Positions 1 through 64,000 of a stretch of DNA of 64,000 nt are shown one piece after another. The DNA is from Brachionus manjavacas (Eukaryota; Rotifera; Eurotatoria; Ploima; Brachionidae): NCBI GenBank assembly GCA_019054805.1, contig JAHQIY010000003.1, positions 4,712,001 through 4,776,000 of the forward strand, given 5' to 3'. Position numbers and translations under genes: made by a program. How positions within the stretch are numbered: the first letter of the stretch is position 1; every line of letters starts with the position of its first letter. Under the pieces are notes generated by a model. The model made no database searches and was not told the DNA's origin. It worked only from the letters and a program-made list of their open reading frames with translations.

Positions 1-1566
1 AAGACCTTTTATGACATGATTGAGGATATTCTTGAACAAGCCGATGAGGTTGATAAAAAATATCTACAATATGAGGGTGGAGTGGGAACTACCAGTTTGG
101 TATTGGACGGAATTTTTGAGCTATCTGCCAGAATGAAACAATTTCCGGCCAAATTCGACCAGGCCAAACTTACAAAATTCGTCAACTATTTGACCAACAA
201 GCGATCACCAACTAACGCCAGATCGGCTTTTTTCTTACTAAAAGCTGCTCTAAAGCTTACTGACAATCAAGTAATCGATTTTTATTTTAAAGATTAAAAT
301 TTAGCTAATTTTTGTCCAGTTTTACATTCCGCTTGTCCTGAATCGATTGTCTTCAGTCTCAGTTTCAACTGAACAACCAGGTTTATTGATCAGTGTAACC
401 AATATTGTTGGAGCCTCGGTTCGGCAAGTCAAATTAGATGTTGAGGCTTTGGCAGCCAAAAGCACCAAGTCAAATTTGTTATCTGCTAAAAAAGCATTTA
501 GTCCAAAATCAAGTGATGGCACTACTTATGAATTAAAACTTATTGAACAACAGCCAAATGCTGATTTTTACACAGTTACTGTATCAGTTGCACCAAAGGC
601 ACCGGCAAACAATGATAAGAGGTTCTTTTTAGTTGATAATAGTGTTTTAGTAAAAGTTACCACAGTTGTGAGTGTAAGTGATTTGCAAATTGGTGTAGGT
701 GATCGTGATCAAGGACTTCCAAAACTGACCACGTAAATAAATTTATTAAAAAATTGTTTAAAAATAACAACCAAAAAAATGTTTTTTTCTCTAAGATTAC
801 AAGCTAACCAACGAGTACAGCAAAAACTCGAAGCAGACCAACAATCAAAGCTTTATGTTAGATTTACCGTAAAGGATAAAGTAAAAGGATCCAGCATGGA
901 AGTTCATCAGGCTTTTTTGAGATTTTCCGAGGCTAAATCAGGCCGTGAAATCATCTTTTTGGCTCAATATTCAAATGGTCAATATTCTGCTGATGTTGAT
1001 TTGAACACAAATGCCAAAAGCTTCAAACGTCTCAGCGGTGTCTATTCTGTAGAGTTGATTGTTGCTGATGCTGTAATGCAAAATCCTGTTTCATGGAGCT
1101 TAGCTGATCTTAACCTTCATTTTATTGAGGAACAAACTTCAACTGCAGCTCAAGACAGAGCAGCTCTTTTTTCCAAAAAGCCTGAGATTAAGCATTTATT
1201 CAGAGTTGCCGACCCAACTCCGTCAACTGCTGTCTCAACGGTTTTCACTGGTCTGGTTTTGGCTCCATTAGCTATCCTGTTTATTTTGGTATATTTAATT
1301 ATTAAAGCTTTATTTAAAAAATTTTTTTTTATTTTTTCTTAAAGTGGTTGAAAATTGGATTTAACTTTAAAAGATTCTCGTTTTCTTTGTCCGGCATTTT
1401 GTTCCATGTTGCTTTGGCGGGAATTTTTGGATTGTTTTATTGCTACTGGATTAAATTGAATATGTTCCAGACAATTAGATACTTGGCCATATTGGGAGTG
1501 ATTGCTTTTGTTGCCGGAAATAGACTATTAAGAAGTCTAGCTGAGCCAAAAAAGAAGGAACAATAA
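1..1566 (+). CDS. RPN2: Ribophorin II, oligosaccharyltransferase subunit (3' part)
   Basis: Subunit of the ER membrane oligosaccharyltransferase complex that transfers glycan to nascent proteins. The gene enters from the left edge; visible exons are 1-270, 320-732, 796-1288 and 1345-1566. Introns of 49, 63 and 56 bases start GT and end AG, and phases 0, 2, 0 join without a stop. The order matches RPN2: helical segment, Ig-like luminal domains, then transmembrane stretches, ending with the family-typical motif around FQTIRYLAILG and a charged tail. The IxHLFR motif before the first membrane helix is present (KHLFRVADP). The stop codon at 1564-1566 lies inside an AATAAA at 1562-1567, so stop and polyadenylation signal overlap. 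The N-terminal part lies outside the window. Homology is from recognition of the family sequence; the exon joins are inferred. Confidence 0.93.
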
Positions 1567-2018
1567 AATAAGTTATCAATTCCATTTAAAAATATACGAT
1601 ATTATCGTTTTGTAACTCTTTTTTGTTAATTTTTAAAGTTAATTTATTCCAAAGTCTAACAGGTTGACAAAAATGATATTTTTTTTGGTAGAAATTTAAA
1701 AAATTTTTGCCAAAATAAATCAATTTTTTAATGTAACATTCTAAATTGAACAAATAGAGTGAATTTGCTCTTATCAGAAATTTGATCACCAAAATCTGTT
1801 TAAGGGTTCACAATTAGTTTTTAGAATTATTAAGTCATCATGGTTAATTATATTCGTGTAATCTTTTTTTTAAATGGTAAACTAGCTAACGATTTTTGTC
1901 TTCTAATAAAAAATTATGTTAAAATTTTTGTTTTATTTTTTTTACCTTTAGAGAGTGGAGTTTTAGCTGACTTCAAAATTTAGATCAATAGGGATCCCAA
2001 AAGTTTTTTGATTTAGAA
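1567..2018. other. Intergenic spacer RPN2-MRPL49
   Basis: AT-rich spacer between two plus-strand genes. It must contain the end of RPN2 and the promoter/5' leader of MRPL49. No ORF, RNA gene or repeat was recognised. Confidence 0.6.
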
Positions 2019-2585
2019 ATGTATCGAAATCTAATCAAATTAAATAAATTAAATGTGACGATGGTTGATCGGCCAGGACTAGTGGCCTATTCTTCAAAAT
2101 TTACACAATTAAGTGAGAGACAACCGCTTCCGAGTCGTCCGATTAATTTGCAAGGGCATGAATTCACAAATGTTACTGAATCCAAAGAAGAGTTCAAGTA
2201 TGTCAAAAAATTGTTACCAAGTCTAGTAGTACCAGATCCCCCTAAACACGAATTTTATCCCACACCTAGTGGATGGGTGCCTCCGAATAACGAAAAATGC
2301 TCAAAGCTTTCCTATTTTGTGTTAAGAACAAGGTTTCACAATTTTCCCATTTATGCTTTGGAGCGCGAAGGTGGATCGAGAAAGCTGGTCAAAATAAAAC
2401 GAATCGAAGGTGATATTTGGAAATTTGATGAAGACTTGAGAAATTATATCGAAAAATGTATTGAAAAAAATGAAGACAAAAAGTTAACCATTTATTCACA
2501 GGTTAATGAAGTTCAAAGACAAGTAGTGGTAAAGGGCCATTATCAAGATTACATTAGCAAATTTTTTATTGAGTGTGGATTTTAG
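2019..2585 (+). CDS. MRPL49: Mitochondrial ribosomal protein mL49
   Basis: Protein of the large subunit of the mitochondrial ribosome. The 188-residue reading frame has no intron. The diagnostic block PDPPKHEFYPTPSGW (about residues 72-86) is nearly identical to animal mL49, followed by a YFVLRTRFHNFPIY strand, EGDIWKF (about 129) and the C-terminal VNEVQRQVVVKGHY element. Human mL49 is about 166 residues; the extra length is in the N-terminal region, which is basic and low in acidic residues over the first 16 residues, as expected for a mitochondrial presequence. The first ATG at 2019 is used because upstream sequence is non-coding; Met15 is an alternative start but would shorten the presequence. 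Transcribed in the same direction as RPN2, 452 bases downstream. Confidence 0.95.
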   Translation: MYRNLIKLNKLNVTMVDRPGLVAYSSKFTQLSERQPLPSRPINLQGHEFTNVTESKEEFKYVKKLLPSLVVPDPPKHEFYPTPSGWVPPNNEKCSKLSYFVLRTRFHNFPIYALEREGGSRKLVKIKRIEGDIWKFDEDLRNYIEKCIEKNEDKKLTIYSQVNEVQRQVVVKGHYQDYISKFFIECGF

Positions 2586-3473
2586 AGAAAAATGCTGTAA
2601 ATTTTTACTTTTTCTAATATAACCATTAAAAAAAATTATTAATAAAAAATTGAAAATATTATTTCTTTTTGGTTTTTGCGTTTTAAAAGACCCAAGTTTC
2701 CACAGAATTATTTTAAAAAAATTTCTTAGAAATGAGAAAGGCTTTTTATAATTAATTTTTATTGATTTTAAACAAAATTTTATCAAACTGAAAAAAAACC
2801 AAAGAATCAGAAATTTCCTTTATCTTTAGCAATTTGAATATTAGCATAAAACAGAACACAAAGATTATTATTTATTGGTAAATCTGTATCGAAGAATATT
2901 TTTTTCAGTTAAAAAATTTGAAAAAAGTTGAAGTAAATTCAAAATAAAATAAAATTCAAAGTTCAAATAAAATAATTGAAAGAAGACATTTAAGAAATTT
3001 ATGTGATAAAAACAAAATTTAAAAGAATATTTAATTTATTTATTTATTCTATATATTAGAAATTTATGCTATATTTCATTCTTTTTATGCGTCAAACACC
3101 CTGCTCCATAAAATAATATAAATATACTTATATGTTTATGGGACACAAGATATCATGGATCCGCATTTAGATTTAGTTTTAATTTTTTCACTAAAAATAA
3201 AAAGTTATAAATTTTTTTTTTCATTATGCATTTGATCCAGCGCCACAAATAAAATACAAAGAAAAACCAAAAAAATGATTATTTTATTTTTGTCAAAAAT
3301 TTTAAGCTCTAAGCTTGAAAAACAGGGACAAGTTGGTGTTTGCTACAAGCACCAATGTTTTTGTATTAAATCAAAGAAATATGGTCCTTTTTTGATAAAA
3401 AAATCTAAATTTTGATATTAAAAAAAATTATTCAGAAACCATCATATTTTCTAAAATAAAATTAAAAAATTTA
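2586..3473. other. AT-rich intergenic spacer
   Basis: No gene recognised. ORFs here are short and A/T-driven. Runs of A and T immediately left of 3474 could serve as the RNA polymerase III terminator of the minus-strand tRNA. Confidence 0.55.
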
Positions 3474-3564
3474 TGCCCCAAGTGAGGATCGAACTCACGA
3501 CCTCCAGATAACTCCAGAAATTCAGATTATGAGACTGACGCGCTACCGACTGCGCTATTGAGGC
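3474..3564 (-). tRNA. Elongator tRNA-Met (CAT) with an 18-nt intron
   Basis: Read on the minus strand this folds as a nuclear elongator tRNA-Met. The acceptor stem is GCCTCAA against TTGGGGC, with discriminator A at 3474. D-arm is GCGC/GCGC, anticodon CAT is at 3529-3531, variable loop AGGTC, and the T-arm contains GTTCGATCC (box B). Mature length is 73 nt after removing an intron at 3510-3527, placed after position 37, the standard site. The 3' half of the anticodon stem (TCTGG) pairs with TCAGT by a U-G and a U-U closing mismatch, as in other animal tRNA-Met(e). The intron begins with the same ATCTG found just after it, so the exact cut could shift by a few bases without changing the product. 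A T-rich tract follows the gene. Confidence 0.93.
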
Positions 3565-3882
3565 TTATACAAAATCTCAATATTTTTTTTTCTAATACTC
3601 TTCAGAACTTTTGGCATCAACCATGGCCAAACAGAGTTCATCGTACAAGTTCAGGCTTATTTCAGATAAAATAAAAATCAATTTATAAAAAAGTATCACA
3701 TTATTTTAAAATAAATTAGAAATAAATTTTTAAATTTTCTAAGAAAAATTAAAGCTTGAGTGGAGAACGGCAAAAAAAATTAAAAGAAACATATTCTTAA
3801 AAATGGTTTTATTTTACACAAAATCTCAGAGAATAGCAATTTGAAATTTTAATTGAATTTAAATTTTAGCTGTTTAAAATAC
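3565..3882. other. Spacer between tRNA-Met and NSMCE3
   Basis: AT-rich. It must contain the tRNA upstream flank and the 3' end of NSMCE3. Nothing else recognised. Confidence 0.5.
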
Positions 3883-4845
3883 TTAAAATCTGATGCGTTG
3901 AGAAGATCGTCGACTAGGCCTTAGTTCTTGTGAATCGTTTAAAAAATTTTGATCAACACTTTTTTGACTAGATCTTGGAGATTCATTTTTAATATGTATG
4001 GGTTCAATTTGATCAGGATTTGTATTAAATTCATCAATTTTAATTGCATCGGCATATTGAGCAATCCACTCTTCGGGCTTACAATTCTCAAAGCCTCCAT
4101 ATATTTCACAAACAAAATTTAATACAGATTTTTTTGATATTTCAAGCTTAGCCCTGTGTCCCCATTTAAACTTGAAGCTCGGTGGATCAGTACCGGGTAC
4201 TTGGTCATACTCCAAGTAGCCTTCTTTGACCAAATCACTGGTAAAATATTTGAACACATCTCCAAGGTATTTGTGCCTCTTTTCCTCTTTATTTATGTCC
4301 AAGCGTTTCAAGCTTTCCCAGAATATCTGCGAGTCAATCTCGTTCTCATTCATAAATATCAGCGACAGCGCTATCATTAGCATGCTATACTTGAGTTGGT
4401 TGGAAAATTTTTGGTCAGATTCATTATTTGCCAGGTCATTGTGAAAATCGGAAAGTCCTCTTTGAAAATTGTTCTCTGTTAACTTTTCCAAATGGGAATC
4501 GAATTCAAATTTTGATCGAATGCCAAATCTGTCACCTTTTTCATTATCTAAATCAATAACTTCCATGCCGAACACATCTTCCAAATACTGTTTAACATGC
4601 TTGAAAATATTCTTAAAAGAACGAGATTGATCTTTGATTACATTTTTGTTCAAGTCTGTTTTTCTTATGATACATTTTTTCTCTGACAGGCAACAGAACA
4701 GAATATACTCTACACATTCTTGAGCTTTTTTTAAAATCAAACTATCATCAATATCAGCATTGTATTGACTTTGGCTCATTCGACTCATCTTGAAATTTTT
4801 TAACCAATTTTCACCTTTGAAAAGCAAATTGAAGTTTGTAATCAA
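3883..4845 (-). CDS. NSMCE3: SMC5-SMC6 complex subunit NSMCE3 (MAGE domain protein)
   Basis: Component of the SMC5/6 complex that partners the NSMCE1 RING protein and NSMCE4 in DNA repair. The 320-residue frame, without introns, carries a MAGE homology domain from about residue 33 to 245. The first winged helix has RKTDLNKNVI. A variable loop precedes the conserved MLMIALSLIFMNENEI helix (about 155-170), the WESLKRLDI helix and the YLEYDQVPGTDPP hairpin (about 210-222), followed by FKWGHRA. These match NSMCE3 and invertebrate single-copy MAGE proteins. The basic/serine-rich C-terminal tail (last 50 residues) is not conserved. Met20 (4786-4788) or Met23 is a more likely start than Met1, because the first 19 residues look like unselected leader. 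In animals outside mammals one MAGE gene usually serves the NSMCE3 role, hence the symbol. Confidence 0.9.
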   Translation of the reverse strand: MITNFNLLFKGENWLKNFKMSRMSQSQYNADIDDSLILKKAQECVEYILFCCLSEKKCIIRKTDLNKNVIKDQSRSFKNIFKHVKQYLEDVFGMEVIDLDNEKGDRFGIRSKFEFDSHLEKLTENNFQRGLSDFHNDLANNESDQKFSNQLKYSMLMIALSLIFMNENEIDSQIFWESLKRLDINKEEKRHKYLGDVFKYFTSDLVKEGYLEYDQVPGTDPPSFKFKWGHRAKLEISKKSVLNFVCEIYGGFENCKPEEWIAQYADAIKIDEFNTNPDQIEPIHIKNESPRSSQKSVDQNFLNDSQELRPSRRSSQRIRF

Positions 4846-5679
4846 AACCTAATGATTATGCTGAAATTTTTTAAGAATTTTTTAGTTGTATATTTTTTGT
4901 TATAAATTTTTTTTTATATTTTTTTGATAATTTTTAATTTTATTGATGCACAATTTTTCAAAATACTTTGAAGTGGTTAAACATGACTTTCTTAACATAA
5001 AAATATTTCTCTGAATTTAATTTTCTAATAAAAAAAATGTCAAAAAATTTTTTTTTAGCAATAATTTTTGAATTTAATCAGTAAATTTTGATCAAAATTT
5101 TAATTTGCCCTCGGAAATGGGTTGGTATGCTTTACAAGTAGCATTTTGAATGTTTTCAAAAAATGAAAGCTATTTTTATCTTTATTATAAAGAAAAATAA
5201 TCTAAAATTAAGTATAAAATTTTTTTTTAAGATGAAAATAAAATAAAGAAAACCGAAGTAATTAAATTTTTGAATTTTGTCCTTTTAACGTTCACTTCCT
5301 TACAGCCGAAATTTTGAATTTCGGAAACTTTATCAAATAAGACTTAAAAAGGCCAATTGTTCGTTTAGAATCTTAATATTTGAAAACAACAATATAAAAA
5401 AAATTACAAATAAATTCAAAATGTCCCAGAACACTTGTTTAGACGATTTCTTAATATTCTTTCTAAAACATCGTGATTCAAGTTTGCTGTGGAAATTCCA
5501 AAAATTCTCTTTCTTTTTTTTTTTAAAACAAATAGAGTGCTATAAGAAGATGATAAAATACAAAAAAAACTTTTTAATTTTTGATTTTGTTGACCAGTCT
5601 TTTTACATAAAATAGAACAAAAAAAATAAAATAGCCTCAAATAAAAATATCCAAAGGTTGTATTCTCTCAATTGTGTAA
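4846..5679. other. Intergenic spacer NSMCE3-Rap1
   Basis: AT-rich. Contains the NSMCE3 promoter side and the Rap1 3' untranslated region. Short ORFs at 5416-5640 on both strands overlap each other, are rich in F/K/L and are judged spurious. Confidence 0.5.
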
Positions 5680-6308
5680 TTACAAACAACAGCAGCCGCC
5701 TTTTTCCTTTTTCTTTTTGTTTCCCTTGGCATTCGCTTTGTCTGGCTGCTTGCTATTGATTTGTCTGACTAAATTATAGAATATCTCTGGCACATTTATT
5801 TTATTTTTGGCACTAGCTTCCATAAAATGGCAGTTGAAATTTTTGGCAAGTTGCTGACCCTGGTCTCTGGACACGACCCGTTCTTCCTCCAAGTCGCATT
5901 TGTTGCCGACAAGAACCATCGGCACATCCGCTGTATCTTTCACTCTCACGATTTGATCGTGCAGCTCCATCAAATCGTTGAAAGTGGCTTGAGCAGTGAT
6001 CGAATAGACGAGAACGAATCCCTGGCCGGACTTCATGTACAAGTCTCTCATGGCGGTGAACTGCTCGGTTCCGGCCGTGTCCAGTATTTCCATCATGCAC
6101 TGCTGGCCGTCTATCTCGACCTGTTTGCGGTAGCTGTCCTCAATAGTGGGGTCATACTTTTCCACAAAAATGCCTTGAACAAATTGCACTGTCAACGCGG
6201 ATTTTCTAATTTTTCAAAGCTTTTATAAAATTATTTAATATTAAATTTCATTTTAATTTCTTACCCAACACCTCCACTGCCCAATACAACTATCTTGTAC
6301 TCCTTCAT
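5680..6308 (-). CDS. RAP1: Ras-family GTPase Rap1
   Basis: Small GTPase controlling integrin and cadherin adhesion at membranes. Two exons: 6265-6308 (start ATG at 6306-6308) and 5680-6205. The 59-base GT...AG intron splits the P-loop in phase 2, giving GSGGVGKSA across the join. Total 189 residues, against 184 in vertebrate Rap1. Seen: effector loop [15 protein letters not shown] with threonine where Ras has Gln61 (a Rap hallmark), NKCD and ASAK guanine-specificity motifs, then a lysine-rich stretch and C-terminal CCCL. A terminal Leu predicts geranylgeranylation, and the neighbouring cysteines could be palmitoylated (inference). The coding exon is markedly richer in G+C than its flanks. Rap1 rather than Rap2 is supported by the switch II and 'RVKDT.DVPM' region. 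Confidence 0.96.
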
Positions 6309-7387
6309 TATGAGTAAAAATATCTATTGTCTCTTATCGGCTAAATATCTAATCTAAAAAATTTAGAATCAAATTTAAAAATTGTTGGCCATGTCCTAGA
6401 AGCAGTGTATCGTAACAATCAAAGCACTGGGATAAATTAAATAGGAATTTTAAGAGATCGATGTTTTATTTGTTTGATTAGGGTGAAATTTTTTGCTAAC
6501 AAAAGATAAAAGTACCTAATTAGAGCAAATTGAATGCGATTGAGAGTTTGAATGAGTGTTTCTTTATTTTTTTTCAAACCATCTTAATACTAATTTGCTG
6601 CAAAGAGAATTCAGCAAGCAAAACTTGTTTATCAAGTTGTGCTTTCAATTCAAATAAAATTAAAATAAAATGCTTTTAAATTCTAGCTTTATTAAATAAA
6701 TTGCAATAGAGAAAACAGAGGTTTAAATCTGTTATCATTTTTGCATTCAGAGATAAGTCTAAAAAGTTAATTAAATTATTTATTTATTTTTAAAATAAAA
6801 TTAAAAATTGTTTGCTAAAATGTGAGATTTGGAAATGGATTAAGAAAGAGAAGCGATTCGATCGATTTAGAAATTCCTAAATGTTGTTAGGAAATATTTT
6901 TCGAAAAATTTCTTTTCCTCACCAACTTACTCTGAAGGCTTTGAGAGATTGATAAAATTTAATATTCAATTAATGACAATGGGGAAAAGAGAAATAAATA
7001 GTTGCTAAATTTATCCTGATTTCGGCTTACTAAGTCACATAATTATTAACTATTTTCATCATTCAAAATTGACATCTAAATTCTTGACAAATTTTTGCCA
7101 GATTAAATTTCATTAATAATTGAATTTTTTCAAATCTTTAAGGTCTATATTTTCGCGAAATTCTCTCAAAACTAAAAAAAAAACAATTAAATTTTAATTT
7201 TATGAATTTGTTTTTTTTTGCGGATCCCAAAATCAATTAAATATACCTGAAATCTAATAATTTTTAAGAGCATATCCTCTTGTCTTTAAAGTACTTTTTT
7301 TTTTACATAACTTAGATAAAAAATAAATCAATAAATTTTTTTAAAACTAAAATTTAAAAAATTAACTTCTCTTAAGCTAAAATAAAA
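6309..7387. other. Intergenic spacer upstream of Rap1
   Basis: About 1.1 kb of AT-rich sequence between Rap1 and AMDHD2, both on the minus strand. It should hold the Rap1 promoter and 5' exon(s) and the AMDHD2 3' end. No ORF or repeat recognised. Confidence 0.5.
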
Positions 7388-8764
7388 CTATGGAATGAAT
7401 TTAAATTTAAACAATGGAGACCAGTCTGGGCTCGACCAGGCCAGATCTCCATTGATAAAAGTAGCCTTTACATTTACATTATCATCAATAATTGTGAAGT
7501 TAGCTTTGGCGCCGTAGTTTAACGAGCCGCCATCAAGAGGATAGATACCAAGCAGCTTGGCTGGATGCTCGGTGGCGCATCTTAAAGCTTCTAGAAGACT
7601 ACATTCAGTAGCTGACATTAAATTACGCACACAGTCATTCAATGTAGCGACCGAGCCGCACAAAGTTGTAGTGCCTTGTAAATAGGCGCTTCTTTTTTTA
7701 GTCTCAGGATCTTTTATAATCTGAACGGCTTGACTGCCGATATGGTGCACCCGGCCGTCCTCTAGGCCCATGGCTGACATAGCGTCTGTGACCAGTACTA
7801 GGCCATTGGGATGCGACTTGTAGGCAATGTTTATAGCCGAAGGGTGAGTGTGTATCCCATCCGATATAACTCCGTAATAAATATGACTCTCAAGGTTGAA
7901 ATTGGACAACAGGCCGATTAAATGTGGATCTCGGTGGTGGAATGGCAACATGGCATTGAACAAATGGGTTATAAATGTGGCACCGTTGATCACAGCGTTT
8001 TCACCCTGTTTCAAATTGGCTGTTGAATGTCCCAGCGAAACCACGATTCCGCTATCAGTTAATTTTTTAATCACTCTATTACTGGGGTCCAGCTCTGGAG
8101 CCAGGGTTATTATGGACACAAAACTTTTAAGCTCCTCCACCTTCATTCCGAATGTTTCCTCTAAAGTGTTCACTCCATTGTCCAAGGTTCTTAGAGCAGT
8201 TTTGTCATGAGCACCTAGCTTTTCTTTGTTTATAAATGGCCCTTCCAAATGAAGGCCCAGAATTATGGAATTCAATTTTTTAGATGTTTTTAATTTAGCA
8301 AAAAAATCACGTATCTTAGGAAGTAGATTTTTGTAATTGGACAAGTGAGAGGAAATGACAGTCGGACAAAAAGCTGTTACTCCATATTCTAGCAGCCCTT
8401 TGGACACTTCGGTCAGACACTCTTCAATATTGGCATCAATTGTAAAATCTCGCCCGAAACCACCATTTATTTGAACGTCTATGAAGCCAGGACTGATTAA
8501 AAGACCGTTTAGGTCGATTTGAACATCGGCTTGTTTTTTTTCTTCAAAAAAAATTTTACGCGGGTCCTCTACAATACCACTGCGTATCCAAAGATCTTCT
8601 TTTATTATTTTATTATCAAAAAAAAGGCGACAGTTGGTAAACTGAATGAGCAAATTTGACAAATCTTTGTTTGAATGGGCCGAATGTAGCTTGAGAATGT
8701 GTGTCGTGTCATTTATCCACGATTGAAGTTCATCCGAATTAAAAACATGATCGAACAAATTCAT
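7388..8764 (-). CDS. AMDHD2: N-acetylglucosamine-6-phosphate deacetylase
   Basis: Removes acetate from GlcNAc-6-phosphate, returning amino sugars from glycoconjugate (and here possibly chitin) breakdown to hexosamine metabolism in the cytosol. One uninterrupted 458-residue frame. Amidohydrolase features in order: small beta domain, PGFIDVQINGG (about 92-102), LHLEGPF with metal ligand Glu174, SLGHS with His246, THLFNAM with His267, and VTDAMSAMG with catalytic Asp327. All correspond to bacterial NagA and human AMDHD2 ligands, so the enzyme looks intact. The family usually starts near the QFTNCRLFF strand (about residue 41). The 40 residues before it are an extension of unknown role; no ATG lies close to the family start, which favours the annotated one. 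Confidence 0.96.
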   Translation of the reverse strand: MNLFDHVFNSDELQSWINDTTHILKLHSAHSNKDLSNLLIQFTNCRLFFDNKIIKEDLWIRSGIVEDPRKIFFEEKKQADVQIDLNGLLISPGFIDVQINGGFGRDFTIDANIEECLTEVSKGLLEYGVTAFCPTVISSHLSNYKNLLPKIRDFFAKLKTSKKLNSIILGLHLEGPFINKEKLGAHDKTALRTLDNGVNTLEETFGMKVEELKSFVSIITLAPELDPSNRVIKKLTDSGIVVSLGHSTANLKQGENAVINGATFITHLFNAMLPFHHRDPHLIGLLSNFNLESHIYYGVISDGIHTHPSAINIAYKSHPNGLVLVTDAMSAMGLEDGRVHHIGSQAVQIIKDPETKKRSAYLQGTTTLCGSVATLNDCVRNLMSATECSLLEALRCATEHPAKLLGIYPLDGGSLNYGAKANFTIIDDNVNVKATFINGDLAWSSPDWSPLFKFKFIP

Positions 8765-11652
8765 TTTGTTAATCTAAAAAAAAAAAAATAATCTTATATT
8801 ATCTTAATTAATAATTCTATTGAATTTTAAATGCATTCTTTAAAATTTGGGGGATTAAATGTTAAGTCTGGAACAAAAAAAATTGATTAAAACTCGCTCT
8901 TATGAACAATAAAAAAAATCAAAATTAAATATTAACATATTAACTAAATTTTTAAAAAAATTTATAATAATTTAAAATTTATTCTTATTTCTTTTATTCT
9001 TAATAGTTCAAATTTGATAAAAAAAGAAAAGTTTTTAAGGCCTTTATATTTTTGTTTTTTAAAATTATTTGAAAAACCTTTTGTAAATACTCATGTAATT
9101 ATCTAACAATTTGAAATAATTATTGATGAAATCATTCAAAATTAAATTTTTTTTAAACTAAAAAAAATTACCTTATAATCTTATATTATGGCATTCCAAT
9201 TTACGAAGCCCTTTGCAGATAATTTTAAAAAAAATTGTCTCTCTTTTGTTAAAATATAAAAGTCTTAACAAAGTCTGTTATTTATCTATTATCAATAATG
9301 TACATGTCGTTCATTTTGAAACAAAATAAAAAATTTTCAAGACACCCATTTCGGTATCGTCTTACAGAATCAAATTTTTATTTTCGTGGGAAATCTCACT
9401 TTTTGACATAAAAAAACCACTTGATTTGAGACGTATTTTTCTTTTAAATTAGTAATAAAATAAATTATCTTAAATTACCTAAAATTAAAAAAAAAATTAT
9501 TTACTATCCAAAAAATATCCTATAAAATATTATTTTATAATATATGAACTAAATGATGAATTTGCAAATTAACATCTTATGATAAGGGTTCAAACCCATA
9601 ATTTTATTTTTTAAATAAAATCAAAAGTCTTACTAAAAAAACCAACTTATTTAAATTAAATCTAGTTACATGCTTGACCAAATTTGTTTTTTCTTTTTTT
9701 TTGCTTAACTCGAATTTAATTACTAGACACAAATAAAACCAAATCGGGACACTTTGAACCAAGAAAGTCTTTAATTTTTTGATTTTTTTTAATAAGTACT
9801 GACCTTTGCATTAGCAATAGGAAGCCCGGTCAGCAAATGAATATTTTAGCATCTATTTGATAGACTTAACTAAATAAGCCAAGATTAATTTATTTACCCT
9901 CTGGCCGAGACCAACTCTAATTATTTTTAAAAAAATTGGTAAAATTTTTTTTTCCTAGAATTCATGGCCACTTGTGATGTCGGCCTAACATGAAAAATAT
10001 GGTCAATTCTCTATGGGAACATCTAATATTTTCCATATAAGCATGTCTAGAAAATTTGGTTAATTTTTAAACAAATATTTACCTGAGAAAATTCCTAATA
10101 CTCTCTGCTCAAAGATAATCACTCATTCGAGCAAAAGATCTTGTAGAACTAGACAAGGCTTTTCTTGGTTCGATGAAAAATATTTAATTTCTCCGGTTCT
10201 AGATTTTCGTATTGTTTATGATCACCATAAATCATTTGAATTATTATAATTAACAAGGCATAATGAATGCAAAAATTTGCGAGCATAGGAAAAAAATTGC
10301 AACTAATTAAATGTATTTAGAAAAAAATATAATTATATTAGATTATAGTGATTAAGCAGCTAAAAATATATGAAAACAATTTATTTGATTTTATTTCCAA
10401 TTCTTTTTAACATGCCATTCTCGCATTTATTAGAGAAACTTTGCTTTGATTATTTTACTTGGATTTTTTCTATGATTTTGTTCATAATTTCGCTTCTCAA
10501 TATAGTCGAAACTAATTCCCTTCGAGAAATCTCTATTCATTATCTACTAGATTTGGGACTCATTATGCTTCTTTTTCTTAATCCCTTCTGCACACTTAGA
10601 GCACACACGCTCAAATTATTAGTGATGAAAACACGAATTTTACAAAATTTAAAATTAAAATTGATAAATGTAAATTTAGAGTAGAACAATTTTTGCCAGC
10701 TGTGTAATCAAATGTGCACGATTTGGCTTGTCTCGTACAGTTATTTTCACATTTTAATCAATCATTCTTTGAATTTAATAAATAGTTATTTTTTTTTAGA
10801 AAGTTCAAATTGAACAAAAAAATAGGTTACAAAACAATGATTTGTTTTTTTTTTTAATTTAAATTCGTCTGTAGACTCGAAAATGTTTAAATAAATTATA
10901 AAGATGTTAATCAACGATTTTTTTATAGTTTTAATTAAATTAAATCTGGTTATATTTGCTTTATTTATTGATAGGCAACAAAAAATTTTAAATTTTTGCT
11001 TATATTTAAATCAACCTTTAAATTGTAAATTATTTGTATTTAAACTTTCTTTACAAATTTAATTGCAGACTGAAGATAAAACAATTTATTTTCAGCCAGA
11101 AAACAAAAATTGCAAAGCTTCAATGCTTCAGTTATTAAATTTAAAGCTAAATGAAAATTGCTCTGCTCCAATTTGTAGTATTGGTGTCCGTACAAGCGGA
11201 CAGTAAACAGGTGGCCATGCTACCGCGAAATTTTTTGCTTGAATAATTTCAAAATTTACTCAAAAAAGTGGAAAAGTCTTTGAAATAAGATAAAAAAAAT
11301 AATTTTGTCAAAAATGATGCCTCTTTAAGAATTTTTTAATAAATTTTTTAATAATAGCCCGCCTAATAACCGCGGAAAAGCTTTCGAATGGTCCCATTTG
11401 TAACCAAAAAATTAAAAAATCTAAGCTCCAAATTTTACACTAGTAACAAACAGATCAATAAGGAATTTTTAAAACTTATCAACACAAGAAGCCTAAATTT
11501 TTTTTTTCCATTTTTCTTGCCTAGTCATTTCATTAAATATAAACACTTGGCGATATTTTAGATCTAGTTATTAAAATTCTAAATCTGAATATCTTTAACA
11601 AAAATAAAAGACTTGTAAAAAATTGCTCTGTTCTTAATTTAAAATACTATCT
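8765..11652. other. Gene-poor region
   Basis: About 2.9 kb, very AT-rich, with no supportable gene. The longest ORF (10,370-10,684, 104 residues) is hydrophobic F/I/L-rich and resembles no family known to me; its composition is what AT-rich noise gives. No repeat arrays seen. Confidence 0.5.
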
Positions 11653-11742
11653 AGATAATCAATAAGATGCAGTAGCCTCTGTGTAAGATTAAAGTCTTTG
11701 CTCAAAAAGGTACTGGAAAAAGAGATGTGCGTCTCCCCATTA
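11653..11742. repeat. 90-bp dispersed repeat, copy 1
   Basis: Shares a block with 51,334-51,424 in the same orientation: GATGCAGTAGCCTCTGTG, then a CTCAAAAAGGTACT.GAAAA core and CTCCCCATTAT. It sits directly left of the LINE fragment at 11,755, whereas copy 2 lies about 95 bases right of the other LINE, so it is unlikely to be a fixed part of that LINE. On the opposite strand copy 2 has a sequence resembling a polymerase III B box (GGCTCGAATCA), so a SINE-like origin is possible but unproven. Confidence 0.6.
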
Positions 11743-11754
11743 TTAAATTTTATT

Positions 11755-12400
11755 ACTAATAAATTCCAAAGTAAATAGTGTGAAAGTAAGTAGGGTATTT
11801 GGTTTGTTAAAGCGAACGTTTACAAGAAGAGAGGAAAGACTGTGGGTAAGATTGTATTAATCCATGGTGAGACCCCACCTAGATTACGCAGTGCAGGTTT
11901 GAAATCCAAGTATGAAAAGGGATGTGAATGCTTTGGAAAAGGTGCAAGAGAGGGCAGCAAAAATACCTTTGTCTGTAAGAAACATGTCGTATGAAATGAG
12001 GCTGACGAAATTAGGACTGACAAAGCTAAGTGAAAGAAGAGTGAGAGGGGACTTGATTGAAAGGTACAAATTAGGGAATGGAATAGAAAAGGTAGGCTTG
12101 GTAAAGAATCTAGTGAATAGATCAGAAAACAAGGGTCCAGCCCGGGCATTAAGAGGAAATAGCATCAGAGTCCAGAGAGTAAGCGCCAGAAATGTATTTT
12201 TCTTGAACAGAGTAGTTCCGCATTGGAATAAGTAGCCAGAAAATGTGATGAAATCTAAGTCAACCGCTAATTTTAAAATGGCTTTTTTTAAGTTCAATGT
12301 GATCGGCTGCTATAGCTTTACACGGCCAATTGGCAGTGATGGGCTCAGACACTCTACATGATAGGTGTTGCAGCAAGAACTACTATTACTACTCCTAATT
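11755..12400 (+). mobile_element. LINE 3' fragment (CR1/L2/Jockey-like reverse transcriptase end)
   Basis: 5'-truncated non-LTR retrotransposon remnant. Conceptual translation shows the region that follows the catalytic domain: VFGLLKRTF, then MVRPHLDYAVQV.NP, LEKVQERAAK, the RVRGDLIERYKL helix and the C-terminal block VFFLNRVVPHWNK. Stop codons interrupt it at LY*SMV and VQV*NP (a W-to-stop change), so it is dead. The tail ends in CTACTATTACTACTCC, similar to the TACT-rich tail of the LINE at 49,885-51,240. The two look like related but not identical families. Confidence 0.85.
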
Positions 12401-12457
12401 AAAATGTAATTTTCTGTTTTTTTTTGGGTAATGTTCAATTTGTGATCAAATGTTTAC

Positions 12458-13069
12458 TTAACACAAGAAGCAGCAACGAGTCAAAATTACTCTTTTTCGA
12501 TTTTTGGCCGCTAAAATCTAAGTCAATTTTTGCTATTTGAGCACAATTTTTTTTTTCAGCATAAAAATAAGAATTACTTTCTAAATTAACTAAATTCAAA
12601 TAAAAAAAATATTTCCTTTGTACAAAATCAAGTATATACTACTAGAAGCACCAAAAAGAGTCATTTTGACTCGTTTTTTAATTAAAATTTTGAATTTATC
12701 TACAAAATCAATGGATGAGTCATAAAATATTTATAAAAAGTATACAAATCTTTAAAAACTGACTTAAATCCTAATACTTGAACGAAGATAAGCAAATTTA
12801 AAAAATGCAAAAATTAAAGTTTGCGTATTTTCCATGAAAGACGAAAAATTTGTTCAAAAAGGAATGAATTCAGTAGAAGATAAAATGTTTTCAAGAAACT
12901 TTTTTTTAGCCAAATTTTTATTTTTACTCAATTAAAATTAAGTTTTGAATAGATTTATCCAAATAATAAATTATTATCCATTTTTATCCATTAGATTCTA
13001 TTAAAACAAGCCATTCTGACTCGTTTTGGTGATTCTAGTAGTTAAAAATTTTGGTGCTTCTAGTGTTAA
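12458..13069. mobile_element. Non-autonomous TTAA-flanked inverted-repeat element (piggyBac-like)
   Basis: A 604-base segment (12,462-13,065) bounded by TTAA at 12,458-12,461 and 13,066-13,069. The left end reads CACAAGAAGCAGCAACGAGT and the right end, on the other strand, CACTAGAAGCACCAAAATTT. Internal copies of CTAGAAGCACCAAAA and of AGTCA...TGACTCG occur near 12,640 and 12,690 and again at 13,000-13,040. TTAA duplication and CAC ends are typical of piggyBac; no transposase is encoded. Several TGTGATCA motifs lie just outside both ends. Confidence 0.55.
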
Positions 13070-16000
13070 TCTGTGATCAGTAAAATCATGTCCGGTTGGA
13101 AAACATCGAATTTTTAATGATCACATAATTTGTGATCAAAATTAATTCAAAGGAAAATTTCGTGCACTAAAAAAAATTCTTGATGATCTATTATATTTAT
13201 TTGTGATCATTAAATATCTCTTTGGAATTAAAAAAAAAATATATAATATAATAGCTAATTTTTTTTAGCCACGTGCAATTTAATATTTAACTCATTTTTC
13301 ATTAATTGATTTCATATGGGACATGGAGCTCAATCCAAATGTTTGCTCAAAGCTTTATGTGCAGCATCTTGAATGGTTAATGAAACAACTGGAGTATCGA
13401 TGGGACAAATTTTTTAAATTGATCAGCTTATTTGAAATTATTTGATCCTAAATTACAAATTTTGGAATTTATTTTTTTTAGATCTGTAACTAAACACTCA
13501 AAATTAATCTCCGAGTTAGCATCAGAAGAAATAGCATCCCTTTTTTTACTTTGACTTTTAGCGATTGTAGCGACATCATTAAGTGCATTGATTTTATCAC
13601 AATCATTGATATCTTTATAAAATTCATTCAATCCACCTTCGGACCCCAAGCTATTTGTTAAAAAAATTTATACACTTCTTTTCTAGCTTAGAAATATGAT
13701 CATATTTTGATCAAAAATTGGAAATGATCCTTTTTTTTCTACATCGAGTATCATTTGAATATGTTTGGCTACCACCTGTTCTTTCATCATGATAAATAAA
13801 CCTTACTAGACCTCACTTAGAATATACCGTTTTTAGTGAACTTCATTAAAAATTGGATTCCATAGAGGGCTCAATCTAGATACAACTTCATTTAGAAAAA
13901 AATGGATTAGCAGTAGTAATAGTAGTTTACTACGGTTAAGCATTCTAATGTATAATTCATAAATAAAAAAGATAATATAAAGCAATTTTAAAATTGAGTA
14001 AGATTTTCCCAAAACTTGAATCATATTCATCGATCAGTATAACAACTAATGAAATAGAATGACTCAGTTCTGTCTCTTGTTTTAGGTGTAAGCTACTTGA
14101 AGGCCTCTTGATTTTTGGTGTTGAAGGAAGTATGATATTGTAGTTTTAAAATAGGGCTAACTGCGGAGTTTTAAATGACTTGATATTAGCTTGTGGGAAT
14201 GAGTGAACAAGGAAATGATAATTAAGAATAGATCGAACTTAAAATTTATGAAGGCTTCCTAAAGTTTTAAAATCTAGAGACCTTTTTTTGTTTGAAAAAA
14301 TCTTAACTTTTCTTTGATTTTTTAATTTTGAACTATTTGAATTATAGGATATTTAATATCACTAAAAATGTCTTCTAGACAAATTATTCAAATGCCTGTT
14401 CGTTTTGTTCTCTTTCACAATAAATTTATAATTTAAAACAAAAAATATAAAAAATTCAATCAAAACTTAAAAAGTCTAATTTTAGTTTGTTATGCGTTAT
14501 TAAAATTTTTCCTTTCTAAAATAAGATAAAAATTTCTACCAATTTAATTGAATGAGACACTAAGTTTTGAATACAGTCAAGATGTAGAATGCCCAAGTTT
14601 TTGTGAGCCGAAATTAAAAAAAATATATAAATAGATTATATTATTGTTTTTTGTATAGTGACGTCATAATTTCGTTTTAAATTATGAATTTTATTCATTA
14701 TTTTTCGATTCGTAAAACTCACAAAAAATGTAATTTTTTATTGATCCTGGTAGCTAAATTTCAATATCATTAGAATTTCAGAAAAGTCTAATCGCATAAT
14801 TAACTTACCTAAAGTAACTAGTTTTATTTTTTCATAAATTTTAAATTTTTAACAACCCTAAAAAAAATATGTTTTTTTATTGATAATTTATAATAAATTT
14901 TTTTAATTTAAGTTCAACGCCAATTGCATTTAAATTCAGATTGGTTTTTAAAAGAAAAGATATTAAAAATAATTCGAAAATAATAATTGAAATTTGTACA
15001 TAAATATAATTTGTTTTTAAATAATTTTTTTAATCAATTATTTAAATAAAAAGGAAAAAGTTCATAAAAAACAAATTCTTTTGTTTAATGATAAGCTATG
15101 AATTAATTTTCAATTATGATTCAGGAAAAATTGCTTGAAAATTTTAGCTAAAATTGTGTATAGCAAAAAAAAGCTTAATGAAATCATTTATTTCGAGTTG
15201 ACATTTATTTATTAAAAAATAATGAAATTTAAACTCTTTAATTGCTTTTAAAACTTGGTTTAACTTTTCGCTACAAGTATTGTTTCTAATCTTTTTTCTT
15301 TAACTAATCTAGTTAATTGTGAAAGAAAATTTTCTACTTTCTTTTTAGGGCTCAATAAAGGATTTAAAACAAGATTATTTAATAATTTTTATGCGAACAA
15401 AAATAAACTTTTGCCATTAAAATATGCTTTTATTGAATTTAAATCTGAGATCTAGAACCTAAATTTTTAATTTTAGCCTTATTTAATTCTTATATGAAAA
15501 TTTTCTTTTAATTACTCAAAAGGAATGCTATCTACTTTTCTAGTTGTCCATAAAAGAAGCTTTTGAATTGATTGTCGAAAAAAATAAAATAAATGTAAAT
15601 GTTTTTTTTTAATTGTTAAACAATTTCTCTTGGTCAAATAAAAGTAAAACTGGGTTATCCAGATTTGATTTTTCAATTTTAAAAATAAAAGGCTTCATCT
15701 GCACTAAAAGTATTTTTTTTATTCCTAAAAACAACAAATTAAAAATAATAAAATTATTAATTTTGTGGCAAAAAAGTTTTGTTTTGTTTTATTTATTTTT
15801 TTTCGGCCGCTAATACCCGAGAAGTCTAAAAATCTTCGTTATAACATTAAATGAAAACAAATAATTTTTTTTTGGTTATTTTAACCTTTTAATATGTTAT
15901 TTTATTAATAGCTCGTTTTAAATATTTTATTAATTACACTGAATCTTAGGAAAAAATAAGTAAAAAAAAGAAATGAAAAAGCTAGAGTCAAAATTTTTTT

Positions 16001-17843
16001 AACCATCAAGAGATGTTTAAATTTTTTATTTACTAAAAATGAAAACAACGAGTTTTTATTATTCATTTTTATCCTTTGTACAATCCTGTGCTATTATGAA
16101 TTTAAAATTAATTAATTCAATGCTACTTAATTATTATTAAAATTAACTTTATCTCAAATTTAGCATTAATTTTTTGACATTAAATTATGGAAGAAAAAAT
16201 ATTGGATAGATTTCGTTAGGTTTTTATTTGATGTTTAATTTAGGAAAAAAAGCTCTAAAAACTTCTCGAGTCTTCTATTGATGATGTTGTAAGAAATTGG
16301 AACAGCTAACATGTAAAATTTAAAAGGATTTTAAACATGGAAGCAAATCCTTTAAAAAAAATGGAGAACTTTTGCAGATTTTCTAAAAAAAATTTATTTT
16401 TCATTGACTGGGAAATGACAAGAGTGGAAAAATGTATAAAGCCAGTAACTATTTAAATAGATATTCAAGGGCTATTTTGTTCACAATACAGAATCGAATG
16501 AAGTCGAGAATACACAAGTCAATTGATTGAACGCAGAGAAAGACATTCACTCTTCTAACTAAACAGGTCGTCCACAAATAGTTAAAGAAAGTAGAATGAT
16601 TACACAACTCTTTTACAGAAAGGTTTTAAAATAAGGGGATTTATCAAAAGGATTTTCGATCTTTTTCAAAATTCAAATTTTCGATTTTCAATAACATAAA
16701 TTCAACTTTTAAAGACTTTGCTGCAATAAAATGCAAGATTTTTTCAAACAACTATGTAATTAAAAAACAAAACATTGATCATATTTTTTTTTATATTTTC
16801 TATTGTATAATCAGAGTTGTTTAAAAGTCTGAACTTATTTAAAAAATAAAAATAAAGGCTGGACATTGACTTGACTTGAGACCTGTGATCTTTAAACAAG
16901 TCTGTTTATAATGAATTTAATAAATAAATTATTAATCAGTTTCTTGAGGCATGGGCAAGTTGATTAGCCCTGAATCTCATTTTCAGAAAGGTGTTTAAAA
17001 AAAGGATTTATAACTTTTTCACCATTAATGTTACTAAGTAAAAATAAAAACAAAATTTGTTATTACCATTACAATCATTATTTTGTTAGCAGGAACGAAA
17101 AAATAAAATTATCTTTTCTTTCTTTTGCATTTAAATTAAATTTTTTTTGAATGGGTCGTATTAAAGAGTACATTTTTTCAAGCATTTATTTTTCACAGGA
17201 TTTTTATAAGTTAACCTCAAGTCAAGTTTATAATTAATTTTTATGACGTTTAATTAATTAAAATTGGCGATTATTGAAAAATTATGATGAATTGACTAAA
17301 ATAAGCCTTAAAACGAAAAGAATAAATAATAATTTGAAATTCTTTTCTTATTTTTACCTCTTGTTTACATTTTCATTTAAAAATATAAATAAATTATTTA
17401 TTTCTGAAAATAGTAGTAGTAGTAATAGTAAGTTGAAGCAACGCCTATATGGCGTTAAATTTGCTAGTCGCACACAATATGCTTAAAAACTAAATAAAAT
17501 AAATACATTTTTTACCATAAATCTATTTGGTATTTTCCTAAGTAAAAATCATATATTTTTTGACTTATCAATAAAACTTTTAATCTTTTCATTTACTAAA
17601 ATTTTTAAAAATTTTTTTGAATACTATTCATTTATTAATAACCTTTTAATAATCAAAATACATAATTTTCATAATTAAATTTTCATGGAAAAAATAAATC
17701 CAAAATATTAAAAAGATATTCAAACTTTTTATTTTGATTATTAAAAAATGATGAAAAATAATAAGTTTTAAGCTTTAAATTTTATGATTTCTATATTTCA
17801 GAAAATTAAAAAAAAACTATTCCAATTATTTGGAAATCGAAAT
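13070..17843. other. Gene-poor region
   Basis: About 4.8 kb without a recognisable gene. Two coding-looking fragments with no family assignment occur close together: plus strand 13,324-13,443 (starts MELNPNVCSKLY) and minus strand 13,428-13,649 (73 residues, polar). TGTGATCA-type motifs recur at 13,070-13,210. An AGTAGTAGTAGTAATAG microsatellite lies at 17,411. The rest is AT-rich sequence. Confidence 0.45.
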
Positions 17844-18960
17844 AGTTTAAATTTTTGTGTTTGAATTACAAAATGTATCCAAGGTTGAAATAACATTGAA
17901 AAAGTGCGATGTTTCAAATTATTTTTTCAGTTTAAAATAAAAAAATATTTTTAAGTTAATATTGCAAGCATTTTCATATTTGAAATTAAACTCGATAATC
18001 AAATAGAATGAGTTTAATTTTTGTTTGGAAATTTTAAAAAATATATTGAAAATTATTTTTTTAACTTTTAAATAATTTTTTTATTTATCTGTTTATTTAT
18101 ACCGAGCTAATGCTACTTCAGAATAATAATATATAAAAAAAATTAAAAATAAACTTAAATTAGACAAGAAAAAAAAAAAAAATTCATTAAGATGAAAATT
18201 TTTATTCAATCGTTGAAAAACTTGGTCTAGTCGACTAGGTGAACTATAGTTTACCTATTATGCGAAAAAATCTTGTTCTCAGGTTTTCTGAACTATTAGT
18301 TCACCTAATTTTTTTGTTCACGTAAAGGTGAACCAATATAGAAATAGGTGAACAAATTGAATAAAACTATTTAAAAAATGAACAATCGAAGTTGATAATT
18401 TTTTGTTTTTTTTGTAAATTTAAAGGAACTTTAGAAATAGCATTTTCTTGAATCTGGTTGACCTGGTGTTAACATAGATTCATCTAAAAATCGCAAAATA
18501 ATACCTATTCCGCTCAACTTTAATTTTTTTTTATCTAATTGTTTTTTTTTCCTATCTTATTTTTTAATATTATATTTAGCTTTTTCCTAAATAGATGAAA
18601 AAACTCAAAATAGGTGAAGTAAAATCTGATAACAAGTAACTAGCCCTTGAAAACTTTTTTTTTTTTTTTTATAAATTTTGACTTTAGTGATAATTAACGT
18701 TCGTTTGGTGCATTTTAAAAAATACTTAATGGAAAACAGAGCGTAGATAGTTTTTTAAACTACAAATATTATCTTTAGGGATCATCATATCACAAACCCA
18801 AAGTCACAATTTATAAAAAATAAACAAAATTTTTCATGTTTGTAATATTAACTTAAAATTATTTTTTTATTTTAAACTGAAAAAATAATTTGAAACATCG
18901 CACTTTTTCAATGTTATTTCAACATTGGATACATTTTGTAATTCAAACACAAAAAAAACT
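17844..18960. mobile_element. Non-autonomous element with ~115-bp terminal inverted repeats
   Basis: Left arm about 17,844-17,965 and right arm about 18,838-18,960 are reverse complements over about 115 bases with only a handful of differences; both include GTGTTTGAATTACAAAATGT, AATAACATTGAAAAAGTGCG and TTCAAATTATTTTTTCAG. The interior of about 870 bases has no ORF but includes a cluster of AGGTGAAC/GTTCACCT motifs (18,231-18,350). A degraded relative of the left arm and adjoining interior lies at 37,662-37,770, showing that this is a dispersed family. Target duplication could not be fixed because the flanks are A/T only. Confidence 0.7.
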
Positions 18961-19029
18961 AAACCAAATGAAAAATAAAATTATTTGAAATATTGCACAA
19001 AAAATCTAAAAATATGAAAATGTAAAACT

Positions 19030-19245
19030 GTAAAATTTTTCACATTTTGCCGATGATTTTATCAATTTTTTATTTAAAACAGTTCTAAGTTGTTGAATCT
19101 GTTATATCCTCAGGTAGTTTGTTCTAATTATGACTAAGTGGTTAGTAAAGAATTTGAATCATTGAGAACAATTTTTTGCATTTTCTCTTATTAATCTAAA
19201 AGAGTGACCTCTGGAAACTCCACTTTGAAACTTGTGAGGTACAGC
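19030..19245 (-). mobile_element. LINE C-terminal remnant
   Basis: On the minus strand, fragments of the end of a non-LTR reverse transcriptase can be read: RGHSFRLIREN, FKFFTNHLV, then in another frame NKLPEDITDSTT and CFK. These match the RGHS...FF.NRVV..WN.LP..VV.A block that closes CR1/L2/RTE-like proteins. At least one frameshift and one stop are present. Short, old, host-inert. Confidence 0.7.
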
Positions 19246-19932
19246 AAAATCAAAATAAAATAGAAAAAGTAAAATAAAATGAGCTTTTATTTTTATTCTA
19301 TTACTTTGTGATGAAAAAAATTAATTTGATACCTTATAAAATTGATCCCAAAAAACTTTATCTTAAAGTAGTATTAAAATTTAATTTAATAGTATTAAAA
19401 TTAATAATTATAAAAAGAAATAATTCGAAGCTTAAAATTGACTATAAATATAAATGAAATCTCCAAAATTCAATTAAAAATGTTAAAAAATCCTGCTTTT
19501 ATAATCAGCTTAATTCGCTTGTTGTTTATGGTTATTTTAACTGATTTTCAAAATATGATTATTTACATCATAAGTCCGGAAAAACAGAACAGATGACAAG
19601 AAGGCGTCTTTATAAAAAAACAAAAAAAATGGCATTAAATTTAGGAACAAAAATTTGATTCTATTTTTTGTATGTAAATAAATAAAATGCATATTTTGAT
19701 TTATTCCAAAAATTAAACTAGTCGAACTCTTACTAAGCTAAAAATTGAAATGATGTCTAAATACAATTTTATTAAAATCGTTAAAATTTTTTCTGAAAAA
19801 ATTGCACAAACATGTCATCTAAACAATTATCCGTAAATGAAAAAAAATAAATTGCTATTATTTAATTAATACTTTATTTTTGTGGCCAAAATAATAGCAA
19901 AATTAAAAAGATTATTAATTTTAATTCACATT
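19246..19932. other. Spacer downstream of IARS2
   Basis: AT-rich sequence containing the IARS2 3' untranslated region. Nothing else recognised. Confidence 0.45.
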
Positions 19933-22900
19933 CTAAATGTTTAGAACTTGTTTACATCTGGTGCATAGTTGTTCATTTTGATCACAGATAAATCTCCTGC
20001 ATCTGGAGCATGCAATTTTTTTCACTTTTTTAACTTTCAGATTTATTGAATTTTCAATAGAAGCTTCTTTTTCAAGATTAACATTGACGTCAGAACTTCC
20101 GAAGCATTCCGTAAGCCAATTATAAGATCCAATATTTTTCCTAATGTAATCTAGTCTCTTAAAGCTTGAAGGATCACAATCTAAAAAAATTTCATACATG
20201 GCTGAATTATCCGATTGAGTTTGTTCATGAAAACGGCTTCTTAAAAATTCAATCAGATCAAAAAGCTCCAGAATTTGTTCATTTTGCCACGCGTTGTCAC
20301 ATTCAAACCCAAAATCACTACGGAATAGAGAAGACTCTTGATCATTACGGTTTAAAACCGAATAGTGAAAAGCCTCCTCGGCCAAGTGTGGCATAACGGG
20401 TCCAATCATTACCAACAATTTAGTCAACAAGTAATAAATAGCAGTTTGAGCACTGCGTCGTTCCAAGGAATCACCTTTCGCACAATACAATCTATCTTTT
20501 GTTGATTTGATGTAAAAGCTGCTAATTTGACTCAACAAAAAATTCTCTACTAAATTTATAGATTTGCTAAGATTCATGTCTTCATAATTCTGGTAGACAA
20601 GATCGCTTAAGCTACCCAATTTGGCAAGGATGTATTTGTCTATGGGCCACATGCTGTCATAGGCTAACAAATCGGTTGATTTGAAGTCGTACAAATTGCC
20701 GACTAAAAATCTTAGAACAGATCTCATTTCGAATGTTCTCTTAATAAATTTTTCCATTATTTGTGCTCCAATTTGAATCTGAGGCTTGTGGTGTTCATGA
20801 GCGATCCAAAATCTGAGTGCATCAAGGCCAGCTTGAGGCAATTTATTCGCAATACCTCTAACTGCTTGCAGAGGCTCCACAACATTTCCGACAGACTTGG
20901 ACATTTTTCTATTTTGTTCATCGACCACAAATCCATGAACCAGCAGGCTTTTGTATGGAGTGGTCTTGTTCAGAGCCACGCTGAGCAAAATTGATGCCTG
21001 AAACCAGCCAGAAAATTGGTCAATGCCCTCACAGTACAAATCAGCTGTTTTTTGGTCACCCAAAATCGAGTTAAATGAACTTCCACTGTCAAACCAAATA
21101 TCAAAAATGTCTCTTGATTTGGACAAGTTTGTCTGAATTGATTCAAATAAAATTTTGTCATGTTTTTTTGACCACCAAAAATCAATGTTACCTTCTTGCA
21201 CAATTAAGTCTTTGACTTTTTTGATTAAATTTTTGTCTACAATCGGGTGTTTTTGGTCCTTATCATCGATATCGTACAGACACGGAATCGGTAGACCCCA
21301 TGATCGTTGTCTCGATATACACCAATAGGGCCGTGATGACAGAGTAGCTATCATAGAATTAGAAACATTATTTGGTCTGATTTTGACGTCCTTTAAGCTT
21401 TCTAAAGCTTTTTCTTTTAAACTGTTCGTGTCTATAAACCATTGCATCGATGAGCGAATGATGCAGGGTTTTTTAGTTCGCCAATCGTATGGATACGAGT
21501 GTATATGGTCATGTTGGCCTAAAATTGACTCACCGAGGATTTCTTTTATACGCTCAAAGGTGTCTGTGTCCAGAGCTAGTTTGCCATTGAGACCAAATCG
21601 GTTAAGAATTGCATCATCGCTAGTGTAACGGCCTACCTCATCAATAACACAATTTGTGGCTAAATTGTGTTTTAATGCTAGTTTGAAATCATCTTGGCCC
21701 AAAGCAGGCGCGATATGGACCAAACCGGTGCCTTGTTTTGAGCCCACATGATCACTAGGAAGCAAAGGGAACAAAGCTGAAGAAGAATCTGAAAATGGAC
21801 TCGTATAAAGCGATTCAGAGAAGAGCCTGCCTTCGAATTGAGCGTCCATCACATGTGAATTTTGGAAAAATGGTACTTTTTCAATCACATGATTAATCAA
21901 ATCAGCCTGGATTATATAAACTTGGGTGGTGTTCAAAGTGACAAGACCATATTTCATCGACGGATTGAATGCTATTGCTCTATTACATGGTAAACTCCAT
22001 GGTGTAGTGGTCCATATAGGTGCATATAATTTTTGATTTGACCCTAAAAAATGATCAAATACAATTATTAAAAATATTCATTTTTGGCGGCCACCTGTCC
22101 GGCCATTAAAATACGGCCGGCCATAAAAGCGGCCATGGACCGCCATTTGGACCGGTCGTTTTTTGGACCAGCCGGCGGCCAAAATTGCCGGTCCAAAATA
22201 CGGCCAGAATAATTTCCAAAAAAAAATAAGAGCTTTTTTTTCTTAAATAAAAATTTGGCCGCGTCCGGTCCAAAAAACGACCGGTCCAAATGGCGGTCCA
22301 TGGCCGCTTTTATAGCCGGCCGTATTTTAATGGCCGGACAGGTGGCAGCCAGATTTGGACCGCAAGTTGGCCGGCGCCCAACACTAAATTTGAATCAGTT
22401 TATTTTCATAATTTACTATCAAATATTCGTAAGATTTAGAAATGATTTTACCAAATTTTGTTTTATTTTCCAAGCAAAAAATTAAATAACTAACGGGTGT
22501 TCAAAAAAGAAAAATTCGAAAGAAAAAAAATATGTTCTTATTGACCAAATTTAATCAAATTTTGTAGAATTATTTGATAGACCTTATCAGTTATGAAAAT
22601 TAAAGAATCTAGTTGTTCCATGGTTAACTAAAACAAAAAGACCACCTAGAACACCATTACTTATAAATCACATAGGTCCTCTAATTTTTATCAAGATAAT
22701 ATATTCTTTTTCACAATGGCATTATATTGATAAAAATTGTGAGTATATAGAATATACAATACTCTAAATCCTTCTAAGAAAAGAAAAAGTGCATTGGCAC
22801 ATCAGATCAACAAAAAGGAGGAGTTCAGAAGGTCCAGCTGGCACAGTTAGGGGACATTGCTCGAGAATTATCACCCAAAATTTATATATTAGAACCTGGA

Positions 22901-24921
22901 GGACCTGCTAAGTAAAAAAAAGCCTTGATAGTTCAGTTATTATTTTTGGTTTGATTTGTATTATTATTGGTGATAAAAATTATTTTTTTGGTTCAAAATA
23001 ATTAAAAAATTTGGTTCATTTTTTATTATTTTTTTGGTGATTTATTTTGGTCAAGTATTTAATTTGGTGAAGTAGAAATTTAGTGCCTATTAAATATATC
23101 TACAAAATTTGATTAAATTTGGGTTTTGTGAAGTTCAGTACAAAAGAACAGAACAAAGTATTAAAAAATTTAATAACTTTTTATCTAAAAGTTTTAAATA
23201 AATTCTGTAAATGCAGCATGGTGCAACATTCAAAGTTGCATCAACTGTAAAAGTCTGCTAATGGTGTGTAGAATCTCTGCAAAATGCACCACGCTCGATT
23301 ATATTGAAATTTAATTTCTGCATAACTCTGAAAATTTAGAAGGCTTTAATTTTTAATGCAACTTTGAAAGTTTCACTATGTTGCATTTACAGAACTAAGT
23401 TTAAACCTTTAGAAAAAAAGTTATTCGATTTTTTTACATTTTTTCTGTTCTGTTTTTTCATTTTGTACTGAATTTCACAAAACCTTAAATTTGGTCAATA
23501 AGAACTGTCGAAATTTTCGACATTCTTTTTTTTTATTTTGATTTAGTTTTTCGACAATTAAGCAGAATTAAAAAAAATTCTTGTAAAATTTATTTATAAT
23601 AAAAAAATCAATTTAAAAAAGTCTTGATATTCAAGCCTGGATTGAAAAAATATACTAAAATCAATATTTTTAATTCTTCTTAATGAATGAAAATTCGATT
23701 TGTCTTAATAAAAATAAATAAAACAAATGATATTAATTGTCCCATCATGTTATTTTTTCTAAAAATCTTCTAATACTTCGATCTGACAAAGGTAGACTGC
23801 ATAGAGGTGATTGTTAATACCTCAATTATTACCCAGGAAAGGCTGAACAACTTTATGATGTTAGAGATCTAAACGTAGTCCAGAGACATAAGTTAAATCA
23901 ATTTAGCAATTAATTATGCGGAAATAGCATTCGAATAGCTTTTAAAAAATTCAAAAGATGCTGACAGACAAGATTCGATAAATAAGTTTGAGGAACATTA
24001 GTATAAAATTAAAAAAAAATTTACTCAGAAATTTTTTAATTTCAGATGAGTATTCCACAAGTTCGTAGGCAACATACAAAGCATTGCTTCTATGCTCCGG
24101 ATTGTACTCGAGCTCGAATTCGGCCAGGGCTGTTTGTGATGAAATAGACCAATAAACTGGCATATAATCACGATAAATAAGTTTATTTTCGTAAAGAGAA
24201 AAAAACAGATCGAGTTCTTTGCACATAAAATTTGGATCCATTGTGCGGTAAATTTTTGACCAATCTGCCAAGAGATTCATTTGTTTAAAAGATTCCATTT
24301 GAATATTAATACAAGACTGAGCATAGTTTTTGGCAAAATTTCTTATTTCCAAAGGATCCGCATTGTTCAGTGAAATGTTGACTTTTTGAATTTTTTTTGA
24401 TTTTTTTTTGTAATTTTTAATAGCATTTAGCTCTATAGGCAAGCCATGACAGTCCCATCCAGGAACATAATTTACTTGATAGCCTGATAATAATTTGAAG
24501 CGTAAATAAATGTCTTTTAGAACCTTTTGTAAGGAATTAAAAAAAATTTTCAAACACTTGTTGACAATTACCTTGTTGACCATGTGGCCAATGTGAATGT
24601 CTCCATTAGCGTAAGGTGGCCCATCGTGCAGTGTAAAGAGAGGACGATTTGGCCTGTTTTTTGTTTGCCATTCGTATAAAGAATCAAACTTTGCTATCTG
24701 TTGGATCAAAAGTTAATTTTTTTCTACTTTTCTTAAACAATTTGAACCTTTTTTATTTGGTCTTCATGTTCACATATTCTTTTCATTGAAAGCTCAAATT
24801 TACCGCTATTCGGAAGATTGAGGGTCTTCGAATAGTCATTCTTATATCTGTCTATTTGATAAGACGAATTTTTAGTTATTAGAAGAGATCTTCGATTTAT
24901 ATTTTTTAAATGATTTAGCAT
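19933..24921 (-). CDS. IARS2: Mitochondrial isoleucyl-tRNA synthetase
   Basis: Charges tRNA-Ile in the mitochondrion. Exons (5' to 3'): 24739-24921, 24572-24697, 24025-24523, 19933-22043; predicted 972 residues against about 1,012 in human. Exon 1 starts MLNHLKNINRRSLL, basic and acid-poor as a presequence. Motifs in order: HDGPPYANG then HIGH (about 96-99), GWDCHGLP, the editing domain with WTTTPWSLP (about 280-288) and GTGLVHIAPA, WCISRQRSWG, IWFDSGSS, KMSKS (about 649-653), anticodon-binding domain, and a C-terminal CxxC...CxxC zinc ribbon. The 48-base intron 24524-24571 is a multiple of three and has no stop, so a plain ORF reads through it. Removing it restores the family spacing after HIGH. 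Intron 3 (22044-24024) carries foldback elements. The bacterial-type zinc ribbon indicates the organellar rather than the cytosolic enzyme. Confidence 0.95.
22083..22380. repeat. GC-rich foldback (hairpin) element in IARS2 intron 3
   Basis: Two arms of about 85 bases, 22,083-22,170 and 22,267-22,353, are near-perfect reverse complements separated by about 97 bases. Motifs such as CCACCTGTCCGGCCATTAAA and CGGCCATGGACCGCCATTTG occur in both. The G+C content is far above the surrounding intron. The right side continues to about 22,380 (CCGGCGCCCAACACT) without a left counterpart, so the left end may be truncated. No coding capacity; short ORFs here are artefacts of the arms. Confidence 0.75.
22534..23508. 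repeat. Nested inverted repeats in IARS2 intron 3
   Basis: Inner arms 23,107-23,240 and 23,357-23,495 are reverse complements (both include TTTTGTGAA.TTCAGTACAA and TTCTGTAAATGCA). An outer pair, GTTCTTATTGACCAAATTT at 22,534 and its complement ending near 23,506, encloses them. A third pair (CTACAAAATTTGATTAAATT) links 22,548-22,567 with 23,099-23,119. A related fragment (TTTGTACTGAATTTCACA) occurs at 62,965 in a CFAP206 intron. This is probably a non-autonomous DNA element or two overlapping ones. Confidence 0.6.
23770..23950 (+). mobile_element. Possible LINE remnant
   Basis: Weak coding-like traces resembling the LINE C-terminal region (GRLHRGDC, VQRHKLNQFSN, CGNSIRI, compare LRGNSIRV in the LINE fragment at 12,150). 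Heavily decayed. Confidence 0.3.
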
Positions 24922-26387
24922 TTCTTTTTAAGATAATTTTTTTATTGAAATAGACTAAAATTTTGTTTTTAAATTAACTTTTTGTTAGATTTTAAAATTT
25001 AAATAATATTGTAAAGTATTTTGTCTTTAAATTACATGTTAAATAGCTTTGATTTTTGATTTAGATAATATAATTAAGAAAATAATACACTCGTGATTTA
25101 CGCTAATTAATATAAAATTCCGTAAATCCCAAAAGAATTTCCCTAAATTATCGTAATATTACATAAACTTGGGTATGTTTAAGTAAAATTAAAAACGCCA
25201 AAATTTCTTGAAAAAAATACTTTTTATTGAAAAATTCAAATATTTTAATTATTTTTCTTAAAAAAATTAAATATTAGAAAAAATTGGATATTTTTTGTAA
25301 CATTTAGTAAAAAATAATTTTGAGTAAAAAAGGTTTTTATTTTAAATAATTTATCTTCCAAAAATTTTTAAAAAATCTGGTTATTTTGGTAATGACTTCA
25401 CCTCAAAGTTATTTTAATTTCTTTAATTATAAATAACAAAGCAAATACCCCATTGATATTGTTTGAATTTAAAAAGGGAGTACAGGTATCGGATATATGT
25501 TTAGAGTCATTATCTTGGTGAAGTATTATGCTTAATTCATATTCTCGTGGGCCAAAAGAAAGCTAATAACCATCAAATTTAACTGAAGCAATTAAGCTTT
25601 TCCACAACACTTTTATAAAAGGCAAATTGAAGTTAATGTTCATGCTCAATTTTTTTTTCTAAATAAGTTGATTTTAAATAAAATTTAATACCAATAAGTA
25701 ATTTAATTCTTTTTTGATTTTTATTTTTTTGCCAAGAGTTTTTAGGTTTAGGTCAGCAATTACCTATAAAGAAGAGACCATTAAAAAGGTTTTTTCACTG
25801 ATATCTTTATTTTAATTCATCTTAGTATTTATTGATCTTATTTTCTAGAATGTCTTGTTTCTTTTAAATTAAAAAAGTGACAGGGTCGACAACAAAAAAG
25901 AAGAGAGATTCAATAAAACTGGTGACATATATAAATTTTATCATCTTTTTTTTAAATTTTCTATTCTTTATTATAAAAAAAAATGCCTATTATTTAAATT
26001 ATCGCGGAGCCAAAACAAATCAAGAGCTTGTAGTAATAAAGTTGGCCAAGGCTAAGAGAAGAGGAAAGAATGGAAAAAATAAGAATTTCAACTAAAGAGA
26101 ATTTTTAATGTCTATATATTTTGAATTAATTTTCAATGAATTACCAAGAAAAAAATACAAAAACTAACTTTGTTTCCGGATTCTTTTTAATTTTTCAGAT
26201 TTAAATTGGACAATTAAGTTAAACCTACAGACAGAGTCTAAATGTAAAATATTGAAAAATGATAGACCTGGTTAAGCGATCTATATTACATTCTAAATTG
26301 ATGAATGATCAGCTATTGCAATCAATTGAAGAAAAAACTTTCACTTATTTATTAAATAAGTCAAAAAAAATTTATTATTTATCACGG
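24922..26387. other. Spacer between IARS2 and the C45 hydrolase gene
   Basis: AT-rich. A plus-strand ORF at 25,877-26,095 (72 residues) has a lysine-rich start, an F/I-rich middle and a basic end (AKAKRRGKNGKNK). It has no family resemblance I can name and is left uncalled. No repeat recognised. Confidence 0.45.
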
Positions 26388-28400
26388 TCAAAATGGCAAT
26401 ATAATTATTGGTCTTTCTTTTGAAACTCTTCCATCATAAATACAAACTCTTTTTAAATTTAGATCAAATAGAGCTTAAAATTAGGAAAAATTTATTCCGA
26501 TTGTGTTTTAATTGATAACAAAAATATACCTGTAGCTACACACTGAACAGAGTAGTTCTCTTTACTGCGATATATTGGGTATTTTTCATCCTTATCGTCA
26601 AAAGCAAAACAAAGCAAATCCTCCAAAGTTTCAGGTGGTTTCATTTGATCAGCTCTCATTTTCCTGTGTCTAGAACTATGAACAACACATTGTTTTAATG
26701 GTAATCTCTCATAACTTGAGCAAAAAATGTAATTTATTTGTACAAAAATAGTTCAGGATTAAAAACAAATAAAAAATGAAACTAAACAAAAAACTCATAA
26801 AACTAAATCTGTCAAATTTTTTTTTTTTTAAATGCTTAACAACACAAAACAATACTTAGTAAATACGTCTTAACTTTTTTAATTGATTTTCATTTTAATT
26901 TTTTTGATCTTAACTGTTATTTGAAAAAAAAAATTAGTTCTAGAAAATGAAATAAAAAAAACTGTTGACAAGATGTAAATAATTTTATAATTTTACATTT
27001 TCATATTTTTACATTTTTTACTATTTTTGTGCAAAAGTTCAGAAAATTAAAAAAAAAAACTTTCAAAATAAAAATTTTCAATCTCTTATTTGTTTTTATC
27101 CTTACTCTACAAAAATTAAACAATTTTCCCACTGATTAAAGTGATAACTATAGCCAACTGAATAATACGATGAAATTTTGGAAGCTTCATGAGGAGAAAC
27201 GATGCAATGCTTTGATACTTGAGTTGTTTTATTTGACTCTAGATTCGGTCCAAGTTCATAGTTCCACATAACTGGCTGGATATTTTCAATTAAACTTTGT
27301 TTCTCTTCAGGATATTCGCTATTCCATTCGGTTTTTAAGTCATCCCTTTTGTCACCATAATATCCCAGATTCACACTTAAAAATATAATTTGATTCAACT
27401 TTATTTTACGGATTTAATAATTAAATTAATATATTTAGATTTACCAAAAGCCATATGCTATTGGTGTATTTAGTAAAATGTCCTCTAAATCTTTCAAGTT
27501 TTTGGCTGAAAGCATTGCTCTACTCACAATTTGTCGAGCTAGAAATAATTTTTTTATTTTTAAATTTCACTTAAAATAAAAATACGAAATCTTTTCAGTG
27601 CAATCTGATGTGGAACAAGAGCATCAACAGAAAATGTGAACCCACTAGAGTTAAAAGCGAATGCATTGCCCGGTAATTGACCAGGATAGCAAAAACAAGT
27701 GAATTTTTCTTTTGGATAATCCGCGATATCAGGATTTATTTCACACGAAACAATATAACCACTTCTATAAACTGCTTTAGAAGTATCTTCGTTATGCAGG
27801 ATTAATTTCTAGATATTTTAATATAAAATTTACAGAAATAAATTTAGGATTACATAATCTTGGTTATTCAAGCAAAAATCAGAACATTCCATTATTTCCT
27901 CGAATTCTGATTCATCAACCACCAAAACATCATTTTTGTTCTTGGTTATGCACAGCATTTCTACCCGAAAATTAAGAACTAAGATCTTTGCAATATTTAA
28001 AAAAAAAATTTAATTTTTAATTTCTTAAAGCTACATATTCAAAAGGAAGGCTACATCCATCAGCAAGTCCCTTCATCTCGTCAATATACCAAGGAAATTT
28101 GTTGTTGGTAATTGAGACAAAAGTTTCTATCATCTTAAATGACTTTCAGGTTTTTAGAAAGAATTAATTTTTGGTAATTACAGATTTTCCGTCCTCAGTT
28201 TCTAAGCTTGGCAAAAGATAATTTTCAAATTCAGTGAAATTTTTTAAATACTCTCTAATATTTGTTTCAAACTTTTTTCCCTTCGAAAATGTTAAATATT
28301 CAATGATAATTTAATATTAAAAAACACAAACAATTGCATGTCCACATTGGTAATGACTTCCGTGACATTCAAAATAGGATATATCCTCTCTTTTATTCAT
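26388..28400 (-). CDS. C45-family N-terminal nucleophile hydrolase (tan / acyl-transferase-like)
   Basis: Nine exons: 28332-28400, 28182-28280, 28035-28133, 27854-27985, 27586-27808, 27445-27538, 27106-27375, 26530-26714, 26388-26473. Phases agree throughout and give 418 residues. The protein belongs to the family of insect Tan (N-beta-alanyl-dopamine hydrolase, about 387 residues) and fungal acyl-CoA:6-APA acyltransferase. Signs: N-terminal HGSHYQCGHAIG, GLADGCSLPFEY, the expected self-cleavage site with nucleophile Cys123 (MECSDFC; Tan uses Cys122), LHNEDTS, PGNAFAFNSSGFTFSVDAL, the HSSRHRKMRA helix, YPIYR, and a C-terminal FDLNLKRVCIYDG strand. Members cleave or form amide bonds on small amines; the substrate here is unknown. 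Glu rather than Gly precedes the nucleophile. Five introns are under 70 bases. Confidence 0.87.
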
Positions 28401-28864
28401 TCTGAATTTTGTGTTTTAAACTTTTGAATTGTTATCAATTTTTTTAAAATTAGAATTTTTTTAGAATCTAAATTTTTTAAACAAGGATTGTCTTTTATTC
28501 TAATGAAAAGCAAAAAAAATTTCTAAAATTATTTTTTTATGTCTAAAAAATGTACAAAATATTTAGAATTAGTAAAAGAAGAATTTGATGAATATATTTT
28601 GTTGGTGTTTCGCAAATATCCTCGCCATCTGTAATCGGTCTGAAAAATTTAAATATTATTCCATTTTGTTAAAAATTAATTTTTTTGAGTTGAATATTTT
28701 AGATCACAATTAAGATTAAGGTGATTTTTAGCAGTTTAAAAAATAAAAAAAAAGTGAAAAAACTTTATTGTATATTTTCCTATCAATAATTTAATTAATT
28801 GTTTAATTCACCTAAAATAAAAACTAAAAAAAGTCAAGTAAAATTTTGTCTTCAATTTTTAAAA
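28401..28864. other. Spacer between C45 hydrolase and aldehyde oxidase genes
   Basis: 463 bases of AT-rich sequence between two minus-strand genes. It must contain the promoter of the C45 gene. No other feature recognised. Confidence 0.5.
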
Positions 28865-31800
28865 TTAATTTAAACTAAATTCTTTAGGATTTATCAAACA
28901 AGCTTGTTGAACTCTATCTATGGTTGCCGGTAAGTCTAATTTAAAATGTCCATTTACGCCTTTTTCTTTGCGCGAAGCTTCAATAGCCGCGCGAATTGCA
29001 AACAATACCGAGTTGCTTAAAATAAGAGGGGGCTCACCAGTTGCCTTACTTCCAAGAACACCTAATGGATTTGGTTTATTCTCGACAAACTTAATTCTAA
29101 AATCCATAGGCACATCTTTAGCCATTGGCGGCTTGTACTCCCAAGTTCCATTATTAACACATTTTCCTGTTTCTGGATCAAAAATGGCTGTTTCCAGCAT
29201 CATATAACCTAAGCCCATCATAAATCCGCCTTCAGCTTGTCCAACATCGATTAGACCATTCATTCTTAAAAAATAAATGCAATTAATTCTAAATCAATTT
29301 TGAATTTTTCTTTTAAATTGTACGTTTGACCACAATCGTATAAAATGTCAGTTCTTAAAATTTGTGTTTCGCCGGTCAAAGTATCTATTAGAGCCTCAGT
29401 GCATGCCGCAGCATCAATGTCATATGTCATTATGTCTTCGAACTGTCCCGCTCTTTGTAAATACATAGCTGATAAGTCCGTATTCTGGGAAAAAGCTTTT
29501 TCAATTAATTCTGCCCAGGTATAGCCGGCCGGCATTTGTTGCCTTATTGGCTCAAGTCGTTCTTTTAAAATATTACAAGCACCGATTACACTCTAAAAAT
29601 AAATGAACATTTATAGAAATTAAAATTATTTATTATTTTCATAAATACTTTGCAGCAAAGTTCGGATGTAACACTTCCACCAGTCCAGAGAACATTGGGA
29701 TTTACCAAGTTATTTGTATTTTTGACACTTATCATCTCAATTGGTATTCCAAACTCGTAAGCTATACATTGCGCAACCTTTGTGTGAATACCTTGACCCA
29801 TTTCAATGCCACCGTGGCTGACCGATACTGAACCATCGTGGTGCCTAATTGCCACTAGTGCATTATAATAGCCAAGGTTGTAGGTTAATGGATATCTCAT
29901 TGGAATTAATGAGATTCCTCTTTTTTTGTATTTATTTTCTTTGTTAAATTTTTCGATTTCTTCCTTTCGCTTGTAATAGTCACTGGTCTGTTTTAATTCT
30001 TGCACAATTTTGTCAATTTCTATATAAGGTAGATTGTGTCCGCAGGCAGTTTTGTCACCTTTTTTGAAAAAATTTCTTTCCCTCACCTCAATCGGATCTT
30101 TACCCAGATAATTTGCAACATGCTGAATTACATTTTCGGTGACTGTATAGCAAGTAAAAACATCTGGTGATCTAACCTCAGTGCTAGCTGCTTTGTTGGT
30201 TTTGGCCAAGTGCTGTCTTATCGAATAATTTGGACAACTGTAGGCACTGTCAAAGAAGTTGTATAAAGAAAAGGCTAATGAGCCGTTTGGTGAATAGCCT
30301 GGCGTCGAGTACCAATCACAGTCCATTCCATTTAGTTTTCCGTCATCGTCAAAACCTACTGAGTATTTAACATACCAAATTGGGCGTTTACCAATTATAT
30401 CCTTTAATAAAGAAAAAATTTAAGAATTTCTTTATTCTAGATTTCAGGATAAAAATGGGTCTTGTCGATTATGTGACCCCGGAGTTTAAAAAAAGAGTCA
30501 CTTAATTTTTGAGTCTAGTTAAAGAAAAAATTTTCGTACAAAAATTTTTGGAATAAACTTTAGTAAAATTACAAAGCAAAATAGAAATAATTTTTAAGTA
30601 TTAGTATTTAAACTTAAAAAAATTAGAATAAATTCAACTAAAATGGACGTTGAGTGATAGTAAAATCTTTGAAATTTTATTCTCTAAAATAAAATAGACG
30701 CTTCGTCTTCACTTGTTATCACGAATGAGCTAACAAGTGAAGACGAAGCAATCTATAACAAAAATTTGGATAGTTTAAGCCTTAATACAGTTAAAGCTAA
30801 AGCAAATAATTGTGCAAAAGAGGCCTTTGAAAAACCAAATGTTTCAGAGGATACAGATTTAATTGACAAAAAAATTTTTATTTGGAGTCACGTATTTTTT
30901 TTTAGTCACAAATTTTTGAAAAAAATATTTCTTTAATTTTTTGTTTGTTGGAGTCACATATTAAGTGAATTTAGATTAGGTGACTGCATTGAGTCACCAA
31001 ACCAGCATCGTCGCGGAGTCACTTAATTATATGACTCCGGGATCACATAATCGACAAGGCCCTAAAAAATTTTAAAACCATAAAATTAGAAATTCTCTTA
31101 GAAATTTGGATAAGAATATTTCTTTAAAATTTTTTTTTTGGATTAAAATTGGCATCATTTTAAAAAAATTCAAAAATTCTTACATTTGTTTTTTTACCTT
31201 TTTTTCAATTTATTCTTTTTTAATATTTTTTAGGTAATAAAATAATTTTATTTAAAGAATATGTTACATTTGTGAAATTCAATATTTTGGTAGACTATAT
31301 TTTTATCTAAAACTTAGAATGACGAATCTATATTTCTTAGATTCTTCTAGAATTATTATTTTGTTGTTTTGTTTCTAATTAAAATTCCATTTATTATTTT
31401 ATAAAAGATGCTGATAATAGTTTAGAATCTTCTAGATGATATGGTTTTAATAAAATAACATTATTTAAATTATGGAAACGAATTAGGTGTGCCATCAAAT
31501 ACTGTAGAATTCTATCTACATAAATAGGGAATCGAATTCTTAGTTAAAATATGATTTCACTTCCACTAACACAATTTATATTTTATTATTTTAATAAACA
31601 ATTAAAACAATTAATAATATTTTTATATTATTATTCCAATACCTTGTTATAAGTCCCATCTGAGTGCGCAGCAGAACGAGACCTGTAACAAATATAAATT
31701 TGAAAAGCTTATCTTAAATGCTTTTCGATTTTTAATCTAGGAACAAATTTTATCTTTTAATTATAGCTCACGTGAAATCTTTTACCAAAAAAATTTAAAA

Positions 31801-34800
31801 AACTTAGTATCAAAATATGAATATTGTAATTTGCAATTCATCAGTTTTTAATCTTTTATATTATCTATTTGATTTATATAAATTTTGTAAAATTAATTAA
31901 AAATTCAACTTCAATATCACATTGCTAAATTTTTCAAATGATTTTCTAAATCAAACGGAAAACTTTTAAAATTGGTAAAAAAAATCACAAATTTTTAGCC
32001 TTGTATTTCTTTTATTTTATTTTATTTTTTTACTTTAATTTTGATTCTTCATCTACACTTAGTTATCTAAATATAATTGAATATGATTTGAAATTTCTGA
32101 AGGATCAGTATGACAAAAAAATCAAAAAATTGAAAATCAGGTCTTTCTTGCCTAAAATATGTCTTAATTGATATAATACTTAAACTAGTCATATCTTGAG
32201 ATTTTTGATCTTCAGATGATTAAAATAAAGATAGCAATTGAAAATAAGATATTTTTATTTCAAGTTAAAAAACAGGAAGAATTTAATTATTGAAAAATAG
32301 AAAAAAAATTGATAATTCTTTTTTAAACTTTAATTAAGAAATATAAATTTTATCATCGAGTTGAATGATTGATGAATTTCTTATGAAATAAAATAATTTT
32401 TATCCAATTTATTAAACCAATTTTAAACAACTTTTTATTTTCTTAAATCTAAAGTAAAATAACTCAAAAAATGAGCCATTAAGAACCCATTATAGTCAAC
32501 CTTGAGTCTGCTTCATCCTCTAACACGAATTCAATAATTTTAAACCAGATGAAAGCAATATTTAGAAATAGATGGATTCTTTTTGATTTAAGTTTCGAAT
32601 AAAAAGTTTACCAAACCAAATCTATTTTCCTTATCTAGACGCTCGACGTTTTTTTTTTCAAAAAATAAAATTTTTAATTTTTTAATTATTCCAAAAATAC
32701 GATGGTACGCTGCTGGTACACCACTTTAGCAGACTCATCGTTGTAGATGTAAGAAATCTCAACTATCATGGAATTTATGTTGTCAAGGTGGTAATTTATC
32801 ATTTAAGAAAATTAAAGTCATAATTTTTATCCAGTAATTTCCTAAAATAAATCGTTGTTCATTAAAATAATATTCCAATTTTTTTATTTAATTATTTAAA
32901 CACTTAATTGTCTATTAAATTTTTCATCATAAAAAGTTAAAGCTAATTAAATTCCGTTTAAATTTTAGCTTTTTTAGAAAAGACTAATAGATTTGATTTA
33001 ATTAAATGTCGTAAAATGTTAACTTACCATACAATCGTTCAAATCAAGATGTATTTTGACTGGTCTTCTCAAATAATGGGCTCCCACGGCCGCTGCTGTG
33101 GCAATAATATTAGCTCGAGTTGTTTTTCCACCAAACGCACCACCAATTTGTTTCACTTGTACGTCGATGGTACTTGAAGGAATACCCAAAACCATCGCTA
33201 CACTTCTTTGAACACAATCTATCCATTGGGTAGTTACATCAATTTTATATCCATCTTCTGTGGGCTCCACATTACAAATAACGCCTTCTAAATAAAAATT
33301 GAACTGAGATGAATCAATTGACAGCTCTCCGCTAATTTTATTTTTTGACTTTTCTAAAGCCGATTGAGTGTCTCCAACTATCAAATCATGAATAGGTTTA
33401 GGGTGAAAGCTATTTTCTTTTATCGCGTCCTGAATTGTAAGAACGGGTTTCTTGATATCAGCATAATTTACCTTGACCATTCTTGAAGCCTTTTTGGCTA
33501 TCTCATGGCTTTCAGCAATCACTACTCCTAGCGGCTGGCCGCAATAGGAAACTTCTCTATCAGCAAAAACAGGCTCAACATTAAATGGCTTAGGCATAAT
33601 ATTATTTTCACCGGGAATATCTTTGGCCAAATAAATTGCTATCACACCTGGCAAATTCTTCACTTTTTCTATTTCAATACTATCTATTTTGGCATTTGCC
33701 AAGGTGCTGAGAATTAGTGCCCCATGGGTCTGATTAGACAACAAAGACAAATCATCTACAAATTTAGTTTCTCCTGATGTTTGAGAATAAGCGTTTATTT
33801 TTGCCATTGGTTTGGTTATTGGATGCAAATTAGCCTTGGTTTCAAATGATTGTTCTGATTTAGAAACTGTTCTGATGTCAATGACACTATCAATGGTACT
33901 TTTTAGCTCATTGCTCACTTCATTTATCTCTAACATTGATTTGAAGAAAAGAGAAACAGCCAGATTTAGCATATAATCAGGTGATGGACTCAAAGGATCA
34001 CTAATTTCATTAATTCCACTTGAATTAAGCTCTTCAATAAGAATTTCAACAGATTTTTGGAAAATATCATTTCTTGATATATCTTTCCCGCTTAGGAATT
34101 GCTCTATCTGGCAAGCATGGAAAAAATGTTCACCTAAGCCATTGAAAACAATCACAGGTCTTGTTTTTAGCATTTTAGAGTCGGCATTTTCGAAGTCAAA
34201 TCTATATCCAAAATTGATGTATGCATGTGAATTGGTAGATCTTGGACTCACTTTTGCGTAATTGATTTGAACATTCTCATCCAAAGGAGGAAATGATACT
34301 GATTCTATCAAATACTGATTGTTCTCAAGTTCATTTGACTCTAAAAATTCTAATAAACTAAGTTGAATGTGATTTTTTTTGTTGTAAATATTTAGTTTAG
34401 CAGCACAAATTTCAAAAATTATCAAAACATCAGATGGAAAATCTTTGTGTTCTTTTTTGATTGCTAAATTTCCGGCCCATGAAGCAACATTTCTAATGTG
34501 AACATTTCCAACTTGGTTTAGACTGTCAGCCATTTTAGATAAGTGGGAAAAGTTTTTGTTAGATGAAGCCTGGCGAAAAATCTCCTGCAACCTAGTCATA
34601 GAAATGTTGGAGCCAATGGTCAGTGCGTCCTCTGTCATATTCACTTGATTAAATTCGCTAACATTTTTGAGATTAATGAAGCAATCGAATGGACCCTGAC
34701 GCTTGTAAACTCCAATTGAAGTATTGCCATTCATAAATCGAATTCTGGAGCTCGATGCAAAAATTTGCTTTACTTCATCCATAGAAAGTGGAGAGTACCA

Positions 34801-35585
34801 GTCCTTGTTGTCTTTTTTGATATGAAATGTCTCTAAATTTTTGCCAGCACAGCCATTACAATCATTTTTTTCTTTACTAATACATTTTAAAAATTTTAGA
34901 TCTTCTATGTCAATCGGATTTTCGTCATGGGAAAACGATTTCATGGCGTCTAAAATAGCTCGGTAGCCAGTGCACCGACAAATGTTACCGTCAAATGAGT
35001 TTTCTATTTCTTCTCTAGTTGGTTTTGTGTTATTTTTTAGTTTAGAGTACATGGTCATCACAAAACCAGGACTGCAAAAGCCACATTGACTTCCATTTGC
35101 ATCAGCTAGTCGCTTTTGTATCGGATGCAAACCACTGCTTTTGTTACCGAGACCTTCGACTGTTGTAAAACTGTAACCATCACAGCTGTACAAGGGAAAA
35201 AGACACTAAAATGTTTACTATTTATTTTTTTTGATAAAATAAAAATTTTAGAAAAATTACTGAATTCACAGAAAAATCCTTGTATTCACCTGAACTTGCA
35301 TCTAATACAGTTGCGTGCACAACACAGCATCCACATCCTCCTTCATGACAATAAACTTTTGTCCTGCAAAAAACCTGGTTAGCTTATAAATCACAATTAT
35401 TGCTTAGATTTACCCTGTTAGTTTCAACACATTGCGGATGTAATGTCCAAGCGATGTGTACAAAGGGTATTCATCTTTTACTTAAGAGAAAAGCAATCTT
35501 AATACCAAATGAAGTAACATAGGTTGGAAAGTTAAAAAATACTTGTCTGAAGACTTCCATTAATATAAAATGAAATTTGTTTCAT
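28865..35585 (-). CDS. Aldehyde oxidase / xanthine dehydrogenase family molybdo-flavoenzyme
   Basis: Seven exons: 35543-35585, 35414-35480, 35261-35363, 33028-35205, 29649-30401, 29324-29592, 28865-29264; 1,270 residues, close to the family's 1,330. First [2Fe-2S] domain: CHEGGCGCC with Cys42, 47, 50 and Cys72. Second: QCGFC (112, 115) and ICRC. The FAD domain follows (MNGNTSIGV region, GNVHIRNVASW), then the molybdopterin domain with GGAFGGK (759-765), HGGIEMGQG, and ATGEPPL, where Glu1215 is the catalytic base. Arg874 (VRSPD) is kept. The residue after GGK is Thr766, where xanthine dehydrogenases have the purine-binding Glu (bovine 802). This points to an aldehyde-oxidase-type substrate rather than hypoxanthine (inference). 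The 2.6-kb fourth intron holds a Merlin-like element. Cytosolic; converts aldehydes or heterocycles by hydroxylation. Confidence 0.93.
30457..31062. mobile_element. Merlin-like non-autonomous DNA transposon
   Basis: A 606-base element in the oxidase intron. The ends are inverted repeats starting GGG(T/C)CTTGTCGATTATGTGA and continuing about 29 bases. Motifs GAGTCAC/GTGACTC recur inside both ends. Flanking 8-mers are similar, not identical (ATAAAAAT / TAAAAAAT). An internal 19-base perfect palindrome (arms starting GCTTCGTCTTCACTTG) lies at about 30,699-30,748. The stretch 30,727-30,870 can be read as a coding remnant (LDSLSLNTVKAKANN) resembling the acidic tail of the Merlin transposase at 42,500. 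It is probably an internal deletion derivative. Confidence 0.7.
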
Positions 35586-37236
35586 TCTTATTGTTCATAT
35601 AATATTTAATTTTCTATCAAAATGAGTTTTTTTTTGAATAACAAAGATTAAATACAATGTTAACTTGAGTATTTACTTAAATCACACCAAAAAATACATC
35701 CAATTATTTTTTGTTTCGTATCTTTATTAAATGTGATAGCAAAAAAGCTACCTAGTTAAGAGATTATTTAAAATTTTCATAATTTTTTTCAATTTCAAAT
35801 TCAAAAATGCTTTCTAAATAAAGAACGAAACACCTAGTCTAAATAAAGTTCTGATTTAAATAAAAAATTTCTCTTGTTATTAGAGATGAAATAAATTCAT
35901 TTTTTAAATGTCGGCTATGCCAAAAAGCCAAAAGTGTTCCAAAGTTTGGAGCAATTTTGAAAGCGAAATTGAAAATCAACTCTATAATTTAAATCAAAAT
36001 AGTGCCACAGTAATTTGCATTTTTTTTCATAAATTAGTCTTATTTTTAAATTATTAAAGATCGAAGAGAAAAAAATTATTAGTCGTGTTCAAGAAAAAAT
36101 GAAAATTGTTTTTGATGAGATAGAGTAAGATTGAATTCATTTATCTCTAGTGATTTTTCGACAAAATTTTGTTCATTTATTATATTAGCTATTTTATTTA
36201 TTTTTTTGTCAGTCATTAAATATTATTAAATGTGTTTTCAGCTCGATATTTTATAATATTTGATGAAGTTAAAACTAGTGTCTTTGTAATTTTGATTAAG
36301 CAGCAAATATATGTTGAAATTTTTCAAAATTTTCAAACAGATCAAATGAAAATTCCTTTTTCAAAGCTTAAAATTAATTTCTATTTTAAGAATCGCTAAA
36401 AAAATTGTTCTCAATTGTTTATTGTTTGATTTTTTCTAAAGCTAATTTTAAAGTTTTAAATTTTGAGCCAAGATTTACTACAAAGAAAATTTTGGAATAG
36501 TTAAATGAAACTGTTCGAAAATTCTCATTTTCATACTAAAAAGTTAAAATAAATTAAAAAAAAATTGAATTTTTGAAGTCTTTGAGAATTTTATTAGAAA
36601 AAGAAGAACAAAAATTAAAAATTCAATAGCTTCTTTTTTATAAAATCTCAAAATTCTATCAGCTGATAATTTAATATACCTAATTTCAGTCTCTGAAAAA
36701 AATTATATAAATTGAATTGCAGAATATTTCAAGTATATCAATTGATACAATTTACAGAATCAATTTTGGACATTTAGATAAAAATAAATCAGTTTATTTT
36801 TCAATTTTAGTTTTTTTTTTTATAAAATTCTAAATAACATAATTGCATTGATTTAAACATTATTTAAATACCTTAAAAACACGAGAATTAATGTTGTTCC
36901 AAAAAATTAAATTCAAAATTAGTATAATATTGAAAAAAGGTTAAAAAGACAAAAAAATTTTTTTTTTTTTTGAAATAATATGATGTGAAATAATTTAGCA
37001 TTATCATCAGACAAGAATGTAACAAAATATTTAAAGTAACATTTTTTAAAGAAATATCTCATTTATTTTTGTTTTATTGATAATAAAATTATTATTTTTT
37101 ATAATCAACAATTATTTTAAGTTTGAAAATTAAAGTTTAAAATAAAAGTAACAATAGCTGCTTTAGATAGTGATTTCCATTATATCAAATGAAATTTTTA
37201 AATTTTTGGAATTATCTTTTTCAAATATCGATTTAG
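35586..37236. other. Intergenic region upstream of the oxidase gene
   Basis: AT-rich. Should include the oxidase promoter next to 35,585. No ORF or repeat recognised. Confidence 0.45.
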
Positions 37237-37326
37237 AAAAGTGGATTCAAACGAAGGCTTATCTGGCCTACGTTCCCTTGGATTTTGTGAAATTTTATGA
37301 CGCCGAACGTTATAGCATTTTGGGTG
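37237..37326 (+). other. Orphan exon-like segment
   Basis: Ninety bases preceded by ATTTAG and followed by GTAATT, open in one frame with coding-type codon use (29 residues, including YLAYVPLDFVKF and YDAERYSILG). The flanks are non-coding. It is the only such stretch within 1.5 kb, and I could not attach it to a neighbouring gene or family. It may be an exon of an unrecognised gene or a relic. Confidence 0.35.
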
Positions 37327-37661
37327 GTAATTTACTGCTATCTTAAATAATTTTATTGCTATCATTTATTACTGTATGCCTTATAATTAATTATGCATTT
37401 TTGCACCCATATTATCACCAAAAAAAATTAATTAAACGCTATTACAAGATAGATTAAGTGTATTTATATATTTATTAAATTTTTTTCATATTTCTTTAGT
37501 ATCAAAAATAAAATTTAGAAATTTTCTAAAAACAATTTGACAATTTTTTTATTCATTAAATTTTTTTTTGAAATTGTTTAATCAAATACTAAGAAATAGG
37601 CTCTTGAGTTTTTTTAAAAAAATATAGAAAAATAAAATTTTTGTATATAGAAAAATAAATT

Positions 37662-37770
37662 TTTGTGTTTGAATTATAAAATCTATCAACTGTTGAAATA
37701 ACATTGAAAATGGGAATGTGTAGTATTTGAAATTAAAATTTAGAGTGAAATAGAACGAGTTTAATTTCTA
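37662..37770 (+). repeat. Degraded copy of the 17,844 inverted-repeat element
   Basis: Matches the left arm and adjoining interior of the element at 17,844-18,960: shared blocks TTTTTGTGTTTGAATTA, TGTTGAAATAACATTGAAAA and TTTGAAATTAAA, then GA(A/G)TGAGTTTAATTT-type sequence. About 50 bases of interior are missing between them. Confidence 0.55.
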
Positions 37771-38489
37771 TTATCTAAATATCTAATTGTCTTGAATAAG
37801 TAATAATCTACTTGTAAAAGAATCAAAAAAATTTAGTTTTGATTATAAACGCCATAAGCAATAATTTTTTCGGTATAAATTACATAATTCTTATAACTTC
37901 ATTGATAAACAAAATTATTCATTAGGAACCTATTTTTAAGACAAAACGAATTATCAAAATTGGTTCAACTCGTTTGGAGGAAAGCAAATTTTTCAAAATT
38001 AATTTTCTTTTATAGAAATTAAAATCAAAATATTCCATTTATGATTTAAATATTCAAAGTAGTCATCGAATACTAAAAAAAAAAAATTTTAATTGAATAG
38101 TAATATCAATTAATATAATTCTAACCTTTTAAAAATGTAAACTCGCTGATAACAGTAATATTTAAAGTCATAAATAAAATGTTTGTATATTTATGAAACG
38201 ATTGAATTTGAATTTAAATCAAAATAATTATTTAAAATTTAAAAAAAAATAATTTTCAATATTTTTTTTTCAATTTTACAAAATAAATATTATAATCGTT
38301 CTATTTTAGTGAAAAGTTTTATTTCAAATATAAAAATGAGTGTATTATTAAATTAAAATTGGGGTACATTCCATTCAAACACAACAAATTAAGTTTTGCA
38401 TTTCGATATACCGTATAACCTCGTTCGATTTTGCTGCAACACAAACTAAGACACCCTTTTTGACCATGCACTAAAGGAAATCTAGCCCA

Positions 38490-38812
38490 TGCTAAAACAT
38501 TTTCGATTAAGAACACATGGTCTAATAGTACTATCACGGGTTTGCGGCCGCATCAAACTCTGAAATTCTTAATTTAATTCGTCATCAAGACTTGAGTTTA
38601 CAAGACACAAAATAATAAAAGATTGATTTGTCTAATATTTTATTTTCTTAATTTTTGGTGCTGCACCGAATGCAAAATATAAAAAATCTCTTTTTATTTT
38701 TTATCATTAACTCAGGTCTTGATCACGCATTAAATAAGAATTTCAGAGTTTGATGCGGCCCCAAATCCGTGATAATACTTTTAGACCATGGGTTCTTAAT
38801 CAAAAATGTTAC
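38490..38812. repeat. Foldback (hairpin) element
   Basis: Arms of about 100 bases, 38,500-38,600 and 38,712-38,812, are reverse complements. Both contain GCCGCATCAAACTCTGAAAT, GATTAAGAACNCATGGTCTA and a TATCACGG block. The spacer is about 110 bases with no ORF. A hairpin of this size would stall polymerases and is typical of MITE-like or foldback insertions. The minus ORF at 38,319-38,537 overlaps the left arm and is not considered a gene. Confidence 0.7.
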
Positions 38813-39587
38813 ATAAAAAATCTTCTAGTCTGTCTGATATTAAAATTAAAATTGTTTTTATAAAGTCTTTAAAAAAAAAATCAATTTCTAATCAAGTTAT
38901 TTCATTTGATCCAACTTAATTGAAACTTTCAATCTTTAGCCTTTATGAAAGAAAATTACAACAAAAAATCTATTATTTAAAAATCTATTACTATTTTGAA
39001 ATTTTAAATTTAAAAATTTATATTTGAGCTAGCTTATTTTTCTTGATTAACATGTTAAATAAGCTAACTCTTGGGGGATAATTTTATCACCGCAAATAGT
39101 ACCTTCATCTTAACTTAGAATGTCTTTTAGACTATTGAATATAAAAGAGAAAAATAATTTTCCTTTCTTTAATGGTATAAAAAAAGAAAATTCTTTTCTG
39201 GAAATAATTTTAATAACGTAAAAAATTTTTAGAAAAAAACTTATTAGAAAAGAATTTTTTTGAAAATATTGAAAAAATTGGATATATTCTAGGTAAATTT
39301 TGTAAAATTTGTGTTCTTCTAATAATTTCAAAATTTTGTTTCTAATAAAATTTTTTTACCAATATTTACTAATTTCTGATAATTTTTTTCCGAAATTTTA
39401 CTCAAAAATTTCAAAATTTGCACTTTTCAAAAAAGGATTTTTTTCTAGGAATTTAGAAAATTTTCACTTAAATTCAATTCATCTAAATTTACGATAATTT
39501 TCCAAAATAAAACTATCCAAAAAATCATCAATAATAATTTTGATAAAAAAATTCAATTTGCTTTATAATTATTTCAAATTTTTTAAG

Positions 39588-39888
39588 ATTTTTGAAACAG
39601 AAAACAATTGATATTTTAAAAACTGGGGTGACACAAAATGATTTAGCAAAAGCGGAGTGCAAAGTTGCTAGAGTGCAGGGCAAAATTTATCACTTCTATG
39701 AAAAGCGGGATGGAAAAAGATTTTTAACGATTGTGTCACCAAACGAATGGGGTCACTCTTGTCCATTCAAATATATGGGCTCGTTTAAATTTGGCTATGA
39801 CAACATGTGGAAACCATGTCAACCCGGAAAAAATGAACAATCAAGTGATCTAGAGGAATCAATTCGAAAAATTAAGGAATTTTTTTGA
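39588..39888 (+). CDS. C1orf50-like protein (DUF2452), 3' exon
   Basis: Terminal exon of a gene for a small conserved protein of unknown function. It starts after a TTTTAAG acceptor (codon split, two bases expected from an upstream exon) and ends at the stop at 39,888. Recognisable family core: GKIYHFYEKRDGKRF, then LTIVSPNEWG, CPFKYMGSFKF and MWKP, parallel to human C1orf50 (NIYYLYKRESG...SPKEWG). No in-frame ATG lies upstream in this exon, so N-terminal exons must exist; I could not find them between 35.6 and 39.5 kb, where a foldback element and AT-rich sequence intervene. They may be short, or the copy may be partial. Confidence 0.7.
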
Positions 39889-40215
39889 TTTAATTTCATA
39901 AAAAAATTTTCTCATTAAATAAAATTTTAACATTATTGCCGCTATTTGCTTTCAATAGACCAAGTTATTTTGGGTATTAGCTCTAAACTAATAGCTTAAT
40001 TAGGCACTTATAATGAACTGAGTTTTTGTATCCATTTTTGTTTATTATAGATGGCTTTAGATATATTGGTTAAATACCATTTGTTGATCTTTAAGCTGTT
40101 TATTTTGTCACGATTCAAAGAAATATTTGCTCTATCTATCCCTCATAATAAACAAAATCGTCAAAAATTTCCAACTAAAGATTTCTTATTGAAAATTTAG
40201 TTGAAATCTATCTAA
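39889..40215. other. Spacer C1orf50-like to chitinase-like gene
   Basis: AT-rich; contains the 5' leader and promoter of the chitinase-like gene. Nothing else recognised. Confidence 0.45.
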
Positions 40216-43200
40216 ATGTTTATTTGGTACAAAAATGATAAGATGAAACTTATTACTCGTAGTTCTGTTTTTATTTTTGTACTGATAAATCTAATTAGTT
40301 CGAATGATTTTGACTCGCCTAGAGTCCAAATCTTGAATTCCGACAATGAAATAGAGGAAAATTATGACGAAATGGCAGAAAATGGCGAAATTTCCCCCAA
40401 AAAAAATCACCTCGTACCTCCCTATGTTTTACAAGAGCCAGAATACAAGCGCGTTTGTATTTATCCCAACTGGTCCATCTTAAGAGACTCGAATATGGCT
40501 AAAATTTTTCCCGAAGACATACCTCCTGATTTGTGCACTCATATTCATTTCGCCTATGCCAATATTGATGTCAGAACTCTTCAGCTCGTGCCATCACAAT
40601 TCCAAGACATCAACAGCGGAGATCATGGCGGAGTAAGTCTTTTTATCAGATATACATTTTATTATTAATTATATATTATAATCTTTTTTTAAATAAAAAT
40701 ATTGATATTGAGGATATATTTAAGGTTAAGCTAAGAGATTAGCATTTTCTCCACTAATCTTAATTAGATAAAAATTCCTTTTTTTTAATTTCATTAAAGT
40801 AAAATAAAAATTATTAAATAAATAAAATTGCTGAAAAATTTTAAGGTTTGAAACTAGTTTTTCTTAAGACTCGTCTAGAAAAACCAAATTGGTAGAAAAA
40901 AACAGGATTTTAAGCTAATTTTTAGTCAACAAAAAAAATTAAAATAAGACCGTTTTTTAGGAAGGCTTTTTTCATTTTTTAAATGAGTAGTGATTAATTT
41001 TTTTTCAACAAAAATTTTTTTATTAATAAATATAAATTAAAAGTTGAAACAAACCAAATTTCATATTATCTTGATCTTGAATTGATGAAGAAATTGAAGA
41101 TGATAATTTTTATAGACATCTTTTTCTAAAATTGAATATTTTTTAATTCAAAGTTAATGAATATAAAAAAATAGTTTTATAAAAAGTGAGTTCCTTTAGC
41201 ACTATTTAAATTATAATATTAGTACAATTTTAAAAAAAATTTATCCTCTATTTTTGTTTCTTCTCTTTTTTTGCAAGTAAGTCCTCTCAATTTGTGACAA
41301 CGTTTGATCAAATCTTTTTTAAAAAGCCTACAATTCATCTTGTCCAAGCATTTGCTAATTTTGTAACACTCAATTAGATCTCCTCTTAGTCTGCTTGCTT
41401 CTAATTTCTTAATAAATAGACCTTGTTACCTTGGATTACACTTTTTGGATTTGATTTACTTTAATGTTGGATGCCAAATCTGCGCTTTAATCTCCAGTAA
41501 AGGTATAATAAAAGTTGGATCCATAATCTTGACTATTTCTTCAGTAATTTGTCATAAATTTTAATATAGATAAAAATTGATCATGTCAATAAATATTAAA
41601 TTAATTTTCCTTTTGAGTCTTTAACGAATAAAAATATTATGTTTAAATAACTCTGATTCAAGTTTTGAATTTTTTTTTTCATTTTTTTGTGATAAAAAAA
41701 TTTTAAAAAACTTTATGAGTAAAAAAAAATTGCCAGATCCATTTGAAAAAAGCAAATTATTTTAAGGCCGGTTTTAAAACTAGTTTCCAAATAAAACCGG
41801 TTTTAAGAATCAATTTACAATCGTTTTTTTCTGGTTAAAAAATTTTTGCGAATACTAGTTTTAATTTTTAGTCTTTAAATTAAAATCCTTCGATGATCCT
41901 ACTTACCTTTTTGGTTCAAACCTTGAATGATAGGAATCTTAGGAATAGTTTTGGGTCTCCCACGTTATGTGACCTATAGGTCACGAAAAATGTGACCAAT
42001 TCAATATCGCTCATTTGGTGACCAACAGTGGTCATTTATTTGTGACCTGTGCAATAGGTGACCAATATTTTAACAAATAATTTAAGTTGATTCAATAAGT
42101 GACCAAGAGGTTAATTATGTGACCAATTAACTCATTATGTGACCACGTACATCATTATGTGACCAATAAAATTATTTATGTGACCAATAATATTATTTAT
42201 GTGACCAATAAAATTATTTATGTGACCACTTAATTTTTAAAGGGACCAGAAAATTTAGAAAATGTTTATTAATTTTTATTGTTTCAATTTTTACTATTAT
42301 TTAACCGTCTAAATTTTTTCAATATTTTTAAGTTTTAAGTTCAAAAATCTAAAGTAATAAATATCTTAATTTTTATGTTTTCTACTTTTGTGTATCTTTA
42401 TTCCTGCCTCACCGTCCATATATTCTCCACATAATTCACATAAAATAGGATTCTTTTTGCCGCTTAATTTCTTCTTGATTACATCCTGAGTTTCTTTTGA
42501 ACATTCAGGTATTTCGTTAGCCAATTTTTCATAAATTTGTGACTTGTTTTTAGCGCTAGCAGTAGCAATATTTAAATTGTCCATTTTGTCAATAACATCT
42601 AATTCAGACTCATCATCTGTGCCATCAATACCAACATCTAGTGGAATGGTCTTAGTAGTAGTACTAGAACTACAAGAAGCTTCAATTGTAACATCATTTA
42701 GATGATCAGCCACATTTTCATCATTAAAATCATCTTCATAATGTACATTGCCTGAAACAGAACCTGAATCAGAATTAGAACTTGAACTTTCGGATTCCGT
42801 ATCGGAATAATCAGATGAAAATTCAACTTCTTCTTCCGGGTCACCATTTACTTCACGAATCAACTCCTCATACTCAGCACTTAAATTCGTTAATTAGTAA
42901 TAATAATTAAAAGAAAAATAATTTTAATTTTTACCTTTGACCAGGTGAGTAAAATCGAGCAATTTCCTTTAATATCAAATTAAAACATTCTTTGCGATCA
43001 CAGTTATTGTTGTACCGCCAAACAAACTCATCAATGTAAGATTGAATTTTCGAACGTTTGCAACCATGCATTTCCTTAAATTTATGCTTGCAAGCGTTCC
43101 ACAAACTCACGTTGTACACGTCCCAGTATTAGGGTCAACAAAGTTTAGACTGTGATTGACAGTCTGGTGTTTAAAATCTTTAAAATTTGATATTTTGTTG

Positions 43201-46200
43201 TAACTACTCCAACAATCAGAGTAGACAGTAGTTCCACGGTTACACTTTTCGTAAATAATGCTTAATAGTGTTAAGGCTTCTCTATCTTTTACGACTTGCA
43301 AATAACATTTTGGCAATTGATTATCAGTTTTTCGTTCAACAAGTCCAAAAACCCATACTTGTCCACGTCTAAGATCTTTTCCCTTCCAATGCTTTACTTT
43401 CGCGTAAAGCGACTCATCTATTTCCACAATCTTACCAAATCCTCCTAATACAATATTTTTTTTATCTAAACTTAACGTACAAATTTGCCGTAATTTTTCA
43501 AACAAACCAGCTACCATATTTTCACTAACATTGTCATCAAAATTCATTTTAATAATAGAACATGTTTTGACAATAGTCAGCTGAGCAGCCCAACATTTAA
43601 TTAAACCTATAATAATATTTATTTTTTTTCTAAACAAAGAAAAAAATGAACCATCCCATATAGATTTATAGGTACCACACTTGTAGCCATTACAACGCCA
43701 ACTCAAATGCTTATCAGATGATTTTTTTCCTCTTGTTCTGAATCTAAGTTCCATTTCTTTTTGAAACTTTGGACATTTAGTATTAGTACATACTTGTTTA
43801 CCATACACTGCATCCAATTCACGCAACATATTAAATATTTTAAATTCTTTGGATTCTTTAATTTCTTTGTCCATTTTAAAATTTAACTTTTTTCCAAATA
43901 AACTTTTTTTGCAAATAAACAGCTTTTTTTCAAAATTGCAATTTCATTAAACATCTTTTTTCAAAATTGCAATTTCATTAAACAGTTTTTTTCAAAATTT
44001 CAAAAAATTATAATCTTTATTTGATAAACATGTAAAATTAATTGTCTGATTTATAAAATGTAATTCATTAGTTATTTTTTAGGTGACCGTTGTCCTTCAT
44101 TAGGTGACCATTGTTCTTCATTAGGTGACCGTTGTTCTTCATTAGGTGACCATTGTTCTTCATTAGGTGACCGTTGTTCTTCATTAGGTGACCGTTGTAA
44201 TCATTTAGTGACCAAGTCCTATTCTATGTGACCATAAATTGGTCACCTATTGCACAGGTAACAAATAAATGACCACTGTTGGTCACCAAATGAGCGATAT
44301 TGAATTGGTCACATTTTTCGTGACCTATAGGTCACATAACGTGGGAGACCCATAGTTTTTTATATTCTTATTAATAAAAAGCCAAAAACGAGTTAAATAT
44401 CAAAAAATCTATTTTAAGTTTCTTTTTTCCTTTTTTTTTAATTTTTTCTATTTAGAAATAAATATTCTTTGAATAACTCTATTTAATTGAAAAAATAAAT
44501 TTCAAGAAATTCAACTCTTTTTTTTTGGCCCAAAACTCCAAGGTTACTCACACGAGATTGATTATATTTTGATTTTTTAGGCATTTTTCACGAAATTTTA
44601 TGTATACTTAGATAAGTTTTTAGAAAAATTTAGAAAAAAAATATCAATAGAATATTATTTTACAAATTTGTTGAAAATCACATGATTTGAAGAGATTTTT
44701 TAAGAAAAATAAAGCAATAAAATAAAAAAGTAAAACCATAGAATTGTTCAGAATTTTGTCTAGATTAAAAAAAAAAAAATCGGGTCATAATTGATCCCTC
44801 GGAGGAGATACGATTTAAACCAGAAAAAACACATTTTTTTCCTTTTTTTAGCCAACAAAAACCGCCACACCTTTTTTTTTTCTTCTAAATTACATTAGCA
44901 TGTAGAGAATTTTATGCTCTTTTAGAATATATATACTTTTTTAGCATATTTAAGTTTTATCTTTGAGATTTTGAGTCTTAAAGAACAACAACTTTTTAAA
45001 GGGTTTGCTATTTTTGGAACCCTGTGTGTAAAAAATTATTTTTTTGCCCCCTTCAAAAAAATTTTTTTTTGGGGTTTTTGAGGGCGTAAATTACGAATTT
45101 TGAGTCAAAAATGTGAAATTCAGATAGCACTAAAGTTTTGAATTTCTTGAACTTTATATATCAATAAAAAACAGCTTTGAAATCGTTTCTTAAAACCGGC
45201 TTTATTTTGAAACTGGCTTAGTAAAAATACGGTTTAAACCGATTTAAGGAACTGATCCTAGTTATAGCGGCTGTTGTTACTTTTGACGGATATCTAAATG
45301 CGGGAAATTAACAAGAAAAAATTATTTTTTTTTAACAAATTTTTCAATTTAAGTTTTGTATACGATATATTTATTTTCAAAATTTATTTTACCAAAATAT
45401 TGGGAAAATTAGAGTATATTTACTGGAATTTTGAAATTTTAATAATCATACGGTTTTTCTTTTTTTAAACTATATTAGTCTATGAATGGTTTTAACTTTA
45501 GTTTTCAACAACATTCAAGCAATTAATTGTCTATTAAATTTTTCTATCCTTTTTTAAAAATAGCACTATATTTCAATTTCTCCATGAGACTTAAACTTTA
45601 ATCAAATAAATAAATAAAATAAAAATAAATAATAAATAAAAAAAGACATTCAAAAAAAATCAGTTAAATCTTAAATTTAAGTATCAATTTTTTAATACGC
45701 AGATTGCTTTTTTTTGTTTGTATCTGTTTTATTTGAAATATTTTTGACCATAATTAAAGCTGTCTGATCAGGACTATAATTATCGTGTTCAATAAAATTA
45801 TAAAATTTTGAAATAACCAAAGAATCATCTTCTCATTTCTTATTTATTCTTTCCATCAATTAATTTTTTTATTTGCCAAATTTTTGTAAACTCATTATTT
45901 CCTGTCTTCATTCTCTATTTCCTATGGCCGCTGTAATGCAGCTACCATTGAGGGCTTCCTTAGAAAGTTGTCTCCGAAAGCCTGCTTGCTGTAGCTTATT
46001 TTTATCTATCGAAAACAAAAAAAAGTGGAAAGTAAGAGAGGGTTTATTTAAATTGTGAAAAATATTTTTGAAAATTTTAATTCATAATGTTTATTAATTT
46101 TAAACTAAATTATTTATTTAAATTCAAGAGTTACTGGAGATTTTGTTAAAAATTTCAAACAGTGTTCAAATCAAAAATTGAGCAATTATGCTTAAGATTT

Positions 46201-49200
46201 ATTAATAATTCTTTTACAAAATATTCAGACTTAATAAAGAAAAAATTTTCAAATAATTGAATAAAACAAAAAAGCTTAATATTGTTTGTAAGTCTAAATT
46301 TTTTTTAGCCTATTTACGAGAGGATTATCCGACTTCGAGAGATTAACCCCAATTTAAAGATATTAATTTCAATCGGAGGTTGGTTTGCCAAATCAACTCC
46401 TTTTAATCAAATATTGATAAGTGACGCAACTCGAGCAAGATTTATACAAAATGTACTTTATTTTCTCAAAAAATGGGATTTTGACGGACTTGGTAAAAAT
46501 TTCAAGCATTAAAAATAATCCCCGAAATTTAAATTTCCTATTTAAGACATACAATGGGAATATCCAGGTGACGTTGAATACGGTGCATCATCAGATAGCA
46601 AAATAAGATTTACTTATCTGATTAAAGTAATTGAATTTATTTTAATTAATTTTTCTATTTATTTTTTTTAGTATTTGTACAAAGCTTTTAGAGATGAATA
46701 TAAGCAAAGTTTTAAAAAGTACGTTCTCACTGCTTTTGCTCCGGCAGACGAAGATCGTATTGACGCAGGATATCAAGTCCGAATCATATGCAAGTATTTA
46801 AAAACCTAATCAAAAGAATCAAATTTATTTTCAATAAAATTTTTCATAGATATTTAGACTACATATCAATAGCAACTTATGACTACACAGGGCCATATGA
46901 TTCGAAAACAGGCTACAATTCTCCACTTTATTCCAGAAGTCATATGTCAAACAGTGTAGTAAGTTTATTTTTAAATGTTTTGAACTGAATTTATAATTAT
47001 TTTTTGCATTGAGAATTTTAGAACAAAAACCAAAAAATTCTTTAAATATTTTTCTGAGGTCCAAAATTGGATCTGTAAATTGTATCAACTAATTTATTAA
47101 ATTAATCCGTATAAAAAGATTATAATTCAATTTTCAATTTTAGCATATAAGCAGACAAATATACTCATTTCAAAAAAAAATTTAACTTTTTTTTTAAATT
47201 TTTTCTCTGAAATAATAATTTAGTCGAAAATTATAAATGTTAGCAGACCAAGTTGGAACAATCTTTGATTAATTACAAATAAAAATAATTTTCATCAAAT
47301 TAATTCAGATTCTTAATCAAAAATATCTTTAAATAATTTAAAAAAGCTATTTGTATTGCAATCCAAGAAATGATCTTTTATTCCTATTTGGTTTCGGCTT
47401 TTGATCGAAAAAAAATTATTTTTAATTAGAATTAAAAATAGTTTGAAAAATTTAATTTACTTACTTAGCTTCTTCGTTTTTTTTGGTCACTACATTTGCT
47501 AAATAATTCTTGTTCAAAACTTTAAATTCAATATTTTGATTTCAAGAAAAGAAATTTTTGATTTCTATTTTATTCAGACTCAAGAAAAATAAATAGAGAA
47601 TTGATAATTTATCATGCATTAGAAAATTAAACACAAATAAATTAAAAAAAAAAAAAACATAAAATAATTTTTTTATTCCGTATTTTTAGTGATGCAAACA
47701 GAAATTTAGATTCATAGAGAATAAATTTCCAAGAAATTTCGCTTTTAAAAGCAAAATATTAAAAAATGTCGTTCTGTTTCGCACGCAGTAATATTTAATA
47801 TCCAATTTATTATTTAGTTTAAAAATAATTTCTTCTATTCTCTTTTTAGAAATTAATATATTCAATAGATTCATTGATAATTAATGAATTGACTTTTAAA
47901 AGTTGTTTATATTTCTTTTGATTTCATATAGACAAGAATTTGAAAAATTTATTTATTTTAATTTTCCTAATAGACTATCTATAAATTTTAAAATTATTTT
48001 TATCTTGAATGTGAGTGTGAGTGATTCATTTGAGAAATTAAAGTGAGTTAGATAATCATTTTTTGCTATTCTATATCTAAAACCGAATAAAATCTGAAAA
48101 AAAAATTAATATAAAATAAGAATTCAACAATTTTTTTTAAATATTCATTTGTTTCATTTTTTTTAGGTTTTTTAATTTTAATTTTACAATTTTGTCTTTC
48201 GATTCGGCGCCCCTAAATGAACAAAAAGTTCTATTACAATTCTATTTATTTTTCGTTCATTTAAAAATATTATCTTTTTCTGTTATATCGATCAAAACAA
48301 ATTTAAGATTACGATGATTTAGTTTAAGATTTTGTGACTCTATCTACGCTGTCAAATCGATCTATTGATTGTATTATGAACTAGTTAGTTTTTTTGTCTG
48401 AAGGACCTTTAGCTCGAATAAACTAATGAATAATTAAAAAATTGGTAAGGAATTACGATCCTATGATTTATTTCGAAAAAATCTTATTTTTTCAATTGTT
48501 TTTTTTTTGATAGTCTTCAAATAAAATTTTCCCATCAGACATTTTATTAACTAAATATTCTCTCACCTATAAGATTTACAAAATGTAAAATTTATTAATG
48601 TTTAACAGAGAAACTTTAATTAACCATAACAAAAAAACATATTAATTTAGTTTGCAAATTTAATCATTATCTTTTCAAAAAATTTTTAAATTAATTTTTT
48701 AAAAAAAGTAGTGAAAAGAATTCATTTGGAGTTTACATTAACTTTAAAAAGAGAAAAAAAATCATATTTTGTAATTTATTCTTTATTTAAAGAATTTCAA
48801 ATTTTGATTTTTTTTAATTAAAATATTTTTTCTTGAAGAATTCGTCTGTTAACTTTTGGTTAGAGCGAGGCTGTCCATCGAAAAAAATTCTTCTCGGGAT
48901 TCCAACCTATGCACGAGCTTTTAAAATTATCAAAAGAAGCAATTCAAATTTACTGTTTGTAGGAATTGAATCAGAGCCTTATGTGAGTCCAAGTGTTTAC
49001 ACAAGTGAAGAGGGGATACTGAGTTATTATGAAGTATGCGAATTGATGACTAAAAAAGAGTCTAGGGTTTATTGGGACGATATTGCTGAAGTGCCATTTG
49101 CAATTGTTTCCGATTCTGCAAATTCTGATTTTGATAGTTCATCTAATTTGTGGATTTCTTATGAAGACGCTAGGAGTGCCAGAAAAAAAGTAGAATATGC

Positions 49201-49723
49201 CAAAAAAATGTCTTTAGGAGGAGTGTCTGTTTGGTCATTGGATATGGATGATTTTAAAGACATGTTTTGTAATTTGGGATCTTTTCCAATAATTGAATCT
49301 GTTAAAGAAGAATTCGAGCACAAAATTACACTTATTACGGATGATTTGAAAAAAGAGCAACCTACAATGGCCATGTCAACTGATATTATTAGTACCAAGG
49401 CTGTTGACGGAAGATTATTTGAGAACTATGATTCTGACAAAGAGTACTATGAATCTTTAAATACGGAAAGTTTGAATGGTGATTTTAAATCAAGCAGTCA
49501 ATTACCTGAAAATATGTTTGATAAATCGAATGATTCAGTTGCTAATCAGGTACAAGATAATTACGAAATTCTCAAGAAAAAACTGAAAAAATTTAAAGCT
49601 ATTAGAGAAATTAAATTGGTGGCGTGTTTGGACAAACAAAAGTGTAGCCTCAACAGTAGCGGTCAGATTGTACTAAATTCTAACTTTTTGATTATATTTT
49701 TTTTGACAATTTTAGCAATTTAA
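40216..49723 (+). CDS. Secreted GH18 chitinase-like protein
   Basis: Six exons: 40216-40632, 46309-46492, 46547-46626, 46672-46793, 46850-46958, 48839-49723; phases 0, 1, 0, 2, 0 agree, giving 598 residues. Met10 (40,243) begins a typical signal peptide (MKLITRSSVFIFVLINLISS), so it is the probable start. The GH18 barrel shows KRVCIYPNWS, HIHFAYANID, KILISIGGW, the catalytic strand DGLDIQWEYPG (Asp198 to Gly208), TAFAPA, YISIATYDYTGP, LLGIPTYARAF, the YWDD loop and GGVSVWSLDMDDF. The catalytic acid Glu205 is kept, but the Asp two residues before it, normally part of DxxDxDxE, is Gln203, so activity may be lost or altered. After the barrel come about 100 acidic/serine-rich residues and a hydrophobic C-terminus (LIIFFLTILAI) suggesting a GPI signal or membrane anchor. 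There is no chitin-binding peritrophin domain. Intron 1 (5.7 kb) carries transposons. Confidence 0.9.
41270..41530 (-). mobile_element. LINE remnant in chitinase intron 1
   Basis: Minus-strand traces of a LINE C-terminal region: QIWHPTLK (compare VQVWNP), FIKKLEASRLRGDLIECYKI, and CLDKMNC. These resemble the RRVRGDLIERYKL segment of the fragment at 11,755 but are more decayed, with several stops. Confidence 0.55.
42067..42235. repeat. Left subterminal GTGACC repeat array of Merlin
   Basis: Irregular repeats with core TATGTGACCA, four to five of them as ATTATTTATGTGACCAATAA-type units of about 20 bases. Their position next to the terminal repeat suggests transposase binding sites (inference). 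Confidence 0.75.
42366..43874 (-). pseudogene. Merlin (IS1595/ISXO2-type) transposase with C2H2 tail, one frameshift
   Basis: DDE transposase of the Merlin element. First block 43,107-43,874 (255 residues): zinc ribbon with Cys29, 34, 61, 66, then IVEIDES (first Asp, 153), WVFGLVER, TTVYSDCWSSY (second Asp, 220) and VNHSLNFVDPNTG. The frame changes at 43,107-43,119; the next block continues the same domain (SLWNACKHKFKEMHG, YIDEFVWRYNN), so this is a frameshift inside a formerly continuous gene. The Glu expected just before the SLWN motif is not seen. A 55-base GT...AG intron (42,880-42,934, phase 2) joins this to exon 2 (42,366-42,879), which adds a Ser/Asp/Glu-rich tail and a C2H2 finger (CELC...HKSRKH). 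The tail and finger are not part of the basic ISXO2 domain. Confidence 0.88.
44076..44222. repeat. Right subterminal tandem repeats of Merlin
   Basis: About six head-to-tail 21-base units with core ATTAGGTGACC, alternating G and A after the core, between the transposase start and the right terminal repeat. Likely transposase binding sites. Confidence 0.8.
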
Positions 49724-49884
49724 AATTGTAATCGAACTTAACTTACATGTTATTAAAAAAATTATTCATATTATATAAATCAAATTTTGATCATCTATTT
49801 GTTTTTTATTTAATAAAATAAATTATTAAAATTAATTAATTTATAGTTTTATTCTTGAAATCATTTTTAACTTTGGATTCTTAA
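49724..49884. other. 3' flank of the chitinase-like gene
   Basis: Contains AATAAA at about 49,816, suitable as polyadenylation signal. The LINE begins directly after it. Confidence 0.5.
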
Positions 49885-51240
49885 ACATTTGAGAAGAAAG
49901 ATTGGAGAGTAGAGATGTGCAAACAAGGTTGGAGAAACTAAATTGCGACAAGTCACCAGGCGGAGACGGGGTATCGAGACGAGGTATCGATGAGCGTGGG
50001 TAATAATAAGTGGGTGGATGTACTATACAAGGACTTTGAGAAGACTTTTGATATGGTTTCACATAGTAAACTTCTCATCAAGTTAAGAGCGTATGGAATA
50101 TGTGGTAAACTGCTCGACTGGATTAAGGCATTCTTGAGCGATAGAAGGCAAAAGGTGGTTATGAGCACGCCGGAATCAAGGTGGAGAAATATTACAAGTG
50201 TGTGCCTCAAGGATCAGTATTAGGTCCCTTACTTTTCGTGATATATATCAATTACTTTCCAGACAAAATAAATAACATAATGGAGATGTACACTGATGAT
50301 AGTAAAGTGATTTCAGAGGGGAACGAAATGTCACAATCAGATTTACAAGCAGATATAAATGAAAAAGATAACTGGTGCAAGAAGCGGTCAATGTTCTTAA
50401 ACAGTAATAAATGCAAAATCATGCATTACGGGAAGAAGAACCCAAGAAACAAATATTACATTCAACATGGGGAAGAAAAAGTACGGTTGCAGGAATCGGA
50501 GTTTGAGAAAGATCTGGATATTATGATTTCAAATGATGGCAAAAATAGTAAACAAGTAGAAGCGGCATTATCTAAAGCTAACAGTGCTTTAGGTAGACTG
50601 AATTCAAATTTTTTAATAAAGAGTTGTTTAAAAAGCTGTTCCCAGCTTTCGTCAGAACGCATTTAGAATTCGCTTGGGCGGTATGGAATTCTATGACTAG
50701 AAGTGAAATTAATAAGGTCGAAGGAATCCAGAAAAGGGCGACTAAAATGGTAATAGAATTAAGAGGATTAGAATACGAAGAAAGACTTAGGGAGCTTGGT
50801 CTAACAGACCTGGAAACAAGGAGAAAAAAAGGGGACTTATTTCAAATATTTAAGATAAGGAAAGGGTTCGAGAAGGTAGATTTGGATATTAGAGAGAATG
50901 AGGGAGTAAGTGAGGGGACTAGCAGGAGACACACTAGCCAAATAACAAGGGATAATGAGGGATAATGAGGGATAAGTTCTTACTTAACCGAACAGCTACA
51001 ACCTGGAACCTTTTACCCTCGGAAATAGTAGGGACTGATACGGTCAATCAGTTTAAGGCCAAAATTGATAGACATATGAAGTCGGAGACCTGGAGAAGAT
51101 CTGTTTACAGAATCTGATACTGAGGAACTTTGACTTAATGCAACTTAGGTTGCAACCTGATAAAGTGCAGCGTTATGAACTGCACTCACACTTATATGTT
51201 ACAGCTCACACTACTCCTACTACTACTATTTTATATTTTA
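49885..51240 (+). mobile_element. 5'-truncated LINE (CR1/L2/Jockey-like)
   Basis: Non-LTR retrotransposon fragment starting inside the reverse transcriptase: KLNCDKSPGGDGV, then DFEKTFDMVSHSKLL, FLSDRRQKVV, VPQGSVLGPLLFVIYIN, catalytic YTDD (YADD variant) and NSNKCKIMHYG. The thumb and C-terminal region follow (RTHLEFAWAVWNS, VEGIQKRATKM, RRKKGDLFQIFKI, TWNLLPSEIVG-like end). At least two frameshifts (near 50,205 and 50,640) break it. The 3' tail ends in CACTACTCCTACTACTACT. No endonuclease domain remains. Confidence 0.9.
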
Positions 51241-51333
51241 AAAATTTATTAAATTTTCAGCTAAATAAAATTTTTGATCATTAAAAAATTTTAAAATTTG
51301 ATTCAGTTAACATTTACTCAAAAATTGCGGTGT

Positions 51334-51424
51334 AGATGATCAACTCGATGCAGTAGCCTCTGTGACTGATTCGAGCCGTTACTCAAAAAGGTACTAGAAA
51401 AGGAGATGAGCGCCTCCCCATTAT
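51334..51424. repeat. 90-bp dispersed repeat, copy 2
   Basis: Same orientation as copy 1 at 11,653-11,742, sharing GATGCAGTAGCCTCTGTG and the AAAAAGGTACTAGAAAA core, ending CTCCCCATTAT. The reverse strand holds GGCTCGAATCA, similar to a polymerase III B box. Confidence 0.6.
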
Positions 51425-52185
51425 CCACTAGGATACAAAAGGGACGATTATTTTTTTATCAAAAACATTTACTCAATTTATATATTTACGAGTTTTCATG
51501 GTTTAAATGACATAAACTGCATAAGTCAGTAGGAAAGGGATAATTAAAAAAATTAGCAGGCACATTAAGTAAATTCTAGGATCGAATTTTATTTTATTTT
51601 TTTACATTAAATCACTAAAATAGTAATTTTTACAAGGCTCATTGACGTAAGGTAAAGTGAAGAATTGGAAAATGGAAGCAGTTGGTAAATGCTTGACCGT
51701 ATTTTTTTGTCATGTACCCTCAAATGCTCGACAGTTTGGAATTATAATTTTTTTTTTAAATTAAGATTAGTTCTTTTTTTATTTGAGATATACTCGCCAT
51801 AATTGAATCTCTATTTCTTCTTTTCTTGTAATTTAATTTTATGACTATATCAAAGGTATTTTAAATCAAAAAACAATAATTTGACTAACTGAACATTTTA
51901 GATTATTTCATGAGTAAGTAATAGATAAGTAAAAGATTAAAATTGTTCTAACTAGAATGTATCATCTAGCATGACGAATGAATAATATTCAAAATTTTTT
52001 TAAAAAAATTTTTAGACTCATAAAATCAGAGTTTATTAATAATAATAGCAATTTAAATTTTTTTAAGATTATAAGAATACTCAATTTTTACAGCTCATTT
52101 TTCAAACTTTTTTTTGTTTGTAAAATTTACAAAAAAACAAAAAAAATTAAATGAAATTAAATAAAAAAAATACATGAATTAAAAA
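51425..52185. other. Spacer between LINE and GPCR
   Basis: AT-rich. Should contain the GPCR 3' untranslated region. Nothing else recognised. Confidence 0.45.
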
Positions 52186-54462
52186 TCAATGTTCTGAACG
52201 TTTAGATGAACTACCAGTGCTTTCCGAGGACAATGAACTGAATCTATTTTTTCTTATTTTTATGTTTGATATATAACATGGTTGTTTTACACGTTTCTTT
52301 CTTGTTTTTTTGCCGTCTTTGTCATCATCTTTTTCTCTATTGTTCAGAGCAGTAGAATTTTTGCTTAAAATGCTAAATTTGGTCATTTTGGATGCTTGAA
52401 CAGTAGCGGTTTGAGCCGAAGACCTCGGATAGTTGGTGCTTGTGATCAATGAAGCGATTCGAGTCTTTTCTCGTTCACGCCTTAGCTTCAAATTAAAAAT
52501 CCGGCCGAACAATTCTTTGACTTCAGTGCGGAACTTTTTATGCATCCAGAAATAAACAATTGGGTTATAGCACACACTGCTCATTGCCATAAAATAGCAA
52601 AAAAAGAACACATATCTATTATGAAGAGTGTTTATCTTGTAGCTGAGGCTGCCTGGCTCAGTTGACTCTCGCAGACCCTTCAGAGCATTCATCAAACAAT
52701 CTTTATAGGTCTCATTCTTTCTGCAAGCTTCGATCATGGTAGTATTCAAATAAACTGGCTGTGAGTTGGTCCGGTTGAACAAAACTGTTCTCGACTGAAT
52801 CAAATATTCCGATGGAGTTAGATTTTTTTCAATGTAGTCAACTACAATTGGGTAGAAAGTGGTTGCCAAACGATAAAAATGAATGGGCAACCAACTTAGC
52901 AAGAACAATGCTATTATGATAATCATTGTTTTTATGGACTTTTTCAGGTTCTTAGTCCGATTCAGGCCTTCGATTCGCATTCTGGATTTTTTGACTGTTT
53001 TTTTTATTCCAAAATGCTGAAAGTCCAAAGTAGTCGACTTTTTGGACAATGGCAAAAAAGATTGTCCGCATTTATTGCTCACGTCAAACTCTGATTTTGA
53101 CTTTTTAGCCAGCAGAATTTTGGCTTTTCGCGCATCAGCAGCCTCATTTCTGTCCGATGGTTCCATTAATTCTTCCACATTTAAATTGAGATACAAATGG
53201 TAGATTATTTTGCCATAAAAGTAAAGTATAACTATAGATGGTATCAGATATTGGAGCGAAAAATTGACCAATACCATTATGTTTTTCATGTTCGGATGGG
53301 GATATTGAATGATGCATTTTTTGAACGGGTCCTCGCCAAAATCACTGCCTGTCAAATCATTGAACAAGTTGTCAAAGTAGTCGGTCTTGTTGAAGCCCTT
53401 TCCAATGTCCAGCACAGAATTTTTGTTGGAAACTTTTGAAAACAAAAATTGCGGAAATGACAAAACAATGGCAATTATCCATATCAGGGTCAGGACCAGG
53501 TAAATTTTGTGCCTTGTGTGGTTGTCAACTAGAACTGATTTTTTTCTCAGCTGATAGGCTGGATTGCTGATTAAGGGCCTGGTTACCGCAAAGTAGCGGT
53601 CTATGGATATATAGGCCATGGTGAATATATTTACATAAATGGAACAACTTGTGGAAAATGTTCCAATTTGGCACAGGAGCGAGCCGAATGGCCACTGTTC
53701 ACTAAAGTAAATGATCAGACACAGAGGTATGTTGAAAATGGTGAGAAATAAGTCGCTTAGAGAAAGATTGGCGACAAAAATGTCTATTAGCTTTATTTGA
53801 GCCTTGCGTCTCCACAGAAGAACATAAATCAGCAATGGGTTGCTTATTAGGGATGTTATGATCAAAATCGAATAGAAAAAAGCTATACCGAACAACAGTG
53901 ATGAGCTTGATGAATTCGACTTGAAGGGTTCATCGAAAAAGTTGTAGTCTACGAAGCTAGAATTGGAAGCATTCATAAATAAACTAAACATAGGGTATTT
54001 GGTTGTTTGGTAGCCTAGACCAGTGGTGTTCATGGATGATTGATTGAACATAGATGCTAGTTGAGATGGGTACTTGTTTTCGGGTCTAGTGAAACTTGTA
54101 GAATTCATAGCTTTTTGATTGATGTTGTTGGTGGCAAGTTTCTGCAGAAGAAGATAGTCTCTGAATGATATGGTCACTGAGTTTTTGGCCAGGGCGTAAA
54201 GGTTGTTGAATGAGTCTGAAGAGGCATATTTATTGTAGGACGAATCGTGGGATTTATCATACGAGCTTTTGCCCAATTTATCAAGAATGCCTTTGAGAAG
54301 ATTTATGGATTCTAAAAGTTTGGAATCAGGTGCTGTTTGAACGGCTCCAGAGTAATGAACAAGCTCAGAGCCGGATTTATTATTAAAAGAGTTATTTTTA
54401 AGTTTCAGCAGTAGATTTTTAATCGTAAAATTGCTCCGAACACTATCATTAAGCAAGCTCAT
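52186..54462 (-). CDS. Rhodopsin-class peptide G-protein-coupled receptor
   Basis: Seven-helix receptor at the plasma membrane, coded by one 758-residue frame without introns. After a long Ser/Asn-rich extracellular N-terminus (about 185 residues, many N-glycosylation sites) come TM1 (about 188-213), TM2 with LSLSD (Asp237), WPFG (257-260), Cys264 at TM3 and its partner Cys383, DRY (288-290), TM4, TM5 with LIPSIVILYFYGKI, a basic third loop, TM6 with SWLP (523-526; usually CWLP) and TM7 with NPIVYFW (633-639). These features fit peptide receptors of the neuropeptide Y/tachykinin/RYamide group, but the ligand cannot be named. Odd: the loop between TM6 and TM7 is about 80 residues, with two Cys and several NxT/S sites, where 10-20 is usual. 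The cytoplasmic tail is basic. Confidence 0.9.
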   Translation of the reverse strand: MSLLNDSVRSNFTIKNLLLKLKNNSFNNKSGSELVHYSGAVQTAPDSKLLESINLLKGILDKLGKSSYDKSHDSSYNKYASSDSFNNLYALAKNSVTISFRDYLLLQKLATNNINQKAMNSTSFTRPENKYPSQLASMFNQSSMNTTGLGYQTTKYPMFSLFMNASNSSFVDYNFFDEPFKSNSSSSSLLFGIAFFYSILIITSLISNPLLIYVLLWRRKAQIKLIDIFVANLSLSDLFLTIFNIPLCLIIYFSEQWPFGSLLCQIGTFSTSCSIYVNIFTMAYISIDRYFAVTRPLISNPAYQLRKKSVLVDNHTRHKIYLVLTLIWIIAIVLSFPQFLFSKVSNKNSVLDIGKGFNKTDYFDNLFNDLTGSDFGEDPFKKCIIQYPHPNMKNIMVLVNFSLQYLIPSIVILYFYGKIIYHLYLNLNVEELMEPSDRNEAADARKAKILLAKKSKSEFDVSNKCGQSFLPLSKKSTTLDFQHFGIKKTVKKSRMRIEGLNRTKNLKKSIKTMIIIIALFLLSWLPIHFYRLATTFYPIVVDYIEKNLTPSEYLIQSRTVLFNRTNSQPVYLNTTMIEACRKNETYKDCLMNALKGLRESTEPGSLSYKINTLHNRYVFFFCYFMAMSSVCYNPIVYFWMHKKFRTEVKELFGRIFNLKLRREREKTRIASLITSTNYPRSSAQTATVQASKMTKFSILSKNSTALNNREKDDDKDGKKTRKKRVKQPCYISNIKIRKNRFSSLSSESTGSSSKRSEH

Positions 54463-57400
54463 TTAAATAATTAGGGTGAGAATTTATCTTTGAATGAAAT
54501 TATGTAATTATTAATGATGCTGGTTCGGCTGGGATTGGGTTTTTATCAGCCAATATCCTCTAGGAGACTTCGCGATAAAACTATTGCGTAAAATTTTACT
54601 TTTTACTTTAGGTGTTTTGATACGTAATAAATCGTGATGAAAAATAACTAATTTACATTGATTGAATTAAATGCTATTCTAATGCAATGCTGAGTGTTCT
54701 TTAAGTGCTCAATTGTTTTATCTAAAAAAAAAGTCTAAATCAATAAACTATTTAAACTTATAGGAATTATCTGTAAATTATTGTTTTTTTTTGTTTAATT
54801 GTTATTAAATAAATCAATTTTATCGAAAAAATTTGATACTATTTGCAGATTAATCAGTAGGCTAAACTGTGATGTCTAGTGTTGGCAAACCGAGTGATGG
54901 TGGAAAAAGTGGTGTCATCTTTAAAATGATTAGATTTTTTTTTTATAATTTTTTTCATTTATGATCTATTTTGAAAATATTTTGTCAATTTAAAAACAAT
55001 TCATGAAAATGTCAAAAATAAAAGACACTCCCACCTCCACTCTGCACTTTGCTAAAACTACTGTTGCATCATATAATTGTGTTTTTTTTTTATTAAACTA
55101 ATTAAAATTTAAATCTAAATATTAAAATAAAAGATTATTTTTAAATTAACAAAAAATTAACCAGAATTAAATTAATTTAAATTTTTTGTTAAAACTATGA
55201 ATGATTAAAGCATCAAATTCAAATATAAATTAAATTAATTGAAATACCAAAATATAAAATTAATTTTAATATTTATGAATATTTAAAAATAAATAATTTC
55301 CATTAATTCGGTCAAAAAAAAAAGGAAAATAATTTTCCAAATTATTTAATTGATTTTATTTTTCCTAGTTTTTTCTTTTTTGTTTCACGTCAGGATGAAT
55401 ATTCGGTAGTGACGCTATCGGATGCTTTAATGATGAAATAAAGTGTTTAAAAATGCGTCAGCATTAAATTTTAAATAGGTGAAATATTAACAAAACCTCA
55501 ACTTATTTTTAAGCCTAGATAATTCATGTGATAAAACCAGATCTTTTTTTTTTGAAATTTTAAAATTTGATTTTTGAAATACAGAAAAAAAAATTTGATT
55601 TTAAAAATTGCGAACATTCAATTCAATCTCATTACTTCTTTGAATTTTTCGCTAAAATTAACAAATTTAATTTTGAAAAAATTTTCTTTGCTAATTTTGT
55701 TGGTTTTTTATATAATTATCATTCTTCCTTTTTATTGTTATATTAAATTTCATTTGTTCAAATTACAAAACCTTAAAATTTAAGCAATAGATAAAATTCA
55801 GCTACCAGCAATTTATATTGCTTCTCTTCTGTCCTATATCAAAATTTTATATCCAAAAGACAATAACAAACTAATCCACACCCAACTTGAAGCTTAAATT
55901 TAAAGTAAAATTCAAATCCTTTTTTTCAAAAATATTACTTATTAAATCAAGATCAAAAATTTTCAATAAAATTTTTAAATTAGGATCTAAATTTGACGAT
56001 GATTTAACTGATTTTTTATTTTTTAGAAAAAAGCTTGACATATTTATTTTTTTTTAAAATAATATTTTTTCAAAGATAAACTTAGCAAAATTTTATATTC
56101 TTCCGTAAAAGATCCCTACACAATTTATTTTTGTTTGATCACCGAGCATATTCATATTTAATTCCTAAATTGGATATTAGGATTTTTAAATTATCGGTAT
56201 CAAAATATCAAATGATCTTTGGAATCAAACATATTAAATTAGGGAAAATTTTAATAACTGATCATTTCTAGACTTCTGAAAAATTATCTGAAAAATTGTT
56301 ATAGACGATCATAAATATTTATTGCATTGATTCTAGTTAGTCTAGCTAACTTAGGGTTTCTTAATATCAAATTCTAATTTAGAGTTTAAGACGTCAAAAT
56401 TGAGTAATAGAACTTAAATTATGAAAAAAAAAATGTAATTTGCAAAAAAATTTGAGACATCTTCAAAACATCCTGCGACGTTTCAGAAATTGAAGAATCC
56501 AATTTAAGAATTAAAGCTCATTAAATTAATTAATGAATTTATTTTCCTTCATTAAAATTAGATAATTCTATTTTTATTCAAGGTTCAAATGAATTAATAA
56601 TTAACTCTTTTCAGCGGATTTTTTTTAGATTATTAAAAGGGTTCAAAAAGCATTTAATAAAATAATGCTTTTTAAATTTATTATAAAAAAACATCATTTT
56701 TTTTTAACTTATTAATTTCAAAAAATTTCTAAAAATTTTGAATTAATTAGATTTTTAAAATTAATCGTTCGTAAAATTTACCAACTTTTTTAAAAAATAT
56801 ACTTCCAACAAAATTTTACAACTTATTTTTCTTTGTGGATCCATAAAATCTCATTTAGGCTTTAACGTGAATATTTTTTGCATGAAAATTAAAAAAATTG
56901 CAAATAAAAATTGATTGACTCTAGTATTTTTATGAATATGGATGTGATGGAAAAATTATCAAAATTAATCAAATTTATTTAAAAAAAAATGCAAAAGAAG
57001 TATCTGAATGGGATCGTAAAACTCCTGCTGCTTTTGAGTTTTAGATTGAGATCTAAATATACGAAATTAAATCATTTGGATACAATTTTTTCAATTTTTT
57101 TATTCTTAAAATTTGGTTTAAATAAATTACGACATTTGCCCCAAATCAGGTTGGAAAAATACTTCAATTTTTCATCCTGATGTAAGATAAGCTCCTTGCT
57201 AAAACGTTTAAAATAAAATTCAAATAAAATTTAATTATTTTGATTTGATTGAATTAAAAAGGTAAATGCGGATAATTAAGTATAAATATTTGCATTAATG
57301 GATTGAATTTTGAACAATTTAAGCAGGATAATCAATCTGTTCAGTTACTTAATTCTAATCTTTCTTTTTTGGTATAAAATCGAACAAAAAATGCTATTTG

Positions 57401-59346
57401 GTCGAATAAATGAGCAAGTTTTATTGATCTCATTTAATAAATAAAACATTAAAACAACAACCAACTTTGAATGAAAGTAAATTTACAATGAGTTGAAACA
57501 AAATTTCAATTAATGATTAAATTTAATTACTGACTCACAACAATTGCGTGGTTTCTTGTGCGCACCAAAAATAAAAACTTCAAAGGAATAGTTTATTAAA
57601 ACATAGACGGAAAATTGTAGGAAAATACTACAATCCGAATAGTGGATCAAATTAGAGGCATTATGCAATAGTGCTCAATAGAGCTAATGTTTTTGTTTCA
57701 TTAATATTTTAAATAAATTTTTCTACTTGATTTACCTTAAGTTCAGGAAATTAAAAAAAAAAATTTCGATTTTTTTCATAGTCTTTTTCTTTACCAATTC
57801 GTAAATAATTCACAACTATTTAATGAAAATTTACTATTTATTATTTTACTTTTGTTTAATATAAGTCAATGTTAGATAATAATGATCGTGTTTGCTCTAA
57901 AGATTTCTGAAAATTCGCGCAATTTTTTTGTGTTCTAATCAGAAACTATTCATCATCAAAATCTTTTGTTGATTCAACTGATTTAGTTTATTAAACTTAA
58001 TTACACTAAAAAATTAATCCAACTATATTCTTTAAATTTATAAATCTATTATCAAAAAAGCTAAGCTCGATTTGAAAATTAAAAAATAAAATTGATTCCA
58101 AGATTTCAGATACCATTAAAGCTAGATTCCTTTGTTTTAGCAAAAAATCTTTATTTTTAATTCAATTAAATGTTTTCTGAGAATAATTAATTACTTTTTT
58201 TAAATTACTTTTTATAAATTGTTTTGCAAGCGAAAACTATCAATAAAATCATGTGAATAAATTTTAGAAATTTAAATTTTCAGAAAAAAATTATCTAATT
58301 AGATGTCTGAATTTTTATTAACCCGATAAAATTATAAACATTAATAATTCAAGTAATATTTCAAAACTTACATGATGCCAAAATATTCTTATTTACATAA
58401 GAGAATTAATCGTTTGCGACAAACATTTTAAGTCATTAGCATCTTGTCAGACACCTAACTTCCGAACTGAACTTTTCAGATGAGACTCTTCAAATGCAAA
58501 AATTCAGAATAAAAATAAAAATTTATCTAAAAATTTTATTAAATTCTTAATTAAATACCAGAGGCATTAAATAATTAATTTTATCAACCAAATTCCCACT
58601 CCCTCAATAATAAGCTAATAATTACTTATCTTTTATACAATAAATTTTAATGCTTGAACAATTTTTTTGCTTGCGTCAAGTATATATGTGACGTCAAAAA
58701 ATTTATTTATGGTATATTCTAAGGTCCAAACGCGGTCAAATTGAATAGCAAAATATCAAGACCATAAGCTCAAATAAAGTATCTTTACAAAGAAAGCACA
58801 ATAATAATTGAATATCGAATTTTCTTGTAAAATAACGAAATAATGGTTCTTGATTCTTTATCTAAAAACAAAAGATAAATGGCTGAGATAAAACAACTCA
58901 TGGAACTAACCCATTGAAAATCGAACAATTGCTCAATATGATGTAAATAGTATTATTTCTTAATGAATCTTGTTTGCTTTATTGATTGTTTAAAACAAAA
59001 ATGGTATCATGCTAATTACCAATAATAAAAAAACCGGTTTTGGAGGGCTTTTAGTTTATGGACTTTTTGAGATATCTGCCTAAGATAACCGAGCTAACTT
59101 GCATCAAATGAATTTGATTAAATTTTATTCTGTTTTTGAATCACTTAGTTTTGTTGATGTGTTGAATTTAAAAGTAGAAAATGGAACTTAAGTCGAAAAT
59201 TTTAATCCGAATTGGCTGTCTATGACAAGAATTGCATATTTATTTGAATTTTTTTGAATAGAATTAATTATTAATTATTGAAATTTTATTCAAATAAAAG
59301 AAATGATTATAAAACAGGCAAAATTTCATCAATTCGCGTGGCCTAC
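54463..59346. other. Gene-poor region
   Basis: About 4.9 kb with no supportable gene. It should include the GPCR promoter/5' exons near 54,470 and the CFAP206 3' end. ORFs at 55,574 and 56,989 are short, A/T-driven and not convincing. No inverted repeat or array was noticed. Confidence 0.45.
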
Positions 59347-62300
59347 TCATTTCTGATCAACATCTAGAGTAAGATCTACTTTCTGCATTTGAGTTGGTTT
59401 GAATGATCCATCTGAATTGCGCTCGACCCCTCTTAGGCCGGACAAATATACTTTAGGTTGTGGAACATTTGAATAGCTATCTGTTTTGGTCTGTGCACCT
59501 TTCTCTCTTTAAATGAAAAAATTAAATTAAAAAGAAACAATTTTGTTAACACATCTCGTGTTTTTATATTTAAAAAAAAAAGAAATGGTTTAACAGTTAA
59601 ATCCAGAATTTGCATCAACATAAATTTATTTCTAATCGTCTTCAAAATATAATATATTTGATAATAAAATATGTTGAATTTTTTTTAAATATTAAGCATT
59701 AATTAATCATTTTTTCTTGAAATAAAAATTTTTAGCAAAATGTTGGCAAAAAATTTATCATTTCTTGGTTGAATTTATGAAAATATTAAAACGAAATTTA
59801 AGAAAACCTAAAAAATTGCAATTTTATCGAGCTGGTAAATCACAATTAGAAATTTTTTAATTCAAATTACCATCAAAAAATGACATTAGTTTACAGTATT
59901 AATTTAACATGATGGTCAATGGTAAGCTTACTTCTCTATTCGTAAATTTGTAAATAGTTTCTTTTTAGATATTTTCTTTGAATTTTGAAAATTTTAATAT
60001 TTTCAAGATTTTTTCTAAAAAAAATGACGTAAATTTTCGTCAATTCTTACTTTTTTAAAAATGGAAAAATAGAGAATTTACAAAATTCAGAGTAAGCGCA
60101 AAAAAAAGACCATTTTTTTGTATATTCAGAATTTACTACTACTACTACTACTACCACTAATTTTGTTTATTTTTTCATTTCTTTTTTAAAATTTTTGACT
60201 TTTATGCCAAAAATCACTTAATTTCTCAGCCTTAAAAAATCTGCTTTGATTTTTTGGTCTTTTCAATCAAAAGATAAAGCTTTTGATAAATTAGAAGCTG
60301 AGTAATATAAAAATCAGCTAATGACATAATCTAGCAGACCAGACTTTTTTAATTAACCTAATTTTCAAATTTTTGATTTAAATAAAAATGACCATTGAAC
60401 AAAATATATTATCTTTTGAATTTTAATTAAAATTTTAGTTCTAAGATTGAATTATAAAAGAGTTAAGTTTAGAGCAATAAAAAAATTCTATTTTGTAGAA
60501 GCGCCTCAAAATTAATTCTTAAATTTCCACAAAAAAAATTAATGTATTTTAAGGTGTATAAAAACTTATTCAAATGAAACTTATGCGGTTTTGTTAATTT
60601 TAGGTAAAAAAAACAAAAAAAAATCATTCATAGATATCATTAATTAAAATAAATAAACTAAAATTTTTGACAATTATTAAAATCTATAGGAGAATAATTT
60701 CAGAAGCTGACGAAAATTTTGATAAATTCAGTAAAAAGAAAAAAAATTTTTTAAAATTTAAGCTAGCAAACGATGTTCTTGTATTCTAAAAAATAATCAT
60801 AAGTTTTGAATTTTATTTAAATAACCAGTTTTGGACTTTGAAACAATGAAGAAAAATCAAATAGAAAAGTGATTTGATTCTTCCTTTTTCATTACTCTTA
60901 ACTTTACTCTTTTCTTCAATAAACAGGAATAGAAAATTTGAATATTTAAAAAAATTTCCACTGTTTTGATTTTATCTAAAATGTCAAATAATATTTTATC
61001 CTAACTCACTCATATTCTCTAGCAAATTTAATTAATCTGCAATATTAAAATATCCATTGATACCAATAAAAAGTAAATGATACTAATTTTAATTTAACTT
61101 AAATTATAATTGTTTCATTGATACCAAATAGTATTTTCAAAAACACAGTCTTGATATTAAAATAAGGCAGTTGGAAAAAGATGAAATTATGATTTTCAAA
61201 AACATGCTTAGTTTATATGTAAAAACAAATGATGGTAAATCTTTTGATAAAAAAACTTCAAAAAAATTGAATTTCTTTTGTGACGCTTTTTTAAAACAAT
61301 TTTTTGATATCATCAATTAAAATTAATATCATTGTTTTTATTAAGTATCATTTAATTATTTTTGATATTACAAAATAATTTACTTTAGATAAAAATTTGT
61401 AACAGAAAATTAATTGTAGCAGCGCGTAAAATAAAGTTGTAGGATAAATTTTATCTTTTTAAAAAATGCTTACTTAGGTAGCCAAGTTTGAGTAACATTT
61501 TCTCTTCTGTAATTGCTGAAATCAGTTTGAACTGAATGCGTTACTTTGTTTCTCAAATTGGTCTAGAAAAAAATGCCATTAATGCTTTTTTGTACCAAAA
61601 AAATGTTCACTTAACCATTTTAAGTGCTTTTCTTCTCAATTCCCATTCGTTCCATTCATAAGTCTTGACTATATTGTAATCTAATATGTGAGTGTCAGTT
61701 TGGGTTTCCATGTCGGTTTTAATTATCGGTTTTTGAATCAGTTTACTCTTGAAAAAATTAAAAATTTCTTAATTTTTTATCCAGAAAAATGCTTTACATC
61801 TCCATATTGGGTAATTGACTTAAACTGATTATGCATTTCGAGTAATTGGATAAGCTCAGGATTGCGTTTGGCCGTATTAACTATTTGATTAAGATGTCTT
61901 TGGAAAAAAATTTAAACCGTGAAAATCTATAAAATCAAATTTACTGTGGAACATTTTGGGCAAATTCTGTGGCTGCTTTTTTACTAGAGAAAGCGTAAAA
62001 ATTGTTATTGTACTGAAGAACTCCGATATTGGAATTGGCTGGCAATAACAAAAAGTCGAGTTTACTTAAAGAGTGGGCGCAAAAGCCTTTGAACGCCAAA
62101 GTTAACTTTTCAAAATTTAGAGTCGTATCAGGAAAAAGCCAGTCTAAATTTTCAAAATCATTTGGGCTCATTCTTTCGCCATCAACTTCTTTAATTCTTT
62201 CAGCATCTGTTTTCACTATTTTAATCTGATCAAGGTAAGGCTGTAGGAATTCATCTGTAAAAATTTGTCTATGATTCTGAAAAATTGATTTTTTAGTTTG

Positions 62301-63997
62301 TTTAAATTATTTAATTATTAGAAATAACTACCATTGCAAAGGGCTCTAAATTGTATAAAACATTGCTAAGTACGCTAATTAATACTAGCTCGTCTTGGAA
62401 GCCTATCCATATATTTGCTAGTTGAATAAATTGAGGCTATTGGTAAAAAAGTTCACTTAAAATTTCCTAAAAAATAAATAAATACATAAACTTGAGCTGT
62501 CGGAATAGCATTTTTGGATTGAATAGTATTTTTCAAGTGATCAAGTCTTTGACCAAGCTGGACTTGCAAACTTTCCACATTTTTGGCACATATTATTATG
62601 TCATTTAAGATAGTTTTAAGGCATATTTCATGTTGTCTCACATTAACCAGCGCATCAGACAAAAGTTTTCGCTTGTAAGAGCCGAACATTTGAGAACTAT
62701 TATTTTCAAGAATGGCTATAGAAAAATATTCTAATTTAAATTTTTTTAAATCATGAGCTTGTCAAATTTAGTACAAATTAAACAAAAAAATATGCTTTGT
62801 TGAAAAATTAAAGTTATAGATAAAAAAAATAAAATCTTAAATCAATCAAATTAGAATTTTTCTGTCCAAAAAAAATAAATTTCAAGTTAAAAAAGTGATA
62901 GTGTTGACATTTTTTTGGATTTTTTTAATCTTAAATTACAATTTTTCAAAAAATTTTGTTCGATTTGTACTGAATTTCACAGCACCTTATTTTTTTTCTA
63001 AACAGTACCTGTGTATTTGTATGCTGACTTAACTGTATGTTCAATAACTTTGTCTACTTCTTCAGTTGTGGCCGGAATTGCCTGGTTAAGAATTGCTGGT
63101 ACTAGGAAAGAATAAAATTAAATTTTTAGTTAATAATTTTCATCAATTACAATCATCGATTCCTTCGCCCCCTTTTCCGCACTCTTTGTTAAACAATCTT
63201 ATTCCAGTTACTATTAGACTGAGCTCTACCAGTTGTTTTTCTTTATCACGTTTGCTCATGGACATAAATGTCCCAAGCTCGATTGGGGGAAAGACACTTT
63301 GTAGGGCAGCTATTTTAAAAATGTCATAAAAATTTTAATTTAAACCATGAAATAAAAAACCTGTCGCTTCACGGACAACTGATATGTCAGTTGGACTTCC
63401 TAAGCCAGAGCGTAGTAAAATTGCTGAAACAATTTTTCTGTATAGTGTTTCAAGGTCTTCTTTCGTTTTTGCTCTAGAGTCGGTTATTTCTCTGATTACA
63501 GGCTGCAAACGCGACTCCAGCACTCTTCTATGTTCCTCTAAAAATTCGGCTAATAATAAACAAATTCAAAAAATAAATCAGTGTAATAGGATTTTTAAAA
63601 ATTTGGTTACATCTGGTGGTGTAGTTCATATCAAAATAAACTTGCATTTTTATTGTGTCAAGAGATGGCGAACGCACATCCAAAAGACGGTCAACGCAGA
63701 GCTTTATAAATAGACAAATTAGCTTTGTTTGTAAATTGAATAGAATTTTACTTTAATAAGTTTCTGCACGTCATCTTTAGTCAATTGCCTATCTACGTGA
63801 AATTGGTTATCAGGATCTAGAACCACTGCTTTTACCTTGGATAATTTTTTTATTTGAAAAATAAGCTAAAAAACTAATTTGAAAATTACAATAAAAGCGA
63901 CCAGGGTCTCGGAAACAATTTGGCCTCTAGTTGTGCATTCTTGTATTATTTCTCTGATTATGTTTTTGATTACAGTTTCTGCTTGAGTTTTTGACAT
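59347..63997 (-). CDS. CFAP206: Cilia- and flagella-associated protein 206
   Basis: Axonemal protein needed for radial spoke 2 and motility in cilia. The complete gene has 13 exons: 63890-63997, 63752-63835, 63611-63701, 63361-63549, 63151-63309, 63009-63101, 62492-62715, 62332-62436, 61945-62276, 61798-61897, 61616-61747, 61474-61562, 59347-59506. All phases agree and give 621 residues, against 622 in human. Landmarks: start MSKTQAETVIKNIIREI, CTTRGQIVSETL, DTIKMQVYFDMNY, FLEEHRRVLESRL, LLRSGLGSPTDI, FNKECGKGGEGIDD, LDWLFPDTT, AFKGFCAHS, LLLPANSNIGVL, YAFSSKKAA, YEWNEWELRRKA, HSVQTDFSNYRREN, and C-terminal PQPKVYLSGLRG. Most introns are 48-71 bases; intron 6 (about 290) holds a fragment of the 22,534 repeat and intron 12 is 2 kb. 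The start ATG lies four bases from the window edge. Confidence 0.96.
59507..61473 (-). other. CFAP206 intron 12
   Basis: Large AT-rich intron. Contains a (TAC)n microsatellite at about 60,137-60,156. No ORF or mobile element recognised. Confidence 0.6.
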
Positions 63998-64000
63998 TTT

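What the first reader, a model, noticed from the sequence alone, without database searches (positions are those of the whole stretch)
42366..43874. Merlin transposase carrying an acidic tail and a C2H2 finger on a separate exon
A 55-base intron in phase 2 joins the end of the IS1595/ISXO2-type catalytic domain to an exon with a Ser/Asp/Glu-rich stretch and a single CxxC...HxxxxH finger. Known Merlin/IS1016-type proteins, as I recall them, consist of a zinc ribbon plus DDE domain only. An added finger could supply DNA-site or partner binding and hints at a distinct Merlin lineage.
Basis: partly seen in the sequence, partly recalled or inferred. Interest (0 to 1): 0.72.

Follow-up and report, generated by a model that had tools for sequence, protein, structure and literature searches.

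The report
Merlin transposase with extra zinc finger
A jumping gene of the Merlin type in an animal genome makes a cutting enzyme with an added acidic tail and zinc finger; related copies share that tail or carry other nucleic-acid-binding tails instead, so the addition looks like a real family trait rather than an accident of one copy.

Summary
The window carries a Merlin element (41953-44351) with 8-bp target duplications, near-perfect inverted repeats, an IS1595-type DDE transposase and a phase-2, 55-nt intron leading to an acidic exon that ends in one C2H2 finger. The tail is not a one-off. In the same 114-Mb genome, 9 of 30 loci whose DDE match reaches the domain's end have a matching finger 362-617 bp downstream; upstream 0 of 30, opposite strand 0 of 30. 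The phase-2 intron is in all 7 copies tested (window plus 6 relatives). A sister clade encodes DDE plus finger in one frame (L046, complete ends and duplication). The tail shows purifying selection (window versus L057, dN/dS about 0.21). Other Merlin clades here carry R3H and AT-hook-like modules in the same place, so the tail looks modular. The finger's function is untested. The only precedent I found is a C-terminal ZZ finger in some Symbiodinium Merlin copies. I call it a new variant of a known kind.

The parts
41945..41952 (.). left target-site duplication ATAGTTTT
   Evidence: identical 8 bp at 44352-44359
41953..42079 (.). left terminal inverted repeat, starts GGGTCTCCCACG
   Evidence: inverted repeat with 44225-44351, 95% over 128 nt; 99% over 115 nt
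41969..42227 (.). left subterminal GTGACC array, 20-21-nt spacing in its inner part
   Evidence: 26 GTGAHC sites in the two non-coding ends against 0.91 expected; 0 of 300 shuffles reach it
42366..42879 (-). tail exon: acidic linker, helix-like segment, C2H2 finger, stop
42369..42440 (-). single C2H2 finger CELCGEYMDGEAGIKIHKSRKHKN
   Evidence: all four ligands invariant in 11 of 11 aligned tails, which were chosen as tail hits; weak profile matches to C2H2 fingers in the PDB
42880..42934 (-). 55-nt phase-2 intron GTAAAA...TTTAAG
   Evidence: same place and phase in L041, L042, L057, L060, L063, L064
42935..43119 (-). 3' part of the DDE domain in a shifted frame, up to YSPGQ
   Evidence: 62-aa ORF 42931-43119; PF12762 positions 120-153, E 0.0014
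43107..43119 (-). frame break; about 4 nt and the catalytic Glu codon missing compared with relatives
   Evidence: size inferred from relatives
43107..43874 (-). Merlin transposase: N-terminal CX4C...CX4C and the first two catalytic Asp
44083..44335 (.). right subterminal GTGACC array
44225..44351 (.). right terminal inverted repeat
44352..44359 (.). right target-site duplication ATAGTTTT

Best explanation
It is a non-autonomous, decayed copy of a Merlin-superfamily cut-and-paste transposon. Its family's transposase is a fusion: an IS1595-type DDE nuclease domain followed by a conserved C-terminal tail made of an acidic, probably disordered linker, a short helical segment and one C2H2 zinc finger. 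Shown here by sequence: the element ends, the target duplications, the recurrence of the tail, the shared splice position, the single-frame version in a sister clade, and purifying selection on the tail. Inferred: the N-terminal cysteine-rich region and the DDE core act at the inverted repeats and phased subterminal array, as in other cut-and-paste transposases, while the tail adds an auxiliary nucleic-acid or partner contact during transpososome assembly or target capture. Other Merlin clades in the same genome have R3H and AT-hook-like modules in the same place, which fits an auxiliary nucleic-acid-binding role for the tail as a class.
For: Fusion and recurrence: L046 is one 507-codon frame (first Met at 29) with PF12762, D-D-E and the finger, inside an element with an 8-bp duplication; 9 of 30 DDE matches that reach the model's end have a finger 362-617 bp downstream, 0 of 30 upstream, 0 of 30 on the opposite strand. 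Intron in phase 2 in 7 of 7 copies tested, window included; lengths 39 or 45 (two possible acceptors in L063) to 70 nt. dN/dS 0.21 for the whole tail and 0.17 for the last 60 codons, window versus L057. Ligands invariant in 11 of 11 aligned tails; profile of the tails matches C2H2 proteins in the PDB, best whole-sequence E 7e-4, ZNF217. Membership: exact 8-bp duplication in 15 of 17 elements whose ends were set, 7/8 in the other 2; DDE model passes. Other modules: R3H above Pfam's gathering score in L065 (31.5 bits against 26.8), below it in L049, L050, L061; GRP-type AT-hook sequence in L050 and, after an in-frame stop, in L055. IS1595-type ORFs from other genomes end 16-39 residues after the corresponding site in the 10 of 27 loci where this could be measured (9 bacterial, 1 viral contig).
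Against: No RNA or protein data. The finger is below Pfam's cut-offs in every tail scanned, and in the PDB search the single stretches of the best hit are not significant by themselves (i-E 0.34 and 1.6). AlphaFold on the lone window tail gave no usable model (mean pLDDT 44.7). Selection is weaker or unmeasurable in other pairs (finger, window versus L042: 0.64; L049 versus L046: 0.40; L048 versus L062: 0.59; L046 versus L047: 0.44; several dS saturated). 16 of 30 DDE loci had neither a finger nor an R3H hit by these queries; of 10 of these that I read, two (L069, L070) show no recognisable tail module. Among the loci read, L046 is the only finger-bearing copy whose frame looks complete; L047 lacks the N-terminus.
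Confidence: 0.85

Rival explanations
1. The finger specifically reads the phased subterminal GTGAHC array, so that tail and array form a matched pair.
For: GTGAHC sites are strongly enriched in the non-coding ends of 10 of 11 finger-type elements (0 of 300 shuffles reach the count in each of the 10) and absent from 7 of 7 elements of the AT-hook clade. Counted by family this is 6 of 7 against 0 of 4.
Against: L042 has the finger but a TGATAAC array, and AT-hook families L050, L051 and L055 have their own repeated motifs, in L050 and L051 partly with the same 20-nt spacing (motifs picked after looking at each element). The arrangement is shared across tail types, which fits recognition by a domain common to all. 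The motif was itself chosen after seeing the window and its relatives.
Confidence: 0.25
2. The finger and acidic segment are a protein-interaction or regulatory tail (dimerisation, nuclear import, host cofactor) with no direct DNA contact.
For: Single C2H2 finger, long acidic stretch and a conserved segment before the finger; single fingers often bind proteins (general knowledge).
Against: Related clades place R3H and AT-hook-like modules, types known to bind nucleic acids (general knowledge), in the same C-terminal position.
Confidence: 0.3
3. The tail exon is an unrelated downstream gene or second ORF, or random read-through, not part of the transposase.
For: In the window it is in another exon, and no Pfam zinc-finger model matches it.
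Against: Single frame in L046 and L047, shared phase-2 junction in 7 of 7 copies tested, downstream-only placement.
Confidence: 0.03
4. The tail was captured from a host gene as a domesticated transposase-host fusion.
For: Host-transposase fusions are known (cited in PMC8101967, section 10).
Against: The tail lies inside mobile elements with TIRs and 8-bp duplications and is spread over several diverged families.
Confidence: 0.05

Closest known systems
Merlin superfamily (PMC8101967)
   Same: DDE_Tnp_IS1595 domain, TIRs beginning GG, 8-bp target duplications, internal tandem repeats in some families
   Different: adds a C2H2 finger, R3H and/or AT-hook-like tail; an intron before the tail in the window clade; phased subterminal arrays on both sides
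Symbiodinium kawagutii Merlin family Sy.k_F1 (PMC8101967)
   Same: a Merlin transposase with a C-terminal zinc finger in some copies
   Different: reported as a ZZ-type finger (cl00295), not C2H2; no intron or R3H is described in the passages I saw
Bacterial IS1595/IS1016 insertion sequences
   Same: homologous DDE domain (NF033547 passes its cut-off for L046 and L050)
   Different: the 9 bacterial ORFs that could be measured end 16-39 residues after the site where the tail begins here
R2-type retrotransposon C2H2 finger
   Same: the finger profile weakly matches an R2 protein chain (PDB 9nl2, E 0.013)
   Different: different mobile-element class; matched near the start of that chain, not the end; the match is weak

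Membership tests
Merlin superfamily | DDE_Tnp_IS1595 catalytic domain | tested here: met
   PF12762 E 1.3e-10 for the window ORF alone, 3.6e-20 for L046
Merlin superfamily | three catalytic acids D-D-E | tested here: inconclusive
   present in L046, L047, L050, L051 (4 of the 5 frames checked; L066 lacks the first); the third is lost in the window copy through the frame break
Merlin superfamily | TIRs beginning GG | tested here: met
   window starts GGGTCT and ends AGACCC; for the 16 relatives the boundary scan itself required GG, so those do not test it
Merlin superfamily | 8-9-bp target-site duplications | tested here: met
   exact 8 bp in 15 of 17, 7/8 in 2 of 17 (ends allowed to slide a few bases). 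Ends of L041, L058, L059, L060 were not settled and are left out; L061-L071 not tested
IS1595 family with N-terminal Zn_Tnp_IS1595 | Zn_Tnp_IS1595 domain | tested here: not met
   no such hit at E up to 1 for the window or up to 10 for the relatives scanned; a CX4C...CX4C pattern is present in the window
C2H2 zinc finger | Cys2-His2 ligand pattern and profile match | tested here: met
   ligands invariant in 11 of 11 aligned tails, chosen as tail hits (spacing longer in L046, L048, L049). Profile versus PDB best whole-sequence E 7e-4, single stretches not significant; no Pfam C2H2 model passes its cut-off
R3H domain in related clades | R-x3-H core and Pfam R3H match | tested here: met
   L065 31.5 bits against 26.8; L049, L050, L061 below cut-off; profile of five typed segments, best PDB hit SMUBP-2 R3H, E 0.004; L056, L068 by eye only
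AT-hook in related clades | GRP core in a basic tail | tested here: inconclusive
   KRKRGRPPK in L050 (Pfam AT_hook 11.4 bits against 17.4); KKVGRPKK in L055 after an in-frame stop; L051 family has RGRKK without GRP

The most novel reading that the evidence does not exclude
In this animal genome Merlin transposases have evolved by swapping C-terminal nucleic-acid-binding modules. R3H appears ancestral to most clades, with a C2H2 finger or an AT-hook added or lost in different clades, each paired with its own phased subterminal site array. That would make the tail a recognition or targeting module that diversified transposon families within one genome.
Probability: 0.35. Interest if true: 0.68.

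Novelty: new variant of a known kind. Interest (0 to 1): 0.52.

Why it matters
Merlin is widespread, but its non-catalytic parts are little described in the papers I could reach. Families in one genome that share a DDE core but differ in finger, R3H and AT-hook-like tails, with motif arrays that also differ, give a natural test of how a cut-and-paste transposase gains or changes DNA recognition, and of how introns and zinc fingers enter a lineage whose bacterial relatives end soon after the DDE domain.

Tried and rejected
Rejected: an unrelated downstream gene (single-frame copies); the frame break being a second intron (I saw, by eye, no acceptor after the GTGAGT there that keeps the conserved WNACK stretch); a host-gene domestication (mobile copies). 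Tried without result: AlphaFold on the window tail (pLDDT 44.7), so no fold search was run; Pfam and NCBIfam on tails (nothing above cut-off except R3H in L065); single-protein PDB searches of L046 and L050 (no hit below E 0.03); viral contigs (3 loci at 31-32% identity, none with a tail recognised).

Literature: searches for Merlin with zinc finger and C2H2, with R3H, with AT-hook, with Brachionus, IS1595 with Merlin and zinc finger, and ISXO2-like with C2H2 returned no paper or only PMC8101967. One search listed 15 papers and one search listed 10; of these I opened only PMC8101967. One search listed two, of which I saw one passage of PMC3985635, where R3H belongs to PARN. Most subscription papers are not held, nor did I have Repbase.

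Limits: genome searches score only the best candidates, so counts are lower bounds. Finger hits were merged within 300 bp to 186 distinct places; 30 lie downstream of a DDE hit. Of 7 tail loci examined that lack a DDE hit, 4 (L014, L015, L018, L019) have GTGAHC arrays beside them and 3 do not, so that solitary tails are deletion derivatives is likely for some and open for the rest. R3H is not special to Merlin here: 5 matches in the genome pass the cut-off and only one of them (L065) is one of the Merlin loci I read; the other four were not read. In one search the flanks of L055 held 16 GTGAHC sites, not followed up. In one search the listing of L046/L047 residue differences used a wrong offset and is ignored; the codon comparison in the same call is used.
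Full report
What is there. The window element is a Merlin transposon at 41953-44351: 8-bp duplication ATAGTTTT on both sides, GGGTCTCCC ends, inverted repeats of 128 nt at 95%. Its transposase reads on the minus strand from 43874, with PF12762. Near 43107-43119 the frame breaks: relatives read TCTN-x-IE-SLW, and the window lacks about 4 nt there, taking away the third catalytic acid. The size of the loss is an inference from relatives, since the two other copies of this subfamily that I read (L044, L045) are deleted in that part. Downstream the frame continues to YSPGQ, then a 55-nt intron, then the acidic tail exon ending in a C2H2 finger. The element lies between exons of a GH18 gene on the plus strand (the exon at 48818 passes, the one at 40216 is below the cut-off; a middle exon at 46309 was read by eye), so it probably sits in an intron.

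Recurrence. The genome (114 Mb, 61 contigs) gave 152 matches to the transposase query, 150 of them listed, and 43 PF12762 matches at E up to 1e-6. Of these 43, 30 reach the end of the DDE model. Of the 30, 9 are followed within 2 kb on the same strand by a finger match (362-617 bp), 5 by an R3H/AT-hook match, 16 by neither; for the finger, upstream 0 of 30 and opposite strand 0 of 30; this control was not run for R3H. I read 10 of the 16 (L051, L053, L054, L056, L065-L070). L065 has R3H and a basic end, L068 and L056 show R3H-like stretches by eye, L051, L053, L054, L066 and L067 belong to one family with an AT-hook-like basic end (partly out of frame), and L069 and L070 show no module I recognise. 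The other 6 were not read. With the first query alone, 19 of 150 listed tail matches lay downstream of a transposase match.

Exon structure. In the window, L041, L042, L057, L060, L063 and L064 (all 7 copies tested; L060 and L064 are close kin, as are window and L057) the intron sits after Y-x-P-G-x, phase 2, with lengths of 39 or 45 to 70 nt and different sequences (the flanking peptides were picked by eye). L046 has no intron: one 507-codon frame (first Met at 29) with D-D-E and the finger at its end, in a 1,816-bp element with duplication GAAAATAA. L047 is 97% identical over 470 codons but lacks the N-terminus; L048, L049 and L061 have the same layout with frame breaks. L041 and L042 carry another intron at DP-x-SG, and L043 one after HWK; the window has neither.

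Selection and finger identity. Window versus L057: whole tail dN/dS 0.21, last 60 codons 0.17, acidic part 0.22 (simple counting method). Less clear: finger of window versus L042, 0.64; L049 versus L046 tail, 0.40; L048 versus L062, 0.59 and L046 versus L047, 0.44 (few changes); several pairs saturated. In 11 aligned tails, chosen as tail hits and two of them alike over most of their length, the four ligands are among 7 invariant columns. A profile of these tails matches C2H2 proteins in the PDB (best ZNF217, whole-sequence E 7e-4; its single stretches have i-E 0.34 and 1.6), though no Pfam C2H2 model passes its cut-off.

Clades and modules. A maximum-likelihood tree of 18 Merlin and 7 IS-type sequences (one of the 7 from a viral contig; 4 rows under half-filled; 10 of 22 inner branches well supported; midpoint root) gives one Merlin group (100/100). 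In it are a window clade (7 rows, 96/98; finger in all but L041, whose tail is apparently cut by another element), a second finger clade (L046, L048, L049, L061; 99/100) and a clade with R3H and/or AT-hook-like ends (6 rows, 97/94; L070 in it shows no module); L068 stands apart with R3H-like and basic end (tail labels). The order of these clades is unresolved, so whether finger or R3H came first is open; R3H-like stretches in the second and third clades and L068 make it the better candidate for an ancestral part. R3H passes Pfam's cut-off only in L065; elsewhere it is below cut-off, with a profile match to SMUBP-2 R3H (E 0.004).

Arrays. GTGAHC sites are enriched in the non-coding ends of 10 of 11 finger-type elements and absent from 7 of 7 of the AT-hook clade; by family 6 of 7 against 0 of 4. 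L042 is the exception. L050, L051 and L055 have other repeated motifs, in the first two partly at the same 20-nt spacing, which argues that a shared domain, not the finger alone, reads the arrays. Repeats inside Merlins are already described (PMC8101967).

Comparison with print. [quoted passage not shown] I found no report of a C2H2, R3H or AT-hook tail in a Merlin in the searches; most papers listed were not opened, and Repbase and most subscription papers were out of reach. Verdict: membership in Merlin is firm; the tail is a real, conserved variant; its function is inferred.

Noticed in passing
window 40216-49723 (+): The Merlin element lies between exons of a GH18 chitinase-like gene on the opposite strand, so it is probably an intronic insertion.
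   Followed up: partly
L065:305-1120, L050, L055, L049, L061, L068: R3H domain (above cut-off only in L065) or R3H-like segment C-terminal to the Merlin DDE domain, with an AT-hook-like end or a finger after it.
   Followed up: partly
L041, L042 (after DP-x-SG) and L043 (after HWK): Further introns inside the DDE domain that the window copy lacks, suggesting intron gain or loss among close Merlin copies.
   Followed up: no
G000 C1:2486437-2511450: A series of similar Merlin fragments about 3.3-4.7 kb apart, apparently a segmental array.
   Followed up: no
L059: The transposase fragment sits between the arms of an inverted duplication of about 1.7 kb at 99% identity.
   Followed up: no
L055 flanks: 16 GTGAHC sites in the 2 kb around this AT-hook-type element, against 0-3 in the flanks of the others; perhaps a neighbouring finger-type element.
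   Followed up: no
window 50145-50666 (+): Reverse transcriptase fragment (PF00078).
   Followed up: no
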